From the NCBI GenBank assembly GCA_025350625.1, contig JANXXL010000342.1:1-44449 (forward strand): a stretch of 44,449 nucleotides of DNA. Reading direction: 5' to 3'. Below, piece after piece: positions 1-44,449 of the stretch. Both the position numbers and the translations under genes were made by a program. Each line of letters begins with the position of its first letter. Position 1 is the first letter of the stretch. The stretch is from Bryobacterales bacterium (lineage in GTDB: Bacteria > Acidobacteriota > Terriglobia > Bryobacterales > Bryobacteraceae). Below the pieces are notes generated by a model that was not told where the DNA came from, made no database searches, and saw only the letters and a list, made by a program, of their open reading frames with translations.

Positions 1-533
1 ATTTTCATTTCAGTTTCGGGAACATCCGCGATGCGCTCGCCAATCCGCTAAAGTACACCATCAATGGAAAGAACTTTCTTTTGGTGGAATTTTCCGACGT
101 TGTGATTCCGCCGGCCACTGAAGAGGTCCTTCGCAAGTTCAGGGCGAAGGGCATTACGCCGATTATTGGTCATCCGGAGAGAAACATCATTCTCCAGCGT
201 TCCCCCGAGCGATTGCAGGCCTGGATTTCGTCGGGCTGCGTGTTGCAGATCGCCGCCCGCTCGCTCTCCGGCCATTTTGGGAAAACAGAACAACGGTGTG
301 CCTGGGATCTTTTGCGACAGGGCATGGGATACGCCATCGCGAGCGGTGCGCGGGACATGCTGCGGAATCCAGCGCGCCTCGACGCCGCCTGGCGTTTAGT
401 CAAAGACGTATTGGGCGAGGACGCCGCAAGAAGACTGCTGATTGATAATCCTGGCACGATCATCCAAGGCACAGCGCTGGCACGAAAGCCCGCTGCTTCC
501 CCTATCGCTTCTGCCCAGATTGCCGCGGGTTAG
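1..533 (+). CDS. CpsB/CapC-type tyrosine-protein phosphatase, 3' part
   Basis: The reading frame is open from base 3, so the gene begins before the window; only about the last 176 residues are seen. Upstream of the first internal TTG (81) the frame already reads family-like sequence (YTINGKNFLLVEFS), which shows 81 is not the real start. The motif PIIGHPERN and the closing NPGTIIQG are typical of the PHP-fold, metal-dependent tyrosine phosphatases of the CpsB/YwqE/CapC family. These remove phosphate from BY-kinases that control capsule or exopolysaccharide export. The C-terminus ends in a low-complexity Ala-rich tail. The family assignment is good; the polysaccharide system it serves lies outside the window. 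Confidence 0.85.
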   Translation, partial: FHFSFGNIRDALANPLKYTINGKNFLLVEFSDVVIPPATEEVLRKFRAKGITPIIGHPERNIILQRSPERLQAWISSGCVLQIAARSLSGHFGKTEQRCAWDLLRQGMGYAIASGARDMLRNPARLDAAWRLVKDVLGEDAARRLLIDNPGTIIQGTALARKPAASPIASAQIAAG

Positions 534-603
534 GCGAATCCAACATCGGTCTAAGGTATAACACTGATGGCCGGGGCAGGTCCGCCTCCAGCATCCTGTT
601 AAG

Positions 604-1932
604 GTGAAACTCTGTAATCAATACTATGCGCGGAACGCCAGTTTAACCATAGCCGTCTTCTTCGGGGTCGCCCTCTCTAACCAGATGGCGAGGGGCCAAT
701 CGCCGATAGGCCCGTCGGTTTACTTCACAAATTATTTCGATTCCAATGGGATGACCGTCTTCGGCGGGCCTCGGAACCAGATTTACGTTCCTCAAACTTA
801 CGGAGTGGTTGCAAGCCCCGACGGGCAGCGCATCTATGTATCATCGCCGGGAATGCGAGCGATCTACGTGATCGACACTCGCTCCAACCTTCCGGTGGAT
901 CTGATTTCCCTGGACAGTCCGCCGTCTGCGCTCGCCATGTCGCCCGACGGGACGCTTCTCTACGCGACGACTTACTCTAATCTGGCTGTAATTAATACCG
1001 CGACGAAAGCTCTGGTGGCGAATCCGGCAGTAGGCTTGACGCCACTTGGTGTCGCCGTGGCGCCAAATGGAAGCAAGATCTACGTCACCAACTACAATTC
1101 CGATTCCGTCTCGGTAATTACGACCAAGAACTTCAAAGTGAAGTCCACCATATCAGTCGCGGTGCCGGGTTCGTTTGCGGCGCCGTCACCGGTCGCCATC
1201 TCGCCCGATGGCGCCACGGCTTATGTCGTCCTCAGCGGCGCTTCTTCGGTGGCTGTATTAGACACCGACCGCGATTCGATCATTGCCATGATTCCGGTAG
1301 GCCCGGGGCCAACTTCAGTCGCGTTCACTCCGGATGGGCATCGAGCCTACGTCACCTATGGAAGTACTGTTTCGATCATCGACACGGCTAGCCTAACGGT
1401 AACGGCCAGCCTCCAAATTGGCGATCAAATTGAGGCGGTCGGGGTGGGTGCTCAAGGCGATTACGCTTGGGTTACGCACCCTTTTTCCCAACAGGTTTCC
1501 GTCATCGATACCACAACCAATGCCGTGACGACCGTTTCCACGCCCTCCACCACGTGGTTTGTCGCGATCAATGATATTCGCATGGCTATTGACATCCAGC
1601 CAGGAACGTTCCCGAACGCTATTAACCTAAACGGCTCCGGAAAAGTTCAAGTCGCGATTCTCTCACGTCCCGGTTTCAGCGCACCCGATCAGATCGATCG
1701 CGCACAGCTTACATTCGGGCACACGGGACACGAACAAAGTCTGGTTTCATGCAATGCCAAGGGAGACGATGTTAACCACGACGGGCTTCCCGATCTGGTG
1801 TGCTGGTTTGACACTGCGCGCAGCAACCTGCAACCGGGGGATACGGTAGGCATCGTCAGAGCGACCATTTATAACAGCGCACCAGACGCGCTCGTCACCG
1901 GAATCGATTCGGTAAAAGTCACAGCAAACTAA
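604..1932 (+). CDS. Secreted YVTN-family beta-propeller protein
   Basis: This 442-residue protein starts at a GTG and has a signal-peptide-like N-terminus (hydrophobic stretch ending near MARGQS). Residues about 60-320 hold repeated units of the kind 'GVAVAPNGSKIYVTNYNS' and 'DTATKALV', the YVTN/YncE-like 40-residue beta-propeller repeat. From about residue 330 a different C-terminal part follows, with an Asp-rich calcium-binding-like stretch (DDVNHDGLPDLVC), a pattern often found in secreted proteins of Acidobacteriota. It is probably extracytoplasmic with a binding or scaffold role; no catalytic motif is visible. It sits about 200 bases upstream of a TonB-dependent receptor in the same direction, but nothing shows that they are co-transcribed. 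Confidence 0.8.
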   Translation: MKLCNQYYARNASLTIAVFFGVALSNQMARGQSPIGPSVYFTNYFDSNGMTVFGGPRNQIYVPQTYGVVASPDGQRIYVSSPGMRAIYVIDTRSNLPVDLISLDSPPSALAMSPDGTLLYATTYSNLAVINTATKALVANPAVGLTPLGVAVAPNGSKIYVTNYNSDSVSVITTKNFKVKSTISVAVPGSFAAPSPVAISPDGATAYVVLSGASSVAVLDTDRDSIIAMIPVGPGPTSVAFTPDGHRAYVTYGSTVSIIDTASLTVTASLQIGDQIEAVGVGAQGDYAWVTHPFSQQVSVIDTTTNAVTTVSTPSTTWFVAINDIRMAIDIQPGTFPNAINLNGSGKVQVAILSRPGFSAPDQIDRAQLTFGHTGHEQSLVSCNAKGDDVNHDGLPDLVCWFDTARSNLQPGDTVGIVRATIYNSAPDALVTGIDSVKVTAN

Positions 1933-2130
1933 GTACTGCAGGCCAGTACGGATCAGGCAATCCGTCGCCCAAACTTACGCGGCGAATTTACGGCGTCTCT
2001 TAAAGCATTCAGGCAATCCTCATAATTCTGACTTACAATCGGACAGTTATGATCCGGAATTCCGCTTGCCGCACTTTTGTCCGTCGGGTATTCCACTCCT
2101 CTGGCAAAGATTGCGTTCGTGGAGAATAAT

Positions 2131-5100
2131 TTGGCACTACTTCTGAGTCGTTGCCCCAATCCCCCCTCAAAAAAGCCCACGCACCTGGTTCTTTTGCTCG
2201 CTGGATTGCTGGCGTCATCCGGCCTCTATGCGCAGGTATCAGGGGGAACCATATCCGGAACCATCGCCAACCCTTCGCAGCTCGCGATCCCAAACGTGCG
2301 CGTCACTCTGAAGAACGTCGCCACGGGTACAGCGCGTACCGTCGCGACCGAACCCGGCGGCTCTTACGCCGCCTCGAACCTCGCGCCCGGCGCCTATGAA
2401 ATGACCGTCGAAGCCACCGGCTTCAGCACTCAACTGCGAACCAACATTTCGGTCGCGGCCGGCGCCAGTATGCTGATCAACGTGGTGATGCAGCCCGGAG
2501 ATTCCAGCCAAGTAATGACGGAAACGCTTGCGGTGATTCCGGAGACGCAGGCGTCCAGCGCTCCCGCGGAAAACATAAGCGCATCCACCGTTCGCGATAC
2601 CCCACTCAATGGACGCGACTGGACGCAGCTCGCCTCCTTAGAAGCCGGTGTCACGGGAATCCAGACCGGAGGCGCCCAGGCCACCCGCGGTTTCGGGGCT
2701 GCCATCAGCGTTTCCGGAGCCCGGCCCGATCAGAACAACTATCGTGTGGATGGCATCAGTATCAACGACTATTCAAACGGCGCTCCCGGCAGCGTGCTGG
2801 GCTCGAACCTGGGAGTGGATGCCGTCGAGCAGGTCTCCGTGCTCGGAAGCAACTATCCTGCCGGATTTGGCCGGACCTCAGGCGGCGTGATCAACGCGGT
2901 GACCCGCTCCGGGACTAACGCCTTCCACGGGAATGCTTACGAATTTTTGCGCAACAGCGCTGTTGACGCGCGCAATTTTTTCGACCGCCAGATTCCTCCC
3001 TTCAAGCGGAATCAATTCGGGGGATCTATCGGAGGGCCAATCCAAAAGGACCGGACTTTCTTTTTCGCCGATTACGAAGGGCTGCGGCAATCGTTGGGAG
3101 TGACGCATGTGGATACCGTCCCCTCCGTTGCGGCGCGCCAAGGGCTGCTTTCGACGGGCAGAGTGCTAGTGGATCCCGCGGTGGCGCGCTTTCTTAATGC
3201 TTTCTACCCCGTGCCGAACGGTAACAGTCTGGGCAACGGCGACATTGGCATCTTCAGCTTTGCGGCCCAGCAGGTTACTACCGAGAATTACTTCACCACC
3301 AAGATTGACCGTAAGTTTTCCGAGCATGACAGCCTTACGGGCACCTACCTCCACGATAATTCGATGATCGTGCAGCCCGACGCCTTCGGTGAGCTTCGGT
3401 CGAATGTGGTATCAAAGCGTCAGTTAGTCACCCTCCATGAGCAACACATTTTCAATCCGCGCGTGTTGAACGCCTTTAGACTCGGTTACAACCGAGCCGT
3501 CGCCATCGAAGGCGGGATATCCAGCGTTACAAATCCTCTATTAACGGATCCGTCGTTCGGTTTTCTTCCGGGAGGATTCGTGGGCTACGTCAAGGGAGTA
3601 CCTGGACTGACGGATTTCCTGGGAGGACCAAACGCAGTGGTTCGAGATACCTTGAACTCCGCCAGGAACCGGTATTGGAACTCCTACCAATTGGCGGACG
3701 ACTTCTTCCTTACGAAGGGAGTTCACACCCTGCAATTTGGTGTTTTAGTGGAGCGAATGCAAGACAATACTCTCGCGGTTAGCAACGCCAGCGGAGGCTT
3801 TCGGTTCGGCTCGATAAGCGATCTAATGACCAACCGCCCACGGCAGTTTCAATCGCTGGTGCCGGGCCCCATTCCGGTATTCGGAACTCGCGAGACGCTT
3901 TTCGGTGTCTACATCGCGGACGACATTCGGATGGCGCCCGGATTGAATCTCAGCCTCGGCTTGCGCTATGAGATGAGCACGGTTCCCACCGAAGCGCACA
4001 ACAGACTCTCCAATCTGGACCACCTGACCGATGCACAACCGCGTTTGGGTTCGCCGTTCTTTTTGAATCCGACGCTGCGTAATTTCGAGCCGCGCGTGGG
4101 TATCACCTGGAGCCCGGGAGCTAGTGGTAAAACCATCCTCCGGTCTGGTTTTGGGATGTTCGATGTGCTTCCGCTTCCGTATGAGTTTTCTCTTACCATT
4201 CCGACCGTTACGCCGTTTTCTCAACAGGTGTATGCCTCTACGCTCCCGCCAGGCTCATTTCCGCTGGGGGCCTTCCAGCAGTTTGGCGCCAGCTTGACGT
4301 CGCTGCGCGCGAACTTTACCGAACACGCGCCTAAACGGAATTATGTGATGCAGTGGAACTTCAATATTGAACGCCAGCTTGCCCGCAGTCTGACGGCAAC
4401 CATCGGTTATGTGGGCTCGCGGGGCGTGCACCAGCCCTACCGGCAAGACAATTTCGATATGGTTCTGCCAACGCTGACCCCGGCCGGATATCTGTTCCCG
4501 CCCGCTGCCACAAGTACCACGCTCAACCCGAACTTCGGAAGAATCAACGGCACGCTGTGGCAGGCGAATTCCTTTTATCACGCGCTACAGGCGGTGATTA
4601 CGAAAAGCTTGAGCCACGGGGTCCAATTCCACGGCGCTTATACCTGGAGCAAGAGCATCGACACGCTATCGGCCACGGTCGCGGACGATTCCTTTCCCAA
4701 CGGCCTCTATAATCAACTGTTCTTCGACCAGCGCACCACGCGGGGTCTTTCCGACTTTAACGTCGGGCAGAACTTCGTGGTCAACCTTACCTGGGAGACG
4801 CCGGCCCCGGCAAACCACGCCTGGCTCGCGCATTGGGCACTCAGCGGATGGCAATTGGGCGGCATCTTTAAAGCATCGAGCGGCCAGCCATTCACGCCCA
4901 TTCTAGGGGGAGATCCGCTGGGGACGAAGCTCGACGAGACTTCCGAGCCCCCCAACCGCCTGCTGGGTCCGGGCTGCGAATCGCTCAGTAACCCTGGGAA
5001 CCCCGACCACTACATCAAGACACAGTGCCTGGCTTTTCCGAATCCGTCCACCCTGCGGGGCAATCTGGGCCGCAATACAGTGATTGGACCCGGCCTCGCG

Positions 5101-5334
5101 AACCTGGATTTTTCCCTGTTTAAGAACAATCGCATCCGCAGGATCTCGGAGAATTTCAATGTCCAGTTTCGGGCTGAGTTTTTTAATGTATTCAATCGCG
5201 CCAACTTTTCTTCGCCGGTCGATAACCATATTGTGTTCGATCCAACGGGCCACCTAATACCCAGCGCCGGGTTGATTACGTCGACGCAGACTCCCTCGCG
5301 CGAGATTCAATTTGCGCTGAAACTGATTTGGTAA
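2131..5334 (+). CDS. Oar-like TonB-dependent receptor with carboxypeptidase-regulatory domain
   Basis: A large outer-membrane receptor of about 1,067 residues. The frame is open from a TTG at 2077, but I prefer the TTG at 2131: GGAG lies 6 bases before it and the product then begins with a short basic region, a hydrophobic core (LVLLLAGLLASSG) and a cleavage site near LYAQ. An N-terminal carboxypeptidase-regulatory-like beta-sandwich (about residues 38-120; GTISGTIANPSQ, PGAYEMTVEATGF) is followed by a plug domain (TPLNGRDWTQLASLEAGV; VDGISIND; GRTSGGVINAVTRSGTN) and a long 22-strand barrel ending in the aromatic FALKLIW. This arrangement is that of the Oar/TonB receptor group expanded in Solibacter-like genomes. 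The ligand cannot be read from the sequence; larger oligo- or polysaccharides or peptides are usual guesses. Confidence 0.88.
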   Translation: MALLLSRCPNPPSKKPTHLVLLLAGLLASSGLYAQVSGGTISGTIANPSQLAIPNVRVTLKNVATGTARTVATEPGGSYAASNLAPGAYEMTVEATGFSTQLRTNISVAAGASMLINVVMQPGDSSQVMTETLAVIPETQASSAPAENISASTVRDTPLNGRDWTQLASLEAGVTGIQTGGAQATRGFGAAISVSGARPDQNNYRVDGISINDYSNGAPGSVLGSNLGVDAVEQVSVLGSNYPAGFGRTSGGVINAVTRSGTNAFHGNAYEFLRNSAVDARNFFDRQIPPFKRNQFGGSIGGPIQKDRTFFFADYEGLRQSLGVTHVDTVPSVAARQGLLSTGRVLVDPAVARFLNAFYPVPNGNSLGNGDIGIFSFAAQQVTTENYFTTKIDRKFSEHDSLTGTYLHDNSMIVQPDAFGELRSNVVSKRQLVTLHEQHIFNPRVLNAFRLGYNRAVAIEGGISSVTNPLLTDPSFGFLPGGFVGYVKGVPGLTDFLGGPNAVVRDTLNSARNRYWNSYQLADDFFLTKGVHTLQFGVLVERMQDNTLAVSNASGGFRFGSISDLMTNRPRQFQSLVPGPIPVFGTRETLFGVYIADDIRMAPGLNLSLGLRYEMSTVPTEAHNRLSNLDHLTDAQPRLGSPFFLNPTLRNFEPRVGITWSPGASGKTILRSGFGMFDVLPLPYEFSLTIPTVTPFSQQVYASTLPPGSFPLGAFQQFGASLTSLRANFTEHAPKRNYVMQWNFNIERQLARSLTATIGYVGSRGVHQPYRQDNFDMVLPTLTPAGYLFPPAATSTTLNPNFGRINGTLWQANSFYHALQAVITKSLSHGVQFHGAYTWSKSIDTLSATVADDSFPNGLYNQLFFDQRTTRGLSDFNVGQNFVVNLTWETPAPANHAWLAHWALSGWQLGGIFKASSGQPFTPILGGDPLGTKLDETSEPPNRLLGPGCESLSNPGNPDHYIKTQCLAFPNPSTLRGNLGRNTVIGPGLANLDFSLFKNNRIRRISENFNVQFRAEFFNVFNRANFSSPVDNHIVFDPTGHLIPSAGLITSTQTPSREIQFALKLIW

Positions 5335-5349
5335 CGACGGCTGCCCCTG

Positions 5350-7350
5350 TCACCGCGATGCCAGATCGCTGACGACGAAGCGTATCAGGGTCTCGAGTAG
5401 CGTGGCGCGCGGATAGTGCCCCTGGTCCGCCATCCCCCGAATGGCAGAGTCCGTTGCCTTCTCAAACGGCAGCGCCACCGCCAGGTGATCGGCGCGGGCG
5501 ACGCCCATCACGGTCGATCCCGGCAGGATCGCGTCCTCATAAGCCAACTGGCTGTCTTGCCGCCGCGCCAGAAGCGACATCAACTGCCAGCTCTCGAGCA
5601 GCGCCTTAGAGGTATGCGCGCGATCCGCGACCGCTGGCAGTGAATAGCTGGGCACCACCGGATTCGGATGCGCGGCCAGGAACGCCTGGCGGACGTCTTT
5701 CTTCAGGCTCTTGAAGGCGGTGGAGACGTCCCCCTCGCATTGACCTAACTTGAAGCGGTTGATCCAGCCATCCGCTTGCGCCGGCAACAGATCGGCAATG
5801 GCGGAGCCGCCAATCGCACCCGCTACAGAAATGAAGGCCGCCACAGCGTCTTTCGCCGCGGGATTCAACGCTAGCGCGGTCTGCACGTCCGGCGCACCTT
5901 TGCTGTAGCCGAGCACGATGTATTTGCGCTGATCGGTCACCATGTGGTCGGCCAGGTACTTGGCTATCGCGGCTCCATTGGCTTCCGAAGAATCGTTGGG
6001 TGGAATCCATGTCTCGACCGTCAAGCCGTGCTGGCTGCGCAAATGATCCACACCGTCGCCGAAAGCCGGAGCCGTCGATGACGCGCAGGCGCTGAAAAAT
6101 CCCGGCACAATCAGCACGCGGTACGTGGTCGCGATCGGCGCCAGTTCCACTCTGCCTTGCGGGGCGGTCTCCAGGAACTGATCGCACGCCGCCCAGTTGC
6201 CGGTATCCGGATTCTCCTTTTCCCGCACGGAGCAAAATAGATTCGCAAACTTGAGATCGGCCGCCCCGCCCGCTGAAAGCGCAGTTGACTCGGGAATCAA
6301 ATGGACTACAAGCATGCGTCCGTCGGAATGGAAAGTGGCCCCGGTGGCAGTGCGTGCTTCCTTCGACGCCTGTGACGGAATGACATAGGATAGCCTGGCA
6401 ACCAGTCCGGTTTCGTCCAGGCTGCGGGCCACAAATTCGCGTTCATCATCTACGTTGGGGTCGATTTTGTGGGTCACACCATTATTGCGATTGTCGCGAT
6501 CGAAACCAATATCGTGGGTCGCGGCGCCGACCCAAAGTTCCTGCCCTTCCACCTGAAACGGCGCCTTCCACAAGCGCAAGTGATGGCGCTGCGCCACCAC
6601 CTGGATGGGCACGGCGTGCGCCAGCCCATAATCCTGAACCCGCCCGAATAATGTCAGCTCGCTCATGGGCAATTCGACGTACGCCTGCTTGGTGAGCGTG
6701 GAGAGTATGGTGTGCAGAACCGCATCTTTCTTTTCACGGTCCACGCTCACCCAACCTGCCGCTTCGAACATCTGTAGCACTTTTTGTTCGCGACCGATGA
6801 CTACGAAATTCGTGTTGTCGCCGGCATTGCCCTGCGCGTCTGTGACGCGTCGGGGAATGCGATCGATCATTTGGATCGTGACCTCGGGCAATTTGAGGTT
6901 GGCGGGCGCAGCGCTCGGAACGGGACCGCGGGAAAGAAACTCCACCTTGATATGGAAGCTGCCATCGGGCTGGTCCGTGGCAGTCTTATTCACGCTGACA
7001 AAAAGACGCCCCGCGCGTGGGACTTGCAGTTGCCGTGACGCGCCGATGAGAAACGGAACGGCGGCGTCGCTAGATCCGATGCGCCCGATAGCGGCGCCTA
7101 AGCCAGTTTCATTCACCGGATAACTCTTGATTAAATCCCGGAAGCCCCGTTGCGCGCCTTGCGGGCCGGTTGATTTACCGAGGCCAAGATTCAGTGTGCC
7201 CGTGGCTGTAAACTGGACCGAATCCCCGGCGCGCAGATCGATGGCAGTGTCGAACCAACCCTGGTTCGCGGCCACATCCAGCTCCTTGGCGGTTTCCGGC
7301 GCGGTCTGCGCCAGAGCGGTCAGGGAAAGCAGAAACGTGCACCATCGCAT
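5350..7350 (-). CDS. Secreted three-domain protein: PA-IL-like, LssY C-terminal and alpha/beta hydrolase domains
   Basis: A 666-residue protein with a short signal peptide (MRWCTFLLSLTALAQT). Residues about 20-135 resemble the PA-IL/LecA-like beta-sandwich seen in secreted proteins (LRAGDSVQFTATGTL... FLIGA... GRLFVSVN). Residues about 150-350 match the LssY C-terminal domain (LWVGAATHDIGFDRDN; THKIDPNVDDEREF). From about 405 an alpha/beta-hydrolase-like part begins (YRVLIVPGFF), with a nucleophile elbow GYSKG whose Ser is residue 483 and a late His candidate in RADHLAVALP. The hydrolase substrate is unknown. The gene is divergent from the M48 peptidase with only 54 bases between the two starts. 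The domain order is read from motifs by eye; the alpha/beta fold is the firmest part with the LssY motif. Confidence 0.7.
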   Translation of the reverse strand: MRWCTFLLSLTALAQTAPETAKELDVAANQGWFDTAIDLRAGDSVQFTATGTLNLGLGKSTGPQGAQRGFRDLIKSYPVNETGLGAAIGRIGSSDAAVPFLIGASRQLQVPRAGRLFVSVNKTATDQPDGSFHIKVEFLSRGPVPSAAPANLKLPEVTIQMIDRIPRRVTDAQGNAGDNTNFVVIGREQKVLQMFEAAGWVSVDREKKDAVLHTILSTLTKQAYVELPMSELTLFGRVQDYGLAHAVPIQVVAQRHHLRLWKAPFQVEGQELWVGAATHDIGFDRDNRNNGVTHKIDPNVDDEREFVARSLDETGLVARLSYVIPSQASKEARTATGATFHSDGRMLVVHLIPESTALSAGGAADLKFANLFCSVREKENPDTGNWAACDQFLETAPQGRVELAPIATTYRVLIVPGFFSACASSTAPAFGDGVDHLRSQHGLTVETWIPPNDSSEANGAAIAKYLADHMVTDQRKYIVLGYSKGAPDVQTALALNPAAKDAVAAFISVAGAIGGSAIADLLPAQADGWINRFKLGQCEGDVSTAFKSLKKDVRQAFLAAHPNPVVPSYSLPAVADRAHTSKALLESWQLMSLLARRQDSQLAYEDAILPGSTVMGVARADHLAVALPFEKATDSAIRGMADQGHYPRATLLETLIRFVVSDLASR

Positions 7351-7404
7351 GTGAAATATTGTACGCCGTCGGCTAGACTGATGGGTATCACTCAGGAGGA
7401 GCGC

Positions 7405-8793
7405 ATGATACGCCAGCTACTTTTGATCGCCTTGCTACTGCCTTTCGTCTCCTACTCTCAGAAAAGGCCCGCGAAACAATCGGACGTTAAAATCCAGAAG
7501 ACTTCGCTGACCCGCGACCAGGAACTGCAGCTCGGCAAAGAGGCCGCCGCGCAAGTGGAACGCGAGATGGAAGTAGTGAAGAGCCCCGAAGTCGAGGTCT
7601 GGCTGAACCAGATCGGCCAGCAGCTTGCGAAAACCCCGCAGGCCAATGCCTACCCTTACTATTTCAAGCTGGTGAACGAGGATTCCATCAACGCCTTTGC
7701 GCTCCCCGGCGGCCCTATGTACGTGCATACCGGACTCATCAAGGCCGCCGACAACGAATCCGAAGTTGCCGGCGTGCTGGCGCACGAGATGTCCCATGTA
7801 GCCTTGCGCCACGGCGCGGCGCAGATGTCCAAGCAGCAGACTTTGGGAACCCTGTTCGGCGTGTTGGGCGCCCTGGGCGGAGCGTTGGGATCATCGAACG
7901 GCGAGTGCGGGTTGTGGTGCCAAGCGGTGCAAATGGGCGCTGGCTTGGGTGGCAATTCCCTCTTGTTGAAGTTTTCGCGCGGCTACGAGCACGACGCGGA
8001 CTTGAACGGCGCGCGCATGATGGCCTCCGCTAATTACAACCCTATCGAACTGGCCAATTTTTTCGAAAAGCTGCAAGCAAAGCTCGGGTCTGCAGCCGAG
8101 CCCAAGGGACTCGCCTTATGGATGGCCTCCCACCCCGCTACCGGAAGCCGCATCGAATACGTCTCCCAGGATATTCAGTTCTACCCCAAGAAAAATTATT
8201 CCAGTTCAACCGGCAATTTCTCGCGAGTAAAGCAAGTGGTAGCGGGAATTCCTCCAGCCAAACCCAAGCCGGCTGCGCTGATCCAGGCCGTGCAAGGCGG
8301 TTCGCCCCGCAATGGGCTTCCTCAAGGATTTAAGGATTATCAGGCGAAAGGATTCTCCATCGCTTATCCGGCCACGTGGCAGGCAGGCCAGCCGCAGCAG
8401 GGCGGGAGCCTCTATCTGGTTCCAGCGGGCGGCGCTAAGCAGGGACAGAATGGCGTGGAACTCTTATCGGGCGCAATGATCGATTATTATGTACCGGCGA
8501 GTGGCGAGCCGAATCTTGACGGCACCACGGCGGAATTCGTGCAGTCCCTCAAAAAGGGCGACGCCAGCCTAAAGGCCGAAAGTTCAGCCCGCGCGTCCAT
8601 CGGTGGCAAGCCCGGACTCCTCACCAAACTGAGCACCAAGACTTCCGCACAGATGGATCAGAACATTTACCTGTTTACTGTTCCGCGAGAAGCTGGACTG
8701 TGGTATTTGGTAGTCGCCGCCGGGCCCTCGCAACTGGCTGAATTCGAGACCATATTCCAGCAGATGGAACAATCAGTTCTTTTCCCCAATTAA
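7405..8793 (+). CDS. Exported M48-family zinc metallopeptidase with C-terminal PsbP/DcrB-like domain
   Basis: The frame is open from 7351, but the ATG at 7405 has an excellent ribosome binding site (AGGAGGA, 5-11 bases upstream) and opens a clean signal peptide (MIRQLLLIALLLPFVSYSQ), so the product is 462 residues. The zinc site HEMSH is at residues 127-131 and the third ligand is Glu195 in GYEHDAD, the usual M48 spacing. Small-residue loops after the active site and the GRM-like 'NGARMMASANYNP' helix fit the BepA/LoiP-like branch that handles outer-membrane protein quality control. Residues about 310-460 form a second domain (GFSIAYPATWQ... GSLYLVP) that looks like the PsbP/DcrB fold often attached to such peptidases. 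Periplasmic location is inferred. Confidence 0.88.
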   Translation: MIRQLLLIALLLPFVSYSQKRPAKQSDVKIQKTSLTRDQELQLGKEAAAQVEREMEVVKSPEVEVWLNQIGQQLAKTPQANAYPYYFKLVNEDSINAFALPGGPMYVHTGLIKAADNESEVAGVLAHEMSHVALRHGAAQMSKQQTLGTLFGVLGALGGALGSSNGECGLWCQAVQMGAGLGGNSLLLKFSRGYEHDADLNGARMMASANYNPIELANFFEKLQAKLGSAAEPKGLALWMASHPATGSRIEYVSQDIQFYPKKNYSSSTGNFSRVKQVVAGIPPAKPKPAALIQAVQGGSPRNGLPQGFKDYQAKGFSIAYPATWQAGQPQQGGSLYLVPAGGAKQGQNGVELLSGAMIDYYVPASGEPNLDGTTAEFVQSLKKGDASLKAESSARASIGGKPGLLTKLSTKTSAQMDQNIYLFTVPREAGLWYLVVAAGPSQLAEFETIFQQMEQSVLFPN

Positions 8794-8884
8794 CCCGCCG
8801 GGCACGAGCGGAGCCGGTTGGTTGTACAATGACTCGATACTTAAAAAGCCAAAATCGGTTGGATATGGAAACAGGAGGTAAATC

Positions 8885-10423
8885 ATGAGTGGGCGTCAAT
8901 TCACTTTAAGACTCGCTAGCTTGACATTGTTCCTGGTACCGGGGCTCGCGATAGCCCAAGACGAGTGGTTAACGTGGGGCCATGATCCGGAACGCACGGG
9001 ATCGAACCCGGACGAGAAGATCCTCAATAAGGACAATGTCGCTCAACTCGAAGTGAAGTGGACCGCTCAGATTTCTACTCCGTCGAAGGATTACGTTCTC
9101 TCCACTATGACGGCTCCCATAGTTGCGATGGTGAATACGCCGCAGGGGCCAGTCCGGCGCGTGTTCGTCGTCGGCAGCGACAATACCGTTTTTGCGATCG
9201 ACGGGGCCACCGGTAAAATAGCCTGGCAAAAAGCGAACCCAAACCCGCTTAAAGAACCAAATAAGGGTGATTTCCGGTGCCCCAACACGCAAAACGCTAC
9301 GCCGGTGATCGATAAAGAGACGGGGATCATTTATGTATCGACCAGCGATGGAAGGCTGCGGGGCTTCGGTATTCTGGATGGCGAAGACCGTATTCCCCCG
9401 ACCAACTTCACCGACCCTTTCGCGCGTAACTGGAGTCTGACGCTACTCGATGGGGTGATCTATTCGCCCACTGCGCGCGGCTGTTTGAAAATGCAATCCC
9501 ACTTTACGGCGCTGGATTTGAAGGACCCCGCAAAACATCCGCTGGAGTATTACACCAACACCGGAATCAGCTCCGGCGCATGGGGGCGCGGCGGCTTCGT
9601 GCGGACACCCAAAGGGCTTTTAGCGCAGACTGCGGACGGCCCTTACGACCCGGCCGCCGGGAAGTTCGGCAATAGCGTGGTCGCGGTGACTGCTAAAAAC
9701 TTCCGCTTGCAGGATACTTTTACTCCGTCGAACTTCGACTATCTGACTAAAAAGGATTTGGATCTTGGATCGGGAAATCCAGTGGTTTTCCAGTTCGACA
9801 AATGGACCATGGCGGCAGTGGTGGGCAAAGAGGCGGTAATTTATTTGCTCGACACGAACAACCTGGGAGGCGCCGACCACCACACACCGCTTTACACGTC
9901 GCCTCGCTGGGGCAACGACGAAGCCAAGCTTCACGACCGGGGAACCTGGGGGATCACGACCTGGCTGGGACCGCAGGGAAGACGCTGGATATATGTCCCT
10001 ATGCTCGGGCCTCCCGCGAAAGATGCGCCGAAGTTCCCGCAGTCCTATGGACCCGCGAATCAGGGCAGCACCATGGCTTTCGAAGTCCGTCTCGACGCGG
10101 CAACGCAAAAACCAACGCTGGTGCCGATGTGGATGTCCCGAGAGATGCACGCACCGGAGCCGCCTACGGCCGCGAATGGAGTGGTTTACGTGCTCTTGGC
10201 CGGCAAAACGTCGGATGAATCGCGCGGCGCCATCGAAGCACCTCCGGGTCTTGATCCCAACTCAGTTCTCTATGCTCTCGATGCGGAAACAGGTAAGGAA
10301 CTGTATTCGAGCAACAAGCTGATCGCCAGCTTCACGCATTTCAACGAACCAGTGGTCGTCGGGGGCCAGGTTTACGTCTGCACCTGGGACGGGAAAATCT
10401 ACGCTTTCGGCCTCAAGAAGTAA
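8885..10423 (+). CDS. Secreted PQQ-like beta-propeller protein
   Basis: 512 residues, start ATG preceded by AGGAGGT at 6-12 bases, with a clear signal peptide (LASLTLFLVPGLAIAQ). Repeats of the form 'VFAIDGATGKIAWQK', 'YVSTSDGRLRGFG' and 'LYALDAETGKELYSS' mark a quinoprotein/BamB-like eight-bladed propeller. I do not see the vicinal Cys pair or the full metal/PQQ ligand set of quinoprotein alcohol dehydrogenases, so cofactor binding is unproven. It precedes the DUF1592 cytochrome by about 120 bases in the same direction. A role as a secreted dehydrogenase passing electrons to that cytochrome is possible but is inference only. Confidence 0.8.
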   Translation: MSGRQFTLRLASLTLFLVPGLAIAQDEWLTWGHDPERTGSNPDEKILNKDNVAQLEVKWTAQISTPSKDYVLSTMTAPIVAMVNTPQGPVRRVFVVGSDNTVFAIDGATGKIAWQKANPNPLKEPNKGDFRCPNTQNATPVIDKETGIIYVSTSDGRLRGFGILDGEDRIPPTNFTDPFARNWSLTLLDGVIYSPTARGCLKMQSHFTALDLKDPAKHPLEYYTNTGISSGAWGRGGFVRTPKGLLAQTADGPYDPAAGKFGNSVVAVTAKNFRLQDTFTPSNFDYLTKKDLDLGSGNPVVFQFDKWTMAAVVGKEAVIYLLDTNNLGGADHHTPLYTSPRWGNDEAKLHDRGTWGITTWLGPQGRRWIYVPMLGPPAKDAPKFPQSYGPANQGSTMAFEVRLDAATQKPTLVPMWMSREMHAPEPPTAANGVVYVLLAGKTSDESRGAIEAPPGLDPNSVLYALDAETGKELYSSNKLIASFTHFNEPVVVGGQVYVCTWDGKIYAFGLKK

Positions 10424-10450
10424 CGACCGGCATGTAACGCTAAGGTACGT

Positions 10451-10479
10451 TTGACTTTGGTTTCACTTTAGAATATGAT
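10451..10479 (+). promoter_or_regulatory. Predicted sigma70-type promoter before the DUF1592-ankyrin pair
   Basis: TTGACT at 10451-10456, a 17-base spacer and TATGAT at 10474-10479: one mismatch to each consensus hexamer with ideal spacing. It lies 64 bases upstream of the DUF1592 gene start, which suggests that the cytochrome and ankyrin genes can be transcribed independently of the PQQ-like gene. Confidence 0.6.
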
Positions 10480-10542
10480 TCGAACGCATAGGACGGTTGT
10501 GGAAGGCTTTACCTCGTTCCAAATTCTGGAGGTTCTACGTAT

Positions 10543-12945
10543 ATGTTGAAGAGTTCGGTGACGTCGATTTTTTATCGGCTTCCTGTCCTGTTGATCGCGG
10601 GTGGCTTAGTCGCCCTCGGCGCTCCGCAACAACCCAATGGTGAACGGCCGCAAGCTGCCGCGCAGCGCACCCTCATCAATCAATATTGTGTAACCTGCCA
10701 CAACGACAAGCTCAAGACGGGCGGTATGGTGCTTGACAACGTGAATGTGGAGAACGTGGGTCAGAACATCGAGGTTTGGGAAAAGGTTCTGCACAAGGTG
10801 AATTCCCGGTATATGCCGCCTCCGGGCGTGCCGCGGCCGGATGAAAAGGCCTACCAGTCGTTAGTGACCTACCTTGAAACGTCGCTCGATCAGGTGAGCG
10901 CAGCCAAGCCAAATCCGGGGCGCACCGCCTCCCTCCGCCGCCTCAATCGAACCGAATACAAGAATGCGATTCGCGACCTGCTGGGGCTGGATATCGATGT
11001 CGCGCCGCTTCTGCCGAGCGACGACTCGAGCTTCGGTTTCGACAACATCATGGTGGGAGAGCTTTCGCCGACGCTGCTCGAACGATATTTGTCCGCCGCG
11101 CGCAAAATCAGCCGGCTGGCTATGGGCGGCACGCCGCGCGGCCCATCCGGCGACACCATCTTGATTCCCGCGGACCTCACGCAGGAGGGCCACTTCGAAG
11201 AACTGCCGTTCGGCACGCGCGGCGGGGCTGCGATTCACTACATTTTCCCGCAGAACGCCGAGTATGAAATTCAGCTCAAACTCACCCGCGACCGCAACGA
11301 ACACGTGGAAGGTTTGACGGGTCCGACGCCCATAGAACTCATGGTTGATGGCGAACTGGTGCAGACCTTCAATATAAAGCCGAATAAGGTGATCGTCGGG
11401 ATTCGAAACGCAACCGAAATCCCCAGCGATGAGTTGCTTGACAAGGATCTCCACATCCGTATTCCGATAAAGGCGGGCACGCACGATATTTCAGTTGCCT
11501 TCCCCAGACAGAATCCGGCCCTTCTGCTTGAGACCGAGCGCAAGCCCTACCAGGCCCATTTCAATATGTACCGCCATCCGCGGATTCAACCGGCACTCTA
11601 TTCGATCACTGTGATTGGTCCTTACGATCCCACCGGAGCCGGAGATACGGCGAGCCGCCGGCGGATTTTTGTATGCCGCCCCGCCAAGCCGTCCGAAGAA
11701 GAAGGCTGCGCGAAGAAGGTGCTTTTGAGCTTTGCCAAGCGCGCGTATCGGCGTCCGGTAACCGAAGCGGATGTTCAAGTTCCGTTCAAGCTCTACCAGG
11801 ACGGTCGCGCCGCGGGCGGATTTGACGCGGGGATCGAGAGAGCGCTGCGGGCCCTTTTGGTGAGCCCTGAGTTCTTGTTCCGCGTCGAAAACGATCCGCC
11901 CAACGTCGCAGCTAACACAGCATATCGTCTCACCGACCTGGAGCTGGCTTCGCGCCTGTCGTTCTTCCTGTGGAGCAGTATCCCCGACGATACTCTGCTC
12001 GACCTGGCGATTCAAGGGAAGCTCCGACAGCCGGGCATGCTGGAAAAACAAGTCCGGCGAATGTTGGCCGACAGCCGCTCCCAGATGCTGGTCACCAGTT
12101 TTGCCGATCAATGGCTGTATTTGCGTAACCTCGATGCCATTGTTCCCGATGCGCGGGAATTCGCGGACTATGACGATAACCTGCGGCAGTCAATGAAGCG
12201 TGAAACCGAGCTGTTTTTCGGCAGCATTATGTCGGAGGATCGCAGCGTAATCGATTTATTGAGCGCCAACTACTCGTTCCTCAATGAGCGTCTGGCGAAG
12301 CACTACGGTGTTCCGAAGGTGTACGATAGCTACTTCCGGCGCGTCGACTTCGATCCCGCGAGCGGACGCGGCGGGCTGCTGGGGCAAGCCAGCATCCTTA
12401 CTGTAACCTCGTATGCAGACCGTACCTCTCCGGTGATTCGCGGCAAGTGGGTTCTGACCAATATAGTTGGATCGCCGCCGCCCCCGCCGCCGCCCAACGT
12501 GCCGCCGCTCAAGGAAAACGGCTCCGTGGGCAAGGTCTTGACCATGCGGGAGCGTATGGCACAGCACCGCGCCAATCAGCCCTGCGCCGGCTGCCATAGA
12601 CTTATGGATCCGGTTGGTTTTTCGCTCGAGAATTTCGATGCAGTAGGGCGCTCTCGAGTCACCGAAGGAGACGACGCTATCGATGCTTCGGGCAGCCTTC
12701 CCGACGGGGTTGAATTTAAAGGTGTGGCCGGACTGAAGAAGGCGTTATTGAGCAAACCGGAGTTGTTCGTAACTACGGTTACGGAGAAGCTGCTGATCTA
12801 TGGATTGGGCCGGGGACTCGAACCTTATGACGGTGCGGTGGTGCGCAAGATCGTGCGCGACGCCCGCAGCACCGACTATCGTTTCTCCTCGCTTATTTTA
12901 GGGGTCGTCAACAGTACACCATTTCAAATGCGGAGCTCACAATGA
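10543..12945 (+). CDS. DUF1592/DUF1588/DUF1585 'Planctomycete-type' diheme cytochrome protein
   Basis: 800 residues with a signal peptide (YRLPVLLIAGGLVALG). An N-terminal c-type heme site CVTCH is at residues 49-53, followed by DUF1587 (RLNRTEYKNAIRDLLGLD, about 130-150), a carbohydrate-binding-like segment, DUF1595 (LLSFAKRAYRRPV, about 400), DUF1592 (about 440-570), DUF1588 (HYGV..., RGGLLGQASILT, about 590-690) and DUF1585 at the C-terminus. A second heme site CAGCH is at 681-685, before RLMDPVGFSLENFD. The protein is therefore predicted to be an exported diheme protein. In related genomes the usual next gene encodes a DUF1552 protein; here it is instead an ankyrin protein overlapping by 4 bases. 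The enzymatic role of this family is not established. Confidence 0.87.
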   Translation: MLKSSVTSIFYRLPVLLIAGGLVALGAPQQPNGERPQAAAQRTLINQYCVTCHNDKLKTGGMVLDNVNVENVGQNIEVWEKVLHKVNSRYMPPPGVPRPDEKAYQSLVTYLETSLDQVSAAKPNPGRTASLRRLNRTEYKNAIRDLLGLDIDVAPLLPSDDSSFGFDNIMVGELSPTLLERYLSAARKISRLAMGGTPRGPSGDTILIPADLTQEGHFEELPFGTRGGAAIHYIFPQNAEYEIQLKLTRDRNEHVEGLTGPTPIELMVDGELVQTFNIKPNKVIVGIRNATEIPSDELLDKDLHIRIPIKAGTHDISVAFPRQNPALLLETERKPYQAHFNMYRHPRIQPALYSITVIGPYDPTGAGDTASRRRIFVCRPAKPSEEEGCAKKVLLSFAKRAYRRPVTEADVQVPFKLYQDGRAAGGFDAGIERALRALLVSPEFLFRVENDPPNVAANTAYRLTDLELASRLSFFLWSSIPDDTLLDLAIQGKLRQPGMLEKQVRRMLADSRSQMLVTSFADQWLYLRNLDAIVPDAREFADYDDNLRQSMKRETELFFGSIMSEDRSVIDLLSANYSFLNERLAKHYGVPKVYDSYFRRVDFDPASGRGGLLGQASILTVTSYADRTSPVIRGKWVLTNIVGSPPPPPPPNVPPLKENGSVGKVLTMRERMAQHRANQPCAGCHRLMDPVGFSLENFDAVGRSRVTEGDDAIDASGSLPDGVEFKGVAGLKKALLSKPELFVTTVTEKLLIYGLGRGLEPYDGAVVRKIVRDARSTDYRFSSLILGVVNSTPFQMRSSQ

Positions 12946-14450
12946 ATATCACTAAAGGACACTTGAAACTCGGCGGAGTCGTGATCGCTTCGACACTCTT
13001 AGCCATGAATCTGCCTGCCGCGAGTAACGGCAACGATGTCCGGCTGTTGGACGCTGTGAAGAATTCGGATAAGGCGGCTATCCAGGCGCTGCTGCCGCAG
13101 CACATCGATCCGAATGTCCCCGATCTAAACGGCTCGACGGCGCTGCACTGGGCGTCGCGCTGGAATAATCTCGAAGTCGCCGCCGCTTTGATTAAGAGCG
13201 GTGCGAACGTCAAGGCGGCGAATCGCTACGGAGTTACCCCGCTTTCGTTGGCCTGTATCAACGGGAGCGCTCCGATGATTGAGCTGCTGCTGAAGGCCGG
13301 GGCGGATGCGAATACGGTCCTGCCGGAAGGCGAAACCGCGCTGATGACGGCGGCGCGCACGGGTGACGTGAATGCCGTGAAGGCGCTGATCGCCCACGGC
13401 GCCGACGTCAACTTCAAAGAAACCCAGCGCGGGCAGACGGCCCTGATGTGGGCGGCCGCGGAAGGCAATGCCGAGGTGGTCGCGGAGCTGGTTGAGCGCG
13501 GCGCCGATATGCATGCTAAGACCAAGGGCGGCTTTACTCCGTTGCTGCTGGGCGTCCGGGAGGGCAAGCTCAACGTTGTCGAGGCATTGCTCAAAGCCGG
13601 CGCGAATGTGAATGAGAAATGGGAAGGCGGCCGGGTAACCGGTGTATCGGGCATCAGTGCCTTGAATTTGGCGGTAGCCAACGGTCATTACGAGCTCGCC
13701 TCGTTTATGCTCGACAAGGGCGCCGATCCGAACGCCTCCACCCAGGGATGGACTCCGTTGCATGAAATCACATGGGTACGTAAACCCGGAATGGGCGACA
13801 ACGATCCAGCTCCCGAGGGTTCGGGAAAGATGACCAGTCTCGACCTCGTCAGAAAACTCGTCGCGCATGGAGCGAACGTCAACGCTCGTATGACCAGGAC
13901 CGGGAACCCGGGTGGACACGAACGGCGCACTCTGGTAAATATGATCGGCGCCACTCCCTTTTTCATGGCGGCGAAAAGCGCGGACGCTCCTTTGATGCGT
14001 CTTCTGAAAGAGCTGGGCGCTGATCCGTTGCTGCCGAATAAGGACGACACACCGCCGCTGCTGGTGGCTGCCGGAGTCGGCACCTTATTCCCCGGCGAGG
14101 ACCCGGGAACGGAAACGGAAGCAGTCGAAGCCGTGAAAGTCGCTTTGGAGTTCGGAGCAGACATAAATGCGGTAGATAAGAACGGCGAAACTGCACTCCA
14201 TGGCGCGGCTTACAAGCAGGCGCCTGCGGTGGCTCAACTGCTGATCGACAAGGGCGCCAAGATTGAAGTCTGGAACCGGAAGAACAAAACCGGTTGGACG
14301 CCCTTGCGAATTGCAGAGGGCGTCGTCATCGCGACCAACTTCAAGAACTCGCCTCCCACTGCGGCAGTGCTTAAGGACGCCATGGCCAAGGCGGGAGTAT
14401 CGACGGTGGTCGAAGACGACATCGAACGCGCTGGCCATACCGCTAAGTAG
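12942..14450 (+). CDS. Exported ankyrin-repeat protein
   Basis: 502 residues; the ATG overlaps the stop of the DUF1592 gene (ATGA), so translation is probably coupled. A signal-peptide-like start (LGGVVIASTLLAMNLPAAS) precedes about ten ankyrin repeats running from residue 45 to 470, for example 'GSTALHWASRWNNLEVAAALI' type units, 'GETALMTAARTGDVNAVKALI' and 'NGETALHGAAYKQAPAVAQLL'. The repeats have unequal insertions near residues 275-330. No enzymatic domain is visible. The coupling suggests that it binds or organises the cytochrome partner in the periplasm or at the surface; that is inference. A strong hairpin follows the gene. Confidence 0.87.
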   Translation: MNITKGHLKLGGVVIASTLLAMNLPAASNGNDVRLLDAVKNSDKAAIQALLPQHIDPNVPDLNGSTALHWASRWNNLEVAAALIKSGANVKAANRYGVTPLSLACINGSAPMIELLLKAGADANTVLPEGETALMTAARTGDVNAVKALIAHGADVNFKETQRGQTALMWAAAEGNAEVVAELVERGADMHAKTKGGFTPLLLGVREGKLNVVEALLKAGANVNEKWEGGRVTGVSGISALNLAVANGHYELASFMLDKGADPNASTQGWTPLHEITWVRKPGMGDNDPAPEGSGKMTSLDLVRKLVAHGANVNARMTRTGNPGGHERRTLVNMIGATPFFMAAKSADAPLMRLLKELGADPLLPNKDDTPPLLVAAGVGTLFPGEDPGTETEAVEAVKVALEFGADINAVDKNGETALHGAAYKQAPAVAQLLIDKGAKIEVWNRKNKTGWTPLRIAEGVVIATNFKNSPPTAAVLKDAMAKAGVSTVVEDDIERAGHTAK

Positions 14451-14471
14451 CAACAGGAACTCACTCACAGT

Positions 14472-14502
14472 CCCAGCGCCCCCGGAACTGGCGCTGGGTT
14501 CT
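14472..14502 (+). terminator. Probable terminator after the ankyrin gene
   Basis: A perfect 9-bp GC-rich stem, CCCAGCGCC (14472-14480) with GGCGCTGGG (14490-14498), 9-base loop, followed by TTCT. The T-run is short, so it may be a weak intrinsic terminator or a transcript-stabilising hairpin. It begins 21 bases after the ankyrin stop codon. Confidence 0.6.
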
Positions 14503-14606
14503 GGCTGTTCGCCGCCAGGCCGGCAAAGAAGCGGCGGAGTGTCAAGTCAACAGCGAACCCCGGCGTTCGCACGGCAGGCGGGCTAGACTTTTCCTAGGGA
14601 TTCCCT

Positions 14607-14831
14607 ATGGCCACGCCGTATGTTGAAAACTTTCCCAATGAGATCTACGAGCTCTACGCAAATAGCGGGCGAAGTCATCTCGCTGCTCGAAGAAAATGTG
14701 CACACACCGCAGGAGCTCAAGCGCCGGCGGCAACTGTTTCAGCGGATACTGAAGCTGCGGGCCGGCAAACCCCTGGCGCGTGCCACCTCCCCACCACAGA
14801 GGAAATGCAGCGTGAGGACTGTGAACGTTGA
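14607..14831 (+). pseudogene. Relic of a FitA/VapB-type ribbon-helix-helix antitoxin, frameshifted
   Basis: The conserved antitoxin sequence is split over two frames. Frame A (ATG 14607) reads MATPYVENFPNEIYE, the typical first strand of FitA-like RHH antitoxins. The frame one base later then reads GEVISLLEENVHTPQELKRR and QLFQRILKLRAGKPLA, the usual helix and linker. Near 14785-14800 the match returns to frame A and ends in PTTEEMQREDCER-stop, the typical antitoxin tail that overlaps the toxin start. No single frame gives an intact antitoxin, and the region between the first strand and helix also looks shortened. At least two indels are needed to explain it. Assembly error is an alternative, but the neighbouring genes are intact. 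Confidence 0.65.
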
Positions 14832-15254
14832 ATCTTGTCATCGACGCCGGCGTCGCAACCAAGTGGTTTCTCCCCGATGAGCCATTTTCAGAGCCGGCGT
14901 TGGAATTGCTCCGCCAGTCGACGGCAGGAACTACGGAATTTCATCGTCCCCGATCTGTTCTTTTCGGAATGCGGCAATATTCTTTGGAAAGCTACCCGGC
15001 AGAAGCGCCTTTCCGCGGAAACCTGGCAGCGATCCAGTTGATCGAGGAAGTGCAACTATGGACAGAACCCGCCGTCCGACTGCTCGAAAGCACACTCCAG
15101 ATCGCCAGGAATTATGACCGTACATTTTACGAGTCCCTCTATCTGGCGGTGGCCGCAAAGCAACAGGCCTTTCTGATAACGGCGGACGAGGAACCTCGCC
15201 AACGCGACCGCCGCCTATCTCCCATTAAAATGGCTGAGATTGCTATCTCACTGA
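14828..15254 (+). pseudogene. Relic of a VapC/FitB-type PIN-domain toxin with three frameshifts
   Basis: From a TTG at 14828 the frame reads NLVIDAGVATKWFLPDEP, the classic PIN N-terminus with the first catalytic Asp. At about 14905-14930 the family match moves to the +1 frame: RNFIVPDLFFSECGNILWK and RQKRLSAETWQR, which contains the catalytic Glu. At about 15028-15040 it returns to the first frame (AIQLIEE, LWTEPAVRLLES, YDRTFYESLYLAVAAK, LITADEE), and at about 15190 it moves to +1 again (NLANATAAYLPLKWL, stop 15252-15254). The first frame itself stays open to 15283, but its product lacks the FSEC segment and the normal C-terminus and has Glu in place of the usual Asp in Y-D-SLYLA. Activity is unlikely. 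Indels are +1, -1, +1. Confidence 0.75.
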
Positions 15255-15286
15255 GTTTAAACGGGCAGAACTCGGAACGCTAAAAC

Positions 15287-15315
15287 TTGACAATAACAGA
15301 CTAAACTTGCATAAT
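15287..15315 (+). promoter_or_regulatory. Predicted sigma70-type promoter of dnaK
   Basis: TTGACA at 15287-15292 (perfect -35), 17-base spacer, CATAAT at 15310-15315 (one mismatch to TATAAT). It stands 62 bases before the dnaK ATG in an AT-rich stretch directly after the toxin relic. A housekeeping promoter fits negative control by HspR rather than a dedicated heat-shock sigma factor; that link is inference. Confidence 0.7.
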
Positions 15316-15322
15316 GATCCTA

Positions 15323-15337
15323 GGCTAAGTATTAGCC
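15323..15337. promoter_or_regulatory. Palindrome GGCTAA-GTA-TTAGCC in the dnaK leader
   Basis: A perfect 6-bp inverted repeat with 3-base centre lies 7 bases after the predicted -10 box, so it overlaps or follows the expected transcription start. It could be an operator for the HspR encoded at the end of this operon or a small RNA hairpin in the 5' leader. It does not match the CIRCE element, nor the HAIR consensus described for actinobacterial HspR. Confidence 0.4.
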
Positions 15338-15376
15338 GAGGTTTTCTGAATTCAACACAGGAAGAGAGACGCAAAT

Positions 15377-17293
15377 ATGAGCAAAATCATTGGCATCGAC
15401 CTGGGCACCACCAACTCGGTGGTCGCCGTCATGGAAGGCGGCCAGCCGGTCGTCATTCCGAACCAGGAGGGTGGCCGGACGACGCCGTCGGTGGTGGGTT
15501 TCGCCAAGAGTGGTGAGCGCCTGGTAGGTCAGGTCGCCAAACGGCAGGCGGTCACCAATCCGGAAAACACGGTTTATTCGATCAAGCGCTTCATGGGACG
15601 CCGCTTCGATGAAGTCAGCCAGGAGATGAAACTGGTCCCCTACAAAGTCGTCTCCGGCGACACCGACGACGCCCGCGTGGATATCAGCGGAAAGAAGTAT
15701 TCCCCGCCAGAGATCTCCGCGATGATCCTGGGCAAGCTTAAGGAAGCGGCGGAAGCCTACTTAGGCGAGAAAGTCACTAAAGCTGTCATCACCGTGCCGG
15801 CTTACTTCAACGATGCACAGCGGCAAGCCACCAAGGACGCCGGGAAGATCGCGGGGCTGGAAGTGATGCGTATCATCAACGAGCCCACGGCGGCCGCGCT
15901 CGCGTATGGTCTGGATCGCAAAAAGAACGAAACCATTGCGGTCTATGACTTTGGCGGCGGCACCTTTGACATCTCGATCCTCGAAGTAGGGGACGGCGTG
16001 GTGGAAGTGAAATCCACCAACGGCGATACGCACCTGGGCGGCGACAACATCGATCAGCGCATCATCGACTGGTTGATCCAGGAATTCAAGCGCGACCAGG
16101 GCATCGACGTCTCGAAGGATCAGATGGCTTTGCAGCGCCTGAAGGAAGCGGCGGAAAAGGCCAAAATCGAACTTTCGACGCTGCTCGAAACCGAACTCAA
16201 TTTGCCATTTCTGACTGCCGACGCAAGCGGTCCTAAGCACCTGGCGATCAAGCTGACCCGCGCCCGCTTCGAACAGATGGTGGCGGATATTCTGGAGCGG
16301 TCGGTCGAGCCTTGCAAAAAGGCATTGAGCGATGCCGGTCTCACGCCCGCGCAGATCGACGAAGTGGTGTTAGTGGGCGGCTCGACGCGCATCCCCAAAG
16401 TGCAGGAGATGGTTCGCAACCTGTTCGGAAAAGACCCCAATCGCAGCGTGAATCCCGACGAAGTGGTGGCGGTAGGCACGGCGGTGCAGGGCGGCGTGCT
16501 GGGCGGCGAAGTGAAGGACGTGCTGCTGCTCGATGTAACACCGCTTTCGCTCGGCATTGAGACGCTGGGCGGCGTGTTCACGAAACTGATCGATCGCAAC
16601 ACCACCATTCCAACGCGCAAGAGCGAGGTTTTCTCGACGGCCGCGGATTCGCAGACTTCGGTCGAGATCAAGGTCTATCAAGGCGAGCGCGCTTTAGCCA
16701 AGGACAACCGAATGCTGGGGGTGTTCCAGTTGATCGGCATCCCTCCAGCGCCGCGCGGGATCCCGCAGGTGGAAGTGACATTCGATATCGATGCCAATGG
16801 CATCCTGAACGTCACCGCCAAGGATAAGGCGACCAATAACGAGCAGAAGATCACGATCACTTCTTCCTCCGGTCTAAGCAAAGAAGAAGTCGACAAGATG
16901 GCCAAAGACGCCGAAGCCCACGGGGCCGACGATCGCAAGCGCAAAGACGAAATCGACGCGCGCAACCGGGCGGATTCGATGGTCTACCAGGTCGAGAAAA
17001 TGCTCAAGGAGCATCGCGATAAGATCGGCGATGACGATGCCAAGAACGTGGAGACCGCTCTCGAAGCGACCCGCAAGGCCATGTCCGGTGGAACTGTGGA
17101 GGAAATCAGCAAGGCCACCGACAATCTCACCCAGGCTAGCCACAAGCTGGCGGAGGCGATGTATAAATCGCAAACTCCGGGGTCCGGGGGCGCGGCGCCG
17201 GGCGGTGAGCCGCCTGCCGATGGCGCGGGCGCCGAAAAGCAAAAAGACAATGTGGTCGACGCGGAGTTCGTAGACGTCGAGGATAAGAAGTAA
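15377..17293 (+). CDS. dnaK: Chaperone DnaK (Hsp70)
   Basis: 638 residues, the normal DnaK length, with an AGGAAGAGAG ribosome binding site before the ATG. The nucleotide-binding domain shows [14 protein letters not shown] at the start, [17 protein letters not shown] near 140, [19 protein letters not shown] near 195 and [13 protein letters not shown] near 335. The linker and substrate-binding domain follow ([37 protein letters not shown]), and the protein ends with the conserved acidic EFVDVEDKK. It binds exposed hydrophobic peptides in an ATP cycle with DnaJ and GrpE. dnaJ and hspR follow; grpE is not present in the window. Confidence 0.98.
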
Positions 17294-17322
17294 CCGCCGC
17301 CACGCCGACCAAGATAAGAATG

Positions 17323-17342
17323 GGCGGGCCTGAAAGCCCGCC
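17323..17342 (+). other. Strong hairpin between dnaK and dnaJ
   Basis: GGCGGGC (17323-17329), 6-base loop CTGAAA, GCCCGCC (17336-17342): a perfect 7-bp GC stem with no T-run, ending 9 bases before the dnaJ ATG. It occupies the place of a normal Shine-Dalgarno sequence. It could protect the dnaK message end, reduce read-through, or limit dnaJ translation at low temperature; these roles are inference. Confidence 0.5.
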
Positions 17343-17351
17343 TGCGTGCGT

Positions 17352-18527
17352 ATGCCGCAGAACGATTACTATAAAACTCTCGGAGTCGAGCGCGCCGCCG
17401 ATGCGGAGGAAATCCGCAAGGCCTACCGCAAACTCGCGCGTAAACATCATCCCGACTTGAACCCGGGAGACAAATCCGCCGAAGACCGCTTCAAGAAGGT
17501 CCAGGAAGCGTACGATGTTTTGAGCGAGCCGAAAAAGAAGCAGATGTACGACCAAGTCGGCTACTATTCGGAAAATGGAATGCCCACGGGCGGTCCGGGG
17601 CCGGGGGGTCCCGGGGCGGGTCCTAACATGGGATTCGGAGGATTCGATTTTTCGGATTTCACACGGGGAGCGGGTTATGGAGCGGGCCGCGCGCGTCCGC
17701 CAGATCCCGGCGAATCGGCAAATTTCCAGGACATTTTCAGCCAGTGGTTCGGCCGGCAGAATGAACCGCAAACGACTGCTCCCGAAAAAGGCACCGACCT
17801 TGAATACGGCCTCAGTATCGATTTTTGGCAAGCGATTCGCGGCACCCAGGTAAAGCTGAAAATCAACCGGCAGGACGCGTGCGCGACCTGCAACGGGACC
17901 GGATCGCGCACCGGCGCGAATACCGTCTGCCCGGAATGTAACGGCAGCGGCAACGTAACGCAGATGGCCGGAGCCATGCGCTTTAGCTTGAAGTGTCCCA
18001 AGTGCGAGGGCGCCGGACGCCTCACCAACAAATGCACCGCTTGCCACGGGGACGGACGCATCTCGCATCCGGAAACGGTAGAGGTGCGCATTCCACCTGG
18101 GGCGCAGCAAGGCTCCCGTTTACGTGTGCCCGGCAAAGGCAATGCGGGCACCCATGGGGCGCCGGCGGGCGATCTCTATATCACAGTGCGTGTCGAGGAA
18201 CATCCCTTCTTCCGCCGCGATGCCGACGACATTTTGATTACGGTGCCGGTGCGCATAGATGAAGCGGGTTTGGGCACCAAGATCGAAGTCCCCACCATCG
18301 ACGGCCGCGCGCAGCTCAAGATTCCGCACGGAACCAAGAACGGCCAGAAGTTTCGCATGCGCGAAAAGGGCGTACAGAATTCGCGAACCGCCACGCGTGG
18401 CGACCAGATCGTCGAAATCGTGATTCAGGCGCCGGAAGTGCGGGACGAGCGCACCAAAGAACTGTTGCGGGAGTACGCGGAACTGCATCCCGAAGACCCG
18501 CGCGCGGAAATCTGGAGCAAGGTGTAA
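17352..18527 (+). CDS. dnaJ: Chaperone protein DnaJ
   Basis: About 391 residues from the ATG at 17352; a GTG two codons earlier (17346) is an alternative. The J-domain (DYYKTLGVERAADAEEIRKA; HPD in RKHHPDLNPGD) is followed by a Gly/Phe/Pro-rich linker (about 80-140), then four zinc-binding CxxCxGxG modules: CATCNGTG, CPECNGSG, CPKCEGAG and CTACHGDG (about 175-235). The C-terminal substrate-binding domains contain RIPPGAQQGSRLRVPGKGN. It stimulates DnaK ATPase and delivers substrates. All four zinc modules are intact, so it is a true DnaJ rather than CbpA. No clear ribosome binding site is seen; a GC hairpin sits at that place. Confidence 0.96.
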   Translation: MPQNDYYKTLGVERAADAEEIRKAYRKLARKHHPDLNPGDKSAEDRFKKVQEAYDVLSEPKKKQMYDQVGYYSENGMPTGGPGPGGPGAGPNMGFGGFDFSDFTRGAGYGAGRARPPDPGESANFQDIFSQWFGRQNEPQTTAPEKGTDLEYGLSIDFWQAIRGTQVKLKINRQDACATCNGTGSRTGANTVCPECNGSGNVTQMAGAMRFSLKCPKCEGAGRLTNKCTACHGDGRISHPETVEVRIPPGAQQGSRLRVPGKGNAGTHGAPAGDLYITVRVEEHPFFRRDADDILITVPVRIDEAGLGTKIEVPTIDGRAQLKIPHGTKNGQKFRMREKGVQNSRTATRGDQIVEIVIQAPEVRDERTKELLREYAELHPEDPRAEIWSKV

Positions 18528-18532
18528 TCCCA

Positions 18533-18922
18533 ATGGCCAAGGCAAAACGAGCTGCGTTTATGATCTCGGCCGTCGCCGAGCAGTACCAGATCCACCCGCA
18601 AACATTGCGCCTTTATGAGCGCGAAGGGCTTCTCAAACCCTCGCGCAGCGAAGGCAACACGCGCCTCTATACGGAGGACGACGTGGAGCGGCTGGAAGTG
18701 ATTCTCAAGCTGACCCGGGACCTGGGCGTCAATCTGGCCGGCGTCGAAATCATTCTGAATATGCGCGAGAAGATGTCGGAGATGCAGCGCCAGATCGAGG
18801 CTTTTGTCTCGAGCCTGAATACGGAGATCACCTCCCAGCGCACTCGCCCGGCGGCCTCCGAATCGGTGAATTCGCTGATCCCGGTGATTCAAATTCGGCG
18901 TTCCAAAAAACCCGGCGTTTGA
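18533..18922 (+). CDS. hspR: MerR-family heat-shock repressor HspR
   Basis: 129 residues, five bases after the dnaJ stop. The MerR-type winged-helix start (MISAVAEQYQIHPQTLRLYE, REGLLKPSRSEGNTRLY, about residues 8-50) is followed by a coiled-coil-prone helix (LKLTRDLGVNLAGVEIILN; MREKMSEMQRQIEAF). Position at the end of a dnaK-dnaJ operon is that of HspR in Actinobacteria and other phyla, where DnaK acts as co-repressor in a feedback loop. It has the short form without a long effector domain. Its likely target is the dnaK promoter at 15287. Confidence 0.92.
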   Translation: MAKAKRAAFMISAVAEQYQIHPQTLRLYEREGLLKPSRSEGNTRLYTEDDVERLEVILKLTRDLGVNLAGVEIILNMREKMSEMQRQIEAFVSSLNTEITSQRTRPAASESVNSLIPVIQIRRSKKPGV

Positions 18923-18994
18923 CCGCAGCCTGCCCGCTACGGCGCCGCTCATCTGCCCCCTGCGCGGATCATCCATAATGGATAGATCTTTCTA

Positions 18995-19897
18995 ATGTCA
19001 GCTCCTTTGCGCAGCATGACCGGGTTTGCGCGAGTGCGCCATCCGTTGGCCGCGGGCGAACTGGTGGTAAGCGCCAAAAGCGTTAATCATCGGGGTCTCG
19101 ATCTGGTGATACAGGGACCGCCGGCGATCGAGCCTTTCGAAAACGCCATCCGGGCCATGGTGAAATCGAGAGTGGTGCGCGGCCATGTGGAAGTGCGCGT
19201 GTCCTTGCCGAAAAACGCGAATGGCGAAGCGGCCCTTGCGCTCGATCGCAGGTTTTTAGATGAGTATCTGCGTATCTTCCAGGAAGAAGCGGACGCGCAC
19301 GAGCTCGATTCCAAGCCGGATCTCAACGCGGCGCTGCGCATCCCGGGTATGTTTGCGCCAGCCGAAAGCTCAGGTCCGCCGGAGGGAATCGCGGTGGCGC
19401 TCGAAGAAGCCTTGGCCCTCGCCCTCGAAGAGCTGAATGAATTCCGCTCGCGCGAGGGTCAGGGAATCGTCGAGGAATTGCGCGGTCACAACCAGCGCCT
19501 GGGTTCCGCCGCCGTGGAAATGGAACAACTGCGCGCCGCCGCATCAGAATATTTTCAAAAACGCTTGTCCGAACGCTTGCAGGAAGTGGCCAAAGGCATT
19601 CAGATAGACCAGCAACGGCTGGCGCAAGAAGCCGCCATTTTAGCGGACCGCAGCGATATCGGCGAAGAGCTGGCACGCCTGAAGATTCACTCCGCGCAAC
19701 TGGCGGCGCTGCTCGATGCGGGCGGAGAAGTGGGCAAGAAGCTCGATTTTCTGCTGCAGGAGATGAATCGCGAAACCAATACCATCCTTTCGAAGACCAG
19801 TGGAGCGGGCGAACCTGCCATGAAGATCACGGACCTGGCGCTCGCCGCCAAAGCCGCTATCGAAAAGATACGCGAGCAGTCGCTCAATCTTGAATGA
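18995..19897 (+). CDS. yicC: YicC-family endoribonuclease
   Basis: 300 residues. The N-terminal motif RSMTGFARV, the middle SVNHRGLDL and the C-terminal block LDFLLQEMNRETNTILSKT (near 250) with AAKAAIEKIREQ(S)LNLE are the hallmarks of the YicC/YloC family. E. coli YicC was described as an RNase that acts on sRNA-type substrates. It is immediately followed by gmk with an ATGA overlap, the same order found in many bacteria. It is the first gene of a six-gene run that extends to tmk. Confidence 0.95.
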   Translation: MSAPLRSMTGFARVRHPLAAGELVVSAKSVNHRGLDLVIQGPPAIEPFENAIRAMVKSRVVRGHVEVRVSLPKNANGEAALALDRRFLDEYLRIFQEEADAHELDSKPDLNAALRIPGMFAPAESSGPPEGIAVALEEALALALEELNEFRSREGQGIVEELRGHNQRLGSAAVEMEQLRAAASEYFQKRLSERLQEVAKGIQIDQQRLAQEAAILADRSDIGEELARLKIHSAQLAALLDAGGEVGKKLDFLLQEMNRETNTILSKTSGAGEPAMKITDLALAAKAAIEKIREQSLNLE

Positions 19898-20511
19898 AGC
19901 CGGGAATGACGACCGTCTTTATCATCTCGGCGCCTTCCGGATCCGGCAAATCCACGCTGGTAAGTGAACTGATGCGTCTGGTTCCCAGACTCCGCTTCTC
20001 GGTATCTTATACCACCCGGTATCCGCGCGCCTGTGAGCGCGACGGGGAGGATTATTTTTTCATTTCCCGCGAGGACTTCGAGGAGCGTATCGCCCGCGGT
20101 GAATTCCTGGAACATGCCGAGGTCTTTGGCAACTACTACGGCACCCATATCAGCGAGTTGGATCGCGCGGCGGCTGAAGGCTACGACCTGGTCCTCGACA
20201 TCGATGTGCAGGGTGCGCGACAATTAAAAGAGAGGATTCCGGCCGGAGTATCAATTTTCATTCTGGCGCCAAGCCGGCAGGTTCTCGAAGAACGGCTGCG
20301 GGCGCGCAGCCAGGACTCCGAAGCGGTGATCCTGCGCCGCCTGCACGATGCTGCCGGGGAGATTGGCAATTATCATCTCTATGACTATGTTCTGGTAAAC
20401 CGGGAGGTAGCGGCGTCGGTCGAGACGCTGGTGGCGATTGTAAAGGCCACGCGAAGCCGTCGCGACCGGATGGAAAACGAGATTCGTCCGATACTCGACA
20501 CGTTTTTGTAA
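19894..20511 (+). CDS. gmk: Guanylate kinase
   Basis: 205 residues. The P-loop SAPSGSGKSTL is at about 12-22, then the GMP-binding region (SVSYTTRYPRACERDGEDYFF) and the core EFLEHAEVFGNYYGT and DIDVQGARQLK. It catalyses ATP-dependent phosphorylation of GMP to GDP. The start overlaps yicC by 4 bases; a second in-frame ATG four codons later would also fit the family N-terminus. rpoZ follows, the classic gmk-rpoZ order. Confidence 0.97.
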   Translation: MKPGMTTVFIISAPSGSGKSTLVSELMRLVPRLRFSVSYTTRYPRACERDGEDYFFISREDFEERIARGEFLEHAEVFGNYYGTHISELDRAAAEGYDLVLDIDVQGARQLKERIPAGVSIFILAPSRQVLEERLRARSQDSEAVILRRLHDAAGEIGNYHLYDYVLVNREVAASVETLVAIVKATRSRRDRMENEIRPILDTFL

Positions 20512-20578
20512 ACGGGATTTTTGGAACGGCACGCTCGCCGGCGAGGCGAATCCGGGCCGCAAGGATGGAACACAAAAG

Positions 20579-20824
20579 ATGGCTGACTCGAATCTGAAAC
20601 AAGTGGCGCAAAACGTGATTCCGGATGACCCGGAAGCGAGCGCCTACCGCTTTATCATCGTGGCCGCGAAGCGCGCCCGTCAGTTGCAGGGCGGGGCCCG
20701 CAGCATGTTGCCTACTACTTCGAAAAAACCCACCGTCGCGGCCATGGAAGAAGTGCGCCGCGGTCTGGTCCCCTACGAAGATACGGCGATTCAAAAGATC
20801 CAACCGGCGATTGTAGAAGAATAA
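20579..20824 (+). CDS. rpoZ: RNA polymerase omega subunit
   Basis: 81 residues. The family core is visible as SAYRFIIVAAKRARQLQGGA followed by the conserved segment KPTVAAMEEVRRGLV, which matches omega proteins (KPxxIAxEEIxxGxI). Omega assists assembly and stability of beta-prime. It is placed between gmk and coaBC with 67 and 9 bases of spacing, a very common arrangement. The C-terminal tail after residue 70 is short. Confidence 0.93.
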   Translation: MADSNLKQVAQNVIPDDPEASAYRFIIVAAKRARQLQGGARSMLPTTSKKPTVAAMEEVRRGLVPYEDTAIQKIQPAIVEE

Positions 20825-20833
20825 ACTGAAGTT

Positions 20834-22081
20834 ATGAACGTTGCGCTGGGCGTTGGCGGAGGCATTGCAGCTTACAAAGCTGCGGAGCTGGCCCGCGCTC
20901 TGATGGAACGCGGATTCACTGTCGAAGTGGTCATGACCCGCGCGGCGGAAGAGTTTATCCGGCCATTGACTTTCGCTGCGCTTACCGGCCGCAAGGTGCA
21001 CACGCATTTGTTCTCCGCTGCGAGCGCGGAGGACACGCTTGCGAGCGCTATCGAGCACATCCGCGTGGCGCAGGAGAACCAACTTCTGGTGGTGGCGCCT
21101 GCTACCGCCGATCTGCTTGCGAAATTCACTCACGGCCTGGCAGACGATCTATTAACTACCACTTACCTGGCCTTCACCGGAACCGTGGTGCTAGCGCCGG
21201 CGATGAACACGAATATGTGGAACCATCCGGCCAGCCAAACCAATATGCAAGTGCTGCGAGGGCGCGGTCATGTCGTGGTCGAACCCGGCGAAGGGCTGCT
21301 GGCCTGCGGCATGATTGGTCCCGGGAGATTGGCCGAACCGGACCAGATTGCCGACGCTGTCCTCGCGGCCAGCAAGACGAAGAAGCCGCGGCGGGATCTG
21401 GACGGCGAAACCATTCTGATCACAGCAGGGCCCACGCAGGAGCCGATCGATGGCGTGCGTTATTTGAGCAATCGCTCGAGCGGCAAGATGGGATACGCTT
21501 TGGCGGAGGAAGCCGTTGCGCGGGGAGCGCGCGTGACATTGATTTCCGGACCTGTGAATCTGCCGGCTCCGCTTGGGGCGACGCTGGTCCCCGTCCGCAC
21601 TGCACTCGAGATGCGCCAGGCGGTGATGGATCGCCTTTCTGAGGCCACCATCGTCGTGAAGGCTGCGGCCGTGGCGGATTATCACATTCCGAATCCGTCC
21701 AAGCAGAAGATGAAGAAGACGGCGGCGCGTTTGTCATTGGATCTGGAGCCTACGCCCGATATTCTTGCGGAGCTGGGCGCCAAGAAGGGCGACCGGCTGC
21801 TGATCGGATTTGCCGCGGAAACCGACAACATGGTCGAGGAAGCGCGGCGCAAGTTGCAGCAGAAGAATTGCGATATGGTGGTGGGCAACGTCGTATCACA
21901 TGTGGTGTCACACGTGGCCTCGCAGCAGGGGACGGGATTTGAGTCCGACGAAAACGAAGTCGTACTGGTGACGCGGGCGGGTGAGACGATTCCGGTCGCG
22001 CGCGCCTCTAAACGCGCCATTGCGGGGCGCATTTTCGATGAGGCGATGCGGCTGCGCCTGGCTCTTCACGCTTCTCGATGA
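20834..22081 (+). CDS. coaBC: Bifunctional phosphopantothenoylcysteine decarboxylase / phosphopantothenate-cysteine ligase
   Basis: 415 residues. The N-terminal flavin decarboxylase half (CoaC) shows GVGGGIAAYKAAEL, the active-site region with APAMNTNMW near 120 and LACGMIGPGRLAEP near 155. The C-terminal ligase half (CoaB) shows ITAGPTQEPIDGVRYLSNRSSGKMG near 200 and KAAAVADYHI near 276. It makes 4'-phosphopantetheine for CoA in two steps. A small oddity is near residues 355-366: a locally repeated VVSHVVSHVAS, encoded by an imperfect 12-base tandem repeat (about 21893-21920), inserted just before the conserved GTGFESDENEV. Confidence 0.96.
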   Translation: MNVALGVGGGIAAYKAAELARALMERGFTVEVVMTRAAEEFIRPLTFAALTGRKVHTHLFSAASAEDTLASAIEHIRVAQENQLLVVAPATADLLAKFTHGLADDLLTTTYLAFTGTVVLAPAMNTNMWNHPASQTNMQVLRGRGHVVVEPGEGLLACGMIGPGRLAEPDQIADAVLAASKTKKPRRDLDGETILITAGPTQEPIDGVRYLSNRSSGKMGYALAEEAVARGARVTLISGPVNLPAPLGATLVPVRTALEMRQAVMDRLSEATIVVKAAAVADYHIPNPSKQKMKKTAARLSLDLEPTPDILAELGAKKGDRLLIGFAAETDNMVEEARRKLQQKNCDMVVGNVVSHVVSHVASQQGTGFESDENEVVLVTRAGETIPVARASKRAIAGRIFDEAMRLRLALHASR

Positions 22082-22785
22082 CCTCGGAACAACTACGACA
22101 GTACCTCAGCTTCTACCAGGATCTCGGTGTGAAAAATATATACCGGCGCGCGCCTGCCTCCCAACCTGCGGTGCCGCCTGCCGTAATCGAAATCGTGCCG
22201 CTCGCTCCGGCAGACGACACGCTCGCCAGGATTCGCGAAGACATCGGCGACTGCCGCCGCTGCGGATTGTGCGAGCAGCGGAATAAAATTGTTTTTGGAT
22301 CGGGCAACGAAAACGCGCGGCTGGTGTTTGTGGGGGAAGGTCCAGGGGCCGACGAAGATGCACAGGGCCTGCCGTTTGTCGGCCGCGCGGGCCAACTGCT
22401 TACGCAGATGATCGAGGGCACCGCGTCGAAAGAGGGAATCCCCATCAGCCGAGCAGACGTTTATATTTGCAACGTGGTCAAGTGCCGGCCTCCGGAGAAT
22501 CGCACGCCTTTGCCGGAAGAGATGGAAATGTGCGGCCAATTCCTATTCCGCCAGCTTGTAGCGCTGCGCCCTAAGGCGATTTGCGCGCTGGGCTCGACCG
22601 CGGCCAAGGCGCTGCTCGCCACCAAAGAAGGAGTGACCCGCCTGCGCGGGAACTGGCACAAGTGGCATGACATTCCGATGATGGTGACGTACCATCCCTC
22701 CTATCTGCTCCGTCCCTATAACCAAAACGCAAAGCGCGAGGCTTGGGACGATTTGAAGAAGGTTTTGCATTTCGTCTATGACTAG
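22078..22785 (+). CDS. Family 4 uracil-DNA glycosylase (4Fe-4S)
   Basis: 235 residues, starting within the coaBC stop (ATGA overlap). After an about 50-residue N-terminal extension the family 4 signature appears: CRRCGLCEQRNKIVFGSG with the first two cluster cysteines, GEGPGADEDAQGLPFVGRAG (uracil pocket), CNVVKCRPPENRTP, then the second cysteine pair region and the late TYHPSYLLRP motif. It removes uracil from DNA, including deaminated cytosine. The Fe-S cluster is structural. Its position between coaBC and tmk is not required for function but is common in related genomes. Confidence 0.93.
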   Translation: MTSEQLRQYLSFYQDLGVKNIYRRAPASQPAVPPAVIEIVPLAPADDTLARIREDIGDCRRCGLCEQRNKIVFGSGNENARLVFVGEGPGADEDAQGLPFVGRAGQLLTQMIEGTASKEGIPISRADVYICNVVKCRPPENRTPLPEEMEMCGQFLFRQLVALRPKAICALGSTAAKALLATKEGVTRLRGNWHKWHDIPMMVTYHPSYLLRPYNQNAKREAWDDLKKVLHFVYD

Positions 22786-23446
22786 CGGGCCTGCGATGAA
22801 GCGCGGTCTGTTTATCACTTTCGAGGGGCCTGAGGGGAGCGGCAAGTCCACCCAACTGCGCATTCTGGGCAAGCGGCTGCGGGGAAAAAATCTGCCGGTG
22901 CTCGAAACGGCAGAGCCCGGGGGAACTCCCATCGGCCTGCAGATCCGGCGTGTATTGCTGGATGCGAAGAATCAAGAGTTGTGTCCCACCGCCGAATTGC
23001 TGTTGATGTTCGCGGCACGGGCGCAGAACGTGGACCAGGCGATTTTGCCGGCGCTGGCGGCGGGGCATGTGGTTCTTTGTGACCGCTTCACCGATTCGAC
23101 ATTGGTGTATCAGGGCGCAGCACGGGGATTGGGCACGGAGCTGGTGTATGAAGTGGATCGCATTGCGTGCCGGGGGCTGGTGCCGGATCTTACGCTGGTG
23201 ATCGACGTCGACATCGAAACCGGTTTGGCGCGTGCGCATCGCCGCAATCAACGCACTCAGGACTCCGAGACCAGGCTTGACGAACAGTCGCTCGAATTTT
23301 ATCGAAAGGTTCGCGCGGCCTACCAACAGCTGGCTGAAGATGAGCCTAGGCGGGTGAAAGTGATAGACGGATCGCGCGAAGAAGAGGACGTGAAGAAGGC
23401 GGTCTGGGAAGCGGTTCAGGCGCCACTTCAGACGCTGTTAGCCTAA
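22778..23446 (+). CDS. tmk: Thymidylate kinase
   Basis: 222 residues from the ATG overlapping the glycosylase gene by 8 bases; an ATG at 22796 (MKRGLFITFEGPEGSGKST) is equally good and gives the usual length. The P-loop FEGPEGSGKST, the DR motif CDRFTDSTLVYQGAARGL and the LID region RAHRRNQRTQDSETRLDEQ are present. It phosphorylates dTMP to dTDP. The 3' end overlaps by 9 bases with the convergent chromate transporter gene. Confidence 0.95.
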   Translation: MTSGPAMKRGLFITFEGPEGSGKSTQLRILGKRLRGKNLPVLETAEPGGTPIGLQIRRVLLDAKNQELCPTAELLLMFAARAQNVDQAILPALAAGHVVLCDRFTDSTLVYQGAARGLGTELVYEVDRIACRGLVPDLTLVIDVDIETGLARAHRRNQRTQDSETRLDEQSLEFYRKVRAAYQQLAEDEPRRVKVIDGSREEEDVKKAVWEAVQAPLQTLLA

Positions 23447-23956
23447 TAGCTTCGCACCCAGTCCCACGGCTGCGGCGCCGAGCATCACCCACCAGGTTTC
23501 GACACGCGTGAACGCCAGCACCACGAAGCTGACGACAACGATGACGACGGCAAGAGGCGCGGTGGCGGCGTCGCGGGTGAGAGGAATCGAGGCAGCGATC
23601 AGGAGGCCGGCGCTGGCCAGAATTACCGCGCGAATGGCGCCGCGGATGCGCGGGAGTTTGGCGTAGGCGCCGATCCAGCTCATCAGCGGAATGATCAGAA
23701 ACGCGGGTGTGATCAGGGCAATCAAGGCGGCCAGCGCGCCGGGGAGTCCCGCGGCAAAGTAGCCGACGCTCACCAGGTACAACCCATTGGGGCCCGGCCC
23801 GGTGCGGCCAGCCACAATCGCCGTGTTCAACTGGCGGTCGGTTAAAACATGGCGTTTCACGACGAAATCGTCGCGGACGATCGGAAGCGAGGCCATGCCG
23901 CTGAACGAAGTGATCACAGCTTTGAACAGCAACAGGTAAAGCAGGAATAGGTTCAC
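23438..23956 (-). CDS. Chromate transporter, short-chain CHR protein (second half)
   Basis: 172 residues, about five or six hydrophobic segments. The motif SGMASLPIVRDDFVVKRHVLTD and the signature GRTGPGPNGLYLVSVGYFA match the C-terminal CHR domain of ChrA transporters. It overlaps the preceding CHR gene by 4 bases, so the two half-length proteins are probably made together and pair to form one transporter. CHR proteins export chromate, but the natural substrate here may be another oxyanion or is unknown. The 3' end runs 9 bases into the convergent tmk. Confidence 0.85.
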   Translation of the reverse strand: MNLFLLYLLLFKAVITSFSGMASLPIVRDDFVVKRHVLTDRQLNTAIVAGRTGPGPNGLYLVSVGYFAAGLPGALAALIALITPAFLIIPLMSWIGAYAKLPRIRGAIRAVILASAGLLIAASIPLTRDAATAPLAVVIVVVSFVVLAFTRVETWWVMLGAAAVGLGAKLLG

Positions 23957-24534
23957 GGCGCGGATTCCTGGGGCTGCGTTTCTTTGCCAGGCGGCTCCTT
24001 CCAGAGCAATCCTACTATGACGGCTAAGCCGATCACCGAGAGCGGGCCCAGGCCGAATTTCGAGACGGCGGCAAACGCGCCCAGAGTGATGACCAGACTG
24101 CGCAAAGCGTGGCGGCGATCCTCAAAATGCGGTCTCACGATGGACCAAATGCTGGCCCACATCATGCCGGCGACGGCCGCGATGGTGCCGGCAACGCCCG
24201 CCATCACCCATGCGTTCGAGCGCCAAGTCTCGTAGCCTTGCGTCATGAGAATCGCCAAAGCCGCCGAGGGACCGGTTTCGGCTAAAATCGCGGCAAGCGC
24301 GCCGCGGAATCCCAGAATGCGCGCACCGGCAGCGGCGCAGAAGGCGATCACGTTGGTGCCGGGCGTGACCCGAGCGAGCGAGAACGCCAGCGCGTAATCT
24401 TCCTGCGACAGCCAGCCGCGCTGCTCCACCAATTCGCGCTGCAGGGCGGCGATAGTGGGAATACCTCCGCCGAAAGTGGTGTTGCCAATGCGCAGGAAGA
24501 CGCCGGTGAGCTTTCTGAGTGTAGGCGCCGGCAC
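23953..24534 (-). CDS. Chromate transporter, short-chain CHR protein (first half)
   Basis: 193 residues starting at a GTG one base after the ntrX-type stop. The N-terminal CHR signature is clear: FLRIGNTTFGGGIPTIAALQ, then LVEQRGWLSQEDYALAFSLARVTPGTN. About five membrane segments follow. It is paired with the second CHR gene by a 4-base overlap. Tight packing behind ntrY-ntrX suggests that the two-component system and the transporter share a transcript; whether they share a function is not known. Confidence 0.85.
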   Translation of the reverse strand: MPAPTLRKLTGVFLRIGNTTFGGGIPTIAALQRELVEQRGWLSQEDYALAFSLARVTPGTNVIAFCAAAGARILGFRGALAAILAETGPSAALAILMTQGYETWRSNAWVMAGVAGTIAAVAGMMWASIWSIVRPHFEDRRHALRSLVITLGAFAAVSKFGLGPLSVIGLAVIVGLLWKEPPGKETQPQESAP

Positions 24535-24535
24535 G

Positions 24536-25900
24536 TTATTCCTTGGGCGCGATGCCCAGAGCTTTCATCTTGCGGTACAGATGGCTGCGTTCCAGGCCCA
24601 GAAGTTCAGCGGTACGCGTGACGTTGCCGCGGGCTTCTTCGAGTTTCTTTAGGATGTAGTCACGCTCGGCGGCTTCGCGCACGTCTTGCAGGCTGCCGAA
24701 ACGCTCCATAGGCCGGTCGAAGACCGCGCGGCGGGAACGGTCGAGCGGAATATGGCGCGCGTCGATGCCGGTCTGGGGATTCATGATGACGATGCGCTCC
24801 ATGAGGTTGCGCAGTTCGCGCACATTGCCGGGCCAGGTGTACTCTTCGAGTGCGCGAAACGCATCCTCGGTCAATTGTTTGGGCTTGCGGCCATAGGCGG
24901 TGGTGAATTCCCTCAAGAAATGGTCGGCGAGGAGGCGCACGTCTTCGATGCGCTCACGCAGCGGAGGCACGTGAAAGGGAACCACGTTTAAGCGGTAGAA
25001 CAGATCCTCGCGGAAATTGCCGCGCTCGATTTCTTCTTCCAGATTCTTATTGGTGGAAGCAACTACGCGCACGTCCACTTGTATCGATTCCGCAGCGCCG
25101 ACCGGTTCGAAGCGCTGCTCGTCGAGCGCGCGCAGCAGCTTGGCCTGGGTCTTGAGCGACATGTCGCCGACTTCGTCCAGGAACAACGTTCCGCCATCTG
25201 CCTTCTGCAGCTTGCCGATCTTGTCGTCGAGTGCGCCCGCCAGGCTGCCCTTGCGGTGGCCGAACAACTCGCTTTCGATTAGTTCTTCCGGAATCGCAGC
25301 GCAGTTCACTTCGACGAAAGCTTCGTATGCGCGAGGGCTGGCGGCATGGATCGCGTGGGCGATGAGTTCCTTGCCGGTGCCGCTCTCGCCGTAAATCAGC
25401 ACCCGGCCGTTGGTGGCCGCCATCAGTCCCAATTGCTGGCGAAGCGCTTTCATGGGTACACTGTCGCCGATGATGCGCAGCTTGGCGTCGCCTGATTCCT
25501 TCAGGCGGTTCAGCTCCAGCTCCAGCCGGCGCTGTTGCACGGCGTTGTGGAGCACCACCGTAACCTTCTCGATGGTCAGCGGCTTTTCGAGGAAATCGAA
25601 GGCTCCGAGCTTGGTGGCTTTTACAGCGGTTTCGATGGTGCCATGACCGGAAATGATAACCACCTCAGGACGGTCAGCGAAAGGGATTTCCTGGATACGC
25701 GCCAGAGTTTCGAGGCCATCCATGCCTTCGAGCCAGACATCCAGCAGCACCACTTCGTAGCTGTTACGCCCCAGCTCTTTCAAGCATTTTTCGCCGCCTT
25801 CGACGGAGCTGCAGGAATAACCTTCGTCTTCTAGAACTCCCGTCAGCGATTCGCGGATGCCCGGTTCGTCGTCTACGATCAGTACGCGCGTAGTCTTCAC
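24536..25900 (-). CDS. ntrX: NtrX-type response regulator with AAA+ and Fis domains
   Basis: 454 residues. Receiver domain (1-125): VLIVDDEPGIRESL, phosphoacceptor Asp in VVLLDVWLEGMDG, and VIISGHGTIETAVKATKLG. AAA+ domain: Walker A YGESGTGKELIAHAIH, Walker B GGTLFLDEVGDM, arginine region REDLFYRLNVVPFHVPPLRER. C-terminal Fis-type helix-turn-helix: EARGNVTRTAELLGLERSHL and YRKMKALGI. The sigma54-contact loop, normally GAFTGA, reads GSLAGA here: the conserved Thr is replaced by Ala and Phe by Leu. This casts doubt on normal sigma54 activation. The gene overlaps the ntrY-type kinase by 4 bases. Confidence 0.88.
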   Translation of the reverse strand: MKTTRVLIVDDEPGIRESLTGVLEDEGYSCSSVEGGEKCLKELGRNSYEVVLLDVWLEGMDGLETLARIQEIPFADRPEVVIISGHGTIETAVKATKLGAFDFLEKPLTIEKVTVVLHNAVQQRRLELELNRLKESGDAKLRIIGDSVPMKALRQQLGLMAATNGRVLIYGESGTGKELIAHAIHAASPRAYEAFVEVNCAAIPEELIESELFGHRKGSLAGALDDKIGKLQKADGGTLFLDEVGDMSLKTQAKLLRALDEQRFEPVGAAESIQVDVRVVASTNKNLEEEIERGNFREDLFYRLNVVPFHVPPLRERIEDVRLLADHFLREFTTAYGRKPKQLTEDAFRALEEYTWPGNVRELRNLMERIVIMNPQTGIDARHIPLDRSRRAVFDRPMERFGSLQDVREAAERDYILKKLEEARGNVTRTAELLGLERSHLYRKMKALGIAPKE

Positions 25901-27942
25901 GCACGAGCCTCGGCCCCGGCGGTGACAGCAGCGGGGATGTCTACATAGAAGCGGGCGCCAACAGGGCGATTGTCTTCGGCGCGAACCCGCGCTCCATGCT
26001 CGGAGAGGATGTGGCTGACTATTGCCAAGCCCAGTCCGGTGCCGCGGCTTTTGGTAGAGAAGTACGGCAAGAAGAGTTTTTCCTTGTCCTCGGGTGAAAT
26101 ACCGCAGCCGGTGTCCGCCACCAGAAGCTCGATTGAATCAGGGCCGGATGGGAGCGTTCGCAGCAGCAATTGCTTAACGGGCGCGTCGCGCATCGCCTCG
26201 GCCGCGTTGTCAACGAGGTTTACTACCACGCGCTTGATCTGTTCGGGGTCCACCTGAACCGGGGGCAGACCAGGGGCCAGGTCGATGCGGAGATCGATAC
26301 CATCCAGGCGGCCGAGAAACACGGCCAAGGCGTTCTTAACGATTTGATTGATCTCGCTAGGCACGGGTTGCGCGGCCGGGAAGCGTGAGAACTGGGAAAA
26401 TTCATCGGCCAGCGTTTTCACAGACTCCACCTCGCGCGAAATAGTGCGTGCGCATTCCCGCAGAGTGCGAAGGGAGGCCGGGGTCAGGCTGCCGTCGCCC
26501 ATGCGATCGAGAATGCGGCCGATGCGCTCGGCGCTGAGTGCGATGGGGGTCAGCGGATTCTTTAATTCATGCGCGATACGGCGCGCCACTTCGTGCCAGG
26601 CGGCGGCCTTCTGGGCGCGCAACAGTTCGCTGGTGTCCTCGAGAACCACCACAAATCCCTGCCCGGCCGGGGTTTGGGCCGGCAACGCGGAGACGGTGAC
26701 GGCCAGATGCAGCACCTGTGCTGGCGTATGCAATTCAATCTGGCTGGCCGCGATTCCGGTGCGGCGGGCGCGCTTCATCAGGTATTGAATTTCCTTCGCG
26801 TCCTCGCGGGAAAAGAGATCGCTCAGGTTGGCCGCGCGCTCCACCTGCTCCTGGGGAAAGAGGCCCTGGAGAGCGCGGTTCACGCGCTGGATACGGCCGT
26901 CCGCACTCACCGAAAGCACGCCCGTGGGAATACTTTCGAGAATGGTTTCCGTAAAGCGGCGGCGGCTCTCTAGCTCGTGACTGTTGGCCTCCAGTTCCTG
27001 CATCATCTCGTTGAAGGCGCGAACCAGCGTGGCCAGCTCGTCGATGGCCTTGGCGCGGACCCGGTGGCTGAGGTTGCCCTTGCGGACCTCGCGCGCGGCG
27101 ACCAACAGCGCCGAGATGGGCGAGATGATTTGGCGCGAGAGCAGCAGCGCAATCCAGGTGGCGACGAACAGAATAAACAGAGCGATCGCCAGGATGAAAA
27201 GCAGATACATCGTGCGGATGTTTTTCTTTTGCGCGGCTAACTGGCCGTATTCGGCCATATAACGATCGATTTCACTCTGGGTTCTCTGCATGTCGGCCGC
27301 GGAGCGCACCGCGAGAACCAACGTTCCGCGCCGCAAAGGAGCGCTGGCGGTGAATAGTCCGGTAGTTCCCGGCTGCAGCGCACATACGACTTTGGGGGAC
27401 GATCCCGGCACTCTGATTTCGAGCGAAGCAATGTTGTTGTCGCGGCAAAGAGCCGCATAGTTCAACGTGCCGGCGTCCATCTCAGGCAAGAGCGCGATCC
27501 AATGGGCCAGCGCATTGGCCCGGCCCTGCACCTCCGACGACAGGGCGTTATTGCTCTGCACCAGGTCCGTCCGGATGCCTTCCGCAGGACGGCTGAACCA
27601 CTTCTCGACATTGCGATTCAGGATGACATAGCTAAACAGCGCCAGGAACACCACCGGTAACAGGCTTAACGCGAGCGCGCCAGCGAGTAACTTGGTCTTG
27701 ATCCGGGAGCCTTCACGATTGGCCTGCCGTTCCAGATACAACTTGACGCCGGTCCTGATCAGCATGAATCCGAGGGTTACGGTGAGCAGGAAAATCAGCG
27801 TGGAAACGGCCCAGAAAACGAAGGTTTGTCCGGCATCGGCAGGCCCGTAGTCGCCAAAACTGAAGGAGACTTGCCAGACCACCAGCGTCAGCAGAATCGC
27901 CAATAGGGCGAGGCCGGACCAAAATAGATACCGCTTTCGCAT
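25897..27942 (-). CDS. ntrY: NtrY-type membrane sensor histidine kinase
   Basis: 681 residues. Three hydrophobic segments near the N-terminus (about 6-29, 42-65, 88-112), a periplasmic region to about 240, a fourth segment (YLLFILAIALFILFVATWIA), then HAMP (about 270-325), a PAS domain (ILESIPTGVLSVSADGRIQR), HisKA with the H-box RIAHELKNPLTPIALSAERI, and a HATPase domain with N-box VVNLVDNAAEAMRD, G1 VADTGCGIS and GTGLGLAIV. This is the NtrY layout, and its partner is the overlapping NtrX-type gene. NtrYX systems affect nitrogen metabolism, envelope or redox responses; the signal here cannot be read. Confidence 0.9.
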   Translation of the reverse strand: MRKRYLFWSGLALLAILLTLVVWQVSFSFGDYGPADAGQTFVFWAVSTLIFLLTVTLGFMLIRTGVKLYLERQANREGSRIKTKLLAGALALSLLPVVFLALFSYVILNRNVEKWFSRPAEGIRTDLVQSNNALSSEVQGRANALAHWIALLPEMDAGTLNYAALCRDNNIASLEIRVPGSSPKVVCALQPGTTGLFTASAPLRRGTLVLAVRSAADMQRTQSEIDRYMAEYGQLAAQKKNIRTMYLLFILAIALFILFVATWIALLLSRQIISPISALLVAAREVRKGNLSHRVRAKAIDELATLVRAFNEMMQELEANSHELESRRRFTETILESIPTGVLSVSADGRIQRVNRALQGLFPQEQVERAANLSDLFSREDAKEIQYLMKRARRTGIAASQIELHTPAQVLHLAVTVSALPAQTPAGQGFVVVLEDTSELLRAQKAAAWHEVARRIAHELKNPLTPIALSAERIGRILDRMGDGSLTPASLRTLRECARTISREVESVKTLADEFSQFSRFPAAQPVPSEINQIVKNALAVFLGRLDGIDLRIDLAPGLPPVQVDPEQIKRVVVNLVDNAAEAMRDAPVKQLLLRTLPSGPDSIELLVADTGCGISPEDKEKLFLPYFSTKSRGTGLGLAIVSHILSEHGARVRAEDNRPVGARFYVDIPAAVTAGAEARA

Positions 27943-27990
27943 CGGAGTTAATTAAATTATAGGGGGTTCGCGGGAGCGGGTAGCCTTTTG

Positions 27991-28260
27991 TCACCCCAGC
28001 ATCTTGCCGATGCCGCCTTCGTACTCGGGGAAATATCGTTGAATGACCGGCAACTCGAAGGAGCGCAGAATGCTGGTATTGCCTTCGCGCGCCAGGAGGA
28101 ATTCGAATGACTTCCCGATCAGCGTTTCCGCAGAAACCCGGACCCCGGTTAATTTCTGCCAGTATTCCGGGGTCAGGGTCACGAAATGCCGGGTTGTCGT
28201 AGTGCTTTCGACGCTTACCTGGTAGTTGGCCGTTCCGGAATTTTCCACGCGAATCATCAT
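27991..28260 (-). CDS. Small conserved protein of unknown function
   Basis: 89 residues, no signal peptide or membrane segment. It contains VTLTPEYWQKLTGVRVSAE, then SFEFLLAREGNTSILRSFEL and a Tyr/Phe-rich end (VIQRYFPEYEGGIGKML). I recall similar small proteins in many bacteria but no assigned function. It overlaps the end of acpS by 4 bases and reads in the same direction, so it is probably co-translated with it. Confidence 0.75.
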   Translation of the reverse strand: MMIRVENSGTANYQVSVESTTTTRHFVTLTPEYWQKLTGVRVSAETLIGKSFEFLLAREGNTSILRSFELPVIQRYFPEYEGGIGKMLG

Positions 28261-28637
28261 GATTTATCCTCCAGGATTACCATCGCGAGCGCCTGCTCTT
28301 TGGTGTGGGTGATGGACAAAGCTACGCGCTCGACGCCCAGCTTCGCAGCGATTTCCGCCGCCTTGCCGTGGAAGTTTAGAGTGGGGCGTCCAGAAGGAAG
28401 ATTGACGACTTCAAAATCGCGCCAAGCCACGCCGTGCCACCCGGTACCGAGCGCTTTCATCGCGGCCTCCTTAGCGGCGAAGCGGGCGGCATAGCGCTCG
28501 AAGCGGTTGGCCTTGCCGTCGGCGTACGCGATTTCGCGAGCAGTGAAGACCCGTTCGAGAAAACGGCGGCCGTAGCGCACAATCGCGGCTTCGATGCGCG
28601 GGATTTCACACAGATCGACACCGGAACCGAGGATCAC
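28257..28637 (-). CDS. acpS: Holo-[acyl-carrier-protein] synthase
   Basis: 126 residues, normal family length. The motifs GSGVDLCEIPRIE with the Mg-binding Asp, FLERVFTAREIAY, and ARFAAKEAAMKALGTGW with the catalytic Glu-Lys region are all present, as is the late VALSITHTKEQALAMVI. It transfers 4'-phosphopantetheine from CoA to acyl carrier protein. The start is 70 bases from the divergent DUF4126 gene. The last four bases are shared with the following small gene. Confidence 0.95.
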   Translation of the reverse strand: MILGSGVDLCEIPRIEAAIVRYGRRFLERVFTAREIAYADGKANRFERYAARFAAKEAAMKALGTGWHGVAWRDFEVVNLPSGRPTLNFHGKAAEIAAKLGVERVALSITHTKEQALAMVILEDKS

Positions 28638-28707
28638 TTCGCTAAGAGTAGCTGAGAGCGGCTCACGCTATCAACGCGAGGGATCTGCTGTGATCAAATA
28701 ATAGATC

Positions 28708-29175
28708 ATGTCCTGGTACATTTGGGCCTTTCTGATTGGCGTGATTGCGGGACTTCGTTCGATGACGGCGCCGGCCGCAGTCAGTTGGGCCGCCCGCCTG
28801 GGTTGGCTGCACCTGGAAAATACGGGCTTGGTATTCCTGGGCTCTGCATTCGCGCCATACCTTTTCACGGTGCTCGCCATCGGGGAGTTGATCGCGGATA
28901 AACTGCCGAAGACGCCCAGCCGGAAAGCGCCCGGTCCGTTTATAGGCCGCATCGTGACGGGAGCGCTCAGCGGGGCCGCGCTGGGAGCGGCTAGCCAAGG
29001 GCTGGCTGGCGGTCTGGTCGCGGGGGCTTTGGGCGCCGTCGCCGGAACCTTGGGAGGTTACGAATTTCGCGCCCGTCTGGTAAAAGCCATCGGCGGTAAG
29101 GATCTTCCCATTGCCCTGCTCGAGGACGTCATCGCGATTGGCGGTGCGATTCTAATTGTATCCCGTTTCTCATGA
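28708..29175 (+). CDS. DUF4126-family membrane protein
   Basis: 155 residues with four hydrophobic segments. The sequence AFLIGVIAGLRSMTAPAAVS at the N-terminus and GGYEFRARLVKAIGGKDLP near residue 115 match DUF4126 proteins, which are found in many soil bacteria and have no known function. The glycine/alanine-rich middle (GALSGAALGAASQGLAGGLV) is typical. It overlaps the next gene, a flavin disulfide reductase, by 4 bases, hinting at joint expression. Confidence 0.82.
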   Translation: MSWYIWAFLIGVIAGLRSMTAPAAVSWAARLGWLHLENTGLVFLGSAFAPYLFTVLAIGELIADKLPKTPSRKAPGPFIGRIVTGALSGAALGAASQGLAGGLVAGALGAVAGTLGGYEFRARLVKAIGGKDLPIALLEDVIAIGGAILIVSRFS

Positions 29176-30554
29176 CCAGACAATTTGACGCCATCGTTAT
29201 CGGTACCGGCCAAGCTGGTCCGTTTCTCACCAGACGGCTGACTGCAACTGGGATGAAAGTCGCGATCGTCGAGCGGAAGCTGTTTGGCGGAACGTGTGTC
29301 AATACCGGCTGCATACCCACCAAGACCATGGTGGCGAGCGCCTATGCGGCGCACTTGGCGCGTCGCGCTGCGGAATTTGGAGTGGTCGTCGATGGCGGCG
29401 TCAGTGTTGATATGCGGCAAGTCAAAGCGCGGAAGGATGCAATATGCGGACAGTCGCGAGAAGGACTCGAAGCTTCGCTGAAAAAGTTGGAAAACTGTAC
29501 GGTTTTTGAGGGCCACGCCAAGTTCGAGTCCTCGCGGGAAGTAAGCGTGGGAAGGGACAAGATCACGGCGGATCGGATCTTCATTAATGTCGGCGGACGC
29601 GCGATTGTGCCTCCCATGCCGGGAGTGGATCAGATTGAATACCTCACCAACAGCTCCATGATGGGCGTGGACTTTCTTCCCCGGCGCCTGATTGTTGTGG
29701 GCGGAAGCTATGTAGGTCTCGAATTCGGGCAAATGTTCCGTCGGTTTGGGAGCGAGGTTACTATTATCGAAATGGGGCCGCGCCTGATTCATCGCGAAGA
29801 TGCTGACGTATCGGCGGCGGTGCAGGAAATTATCGAGCGCGAGGGCATCGGTGTCCGTCTCAACTCCAAATGCATCAGTTTCTCGAAGGAAGGCGCGGAG
29901 ATCCGGGCGAAGGTGGATTGTAAGGACGGGTCGCCTGAAGTTAGCGGGACGCACGTGCTGCTTGCGGTGGGCCGCCGCCCCAACACTGACGATCTGGGTC
30001 TCGAGAAAGCCGCTGTGGCAATCGACGATCACGGATATATCGTCGTGGACGATCAGCTCCGCACCAGCGTCCCCGGTATTTGGGCCGTCGGCGATTGCAA
30101 TGGGAAGGGCGGATTTACGCACACGTCGTGGAACGACGCCGAGATTGTCGCAGCCAATCTTCTGGATCACGATCCGCGGCGGGTCAGTGACCGCATTACA
30201 GCCTACGCGTTGTATATCGATCCGCCATTGGGCCGCGCCGGTCTCACGGAAGCCCAAGCCCGCGATTCCCGCAGGAAGGTGCTTATTGGTAAACGCCCGA
30301 TGACGAAAGTGGGGCGGGCAGTCGAGAAGGGTGAGACGCAGGGCTTCACGAAGGTCTTGATCGATGCAGACACACGCGAAATCCTGGGCGCGGCGATCTT
30401 AGGAACCGGCGGGGATGAGGTGATTCATTCGATCCTCGATGTGATGTACGCCAAGGCGCCTTATACGGTCATCCAGCGCGCCATGCATATTCACCCGACG
30501 GTATCGGAGCTTATTCCAACAATGCTCGGAGAGCTTCAGCCGCTCGCGGACTGA
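29172..30554 (+). CDS. FAD-dependent pyridine nucleotide-disulfide oxidoreductase (mercuric-reductase-like)
   Basis: 460 residues. FAD-binding GTGQAGPFLTRRL at the N-terminus, redox-active disulfide GGTCVNTGCIPTKTM (about 36-50), NAD(P)-binding VVGGSYVGLEFGQMFRRFG near 180, second FAD motif PGIWAVGDCNG near 300, and the C-terminal dimerisation motif HIHPTVSELIP with the active-site His and Glu. It lacks the N-terminal HMA domain and the C-terminal Cys pair of true MerA, so mercury reduction is not supported. It may reduce another disulfide or quinone. It is coupled to the DUF4126 gene and ends 4 bases from the convergent cydB. Confidence 0.88.
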   Translation: MTRQFDAIVIGTGQAGPFLTRRLTATGMKVAIVERKLFGGTCVNTGCIPTKTMVASAYAAHLARRAAEFGVVVDGGVSVDMRQVKARKDAICGQSREGLEASLKKLENCTVFEGHAKFESSREVSVGRDKITADRIFINVGGRAIVPPMPGVDQIEYLTNSSMMGVDFLPRRLIVVGGSYVGLEFGQMFRRFGSEVTIIEMGPRLIHREDADVSAAVQEIIEREGIGVRLNSKCISFSKEGAEIRAKVDCKDGSPEVSGTHVLLAVGRRPNTDDLGLEKAAVAIDDHGYIVVDDQLRTSVPGIWAVGDCNGKGGFTHTSWNDAEIVAANLLDHDPRRVSDRITAYALYIDPPLGRAGLTEAQARDSRRKVLIGKRPMTKVGRAVEKGETQGFTKVLIDADTREILGAAILGTGGDEVIHSILDVMYAKAPYTVIQRAMHIHPTVSELIPTMLGELQPLAD

Positions 30555-30558
30555 CTGC

Positions 30559-31593
30559 TCATCCCGACTTAACGGGGGCAGTTTGAGTATCGCCCTTGAA
30601 AACGCGGAACAGGTACCAATAAGACGGGAACAACAACGCTCCGCCGACCGCTAGCGCCCATAGCAGCGCCTGCATCGTCGCCCGCGGCGCGCCACTATTG
30701 TGGATCGTCATTTCCGGACGCACCAGGTACGGGTACTGGGCTAGCGCCCATCCCCACAGAATCAGAATTACCTGTCCTGCTGCACACACTCGTGCAAAAC
30801 GGAAACGGCGAGTCCACAGAAATATCACCGTGCCCAGCGCCATCAGAGCGGTTGAGATCTGCAAAGGCAAAGTCCACCGGCTGTGGGCCAGGGTCGCCGT
30901 TATGGCGGGCGCTTCTTTTCCGGCCAGGAGAAACACCACCGCAGCCAGCAGCCCCGCAACCAGTTCCGCCGCAATCGCGCGCCCGCGGAAATCGTCCTGA
31001 AGGGCAGGCTCATCGGTTTCGAGCGTCAAATATGCAGCGGCAAGCAGCGCAAACAATACCACTGCGAATAGCCCCACAGCCAACGGAAAGGGCGTGAACC
31101 AAGTAAAGAAGTATCGAATCGACTCATTCGCTCCCGGCGCGCGGATTGAAGCCGAAGAGATCGCGCCGATAACCACCCCCAGCAGGACCGGCGTTACCAG
31201 GCTCGCCATCGCGAATACATTGCCTCCGCGTCCTTGTGCGTTTAGCCGGGTAGAGCCGCGGGCGCGATCTTCGGCACGAAAGATGAAGGCCGAGCCACGC
31301 AGAATCACGCCCAACAAGATCAGCAATAAGGGTACATGCAATGCCGTGAAAATCAGGGCGAAAGCGCGCGGGAAGGCCGTGAACAGCACCACCACTATTA
31401 GAATGAGCCACACGTGATTGGCTTCCCAGATCGGTCCGATGGCCTTGGCAATCAGCTCCCGCTGAGCGTTGGCGCGCGGGCCGCGGGCCAGCAGATCCCA
31501 GACGCCGCCGCCGTAGTCGGCCCCTCCCAGAACGACGTAGAACGTCAAAGCAACCATCATCGCCAAACCCAGAATGAATTCGAGCGATGGCAT
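30559..31593 (-). CDS. cydB: Cytochrome bd ubiquinol oxidase subunit II
   Basis: 344 residues with about eight or nine membrane helices. The N-terminal ALTFYVVLGGADYGGGVWDL and the conserved WEANHVWLILIVVVLFTAFP segment identify CydB. It forms the terminal oxidase heterodimer with CydA and does not itself carry the b558 and d ligands. The start codon shares one base with the cydA stop. There is no room for a cydX-type small subunit: a convergent gene ends 4 bases after the stop. Confidence 0.95.
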   Translation of the reverse strand: MPSLEFILGLAMMVALTFYVVLGGADYGGGVWDLLARGPRANAQRELIAKAIGPIWEANHVWLILIVVVLFTAFPRAFALIFTALHVPLLLILLGVILRGSAFIFRAEDRARGSTRLNAQGRGGNVFAMASLVTPVLLGVVIGAISSASIRAPGANESIRYFFTWFTPFPLAVGLFAVVLFALLAAAYLTLETDEPALQDDFRGRAIAAELVAGLLAAVVFLLAGKEAPAITATLAHSRWTLPLQISTALMALGTVIFLWTRRFRFARVCAAGQVILILWGWALAQYPYLVRPEMTIHNSGAPRATMQALLWALAVGGALLFPSYWYLFRVFKGDTQTAPVKSG

Positions 31594-32927
31594 CAGCGTA
31601 AGGCTCCTTCATCCGAGGGTACGGGCTTCATCGCGCTCGGACTCTCGCGCACCTGCCGAATTAACAGCATCACGACGGCCCCTGCCAACACCAGGTAGAT
31701 TAAGCTGATTGCAAGAAAGGGTACGATCAGCCAGGGCATAGGCGTAACTGCATCGGCGGTTCGCATGACGCCCTGAATAATCCACGGCTGGCGACCCAAC
31801 TCCGTCACCATCCATCCAGCTTCGAGCGCAAAGAAACCAAGCGGCGCCGCGGCCACTACCGCCCATAAGAAAGCTCGGGAGTTTGCCAGCGAGCGCGATC
31901 TCCATTGCCGCCATGCGGCCCACAGCGCGACAAAGATCATCGCGAAGCCTGCCGCGACCATCACCTGAAACGACAGATGCACCGGGGCAACCGGGGGCCA
32001 GACATCGCGCGGAAAGTCATTTAATCCACGCACTGGCGCATCCGCAGTGCAATAAGCAAGGAAGCTGAGCAAGCCGGGTATCTCAATGGCGTACGGAGTC
32101 CGGCGGCGTTCCACATCGGGCCACCCTCCGATTCGCAACGGCGCGCGCCTCTCGGTCGCGAATTGGCCTTCCATCGTGGCGAATTTGACGGGCTGGGTTC
32201 GCGCCACCATTTTTCCCAGTAAATCTCCGCTCAAGGGCTGGAATATGGCTCCGATTCCGCCGACTATTAGTGCGAGTCCGAGCGCGCGTTGATGGAACAG
32301 GTTGGTGTTGTCGCGCAGGAGTGCCCAGGCGTGGATGCCAGCAACCGCAAAGCCTATCGAAGCATACGCGGCCAGCAGCATGTGAATTGACTGCGGAAGC
32401 GACGCCGGATTGAGCATCGCCGCGATCGGCTGGATGTCCTGGGGCTGGCCGTCCACCAAACGAAACCCCGTTGGCGTATTCATCCAGGCATTGGCAAAAA
32501 CCACAACCATCCCGGAAGCGGCGCCCGACACCGCAATCAGTAAGCCCGCGGCGAGATGAGCGCGAGGCGATACGCGATCCCATCCGTAGAGATAAACGCC
32601 CAGGAAAATCGCTTCGGCAAAAAACGCAAAACCTTCGAGCGAGAAGGGCATCCCGATTAGGGCTCCGGCCCAACTCATGAATTTAGGCCACAGCAATCCG
32701 AGCTCAAACGACAGTACAGTGCCGGACACCGCGCCGACGGCGAAGAGCACTGCCGTACCTTTGGCCCACCGTTTCGCGAGCAATAAGTCGACTTCCCGGC
32801 CGCCGCGCAGCCAGCGCCATTCCGAGAGCACCATCAGAAGCGGCATGCCCATGCCCGCTACCGCAAACAGGATATGAAACCCGAGCGACATCGCCATTTG
32901 GGATCGGGCGGCAAGCAAATCGCTCAT
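31593..32927 (-). CDS. cydA: Cytochrome bd ubiquinol oxidase subunit I
   Basis: 444 residues. Heme ligands can be placed by motif: His in SLGFHILFAVAG (b595), Glu in SLEGFAFFAEAIFLG, His in QSIHMLLAAY and Met in FQVMVAAGF (b558), and the GWMVTELGRQPWIIQG motif near the C-terminus. The protein is about 80 residues shorter than E. coli CydA, mainly in the quinol-binding loop, so it belongs to the short-Q-loop type that includes cyanide-insensitive oxidases. It reduces oxygen with quinol electrons at low oxygen or under stress. cydB follows with a 1-base overlap. Confidence 0.95.
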   Translation of the reverse strand: MSDLLAARSQMAMSLGFHILFAVAGMGMPLLMVLSEWRWLRGGREVDLLLAKRWAKGTAVLFAVGAVSGTVLSFELGLLWPKFMSWAGALIGMPFSLEGFAFFAEAIFLGVYLYGWDRVSPRAHLAAGLLIAVSGAASGMVVVFANAWMNTPTGFRLVDGQPQDIQPIAAMLNPASLPQSIHMLLAAYASIGFAVAGIHAWALLRDNTNLFHQRALGLALIVGGIGAIFQPLSGDLLGKMVARTQPVKFATMEGQFATERRAPLRIGGWPDVERRRTPYAIEIPGLLSFLAYCTADAPVRGLNDFPRDVWPPVAPVHLSFQVMVAAGFAMIFVALWAAWRQWRSRSLANSRAFLWAVVAAAPLGFFALEAGWMVTELGRQPWIIQGVMRTADAVTPMPWLIVPFLAISLIYLVLAGAVVMLLIRQVRESPSAMKPVPSDEGALR

Positions 32928-32997
32928 TCGTGGAATAACCCTCTTTCCGATGATAGGCCCGCAGGTTAGACCTAGGTGACCGGTTATCGTTCGCTCG

Positions 32998-33396
32998 CTA
33001 GGGAGCGGCGGCGATGGCGGCGGCCGAGGCCGGAGTCTTCTGGTGGCTCTCCCAAAAAGCTCGCGCCAGGCTCGCCAGCGGCTCTCTTGCGTCCGTCAGG
33101 ATGTCGATTTCTTCATGCTCGATGGGAGCGTGATCTTTTTCTAAGATGTAAATCAGCCGGCCGCCGGCGCTGAGGGAAAATCGCACTGCGTCGGACGGTT
33201 CGTTCTCGGGAAAATGATCGCAGCGTCCTCGCGCGTATCCGCTATTGCAAATTTCGCGCTGGATGGATTCGGGAGGTTCCCTCGTGCATCCGGCTGTGCA
33301 GGTTCCGGCCCAGGCGTCGCCTAGAGGCAAGCGGGGGGGCGGGTCCCACCCGGCGGAATCCAGGCGTCGCGAAGGTTTGAAGTAGGGGCAAGCCAT
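32998..33396 (-). CDS. Cysteine-containing conserved protein of unknown function
   Basis: 132 residues from the ATG at 33396; a much longer open frame reaches back to 33855, but the extra N-terminal part is antisense to two TPR genes and has no protein-like pattern. The start MACPYFKPSRRL, then LPLGDAWAGTCTAGCTREP and CNSGYARGRCDHFPE, looks like a family I recall from Acidobacteriota. Cysteines at 3, 33, 37, 50 and 59 could bind a metal or Fe-S cluster. The second half (DAVRFSLSAGGRLIYILEKD) is a beta-rich segment. It is divergent from the TPR gene at 33433. Function unknown. Confidence 0.72.
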   Translation of the reverse strand: MACPYFKPSRRLDSAGWDPPPRLPLGDAWAGTCTAGCTREPPESIQREICNSGYARGRCDHFPENEPSDAVRFSLSAGGRLIYILEKDHAPIEHEEIDILTDAREPLASLARAFWESHQKTPASAAAIAAAP

Positions 33397-33432
33397 CGGC
33401 AATAACCGGTTAAGCGGTATCCTAGCAGATAA

Positions 33433-33738
33433 GTGACCCCGCGTATTCAGCTTCTCGAACAGATTCTGTCGCAGGACCCGTCGAGCAAACTTGCTCGTTA
33501 CGGATTGGCGATGGAATACGTCAACACAGGGGAGTGGGTACGCGCGATTCCGGAATTCGAAGCCGTGCTCGCAACCGATCCGGCGTACTCGGCGGCCTAC
33601 TATCACGGCGGCCAGACGCTCGAAAAAATGGGCCGGCTGGATGAAGCGCGCGAATTTTACCGCCGCGGCATTGCTGCTACGCGCGACCCTCATGCGCTTG
33701 GCGAGCTCGAGGCCGCGCTGAGTATACTGGGGGATTGA
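33433..33738 (+). CDS. Small TPR-repeat protein
   Basis: 101 residues. A stop codon (TAA) lies immediately before the GTG at 33433, so translation cannot begin further upstream. Three tetratricopeptide units can be seen: KLARYGLAMEYVNTGEWVRA, AYSAAYYHGGQTLEKMGRL and the following DEAREFYRRGIAATRD. No signal peptide. It overlaps the next, larger gene by 4 bases. Probably an adaptor; the partner is unknown. Confidence 0.78.
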   Translation: MTPRIQLLEQILSQDPSSKLARYGLAMEYVNTGEWVRAIPEFEAVLATDPAYSAAYYHGGQTLEKMGRLDEAREFYRRGIAATRDPHALGELEAALSILGD

Positions 33739-35276
33739 GTTCGATAGAGGTGGTTTTGCGCCGCATTTCATATATACTTCTGACCTTGTGCGCCGTTGGC
33801 CTGCCTGCACTGCCGCAAGGCCTCCCGCAGGCCCGGCCGCCCGTCCGCAGGCCAACCGTAACCGCGGCGGACGCCCAGAATCAGTTGGATGGCAACGAAG
33901 CCCTGTTCACTGTACTCGCCGCCATCAATGCAGCCGGCTACGACGACCAGATTGACGCAGCCTCCACTCACGTGTTCCGGCACGCGCTGCGCACCCATCT
34001 CGCGGCCCGCAACCTCGATAGCGTCTTCGAGCTGAAACGCTTCTACCGCGATCACAAGTTGCAGAACCCGAATGCTGAGCTGAACCGGTATATCTCTTAC
34101 GCTCTGCTCATCAACGGTCCTCCGGATTTTGGATACCGCGATCCCGACATGGTGCGCCCGCCCGACGCTACTTCGATCGAAGGCCTGTCCCCGTTGCTGG
34201 CAGCGTTCTATAAGGAAGCAAACCTGGCGGAAGCCTGGCAGCAGGCACAGCCTTTCTACGACCAGATCATCGAGCAGTATCACGAACCGGTGGCTCGCGC
34301 CGTCCTCCAAGCGAACGCCTATGCCCGTAGCACCACTAGCGGCTATTTAGGGCGTCGCTTCCAGATTTTTATCGATCTGCTCGGCGCGCCTAATCAGGTG
34401 CAGTCGCGCAGCTTCGGCGACGAATATTTTATCGTGGTGACGCCTTCGGTCGAGCCGCAAATCGACGGCGTCCGTCACGCATACTTGCACTATCTGGTGG
34501 ACCCTCTGGGACTGAAATTCTCCGAAGACATCAACAAGAAACATGCCCTGGGAGATTATGCGCAGGGAGCCGGCGCTTTAGACGAGCATTACAAAACGGA
34601 CTTCGTCGATTTGGCCACCGAGAGTCTGATCAAAGCAATCGAAAGCCGGTTAGATCGCAAACCGGCCGCAGCCGATCAGGCCATGAAAGAAGGTTTCGTG
34701 CTGGCCCCCGCCCTGGCTGAGCAGCTCGCGATATACGAGAAACAGGAAGTAGCCCTGCGCCTGTACTTCCCCAATCTGTTCGCCGGCTTGGACTTCAAGC
34801 GCGAAGAGCAGCGCATGGCCAACGTGGAGTTTGCAGCTTCCCGCAGCACCCGCACGGTGCGCGCCGCCGAAATCGTGAAGCCACCGGAATTGACGGGCGC
34901 CGCCAAGACCCTGGCCGATGCCGAGCAATCGTTCACCAACCGGGATTTGGACCGCGCTAAACAGATTTTCACCCGGGTGCTGGAAGAAACCACCGAGCAA
35001 TCCCTGCACGCAAAAGCGTATTATGGATTAGCGCGGGTGGCTGTGCTGCAGAGAGACCCCGAGACGGGCGATCGCCTGTTCCGTAACGTTCTGGAACTGC
35101 AGCCGGACACCGAAACCAAAGCTTGGAGCTGGCTGTATTTGGCGCGTTTGGCTGATTCGCAGGGGGACCGGGACCAGGCCGTGAAAAACTATAAAGCAGC
35201 CTTAGCCGTTCCGGAAGCACCGGAATCCGTTCGGCAAGCGGCCCTTAAAGGTGTCGCCGAAGCCTTCAAAAAGTGA
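33735..35276 (+). CDS. Exported conserved protein with C-terminal TPR region
   Basis: 513 residues from a TTG that overlaps the preceding stop; a GTG at 33750 is an alternative because the ribosome binding site (GGGGG) sits too close to the TTG. Signal peptide (YILLTLCAVGLPALPQ) and a Pro-rich linker come first. The N-terminal domain (about 50-340) has no name that I can give; it contains GVRHAYLHYLVDPL near 245, an H-x3-H pattern that resembles metal-binding helices but lacks the Glu of HExxH. Residues about 390-510 hold TPR units (AKQIFTRVLEE..., HAKAYYGLARVAVLQRDPE, AWSWLYLARLADSQGD). Likely Acidobacteriota-type; function unknown. Confidence 0.75.
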   Translation: MSSIEVVLRRISYILLTLCAVGLPALPQGLPQARPPVRRPTVTAADAQNQLDGNEALFTVLAAINAAGYDDQIDAASTHVFRHALRTHLAARNLDSVFELKRFYRDHKLQNPNAELNRYISYALLINGPPDFGYRDPDMVRPPDATSIEGLSPLLAAFYKEANLAEAWQQAQPFYDQIIEQYHEPVARAVLQANAYARSTTSGYLGRRFQIFIDLLGAPNQVQSRSFGDEYFIVVTPSVEPQIDGVRHAYLHYLVDPLGLKFSEDINKKHALGDYAQGAGALDEHYKTDFVDLATESLIKAIESRLDRKPAAADQAMKEGFVLAPALAEQLAIYEKQEVALRLYFPNLFAGLDFKREEQRMANVEFAASRSTRTVRAAEIVKPPELTGAAKTLADAEQSFTNRDLDRAKQIFTRVLEETTEQSLHAKAYYGLARVAVLQRDPETGDRLFRNVLELQPDTETKAWSWLYLARLADSQGDRDQAVKNYKAALAVPEAPESVRQAALKGVAEAFKK

Positions 35277-35290
35277 AGCCTTCAAAAAAA
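35259..35290 (+). repeat. 16-base tandem duplication across a stop codon
   Basis: GAAGCCTTCAAAAAGT (35259-35274) is followed directly by GAAGCCTTCAAAAAAA (35275-35290), 14 of 16 bases identical. The first copy encodes the last residues and stop of the preceding gene; the second lies in the leader of the next gene and creates an A-rich run before its ribosome binding site. Confidence 0.7.
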
Positions 35291-35308
35291 ATTACGAGGA
35301 GCAAAGGA

Positions 35309-36052
35309 ATGAAGACGAAGTACATGATAGTCGGCCTGCTGGCGGCAGGCAGTCTGACCATGGGCCAGAAGGTGAAATCGCCCAAGGAAGCTGAGGCCGT
35401 GAAGGCGGTATTAGGCGCGCAGACTCCGGATCAACGGATCGCCGCCGTCGACGATCTTATCGCCAAGTTCAAGGATACCGAGTTCAAAGCTGCCGCTTTA
35501 GAGATGGCCGGCGAAGCCTATGGGCAGAAGCGTGATTCTCCGAATGCGATTGTGTACGGAAATCGTGCTCTCGAAGCCGACCCCAAGAATTTCCAGGCCA
35601 TGCTCCTGGTCTCGGGACAACTCGCGCAGATAACCAAGGAATTCGATCTGGACAAGGACGAAAAATTGAAGAAGTCATCCAAGCTGGCCAATGATGCGAT
35701 TACCAGCATCAACGCTGCCGCGAAACCCAACCCGCAGCTCACCGACGAGCAGTGGACCGACATTAAGAAGGACATGGTTTCGCAGGCGCACGAGACGCTG
35801 GGAGTGATTGCCGTTCTCGACAAGAAATGGGATACCGCTATTACCGAGTTCAAGGGCGCGATTGACGACGCGGCTCACCCGGAGCCGGCCACCATGCTCC
35901 GTCTGACGGCCGCTTACAACGCCGCCATGAAATACGATGAGGCGGGCGCTATGGCGGATAAATTGTTGGCTAACCCCAGCCTTCCCGACAATCTTAAGAA
36001 AATCGCCCAGGATGAGAAACTAAAGGCTGCCAAAGGGAAGACTCCAAAGTAA
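35309..36052 (+). CDS. Exported TPR-like protein
   Basis: 247 residues from the ATG at 35309, which has CGAGGAG 10-16 bases upstream; the frame is open from 35273 but that start would overlap the previous gene and lose the signal peptide (MIVGLLAAGSLTMGQ). Helical repeats of TPR kind are visible: AAALEMAGEAYGQKRDSPNA, then AIVYGNRALEADPKNFQAML, AHETLGVIAVLDKKWDTAIT and MLRLTAAYNAAMKYDEAGAM. The C-terminus is Lys-rich. It probably belongs with the two TPR genes upstream. Function unknown. Confidence 0.78.
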   Translation: MKTKYMIVGLLAAGSLTMGQKVKSPKEAEAVKAVLGAQTPDQRIAAVDDLIAKFKDTEFKAAALEMAGEAYGQKRDSPNAIVYGNRALEADPKNFQAMLLVSGQLAQITKEFDLDKDEKLKKSSKLANDAITSINAAAKPNPQLTDEQWTDIKKDMVSQAHETLGVIAVLDKKWDTAITEFKGAIDDAAHPEPATMLRLTAAYNAAMKYDEAGAMADKLLANPSLPDNLKKIAQDEKLKAAKGKTPK

Positions 36053-36077
36053 TTTTCCGCCGGCGCTTCAAAAAGCC

Positions 36078-36791
36078 ATGAGCGTGGACCTCGCCATTCT
36101 CGAGAAAGCGCTGGGACACTGCTTTAGCGACCGCGAGTTGCTGGAGCGCGCGCTCACCCATAAATCGAGGGTTTATGAGAAGCCGGCCGAGTTCGAAACC
36201 GCCGCCGATAATGAGCAGCTGGAATTCCTGGGCGACGCAATTTTGGGGTTTGTGGTAAGCGAATCCCTGGTCCGCCGCTTCGCATCTTTTCCCGAAGGAC
36301 GTCTTTCCAAACTCAAGGCCCATCTGGTCAGCGCCGCCCATCTCTATGCAGTGGCGCAGAACTTGCATTTGGGCAACTATTTACTGCTCGGCCGTGGCGA
36401 AGAGATGAGCGGCGGGCGTGAGAAGAAGGCGCTACTTTCCGACGCTGTCGAAGCTTTGATCGCGGCGTTGTATCTCGAAGCTGGCCTGGAGGCGGCGCGG
36501 CGATTCATTGAAGGCTGCATTATCGGCGCGTTCGATCTCCCCCAGGACGGCGTCGATTGTGCGGTTACTGATCACAAGAGTGCCTTGCAGGAAATGGCGC
36601 AGACGCTGAAGCTTCCGGCCCCGCGGTATGCCACCGTCACGGAAGACGGGCCAGAGCATGCTAAGACCTTCACGGTAGAAGTTCGGGTGGGCAAGGACTG
36701 GGTGAGCCAGGCGCAAGGGTTCTCGAAGAAAAGCGCCGGGCAGAAGGCCGCCCAGCAGGTCCTCGAGCAATTAGCCGATTTCGGACGCTAG
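36078..36791 (+). CDS. rnc: Ribonuclease III
   Basis: 237 residues. The catalytic signature NEQLEFLGDAILGFVVSESL (about 46-65) and the second acidic motif SDAVEALIAALYLEAG (about 121-136) carry the Mg-binding Glu/Asp residues. A double-stranded-RNA-binding domain fills residues about 160-235 (DHKSALQEMAQTLKLPAPRY; FTVEVRV; KKSAGQKAAQQVL). It processes rRNA precursors and other structured RNA. It follows the TPR genes in the same direction with 25 bases spacing and is convergent with the small gene at 36803. Confidence 0.96.
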   Translation: MSVDLAILEKALGHCFSDRELLERALTHKSRVYEKPAEFETAADNEQLEFLGDAILGFVVSESLVRRFASFPEGRLSKLKAHLVSAAHLYAVAQNLHLGNYLLLGRGEEMSGGREKKALLSDAVEALIAALYLEAGLEAARRFIEGCIIGAFDLPQDGVDCAVTDHKSALQEMAQTLKLPAPRYATVTEDGPEHAKTFTVEVRVGKDWVSQAQGFSKKSAGQKAAQQVLEQLADFGR

Positions 36792-36802
36792 GGATAGTTG
36801 TT

Positions 36803-37102
36803 TTAGTCGACTGCGCCGCGCCAGGTATTCCCTTTTTCGTCGCGCAAGGTGACCATCAAGCCACTCGAAATCCCGCTGAGTGTCTTCCCGGTTCCGTCGC
36901 GGAAGCGGTACACGATGGAATTGTCTGCATTGGTCTCCGCCGAACCCAGCCAAATGTTGCCATATTCGTCTTTTAGCTTGATGTAATCGCCATGGCCATA
37001 GCCCGAGACGCGGGTCTTGGTCTTTTCTTCCTGCAGATGGAAGAAGCCGCCTGGCTGCCGATTGGGTCGGCGCTTGGTTAATGACACTGGATTCCTCCCC
37101 AT
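36803..37102 (-). CDS. Small conserved protein of unknown function
   Basis: 99 residues, no signal peptide or membrane segment. Two similar beta-rich units can be seen: [19 protein letters not shown] near 40-58 and [17 protein letters not shown] at the C-terminus, suggesting an internal duplication of a small SH3-like or beta-barrel fold. The basic N-terminus ([11 protein letters not shown]) could bind nucleic acid. It is convergent with rnc (12 bases apart) and divergent from dtd. I cannot assign it to a known family. Confidence 0.65.
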
Positions 37103-37178
37103 TACGATTGTGCGGCGAGTACTACGGCATTGCGATCAGGCAAATGCCTTGGTTGCCGTGGGTGTTTATCCTAAGTCT

Positions 37179-37616
37179 ATGCGTGCACTTGTGCAACGAG
37201 TCAGCCGGGCGAGCGTGGCAGTGGAGAATTCGGTAGTTGGAGAAATTGGTGCTGGATTGCTGGTAATGCTTGGGGTAGCGAAGCCCGACACTTTAGGGGA
37301 AGCAGAATTCCTGGTGGATAAGATTCTGAACCTTCGCATTTTCGCGGACGGTAACGGCAAAATGAATCGTAGCGTGCTCGATACCAAAGGCGAATTATTG
37401 GTGATTTCGCAGTTTACTCTGTATGGAGACTGCCGAAAAGGCCGCCGGCCAGGTTTCGACGCCGCCGCTCCCCCGCAGCAAGCCCGCGAACTTTATGAAT
37501 CGTTCGTAGGTTTGGCACGCGTCAGCGGGTTACGAGTAGAAACTGGCGTGTTTCAGGCCCACATGGGTGTGTCGCTGCTGAACGACGGGCCCGTCACACT
37601 CCTGCTTGAGAAATGA
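37179..37616 (+). CDS. dtd: D-aminoacyl-tRNA deacylase
   Basis: The open frame begins at 37017, but the family N-terminus [15 protein letters not shown] starts at the ATG at 37179, giving 145 residues, exactly the usual length. Catalytic motifs: SQFTLYGD (about 78-85) and [10 protein letters not shown] near the end, with [12 protein letters not shown] between. The enzyme hydrolyses D-amino acids (and mischarged Gly) from tRNA, acting as proofreader. It stands 76 bases from the divergent small gene; a long hairpin follows the stop. Confidence 0.96.
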
Positions 37617-37628
37617 TTTTGCCCCAGC

Positions 37629-37669
37629 TCAAGGCTCGGCTGTTTTATACGATCACAGCCGGGCCTTGA
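37629..37669. terminator. Long hairpin downstream of dtd
   Basis: A 15-bp stem with a single G-T pair, TCAAGGCTCGGCTGT (37629-37643) against ACAGCCGGGCCTTGA (37655-37669), with an 11-base loop. It lies 12 bases after the dtd stop and 17 bases after the end of the convergent micropeptide gene. No T-run follows on either strand, so it may be a Rho-assisted or bidirectional barrier rather than a classical intrinsic terminator. Confidence 0.55.
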
Positions 37670-37686
37670 AGACGACTCCCGAATTA

Positions 37687-37761
37687 TTAATGGTGTAGTA
37701 AGAACCAGGCAACCAGCAGGACTCCGGGAACGCCGAGGGCCCACGCAACAATGTATCCCAT
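37687..37761 (-). CDS. 24-residue hydrophobic micropeptide (AW-x-LGVPG type, copy 1)
   Basis: A tiny frame of 24 codons plus stop, preceded by GGAGGT 6-11 bases before the ATG. The product is almost entirely one membrane helix: MGYIVAWALGVPG followed by VLLVAWFLLHH. It shares the pattern x-Y-[IL]-[IV]-AW-x-LGVPG...WFL-x-HH with the micropeptide at 42706, and the two genes have the same GCGTGG-x-x-x-CTCGGCGTTCC core at DNA level. A strong ribosome binding site, a clean helix and a conserved paralogue support a real gene. It is expected to insert in the inner membrane. Function unknown. It follows a decayed P-type ATPase region on the same strand. Confidence 0.75.
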   Translation of the reverse strand: MGYIVAWALGVPGVLLVAWFLLHH

Positions 37762-37969
37762 AAAACACCTCCGCCACGTTACTTGCAACCGCAAGTCCAA
37801 TCAGGCTTCCCCGAACCGTCAATTCGTAAGTGTGTGCAATAAAGATGGTGTGTAACGTCGTCTCTCTATGGTTCGCGATTTCTCGACGGTTGCCCGGCGA
37901 TTGACGCGGCAATATATTCACAAGCGTGCTCGGGAGGTGCATGCGCAGCTGATAGGCTCACGACGCACG

Positions 37970-38230
37970 CGCCTCAGACCCACCGATTCCTTGGCGATGT
38001 CCGCAGCGTTGATTCCGTCGCCCATGAATCCGCCCACGTGTATCTTGCCGCGGGAGGACGCGGATGGCCTGCTGCTTGTGGGCAGGAGAGAGGCGCGCGA
38101 AGAGCGTCGCCTTCTCTGCCGCGTAGGCCAACTCGGTATCGGACATTTTCTCCACATCGCCGCCGAGGAGCACGGGCATGAGGCCGACGTCCCTGCCTTT
38201 GCGGGTAATCAGTTGGTTGACTGCAACAAA
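37970..38230 (-). pseudogene. Relic of an MgtA-type P-type ATPase
   Basis: Read on the minus strand, 38230 to about 38053 gives ITRKGRDVGLMPVLLGGDVE and KMSDTELAYAAEKATLFARL then SPAHKQQAIRVL, the P/N-domain segment of magnesium-transporting ATPases. The match then changes frame to KIHVGGFMGDGIN (the conserved GDGIND hinge) and continues AADIAKESVG, with about 20 residues missing between the hinge and IAKES. The rest of the roughly 850-residue protein is absent. So a frameshifted and internally deleted fragment remains. The 37770-38328 stretch holds no other gene that I can support. Confidence 0.7.
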
Positions 38231-38328
38231 ATCGCAACGTACCGTACAGCCCCACCAAACTCTAAGCCATATGGCACGCGATGCATGCTCAGATTTTGGG
38301 CTGTGGCTGTAATCTGGTAATTGAATTC

Positions 38329-38418
38329 TGGCGGTGAGGGTGGGATTCGAACCCACGGAACCCGTGAAGGTTCAACGGTTTTCGAGACCGCCCGATTCAA
38401 CCGCTCTCGCACCTCACC
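38329..38418 (-). tRNA. tRNA-Ser(CGA)
   Basis: On the minus strand the acceptor strands GGTGAGG and CCTCACC pair, discriminator G is followed by an encoded CCA, the T-arm is GTGGG-TTCGAAT-CCCAC, and the anticodon loop CT-CGA-AA gives anticodon CGA for serine codon UCG. A long variable arm (AACCTTCACGGGTT region) is the type II arm expected for serine tRNA. A P-type ATPase relic lies just downstream of its 3' end, the side where integrating elements usually insert. Confidence 0.93.
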
Positions 38419-38544
38419 GTACTTCTAACCTAACTGATTTTTCCAGCTCTTGCAATTAACTCGATACCCGAATTCACCGCCGATTTAGGACTTCGACATT
38501 AGTCGTAAGCCTTATGGCGCGAATGATCGGAACTCCGACAGGCC

Positions 38545-40845
38545 TTAGAGCAGCTTGTCGAGAGAGATAGGCAGCTCTCTGATCCGTTTCCCCGTCGCGT
38601 TAAAAATGGCATTAGCGATCGCCGCTGCCGCGCCAGTGATGCCGATTTCGCCGAGTCCCCGTGCGCCCAATGGCGCATGCTCATCGGGTATATCTGTGTA
38701 AACGATTTCGATAGGCGGCACATCCAAATTCACCGGGACATGGTATTCGGCGAGCGAAGGATTCATAATTCGGCCCCGGCGCTCGTCGAATAGTGTCTCC
38801 TCGGTCAGCGCCATGCCGATTCCCATGATGATCCCTCCCTGAAGCTGGCTCACAGCCGTTTTAGGGTTCACAATAGTCCCGCAATCGAAAGATCCCAGCC
38901 AGCGCGACAGCCGGATTTCGCCGGTTTCTGCGTGCACCCGAACCTCGCAAAATTGGGCTCCGTAAGAAGCCATCGAATACTTCATTGTTTCGAGCGGCGG
39001 TCCGGAAGATGCTTCAGCTTCGACCGAAGCCCGTCCCGCAGCCCGTAGAATGTCGGAATACGTTTCTCCGTGGTTCAAGTCGCCGATGCGATAAATCCCG
39101 CCGTCGCGCGCTTGCACTTGTTCGTATTTCGCGCCATGCAGCGGTGAATCGGCGCGTTTGCCCGCCAGCCTGAGCATTTCACGATAGATTTGCTCGACGG
39201 CGGCCTGCACCGCTGCGACAATGGTCGCGGTCTGGTTGGACCCGCCCGCCAACATCGGAGTATCGGGCAACTGCGAGTCGCCATATTGAAAAGTTACTTG
39301 TTGTAGCGACAAGCCCATGCGATCGGCGGCGTGCTGTATTTGCACGGTGGCCGTTCCCATTCCCATCTCACAGGCCGGCGTTTGCACGATCGCCGTTCCG
39401 TCGGCGTGGATGCAAACGCGAGCCTTCGCCGGGAAGCGCATATACGGATAGTAGGCGGTCGCTACGCCTTGGCCGATCAGCCACTTCCCTTCCCGCTGGG
39501 AGCGCGGCTCGGGGTTGCGGCGGGCCCACCCGAATTTCTCTGCTCCCATGCGATACGCTTCCACGAGTTGGCGGCTCGAAAACAGAGTATCCTTCGTCGG
39601 ATCTTTTACCGGCTCATTGATGCGCCGCACTTCAATCGGATCCATCCGCAACTCAAACGCAAGCTCGTCTATGGCCGATTCGAGAGCGAATGTTCCGATC
39701 GATTCCCCCGGAGCTCGCATCCAAGTGTTGGCGACCGTATCGAGGTAGACGACTTTCTGGCCGATGAACACGTTGGGTGGACCGTAAAGATGCCGCGCCG
39801 GAAAAGTGCATTGTTCGGCGTAGCGCCCGCTCCGTGTTGTGGCCGTAATTCCGGTGTGGAGCAGAGCGTCTAACCTTCCGTCTTTGCCCGCTCCCAATGC
39901 GACGCGCTGTTCTGAGATAGTGCGCCCGCCGATCACGCGGAAGACCCCTTCGCGCGATAACGCCAGCTTAACGGGACGGTTCACTACTTTCGCGGCCGCC
40001 GCGCAAAGCGCCGTATGATTCCACAGGCCGGCTTTGCCGCCGAAACCACCCCCCACGAATGGTGCCACCACCTGAACGTCTTCATTTTTAAGACTAAATA
40101 TGTAGGCCAGAGTATGGGCGGTCAGATTAACCGACTGTGTGGAATCGAAGACCGCTAAACCGCCGTCGGGATTCCAAAAGGCAATCGTCGCGTGGGGTTC
40201 GATGGCATTGTGGTTGTAGCGGGGCGCCCGGTAAATATTGTCGACACTTACAGAGGCCTGTTCGAGACCCTTCTTCACGTCGCCGATTTTGATCTCCGGT
40301 GGCTCGCCCATGACGTCGTGCGGCGTCACTGCCCCGGCCTTCATGGCTTCGAACAAAACTTGCGGTGACTCGGCGGCATAATCAATTTGGACGAGAGACG
40401 CAGCATATTCGGCTTGCTCCAAAGTCTCCGCCACGACGACCGCCACCGGTTGTCCGTCCCAGTAAATCGCGTCGTCCTGCATAATCGGCAAGTCGCTCAG
40501 GGCCACGCCCTTGCCTAGATCTTCAAAATTCGCCAGAGGCGGCGCCTTCATCCTGGGCATGTTGTGATGGGTAATCACCTCCAAAACACCAGTCACCGCT
40601 TTGGCCCGAGAAGTATCGATCTTTGTGGATTTCCCTTTGGCAATAGCGCTATAAACCAGCGCGCCATAAACCAGGTCAGGGACCCTGAATTCCGCGGTAA
40701 AACGCGCCTCGCCTGTCACCTTCACTTCAGCATCGACACGTGTAACAGGTTTGCCGACAAACCCTGCCTGGTCTATCAATGGATCTTTCTTCTTGTCGGG
40801 AAGGAACTGCGCGGCGGTTTGCATGATGGATTCGATCACACTCAT
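38545..40845 (-). CDS. paoC: Molybdopterin-binding subunit of xanthine dehydrogenase-family aldehyde oxidoreductase (PaoC/YagR-like)
   Basis: 766 residues. The N-terminal YVGKPV-like start ([20 protein letters not shown]), [16 protein letters not shown] (molybdenum cofactor contact, about 265), [20 protein letters not shown] near 380, and the C-terminal [20 protein letters not shown] with the catalytic Glu identify the Moco subunit. With the two following subunits it should oxidise aldehydes (aromatic aldehydes in E. coli PaoABC); the substrate here is not shown. It overlaps the FAD subunit gene by 4 bases. Cofactor-loading chaperone (PaoD/XdhC type) is not in the window. Confidence 0.9.
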
Positions 40846-41837
40846 AGCGCACCCTCCGCTTCGGTCATTTCGCTCAATACGCTGACGATCGTTCGTTTCG
40901 CCAATTCAATTTTGAAGTTGTTGTATCCATATCCTCGCGCTCCCGCGAGTTCCGCTTCAGCCGCGCGTTGAAATGTCTCGATGCCGGCTTTCGAGCCGGT
41001 CAGCACCTTTTCCGCTTGATAGGCGCGCCACGGCTTGTGCGCCACCCCGCCCAGCGCGAGACGCACGTTCCGGATGGTTCCATCCATTATTTCTAGCGCC
41101 GCTGCCACGCTTACGAGTGCGAAGGCGTAACTCGCGCGATCCCGTACTTTCCGGTATCGCGAGTGTTTGGCAAATCCGAGCGGCGGCAATTCAATCGAAG
41201 TAATCAATTCATCCGGCTTCAGATCGGTCTCGAAGTGCGGCGCATCTTCCGGGAGCCGATGAAATGCGCCGAAAGGAATGCTGCGCTCACCCCCCGGGCC
41301 TGTCACGCGAACAGTCGCCTCCAGCGCCGCCAGGGCGACACACATGTCCGACGGATGTGTGGCGATACAACTTTCGGATGTCCCCAAAATGGCGTGCATC
41401 CGATTGAACCCTCCGAGGGCGTCGCATCCCGACCCGGGAGCCCGTTTATTGCACTTCGCAGCGTCGTCGTAGAAGTAATAGCAGCGTGTGCGTTGCATCA
41501 GATTGCCGCCGACCGTCGCCATATTTCTAATCTGGCCGGATGCGCCGTAGAGTATCGCCTGCGACAACACCGGATAGCGCTCCCGAATCAAGCGGTCATT
41601 CGCAACCGCGCTATTCCTGACCGCCGCACCGATAGAGATACCGCCGTCCGGAAGTTCTACGATGCCGGCCGGCGACAACCCCGTGACGTCCACCAGGGCG
41701 TCTGGTTGTTCGATATCTTCGCGCATCAGATCGACTAAGTTTGTGCCTCCGCCCAGAAACTTTGAGTTCGGATTCAGCGACCAGAGCGAAAGGGCCGCAT
41801 CGGCAGAGCGGGCTTGCGAATAGGCGAAATTCTTCAT
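40842..41837 (-). CDS. paoB: FAD-binding subunit with 4Fe-4S site (PaoB/YagS-like)
   Basis: 331 residues. FAD-binding motifs [20 protein letters not shown] and [13 protein letters not shown] are clear. Unlike ordinary xanthine dehydrogenase FAD subunits it has an inserted cysteine-rich segment [19 protein letters not shown] and [17 protein letters not shown], with a further Cys in [12 protein letters not shown], which in PaoB carries an extra 4Fe-4S cluster. This supports the PaoABC type over a standard XDH. It overlaps both neighbours by 4 bases, a fully coupled three-gene operon. Confidence 0.9.
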
Positions 41838-42415
41838 CGCGTTGCCTCCGCCTTAAATGCGCCGCGAATGGCTGCGCAGATCCCTACGTAAGCGCCGCAG
41901 CGGCACAAATTGCCGCTCATCCGTTCTTTAATCTCCTCGTCGGAAAACTCCGGCGCGGCAGAGGAGTCTTTGCTTACCGCGCTAGGCAAGCCCGCCTTAA
42001 ATTCCTGGATCATACCTATCGCGGAACAAATTTGACCCGGCGTACAATAGCCGCATTGGAATCCGTCCTGTTCCACAAATGCTGCTTGCATGGTGTGCAG
42101 CGCTCCCCCGGAGCCCAAACCTTCGATGGTTATGATATCCGCACCTTCAAACTGGACGGCAAGCGCCAAGCACGAAAGAATCCGGTCTCCGTTGACCAAA
42201 ACGGTGCAAGCACCGCACGCGCCTTGGTTGCAACCTTTCTTGGTGCCGGTCAGATCCAGGTGTTCCCGCAAGGCATCCAGAAGAGAAACACGTGGCTCAA
42301 CCCTCAAGGTGTGAGCAGTGCCGTTTACCTGCAACGTTATCTGATCTATAGAGGGACTCGGGAGCTGGCTCTCTGGACTTGCTGCCCTCTTACGTTCAAT
42401 TACTGGATGTTCCAT
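41834..42415 (-). CDS. paoA: 2Fe-2S subunit of aldehyde oxidoreductase (PaoA/YagT-like)
   Basis: 193 residues. Two 2Fe-2S binding regions: plant-type [16 protein letters not shown] with further Cys in ILSCLALA, and [16 protein letters not shown] with [12 protein letters not shown]. coli PaoA begins with a Tat signal; here the N-terminus ([18 protein letters not shown]) has no twin-arginine or hydrophobic stretch, and an in-frame stop lies just upstream, so the complex is predicted to be cytoplasmic. It is the first gene of the operon, with a palindromic operator candidate 82 bases upstream. Confidence 0.9.
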
Positions 42416-42705
42416 TTGATTCCTCGACCTTCAACAACTGTGATTAAGTTAGATCCAGTATTATTCGGTTTCGTTACGTGGCCAGAAGACGCGTTTACAG
42501 TTACTAACTGTCAGAGCGCATCGCCTTATAGACTCTTCGTTTGAGCGGTGCAGTTAATGCACGGCGCTTGCACGAAATACGTCAGCCTCATTGTTTTTCT
42601 AGGAAACGCAAAAGAACGACTGAAGAAATCACTCATCCAGGCGGAGCTTCCCATAGGCCATGCAAATGCAGGTCATGGGACGCACGTTAATCAAAGGAGA
42701 CAACC
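42416..42705. other. Intergenic region between paoA-like and micropeptide 2 genes
   Basis: About 290 bases between two divergent genes. Apart from the palindrome at 42497-42511 and the ribosome binding site AAGGAGA at 42694-42700 I see no supported gene. An open frame that reaches 42544 on the plus strand is antisense to paoA and lacks protein-like features. Confidence 0.5.
42497..42511. promoter_or_regulatory. Perfect palindrome ACAGTTA-C-TAACTGT, operator candidate
   Basis: A 15-base perfect inverted repeat (7-bp arms, 1-base centre) 82 bases upstream of the paoA-like start, in an otherwise gene-free divergent region. Size and symmetry fit a dimeric repressor such as a TetR- or GntR-type protein; no such regulator gene is next to it. 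The AT-rich stretch between it and the start contains weak -10 candidates (TAATAC). Confidence 0.4.
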
Positions 42706-42783
42706 ATGAAATATCTCATTGCGTGGGGGCTCGGCGTTCCGGGGGCCTTAATCTTTGTCTGGTTTTTGATGAGCCATCACTAG
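42706..42783 (+). CDS. 25-residue hydrophobic micropeptide (AW-x-LGVPG type, copy 2)
   Basis: A 25-codon frame with AAGGAGA 6-12 bases before the ATG. The product is one membrane helix, MKYLIAWGLGVPG followed by ALIFVWFLMSHH. It is a clear paralogue of the 24-residue frame at 37687-37761 (shared AW-x-LGVPG, WFL and terminal His-His). It precedes a DUF883/ElaB-like gene by about 100 bases in the same direction, with a structured hairpin between, and then a holin-family relic and katE. The neighbourhood suggests membrane stress or stationary-phase function; this is inference. Confidence 0.78.
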   Translation: MKYLIAWGLGVPGALIFVWFLMSHH

Positions 42784-42789
42784 TCCGCT

Positions 42790-42819
42790 GGTGGTTACCA
42801 CGCCATAAGGCGAACCACC
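42790..42819 (+). other. Nested hairpin after micropeptide 2
   Basis: Outer stem GGTGGTT (42790-42796) with AACCACC (42813-42819), a 4-base one-sided bulge, inner stem CGCC/GGCG and an ATAA tetraloop. It starts 6 bases after the micropeptide stop. There is no T-run. It may stabilise the short message or partly terminate before the DUF883 gene. Confidence 0.45.
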
Positions 42820-42882
42820 TGATGCCAGTCTAGAGGCAGCAAGAACATAGAAGGAAAGAAAAACATCTCGAAAGGAAAAGAA

Positions 42883-43299
42883 ATGCCAGAGACAAATTAC
42901 GGATATGAGACTGAGACAACCAAGTTGGCGGAACAGGCCGCCGAGGTTGCCAAAAAGGCCAAGGAGTCCGTCTCCGAGGCTGCGAAGACCATGAAGAGCA
43001 AGACTGACGAGTTTGGCCGGACCGCCGTGAATAAGCTCGAAGACCAACGCAGGTCGGCCGCCGGCGCGTTACACGAAACGGCCAGCAGCCTTCATGAAAA
43101 CGCCGGAAGGTTGCCGAATGGGCGCGATATGGCGAATTCCGCTGCTGAAAAAGTGGATGCCGTGGCGGGGTATCTGGACCGGCACGATACCAAACAAATG
43201 GTGGCCGATCTTGAAGGCGTCGTTAAAAAGAATCCCCTGCCCGCCCTGCTGATCGCCGGTGCGGTGGGTTTTCTGATTGGGCGGACGATCCGCAACTAA
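42883..43299 (+). CDS. DUF883/ElaB-YqjD-like inner-membrane-anchored protein
   Basis: 138 residues. A long charged, coiled-coil-prone helix (TKLAEQAAEVAKKAKESVSE and onwards to about 110) is followed by a C-terminal membrane anchor KKNPLPALLIAGAVGFLIGR, the hallmark of the ElaB/YqjD/DUF883 group. E. coli members are stationary-phase proteins that tether ribosomes to the inner membrane. In many genomes a holin-superfamily gene (YqjE-like) follows; here that gene is broken. AAAGGAAAAG lies before the ATG. Confidence 0.83.
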   Translation: MPETNYGYETETTKLAEQAAEVAKKAKESVSEAAKTMKSKTDEFGRTAVNKLEDQRRSAAGALHETASSLHENAGRLPNGRDMANSAAEKVDAVAGYLDRHDTKQMVADLEGVVKKNPLPALLIAGAVGFLIGRTIRN

Positions 43300-43310
43300 G
43301 CCCGGGTCAC

Positions 43311-43516
43311 ATGGCCCTCGATAACCGCCGCTCGGTTTCAGAAGTACTGCGGGGCATTTTGGGAACGTGCAGGACATTGTCCGCTCCGAAGTGCGCCTGG
43401 CGAAGTCGGATCTAAAAGCAGAGGCGGGTAAGGCTGTCAGCGCCGTTACCGGAAAGAAGAGCGGGCACAATCCTCTTATACCGCGGGAGTTTGAAGCCTC
43501 TACCCATCGAATCTAG
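43311..43516 (+). pseudogene. Relic of a phage-holin-superfamily (YqjE-like) protein
   Basis: From the ATG at 43311 the frame reads MALDNRRSVSEVLRGIL, the usual start of holin-superfamily III/YqjE-like proteins, but then runs into a stop after about 34 codons. Adjusting by one base at the GGG run at 43361 restores [20 protein letters not shown] and EAGKAVSAV, after which the family's two membrane segments should follow; instead the frame goes to [17 protein letters not shown] and a stop at 43514-43516. So there is a one-base deletion in a G-run and loss of the membrane part. It lies exactly where an intact partner of the DUF883 gene is expected. Confidence 0.7.
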
Positions 43517-43556
43517 GCTTCTTAGAGAACGGAAGTCGCGACTTGTTACGAGGAAC

Positions 43557-44449
43557 ATGAAACCCAAAAAAAAGACCAAAGATAACGCGTTGCGTGGTAA
43601 AGGCGGGGAACTTCATCAGACCGCAGGGGCCGATGTGCCCGTGCTTACCACCCAGCAAGGCACGCCCGTTTCCGACGATCAGAATTCGTTGCGGATAGGG
43701 CCGCGGGGCCCGACGGCTCTCGAAGACTTCCACTTACGTGAAAAAATCTTCCATTTCGATCACGAGCGCATCCCTGAACGAGTGGTGCACGCGCGCGGGT
43801 TCGGCGCTCATGGGTACTTCGAAAACTACCAGCGTCTTCCCGACCTTACTTCGGCCGACCTGTTCCAGCGAGCCGGTGAGAAGACACCGGCTTTTGTCCG
43901 CTTCTCAACGGTAGCCGGCAATAAAGGCTCCGCCGATCTGGCGCGCGATGTGCGCGGCTTCGCCGTAAAGCTCTACACGCAACAGGGAAACTGGGACATT
44001 GTGGGCAACAATATACCGGTATTCTTTATTCAGGACGCGATCAAGTTTCCGGATCTGATCCACGCTGCTAAACAGGAGCCAGACCGCGATTTCCCGCAGG
44101 CGCAAACCGCTCACGATAACTTTTGGGATTTCATTTCGCTAATGCCCGAAAGCATGCACATGATCATGTGGGTGATGTCGGATCGTGCTCTTCCGCGGTC
44201 CTTCCGCTTCATGGAAGGTTTCGGTGTGCATACTTTCCGCTTGGTAACCGCAGCGGGAAAGTCGACCTTCGTTAAATTCCATTGGAAACCCAAGCTGGGC
44301 ATGCAGTCGGTATTATGGAATGAAGCGGTAAAAATCAACGGCGCGGACCCGGATTTTCATCGAAGAGATCTCTGGAACGCCATCCAGTCAGGCAACTTTC
44401 CCGAATGGGAGTTGGGCTACCAGCTTTTTGACAATAAATTCGCCGACAA
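43557..44449 (+). CDS. katE: Catalase, large-subunit (KatE/HPII-like), 5' part
   Basis: 297 codons are visible before the window ends. ACGAGGAAC precedes the ATG. The N-terminal extension with [20 protein letters not shown] and [20 protein letters not shown] is typical of large clade 2 catalases (about 700 residues). The distal heme His is residue 78 ([14 protein letters not shown]) and the catalytic Asn is in [14 protein letters not shown] (about 151). [20 protein letters not shown] and HTFRLV follow as expected. It breaks down hydrogen peroxide in the cytoplasm. The C-terminal heme-Tyr region and flavodoxin-like domain lie outside the window. Confidence 0.95.

Follow-up and report, generated by a model that had tools for sequence, protein, structure and literature searches.

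According to a study of YohP (PMC12719787), this E. coli protein is a 27-aa single-helix inner-membrane protein with a role in stress, which reduces membrane potential and fluidity and dimerises via a glycine motif. Its gene is located between mdtQ and dusC in E. coli. With respect to regulation, a second report (PMC7083833) gives GGAAC-N16-CGTT as the conventional general-stress motif and csbD, katA and osmC as direct targets, with csbD and katA carrying the EcfG promoter type in Sphingopyxis. In the current study, we analysed a 44,449-nucleotide stretch of DNA from a Bryobacterales bacterium (the window), in which two micropeptide genes were found. YohP and the family to which these genes belong both have MK..W near the N-terminus; YohP, however, lacks the G-[VI]-P core of the family. 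When searched against the NCBIfam model NF011345, YohP itself scored 67.3 bits (cut-off 58), and no match was obtained for the family queries P0001 and P0002 or for five more, one of them composite. In pairwise comparison with YohP, the best of 130 family peptides scored 44, a value reached by 27/400 shuffles, and the median was not above that of shuffles.

Two micropeptide genes in the window and a third in the genome

The sequence-only reading had described two micropeptide frames on opposite strands, each preceded by a strong ribosome-binding site. As shown in Table 1, both frames translate exactly as described and both sites are present. Moreover, the two copies were confirmed as paralogous: among 11,175 pairs of 150 small ORFs (20-32 aa) in the window, they scored 92, twice the value of the next-best pair (46). 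A third copy was found on another contig of the same genome (C284:2176-2247), directly 5' of a gene named BON-like by eye, and the three own-genome copies had hydropathies of 1.9-2.3 over 19 residues. In a same-genus relative of copy 1, MGYIVAWALGVPGILILAWFLLSH (locus L010), one gene separates the peptide from a long-catalase C-terminal domain upstream of it. The two frames in the window belong to one family of single-helix proteins, mostly of 23-28 residues and probably located in the inner membrane. The terminal His-His that had been proposed as a family trait was not borne out, the C-terminal end being the most variable part.

Table 1. Features at the two micropeptide loci, in window coordinates
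Feature	Position	Strand	Remarks
Micropeptide copy 1	37687..37761	-	24 aa, MGYIVAWALGVPGVLLVAWFLLHH, stop included
Ribosome-binding site GGAGGT, copy 1	37767..37772	-	read in sequence
Micropeptide copy 2	42706..42783	+	25 aa, MKYLIAWGLGVPGALIFVWFLMSHH, stop included
Ribosome-binding site AAGGAGA, copy 2	42694..42700	+	read in sequence
YqjD/ElaB (DUF883)-like protein	42883..43299	+	138 aa; Pfam DUF883_C only E 0.11
Remnant of holin-3-6 (YqjE-like) protein	43367..43516	+	PF07332 E 0.0031, residues 2-27, under Pfam cut-off
KatE-type catalase	43545..44447	+	Pfam Catalase E 2.9e-125; runs off window end

The neighbours that had been claimed for the two copies fared unequally. KatE was firmly recovered, the holin remnant was weak, and the DUF883 match was sub-threshold, so that the name YqjD/ElaB (DUF883)-like is tentative. 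For the supposed magnesium-ATPase relic, neither of the two overlying ORFs had a Pfam match up to E 1. The YqjD/ElaB-like gene starts 99 bp 3' of copy 2 and is perhaps co-transcribed with it; copy 2 may thus head a stress operon consisting of the peptide, the YqjD-like protein, the YqjE-like remnant and KatE.

Extent, conservation and annotation of the family

The family core reads W-x2-G-[VI]-P and usually follows KY-x2-A or [KR]G-x-L-L. Further homologues were recovered in Acidobacteriota, but the family is not confined to that phylum and has a far wider range: besides the window's own family, Bryobacteraceae, members came from Beta- and Gammaproteobacteria, from alphaproteobacterial replicons and from one Labilithrix MAG. 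In the window's own family, 27 loci were found in 25/150 genomes after one match had been rejected. Across the five genome samples, matches were obtained in 26/150, 6/247, 13/274, 23/249 and 33/240 genomes, with queries and thresholds that differed between samples; most sampled genomes had no match. A pattern search yielded 114 loci, from which 95 were kept and 19 were left out, being longer ORFs or frames that lack a start; the KY-x2-AW-x3-G-[VI]-P shared by these 95 loci was imposed by the search pattern. Record titles shown for the pattern loci include Burkholderia, Massilia, Nitrosospira, Methylophilus, Legionella, Dyella and Labilithrix, and further members were found on Sinorhizobium, Paracoccus and Caballeronia replicons. 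Despite a non-standard start, two loci (L125 and L139) were accepted on manual review; they were later excluded from alignment A2, as were five loci occurring twice. L028 was excluded because its match lay within an 871-aa frame, and L033-L037 and L195-L206 fall outside the inspected loci. A match on a Natrinema plasmid was rejected as a chance frame and six viral pattern matches were judged non-members; a phage collection searched with P0002 gave no match. Sinorhizobium meliloti SEP6 (PMC10117765) is a candidate member, which would match the family sequence MKGIILWLMGVPLIVIILLYMFVF.

Several lines of evidence indicated that these short frames are genes. A ribosome-binding site of at least 4 bases was present in 112/115 distinct loci, compared with 17% at random positions, and the homologues retain a start codon together with this site. 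When substitutions were compared among the 27 Acidobacteriota copies, pN was lower than pS in all 351 pairs (medians 0.26 vs 0.76), and the other two reading frames of the same copies had no such bias, which upholds the claim that selection acts on the peptide. The G and P of the core were invariant among the 27 Acidobacteriota and the 46 alpha-type peptides, and its W was present in 70/73, noting that in 30 alpha-type loci the peptide was found by script through the same core motif. Taken together, these data establish a gene family with a conserved start and ribosome-binding site, under purifying selection, in Acidobacteriota and in Alpha-, Beta- and Gammaproteobacteria.

The suspicion that the family is under-annotated was also justified: of the three records whose gene table could be used, two omit the gene and one over-extends it. 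Family members matched no Pfam or NCBIfam model above cut-off, and a hit to the NCBIfam VraH family (E 0.0098, 15.8 bits vs a cut-off of 40) was dismissed as chance. A profile search of solved structures returned GPCR and cathepsin chains only (best E 0.066). The family is apparently unnamed so far: text-string searches returned one unrelated paper, and no other publication listed in the literature searches names it.

Stress-gene neighbourhoods and promoters

Gene neighbourhoods were assessed by comparing 150 sampled proteins encoded within 700 bp of family loci (near) with 150 encoded beyond 2500 bp (far), in tallies that include related loci more than once. BON proteins numbered 14 near vs 2 far (Fisher p 0.0016) and CsbD proteins 14 near vs 3 far (Fisher p 0.005). 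Other families among the 150 near proteins were DUF2383 (6), PRC (5) and hemerythrin (4); non-stress families, HGLS (4) and SSB (3), also recurred. Among 77 Acidobacteriota neighbours, BON occurred 5 times and YflT 3 times, and a copy on a Legionella lytica plasmid is followed by CsbD, PRC-barrel and DUF3309 genes. By raw count, catalases occurred at 5/95 loci; a sixth locus in the catalase cluster, L083, was not counted because its protein is short and DJ-1-like by eye. No neighbour was constant among family loci, and neighbours were variable and often on the opposite strand. The neighbours of the family are nevertheless enriched for general-stress families, which bears out the membrane and stress setting that had been proposed for the micropeptides. 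CsbD, BON, YqjD/DUF883, YflT and KatE have neighbourhoods in common with the micropeptides, but belong to other sequence families, none as small.

Upstream regions were also searched for promoters, and evidence for an EcfG-type promoter came from alpha-type loci only. GGAAC-N15-19-CGTT was found upstream of 12/25 alpha-type loci, in every case at -53 to -67 from the start, and an unguided search ranked GGAAC-N16-CGTT as the top dyad of this group. When 28 additional alpha-type loci were examined under a test defined beforehand, 8 had the promoter (expected 0.09). The strict motif was absent from 13/25 and 20/28 loci, respectively; a promoter of the kind that marks the EcfG regulon lies just upstream of many, not all, alpha-type members. 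In the Acidobacteriota group, upstream regions yielded no strong shared motif. An RpoS-type CTATACT, sought in the mainly beta/gamma group, was present upstream of 2/90 loci (expected 0.4); at L160 a site of this type lies 36 nt 5' of the start, and 43/200 shuffles hold as many in that locus.

Proposed function and rival explanations

We consider it likely that the family encodes a stress-induced single-span membrane micropeptide whose W-x2-G-[VI]-P core acts on an inner-membrane target. The peptide would be made under general stress (starvation, desiccation or oxidative stress) and would insert into the inner membrane with its basic N-terminus inside. Its Trp-bearing helix, kinked by Pro and Gly, could then dock on an integral membrane protein encoded elsewhere and so tune either this protein or the membrane's energised state. 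Such a role would resemble that of YohP, with a core more conserved than in YohP. A conserved helical face that might serve as the binding surface did not reach significance (p 0.09 to 0.92), and the A of the Acidobacteriota A-x3-G pair is replaced by L in 40 of the 46 alpha-type peptides.

Action mainly on the lipid bilayer, by lowering membrane potential and fluidity as proposed for YohP and with no specific protein target, would suit the size class, the single helix and the stress setting. We regard it as unlikely, since the near-invariant G, P and W of the core seem beyond what bulk hydrophobicity needs and the alignment with YohP is not clearly above shuffles. Another candidate partner is an adjoining polytopic membrane protein (alignment A5), of which the peptide could be a dedicated subunit in an operon-like arrangement seen in several lineages. 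This protein has homologous alpha-type and Legionella-type forms (hhalign E 7.9e-8 between them), which stand next to the peptide at 9 and 5 loci, respectively. Counted to the first in-frame start, the two genes are 9 bp apart at seven of the alpha-type loci and 2 bp apart at L220, while the spacing is 27-36 bp at the five Legionella-type loci, but a codon-model caller puts the start later in some loci. No clear homologue was present at the other loci searched (a weak match lies 2.3 kb off in L125) or, in a search run without a positive control, in the window's own genome, and we consider a dedicated subunit improbable. The polytopic protein had no Pfam match above cut-off, and its low-confidence model (pLDDT 59) gave no fold match below E 0.001.

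CydX is a small single-helix membrane protein with the N-terminus aromatic-AW-x2-G, and the Y-x-AW-x2-G of the micropeptides resembles it. That the peptide serves a terminal oxidase as a CydX-like small subunit is nonetheless very unlikely: 5/115 members touch PF08173 (at E up to 1), the best at only 0.17, and membership of CydX / YbgT-YccB was rejected on this profile. ActD of alternative complex III (3) and cytochrome c (2) occur among the 77 Acidobacteriota neighbours, but terminal-oxidase families are missing from the families shown in the neighbour tallies, and cyd families from the 25 commonest of 102, 96 and 128 families in three such tallies. It is just as hard to credit that the peptide acts as the toxin in a small toxin-antitoxin pair, or that it is a leader peptide and not a functional protein. 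It is indeed short and hydrophobic and at some loci precedes other genes, but the strong ribosome-binding sites, the EcfG-type promoter of its own in many alpha-type loci, the changing and often oppositely oriented neighbours and a helix under purifying selection all argue otherwise. Least credible is regulation of a P-type ATPase such as MgtA, which the putative relic upstream of copy 1 had suggested; it was rejected because of the neighbourhoods and because neither relic ORF had a Pfam match. No P-type ATPase family had at least two members among 40 large near neighbours or the 77 Acidobacteriota neighbours, or was among the 25 commonest families of the 150 small near neighbours, and the association proposed earlier was not sustained.

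The stress-induced micropeptide that we favour would offer a defined target for work on the role of small membrane proteins induced by stress, and its conserved core can be used to annotate the family. More tentatively, the family might be a cross-phylum core micropeptide of the general stress response, in which the same kinked 25-residue helix clamps one conserved housekeeping membrane complex and shifts the energised membrane to a protected state, under stress regulators that would differ between Acidobacteriota and the main proteobacterial classes. This layer of the response would have been overlooked because the gene is too short for calling; a gene of about 25 codons, possibly common to many well-studied general stress regulons, gave no match to a Pfam or NCBIfam model above cut-off.

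Micropeptide frames and selection in Bryobacteraceae

Translation of the window recovered both micropeptide frames of the sequence-only reading, copy 1 (24 residues) and copy 2 (25 residues), and the ribosome-binding sites proposed for them (GGAGGT and AAGGAGA, respectively) were found. When the 150 window ORFs of 20-32 codons were compared (11,175 pairs), copies 1 and 2 scored 92 in similarity versus 46 for the next pair. A search of the source genome also yielded a third copy, MKYFGAWLLGVPTGLIFIWFLFNHAH, on contig C284. Copy 1 was nearest to the same-genus locus L010, with which it has MGYIVAWALGVPG in common; the two window copies therefore look, by sequence, like old paralogues rather than a recent duplication, as had been proposed.

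In 150 genomes of the same family, matches at E up to 0.1 were obtained in 26 (source genome counted). One hit (locus L028) was removed because it falls within a long frame; the retained set has 27 loci from 25 genomes. A start codon was present in all 27 (ATG in 26, TTG in one). pN was lower than pS in 351 of 351 pairs (median values 0.26 and 0.76, respectively), whereas the remaining two frames showed this in 53% and 1% of pairs. The set was picked by peptide similarity, a choice biased toward low pN. Even so, loci such as L009 and L015 encode near-identical peptides with near-saturated synonymous sites (pS 0.78, pN 0.07), and a lack of selection is hard to reconcile with such pairs, in keeping with the earlier claim that selection acts on the peptide. 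Outside Bryobacteraceae the phylum sample was thin: 6 of 247 genomes matched at E up to 0.01 (source genome counted), and genome G316 gave the sole full-length strong match among the others.

Positions of the features, and loci (L-numbers) holding family members
Feature	Record	Position or loci	Strand
Copy 1	JANXXL010000342.1	37687-37761	-
Copy 2	JANXXL010000342.1	42706-42783	+
Supposed P-type ATPase relic	JANXXL010000342.1	37918-38356	-
Molybdopterin-type oxidoreductase operon	JANXXL010000342.1	38545-42415	-
Annotated 87-aa frame, Paracoccus ferrooxidans	CP038202.1	L159:3812-4075
Polytopic protein, first group of loci		L210, L214-L216, L219-L221, L224, L226
Polytopic protein, second group of loci		L051, L063, L083, L084, L132
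Peptide between glyoxalase-like and glutathione S-transferase-like genes		L211, L212, L217, L222, L229
GCGTACGGAC upstream of peptide		L065, L078, L088, L090, L104, L108, L130, L145

Breadth, core and annotation of the family

A pattern scan of an 84,980-species collection gave at least 114 loci. Among the 114 listed, 19 were discarded as longer ORFs or startless frames, and 95 were short ORFs with start and stop. Record titles, listed for all but L124-L157, name among others Burkholderia, Massilia, Herbaspirillum, Nitrosospira, Nitrosomonas, Methylophilus, Roseateles, Legionella, Dyella, Dokdonella, Labilithrix and Acidobacteriota MAGs; Sinorhizobium, Paracoccus and Caballeronia members were added from plasmid and chromid records. 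Two whole-genome samples added a MGRGILLWLLGVPIPIIIL-like branch, matched in 23 of 249 genomes of one sample and 33 of 240 of the other, as well as intermediate peptides such as MRYFIAWLLGVPLSILILIWLFNHLF. The branch is labelled alpha-type because it resembles the named copies from Sinorhizobium and Paracoccus. In a set of 28 genomes or records selected for holding the family, 26 had one match and 2 had two. A ribosome-binding site of at least four bases was found at 112 of 115 distinct loci, versus 17% of random positions.

Given that the search pattern itself demanded KY, AW, G and P, their invariance in the 95 pattern loci is not evidence. Among the 73 peptides found by similarity, of which 27 are from Acidobacteriota and 46 are alpha-type, G and P were kept in all and W in 70, although at 30 alpha-type loci the peptide had been placed within the hit by the same core motif. 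The analysis shows a short, hydrophobic and conserved sequence whose W-x2-G-[VI]-P core is fixed and which lies among sets of general-stress genes.

Pfam gave no match for the two window peptides and none that was convincing for 115 members (the lowest E-values were 0.0028 for Inovirus_G7P_1 and 0.0059 for Ost4); NCBIfam gave no peptide match above a cut-off. The suspected under-annotation was borne out: the peptide is unlisted in the Legionella lytica and Caballeronia plasmid gene tables (tables known to be incomplete), and in Paracoccus ferrooxidans it forms, at 25 aa, the tail of an annotated 87-aa "hypothetical protein". That frame starts upstream of the peptide's EcfG-type promoter, which falls inside it, and the annotation is an over-extended call of the peptide. 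String searches of open papers found no description of the family, and the other searches listed none. The family is apparently unnamed, and of a known kind, that of stress-linked small membrane proteins. PMC10117765 describes Sinorhizobium meliloti SEP6 as translated, present in the membrane fraction and shorter than 30 aa, with one predicted helix and conservation across Hyphomicrobiales; this protein is a possible member of the family.

General-stress motifs and neighbouring genes

GGAAC-N15-19-CGTT was found upstream of the peptide in 12 of 25 alpha-type loci (about 0.8 predicted from the background rate), in all 12 within the interval -53 to -67 relative to the start codon. In an unguided dyad search of this group, GGAAC-N16-CGTT ranked first (9 of 23 versus 0.28 expected). 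When the interval was fixed beforehand at -75 to -45 and two repeated genomes were excluded, the motif was present in 8 of 28 loci of a further alpha-type sample versus 0.09 expected (binomial p 4e-14, ignoring relatedness; some loci of the promoter sets are near-duplicates, e.g. two Paracoccus). PMC7083833 describes GGAAC-N16-CGTT as the conventional motif of the general stress response and, for Sphingopyxis granuli, lists csbD, katA and osmC as direct targets. No comparable upstream motif was found in the Acidobacteriota loci. Eight Massilia/Pseudoduganella-type loci share GCGTACGGAC, which lies some 60-88 nt before the peptide and may be a promoter used by a different stress regulator. In five loci the peptide lies between glyoxalase-like and glutathione S-transferase-like genes (named by eye), with an EcfG-type motif directly upstream of it.

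Neighbouring genes were called with a simple purpose-made codon model. Within 700 bp there were 230 neighbours, of which 190 did not exceed 400 aa; 150 of these 190 were sampled. The far control was drawn from beyond 2500 bp, where there were 264 proteins in total and 218 no longer than 400 aa; 150 of the 218 were taken. With related loci counted separately, BON was found 14 times near versus 2 far (Fisher p 0.0016), and CsbD 14 versus 3 (p 0.005), the latter lying upstream at the Burkholderia loci but downstream at L049, L105 and further loci of Legionella type. Among the 25 families listed, DUF2383 (6), PRC (5), hemerythrin (4), Hva1_TUDOR (3) and holin-3-6 (3) were near-only. The near counts of OsmC (2) and YflT (2) are uninformative, since each could still have two far members outside the 25 families listed. 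Non-stress families also recurred near the peptide (HGLS 4, SSB 3), and the opposite direction was seen for response regulators (3 near versus 9 far) and YtxH (2 versus 3). Among the 40 large near neighbours, signalling domains were commonest (HATPase_c 5, PAS 5, EAL 4), with one catalase; catalases belonging to one cluster were found no more than about 3.7 kb away at 5 of the 95 loci (an uncontrolled count). BON also led the 77 Acidobacteriota neighbours (5), followed by outer-membrane barrel, YflT and ActD (3 each).

Downstream of copy 2 in the window come, as first read, genes for a YqjD-like protein and KatE, with a holin-3-6 remnant between them. At L010, the same-genus relative of copy 1, a single gene separates the peptide from a long-catalase C-terminal domain upstream of it, and the third copy in the source genome is immediately followed by a gene that is BON-like by eye. 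The magnesium-ATPase relic claimed beside copy 1 gave no Pfam match in two ORFs; the segment may still be a degraded remnant. A three-gene molybdopterin-type oxidoreductase operon (Fe-S, FAD and Moco subunits) is divergent from copy 2.

A candidate partner and a proposed membrane model

A candidate partner is a polytopic membrane protein encoded beside the peptide at 14 loci, 9 of alpha type and 5 of Legionella type. It starts with W-x2-I-x2-GA and belongs to an unnamed family present in two proteobacterial lineages; the four tested had no Pfam match above cut-off. Seven loci had a 9-bp gap between the two genes, one had a gap of 2 bp and five had 27-36 bp, and the alpha-type and Legionella-type forms are homologous (hhalign E 7.9e-8). 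The protein is not a universal neighbour of the peptide, and no homologue was found in a search of the source genome. The lack of a constant neighbour, together with the peptide's own promoter, favours action on something encoded elsewhere. The peptide would insert in the membrane in an N-in orientation and dock on a membrane protein; a helical-face test on the peptides gave no significant result. The protein closest in role is YohP, a 27-aa stress-linked inner-membrane protein of E. coli (PMC12719787); an alignment comparison did not establish homology by sequence.
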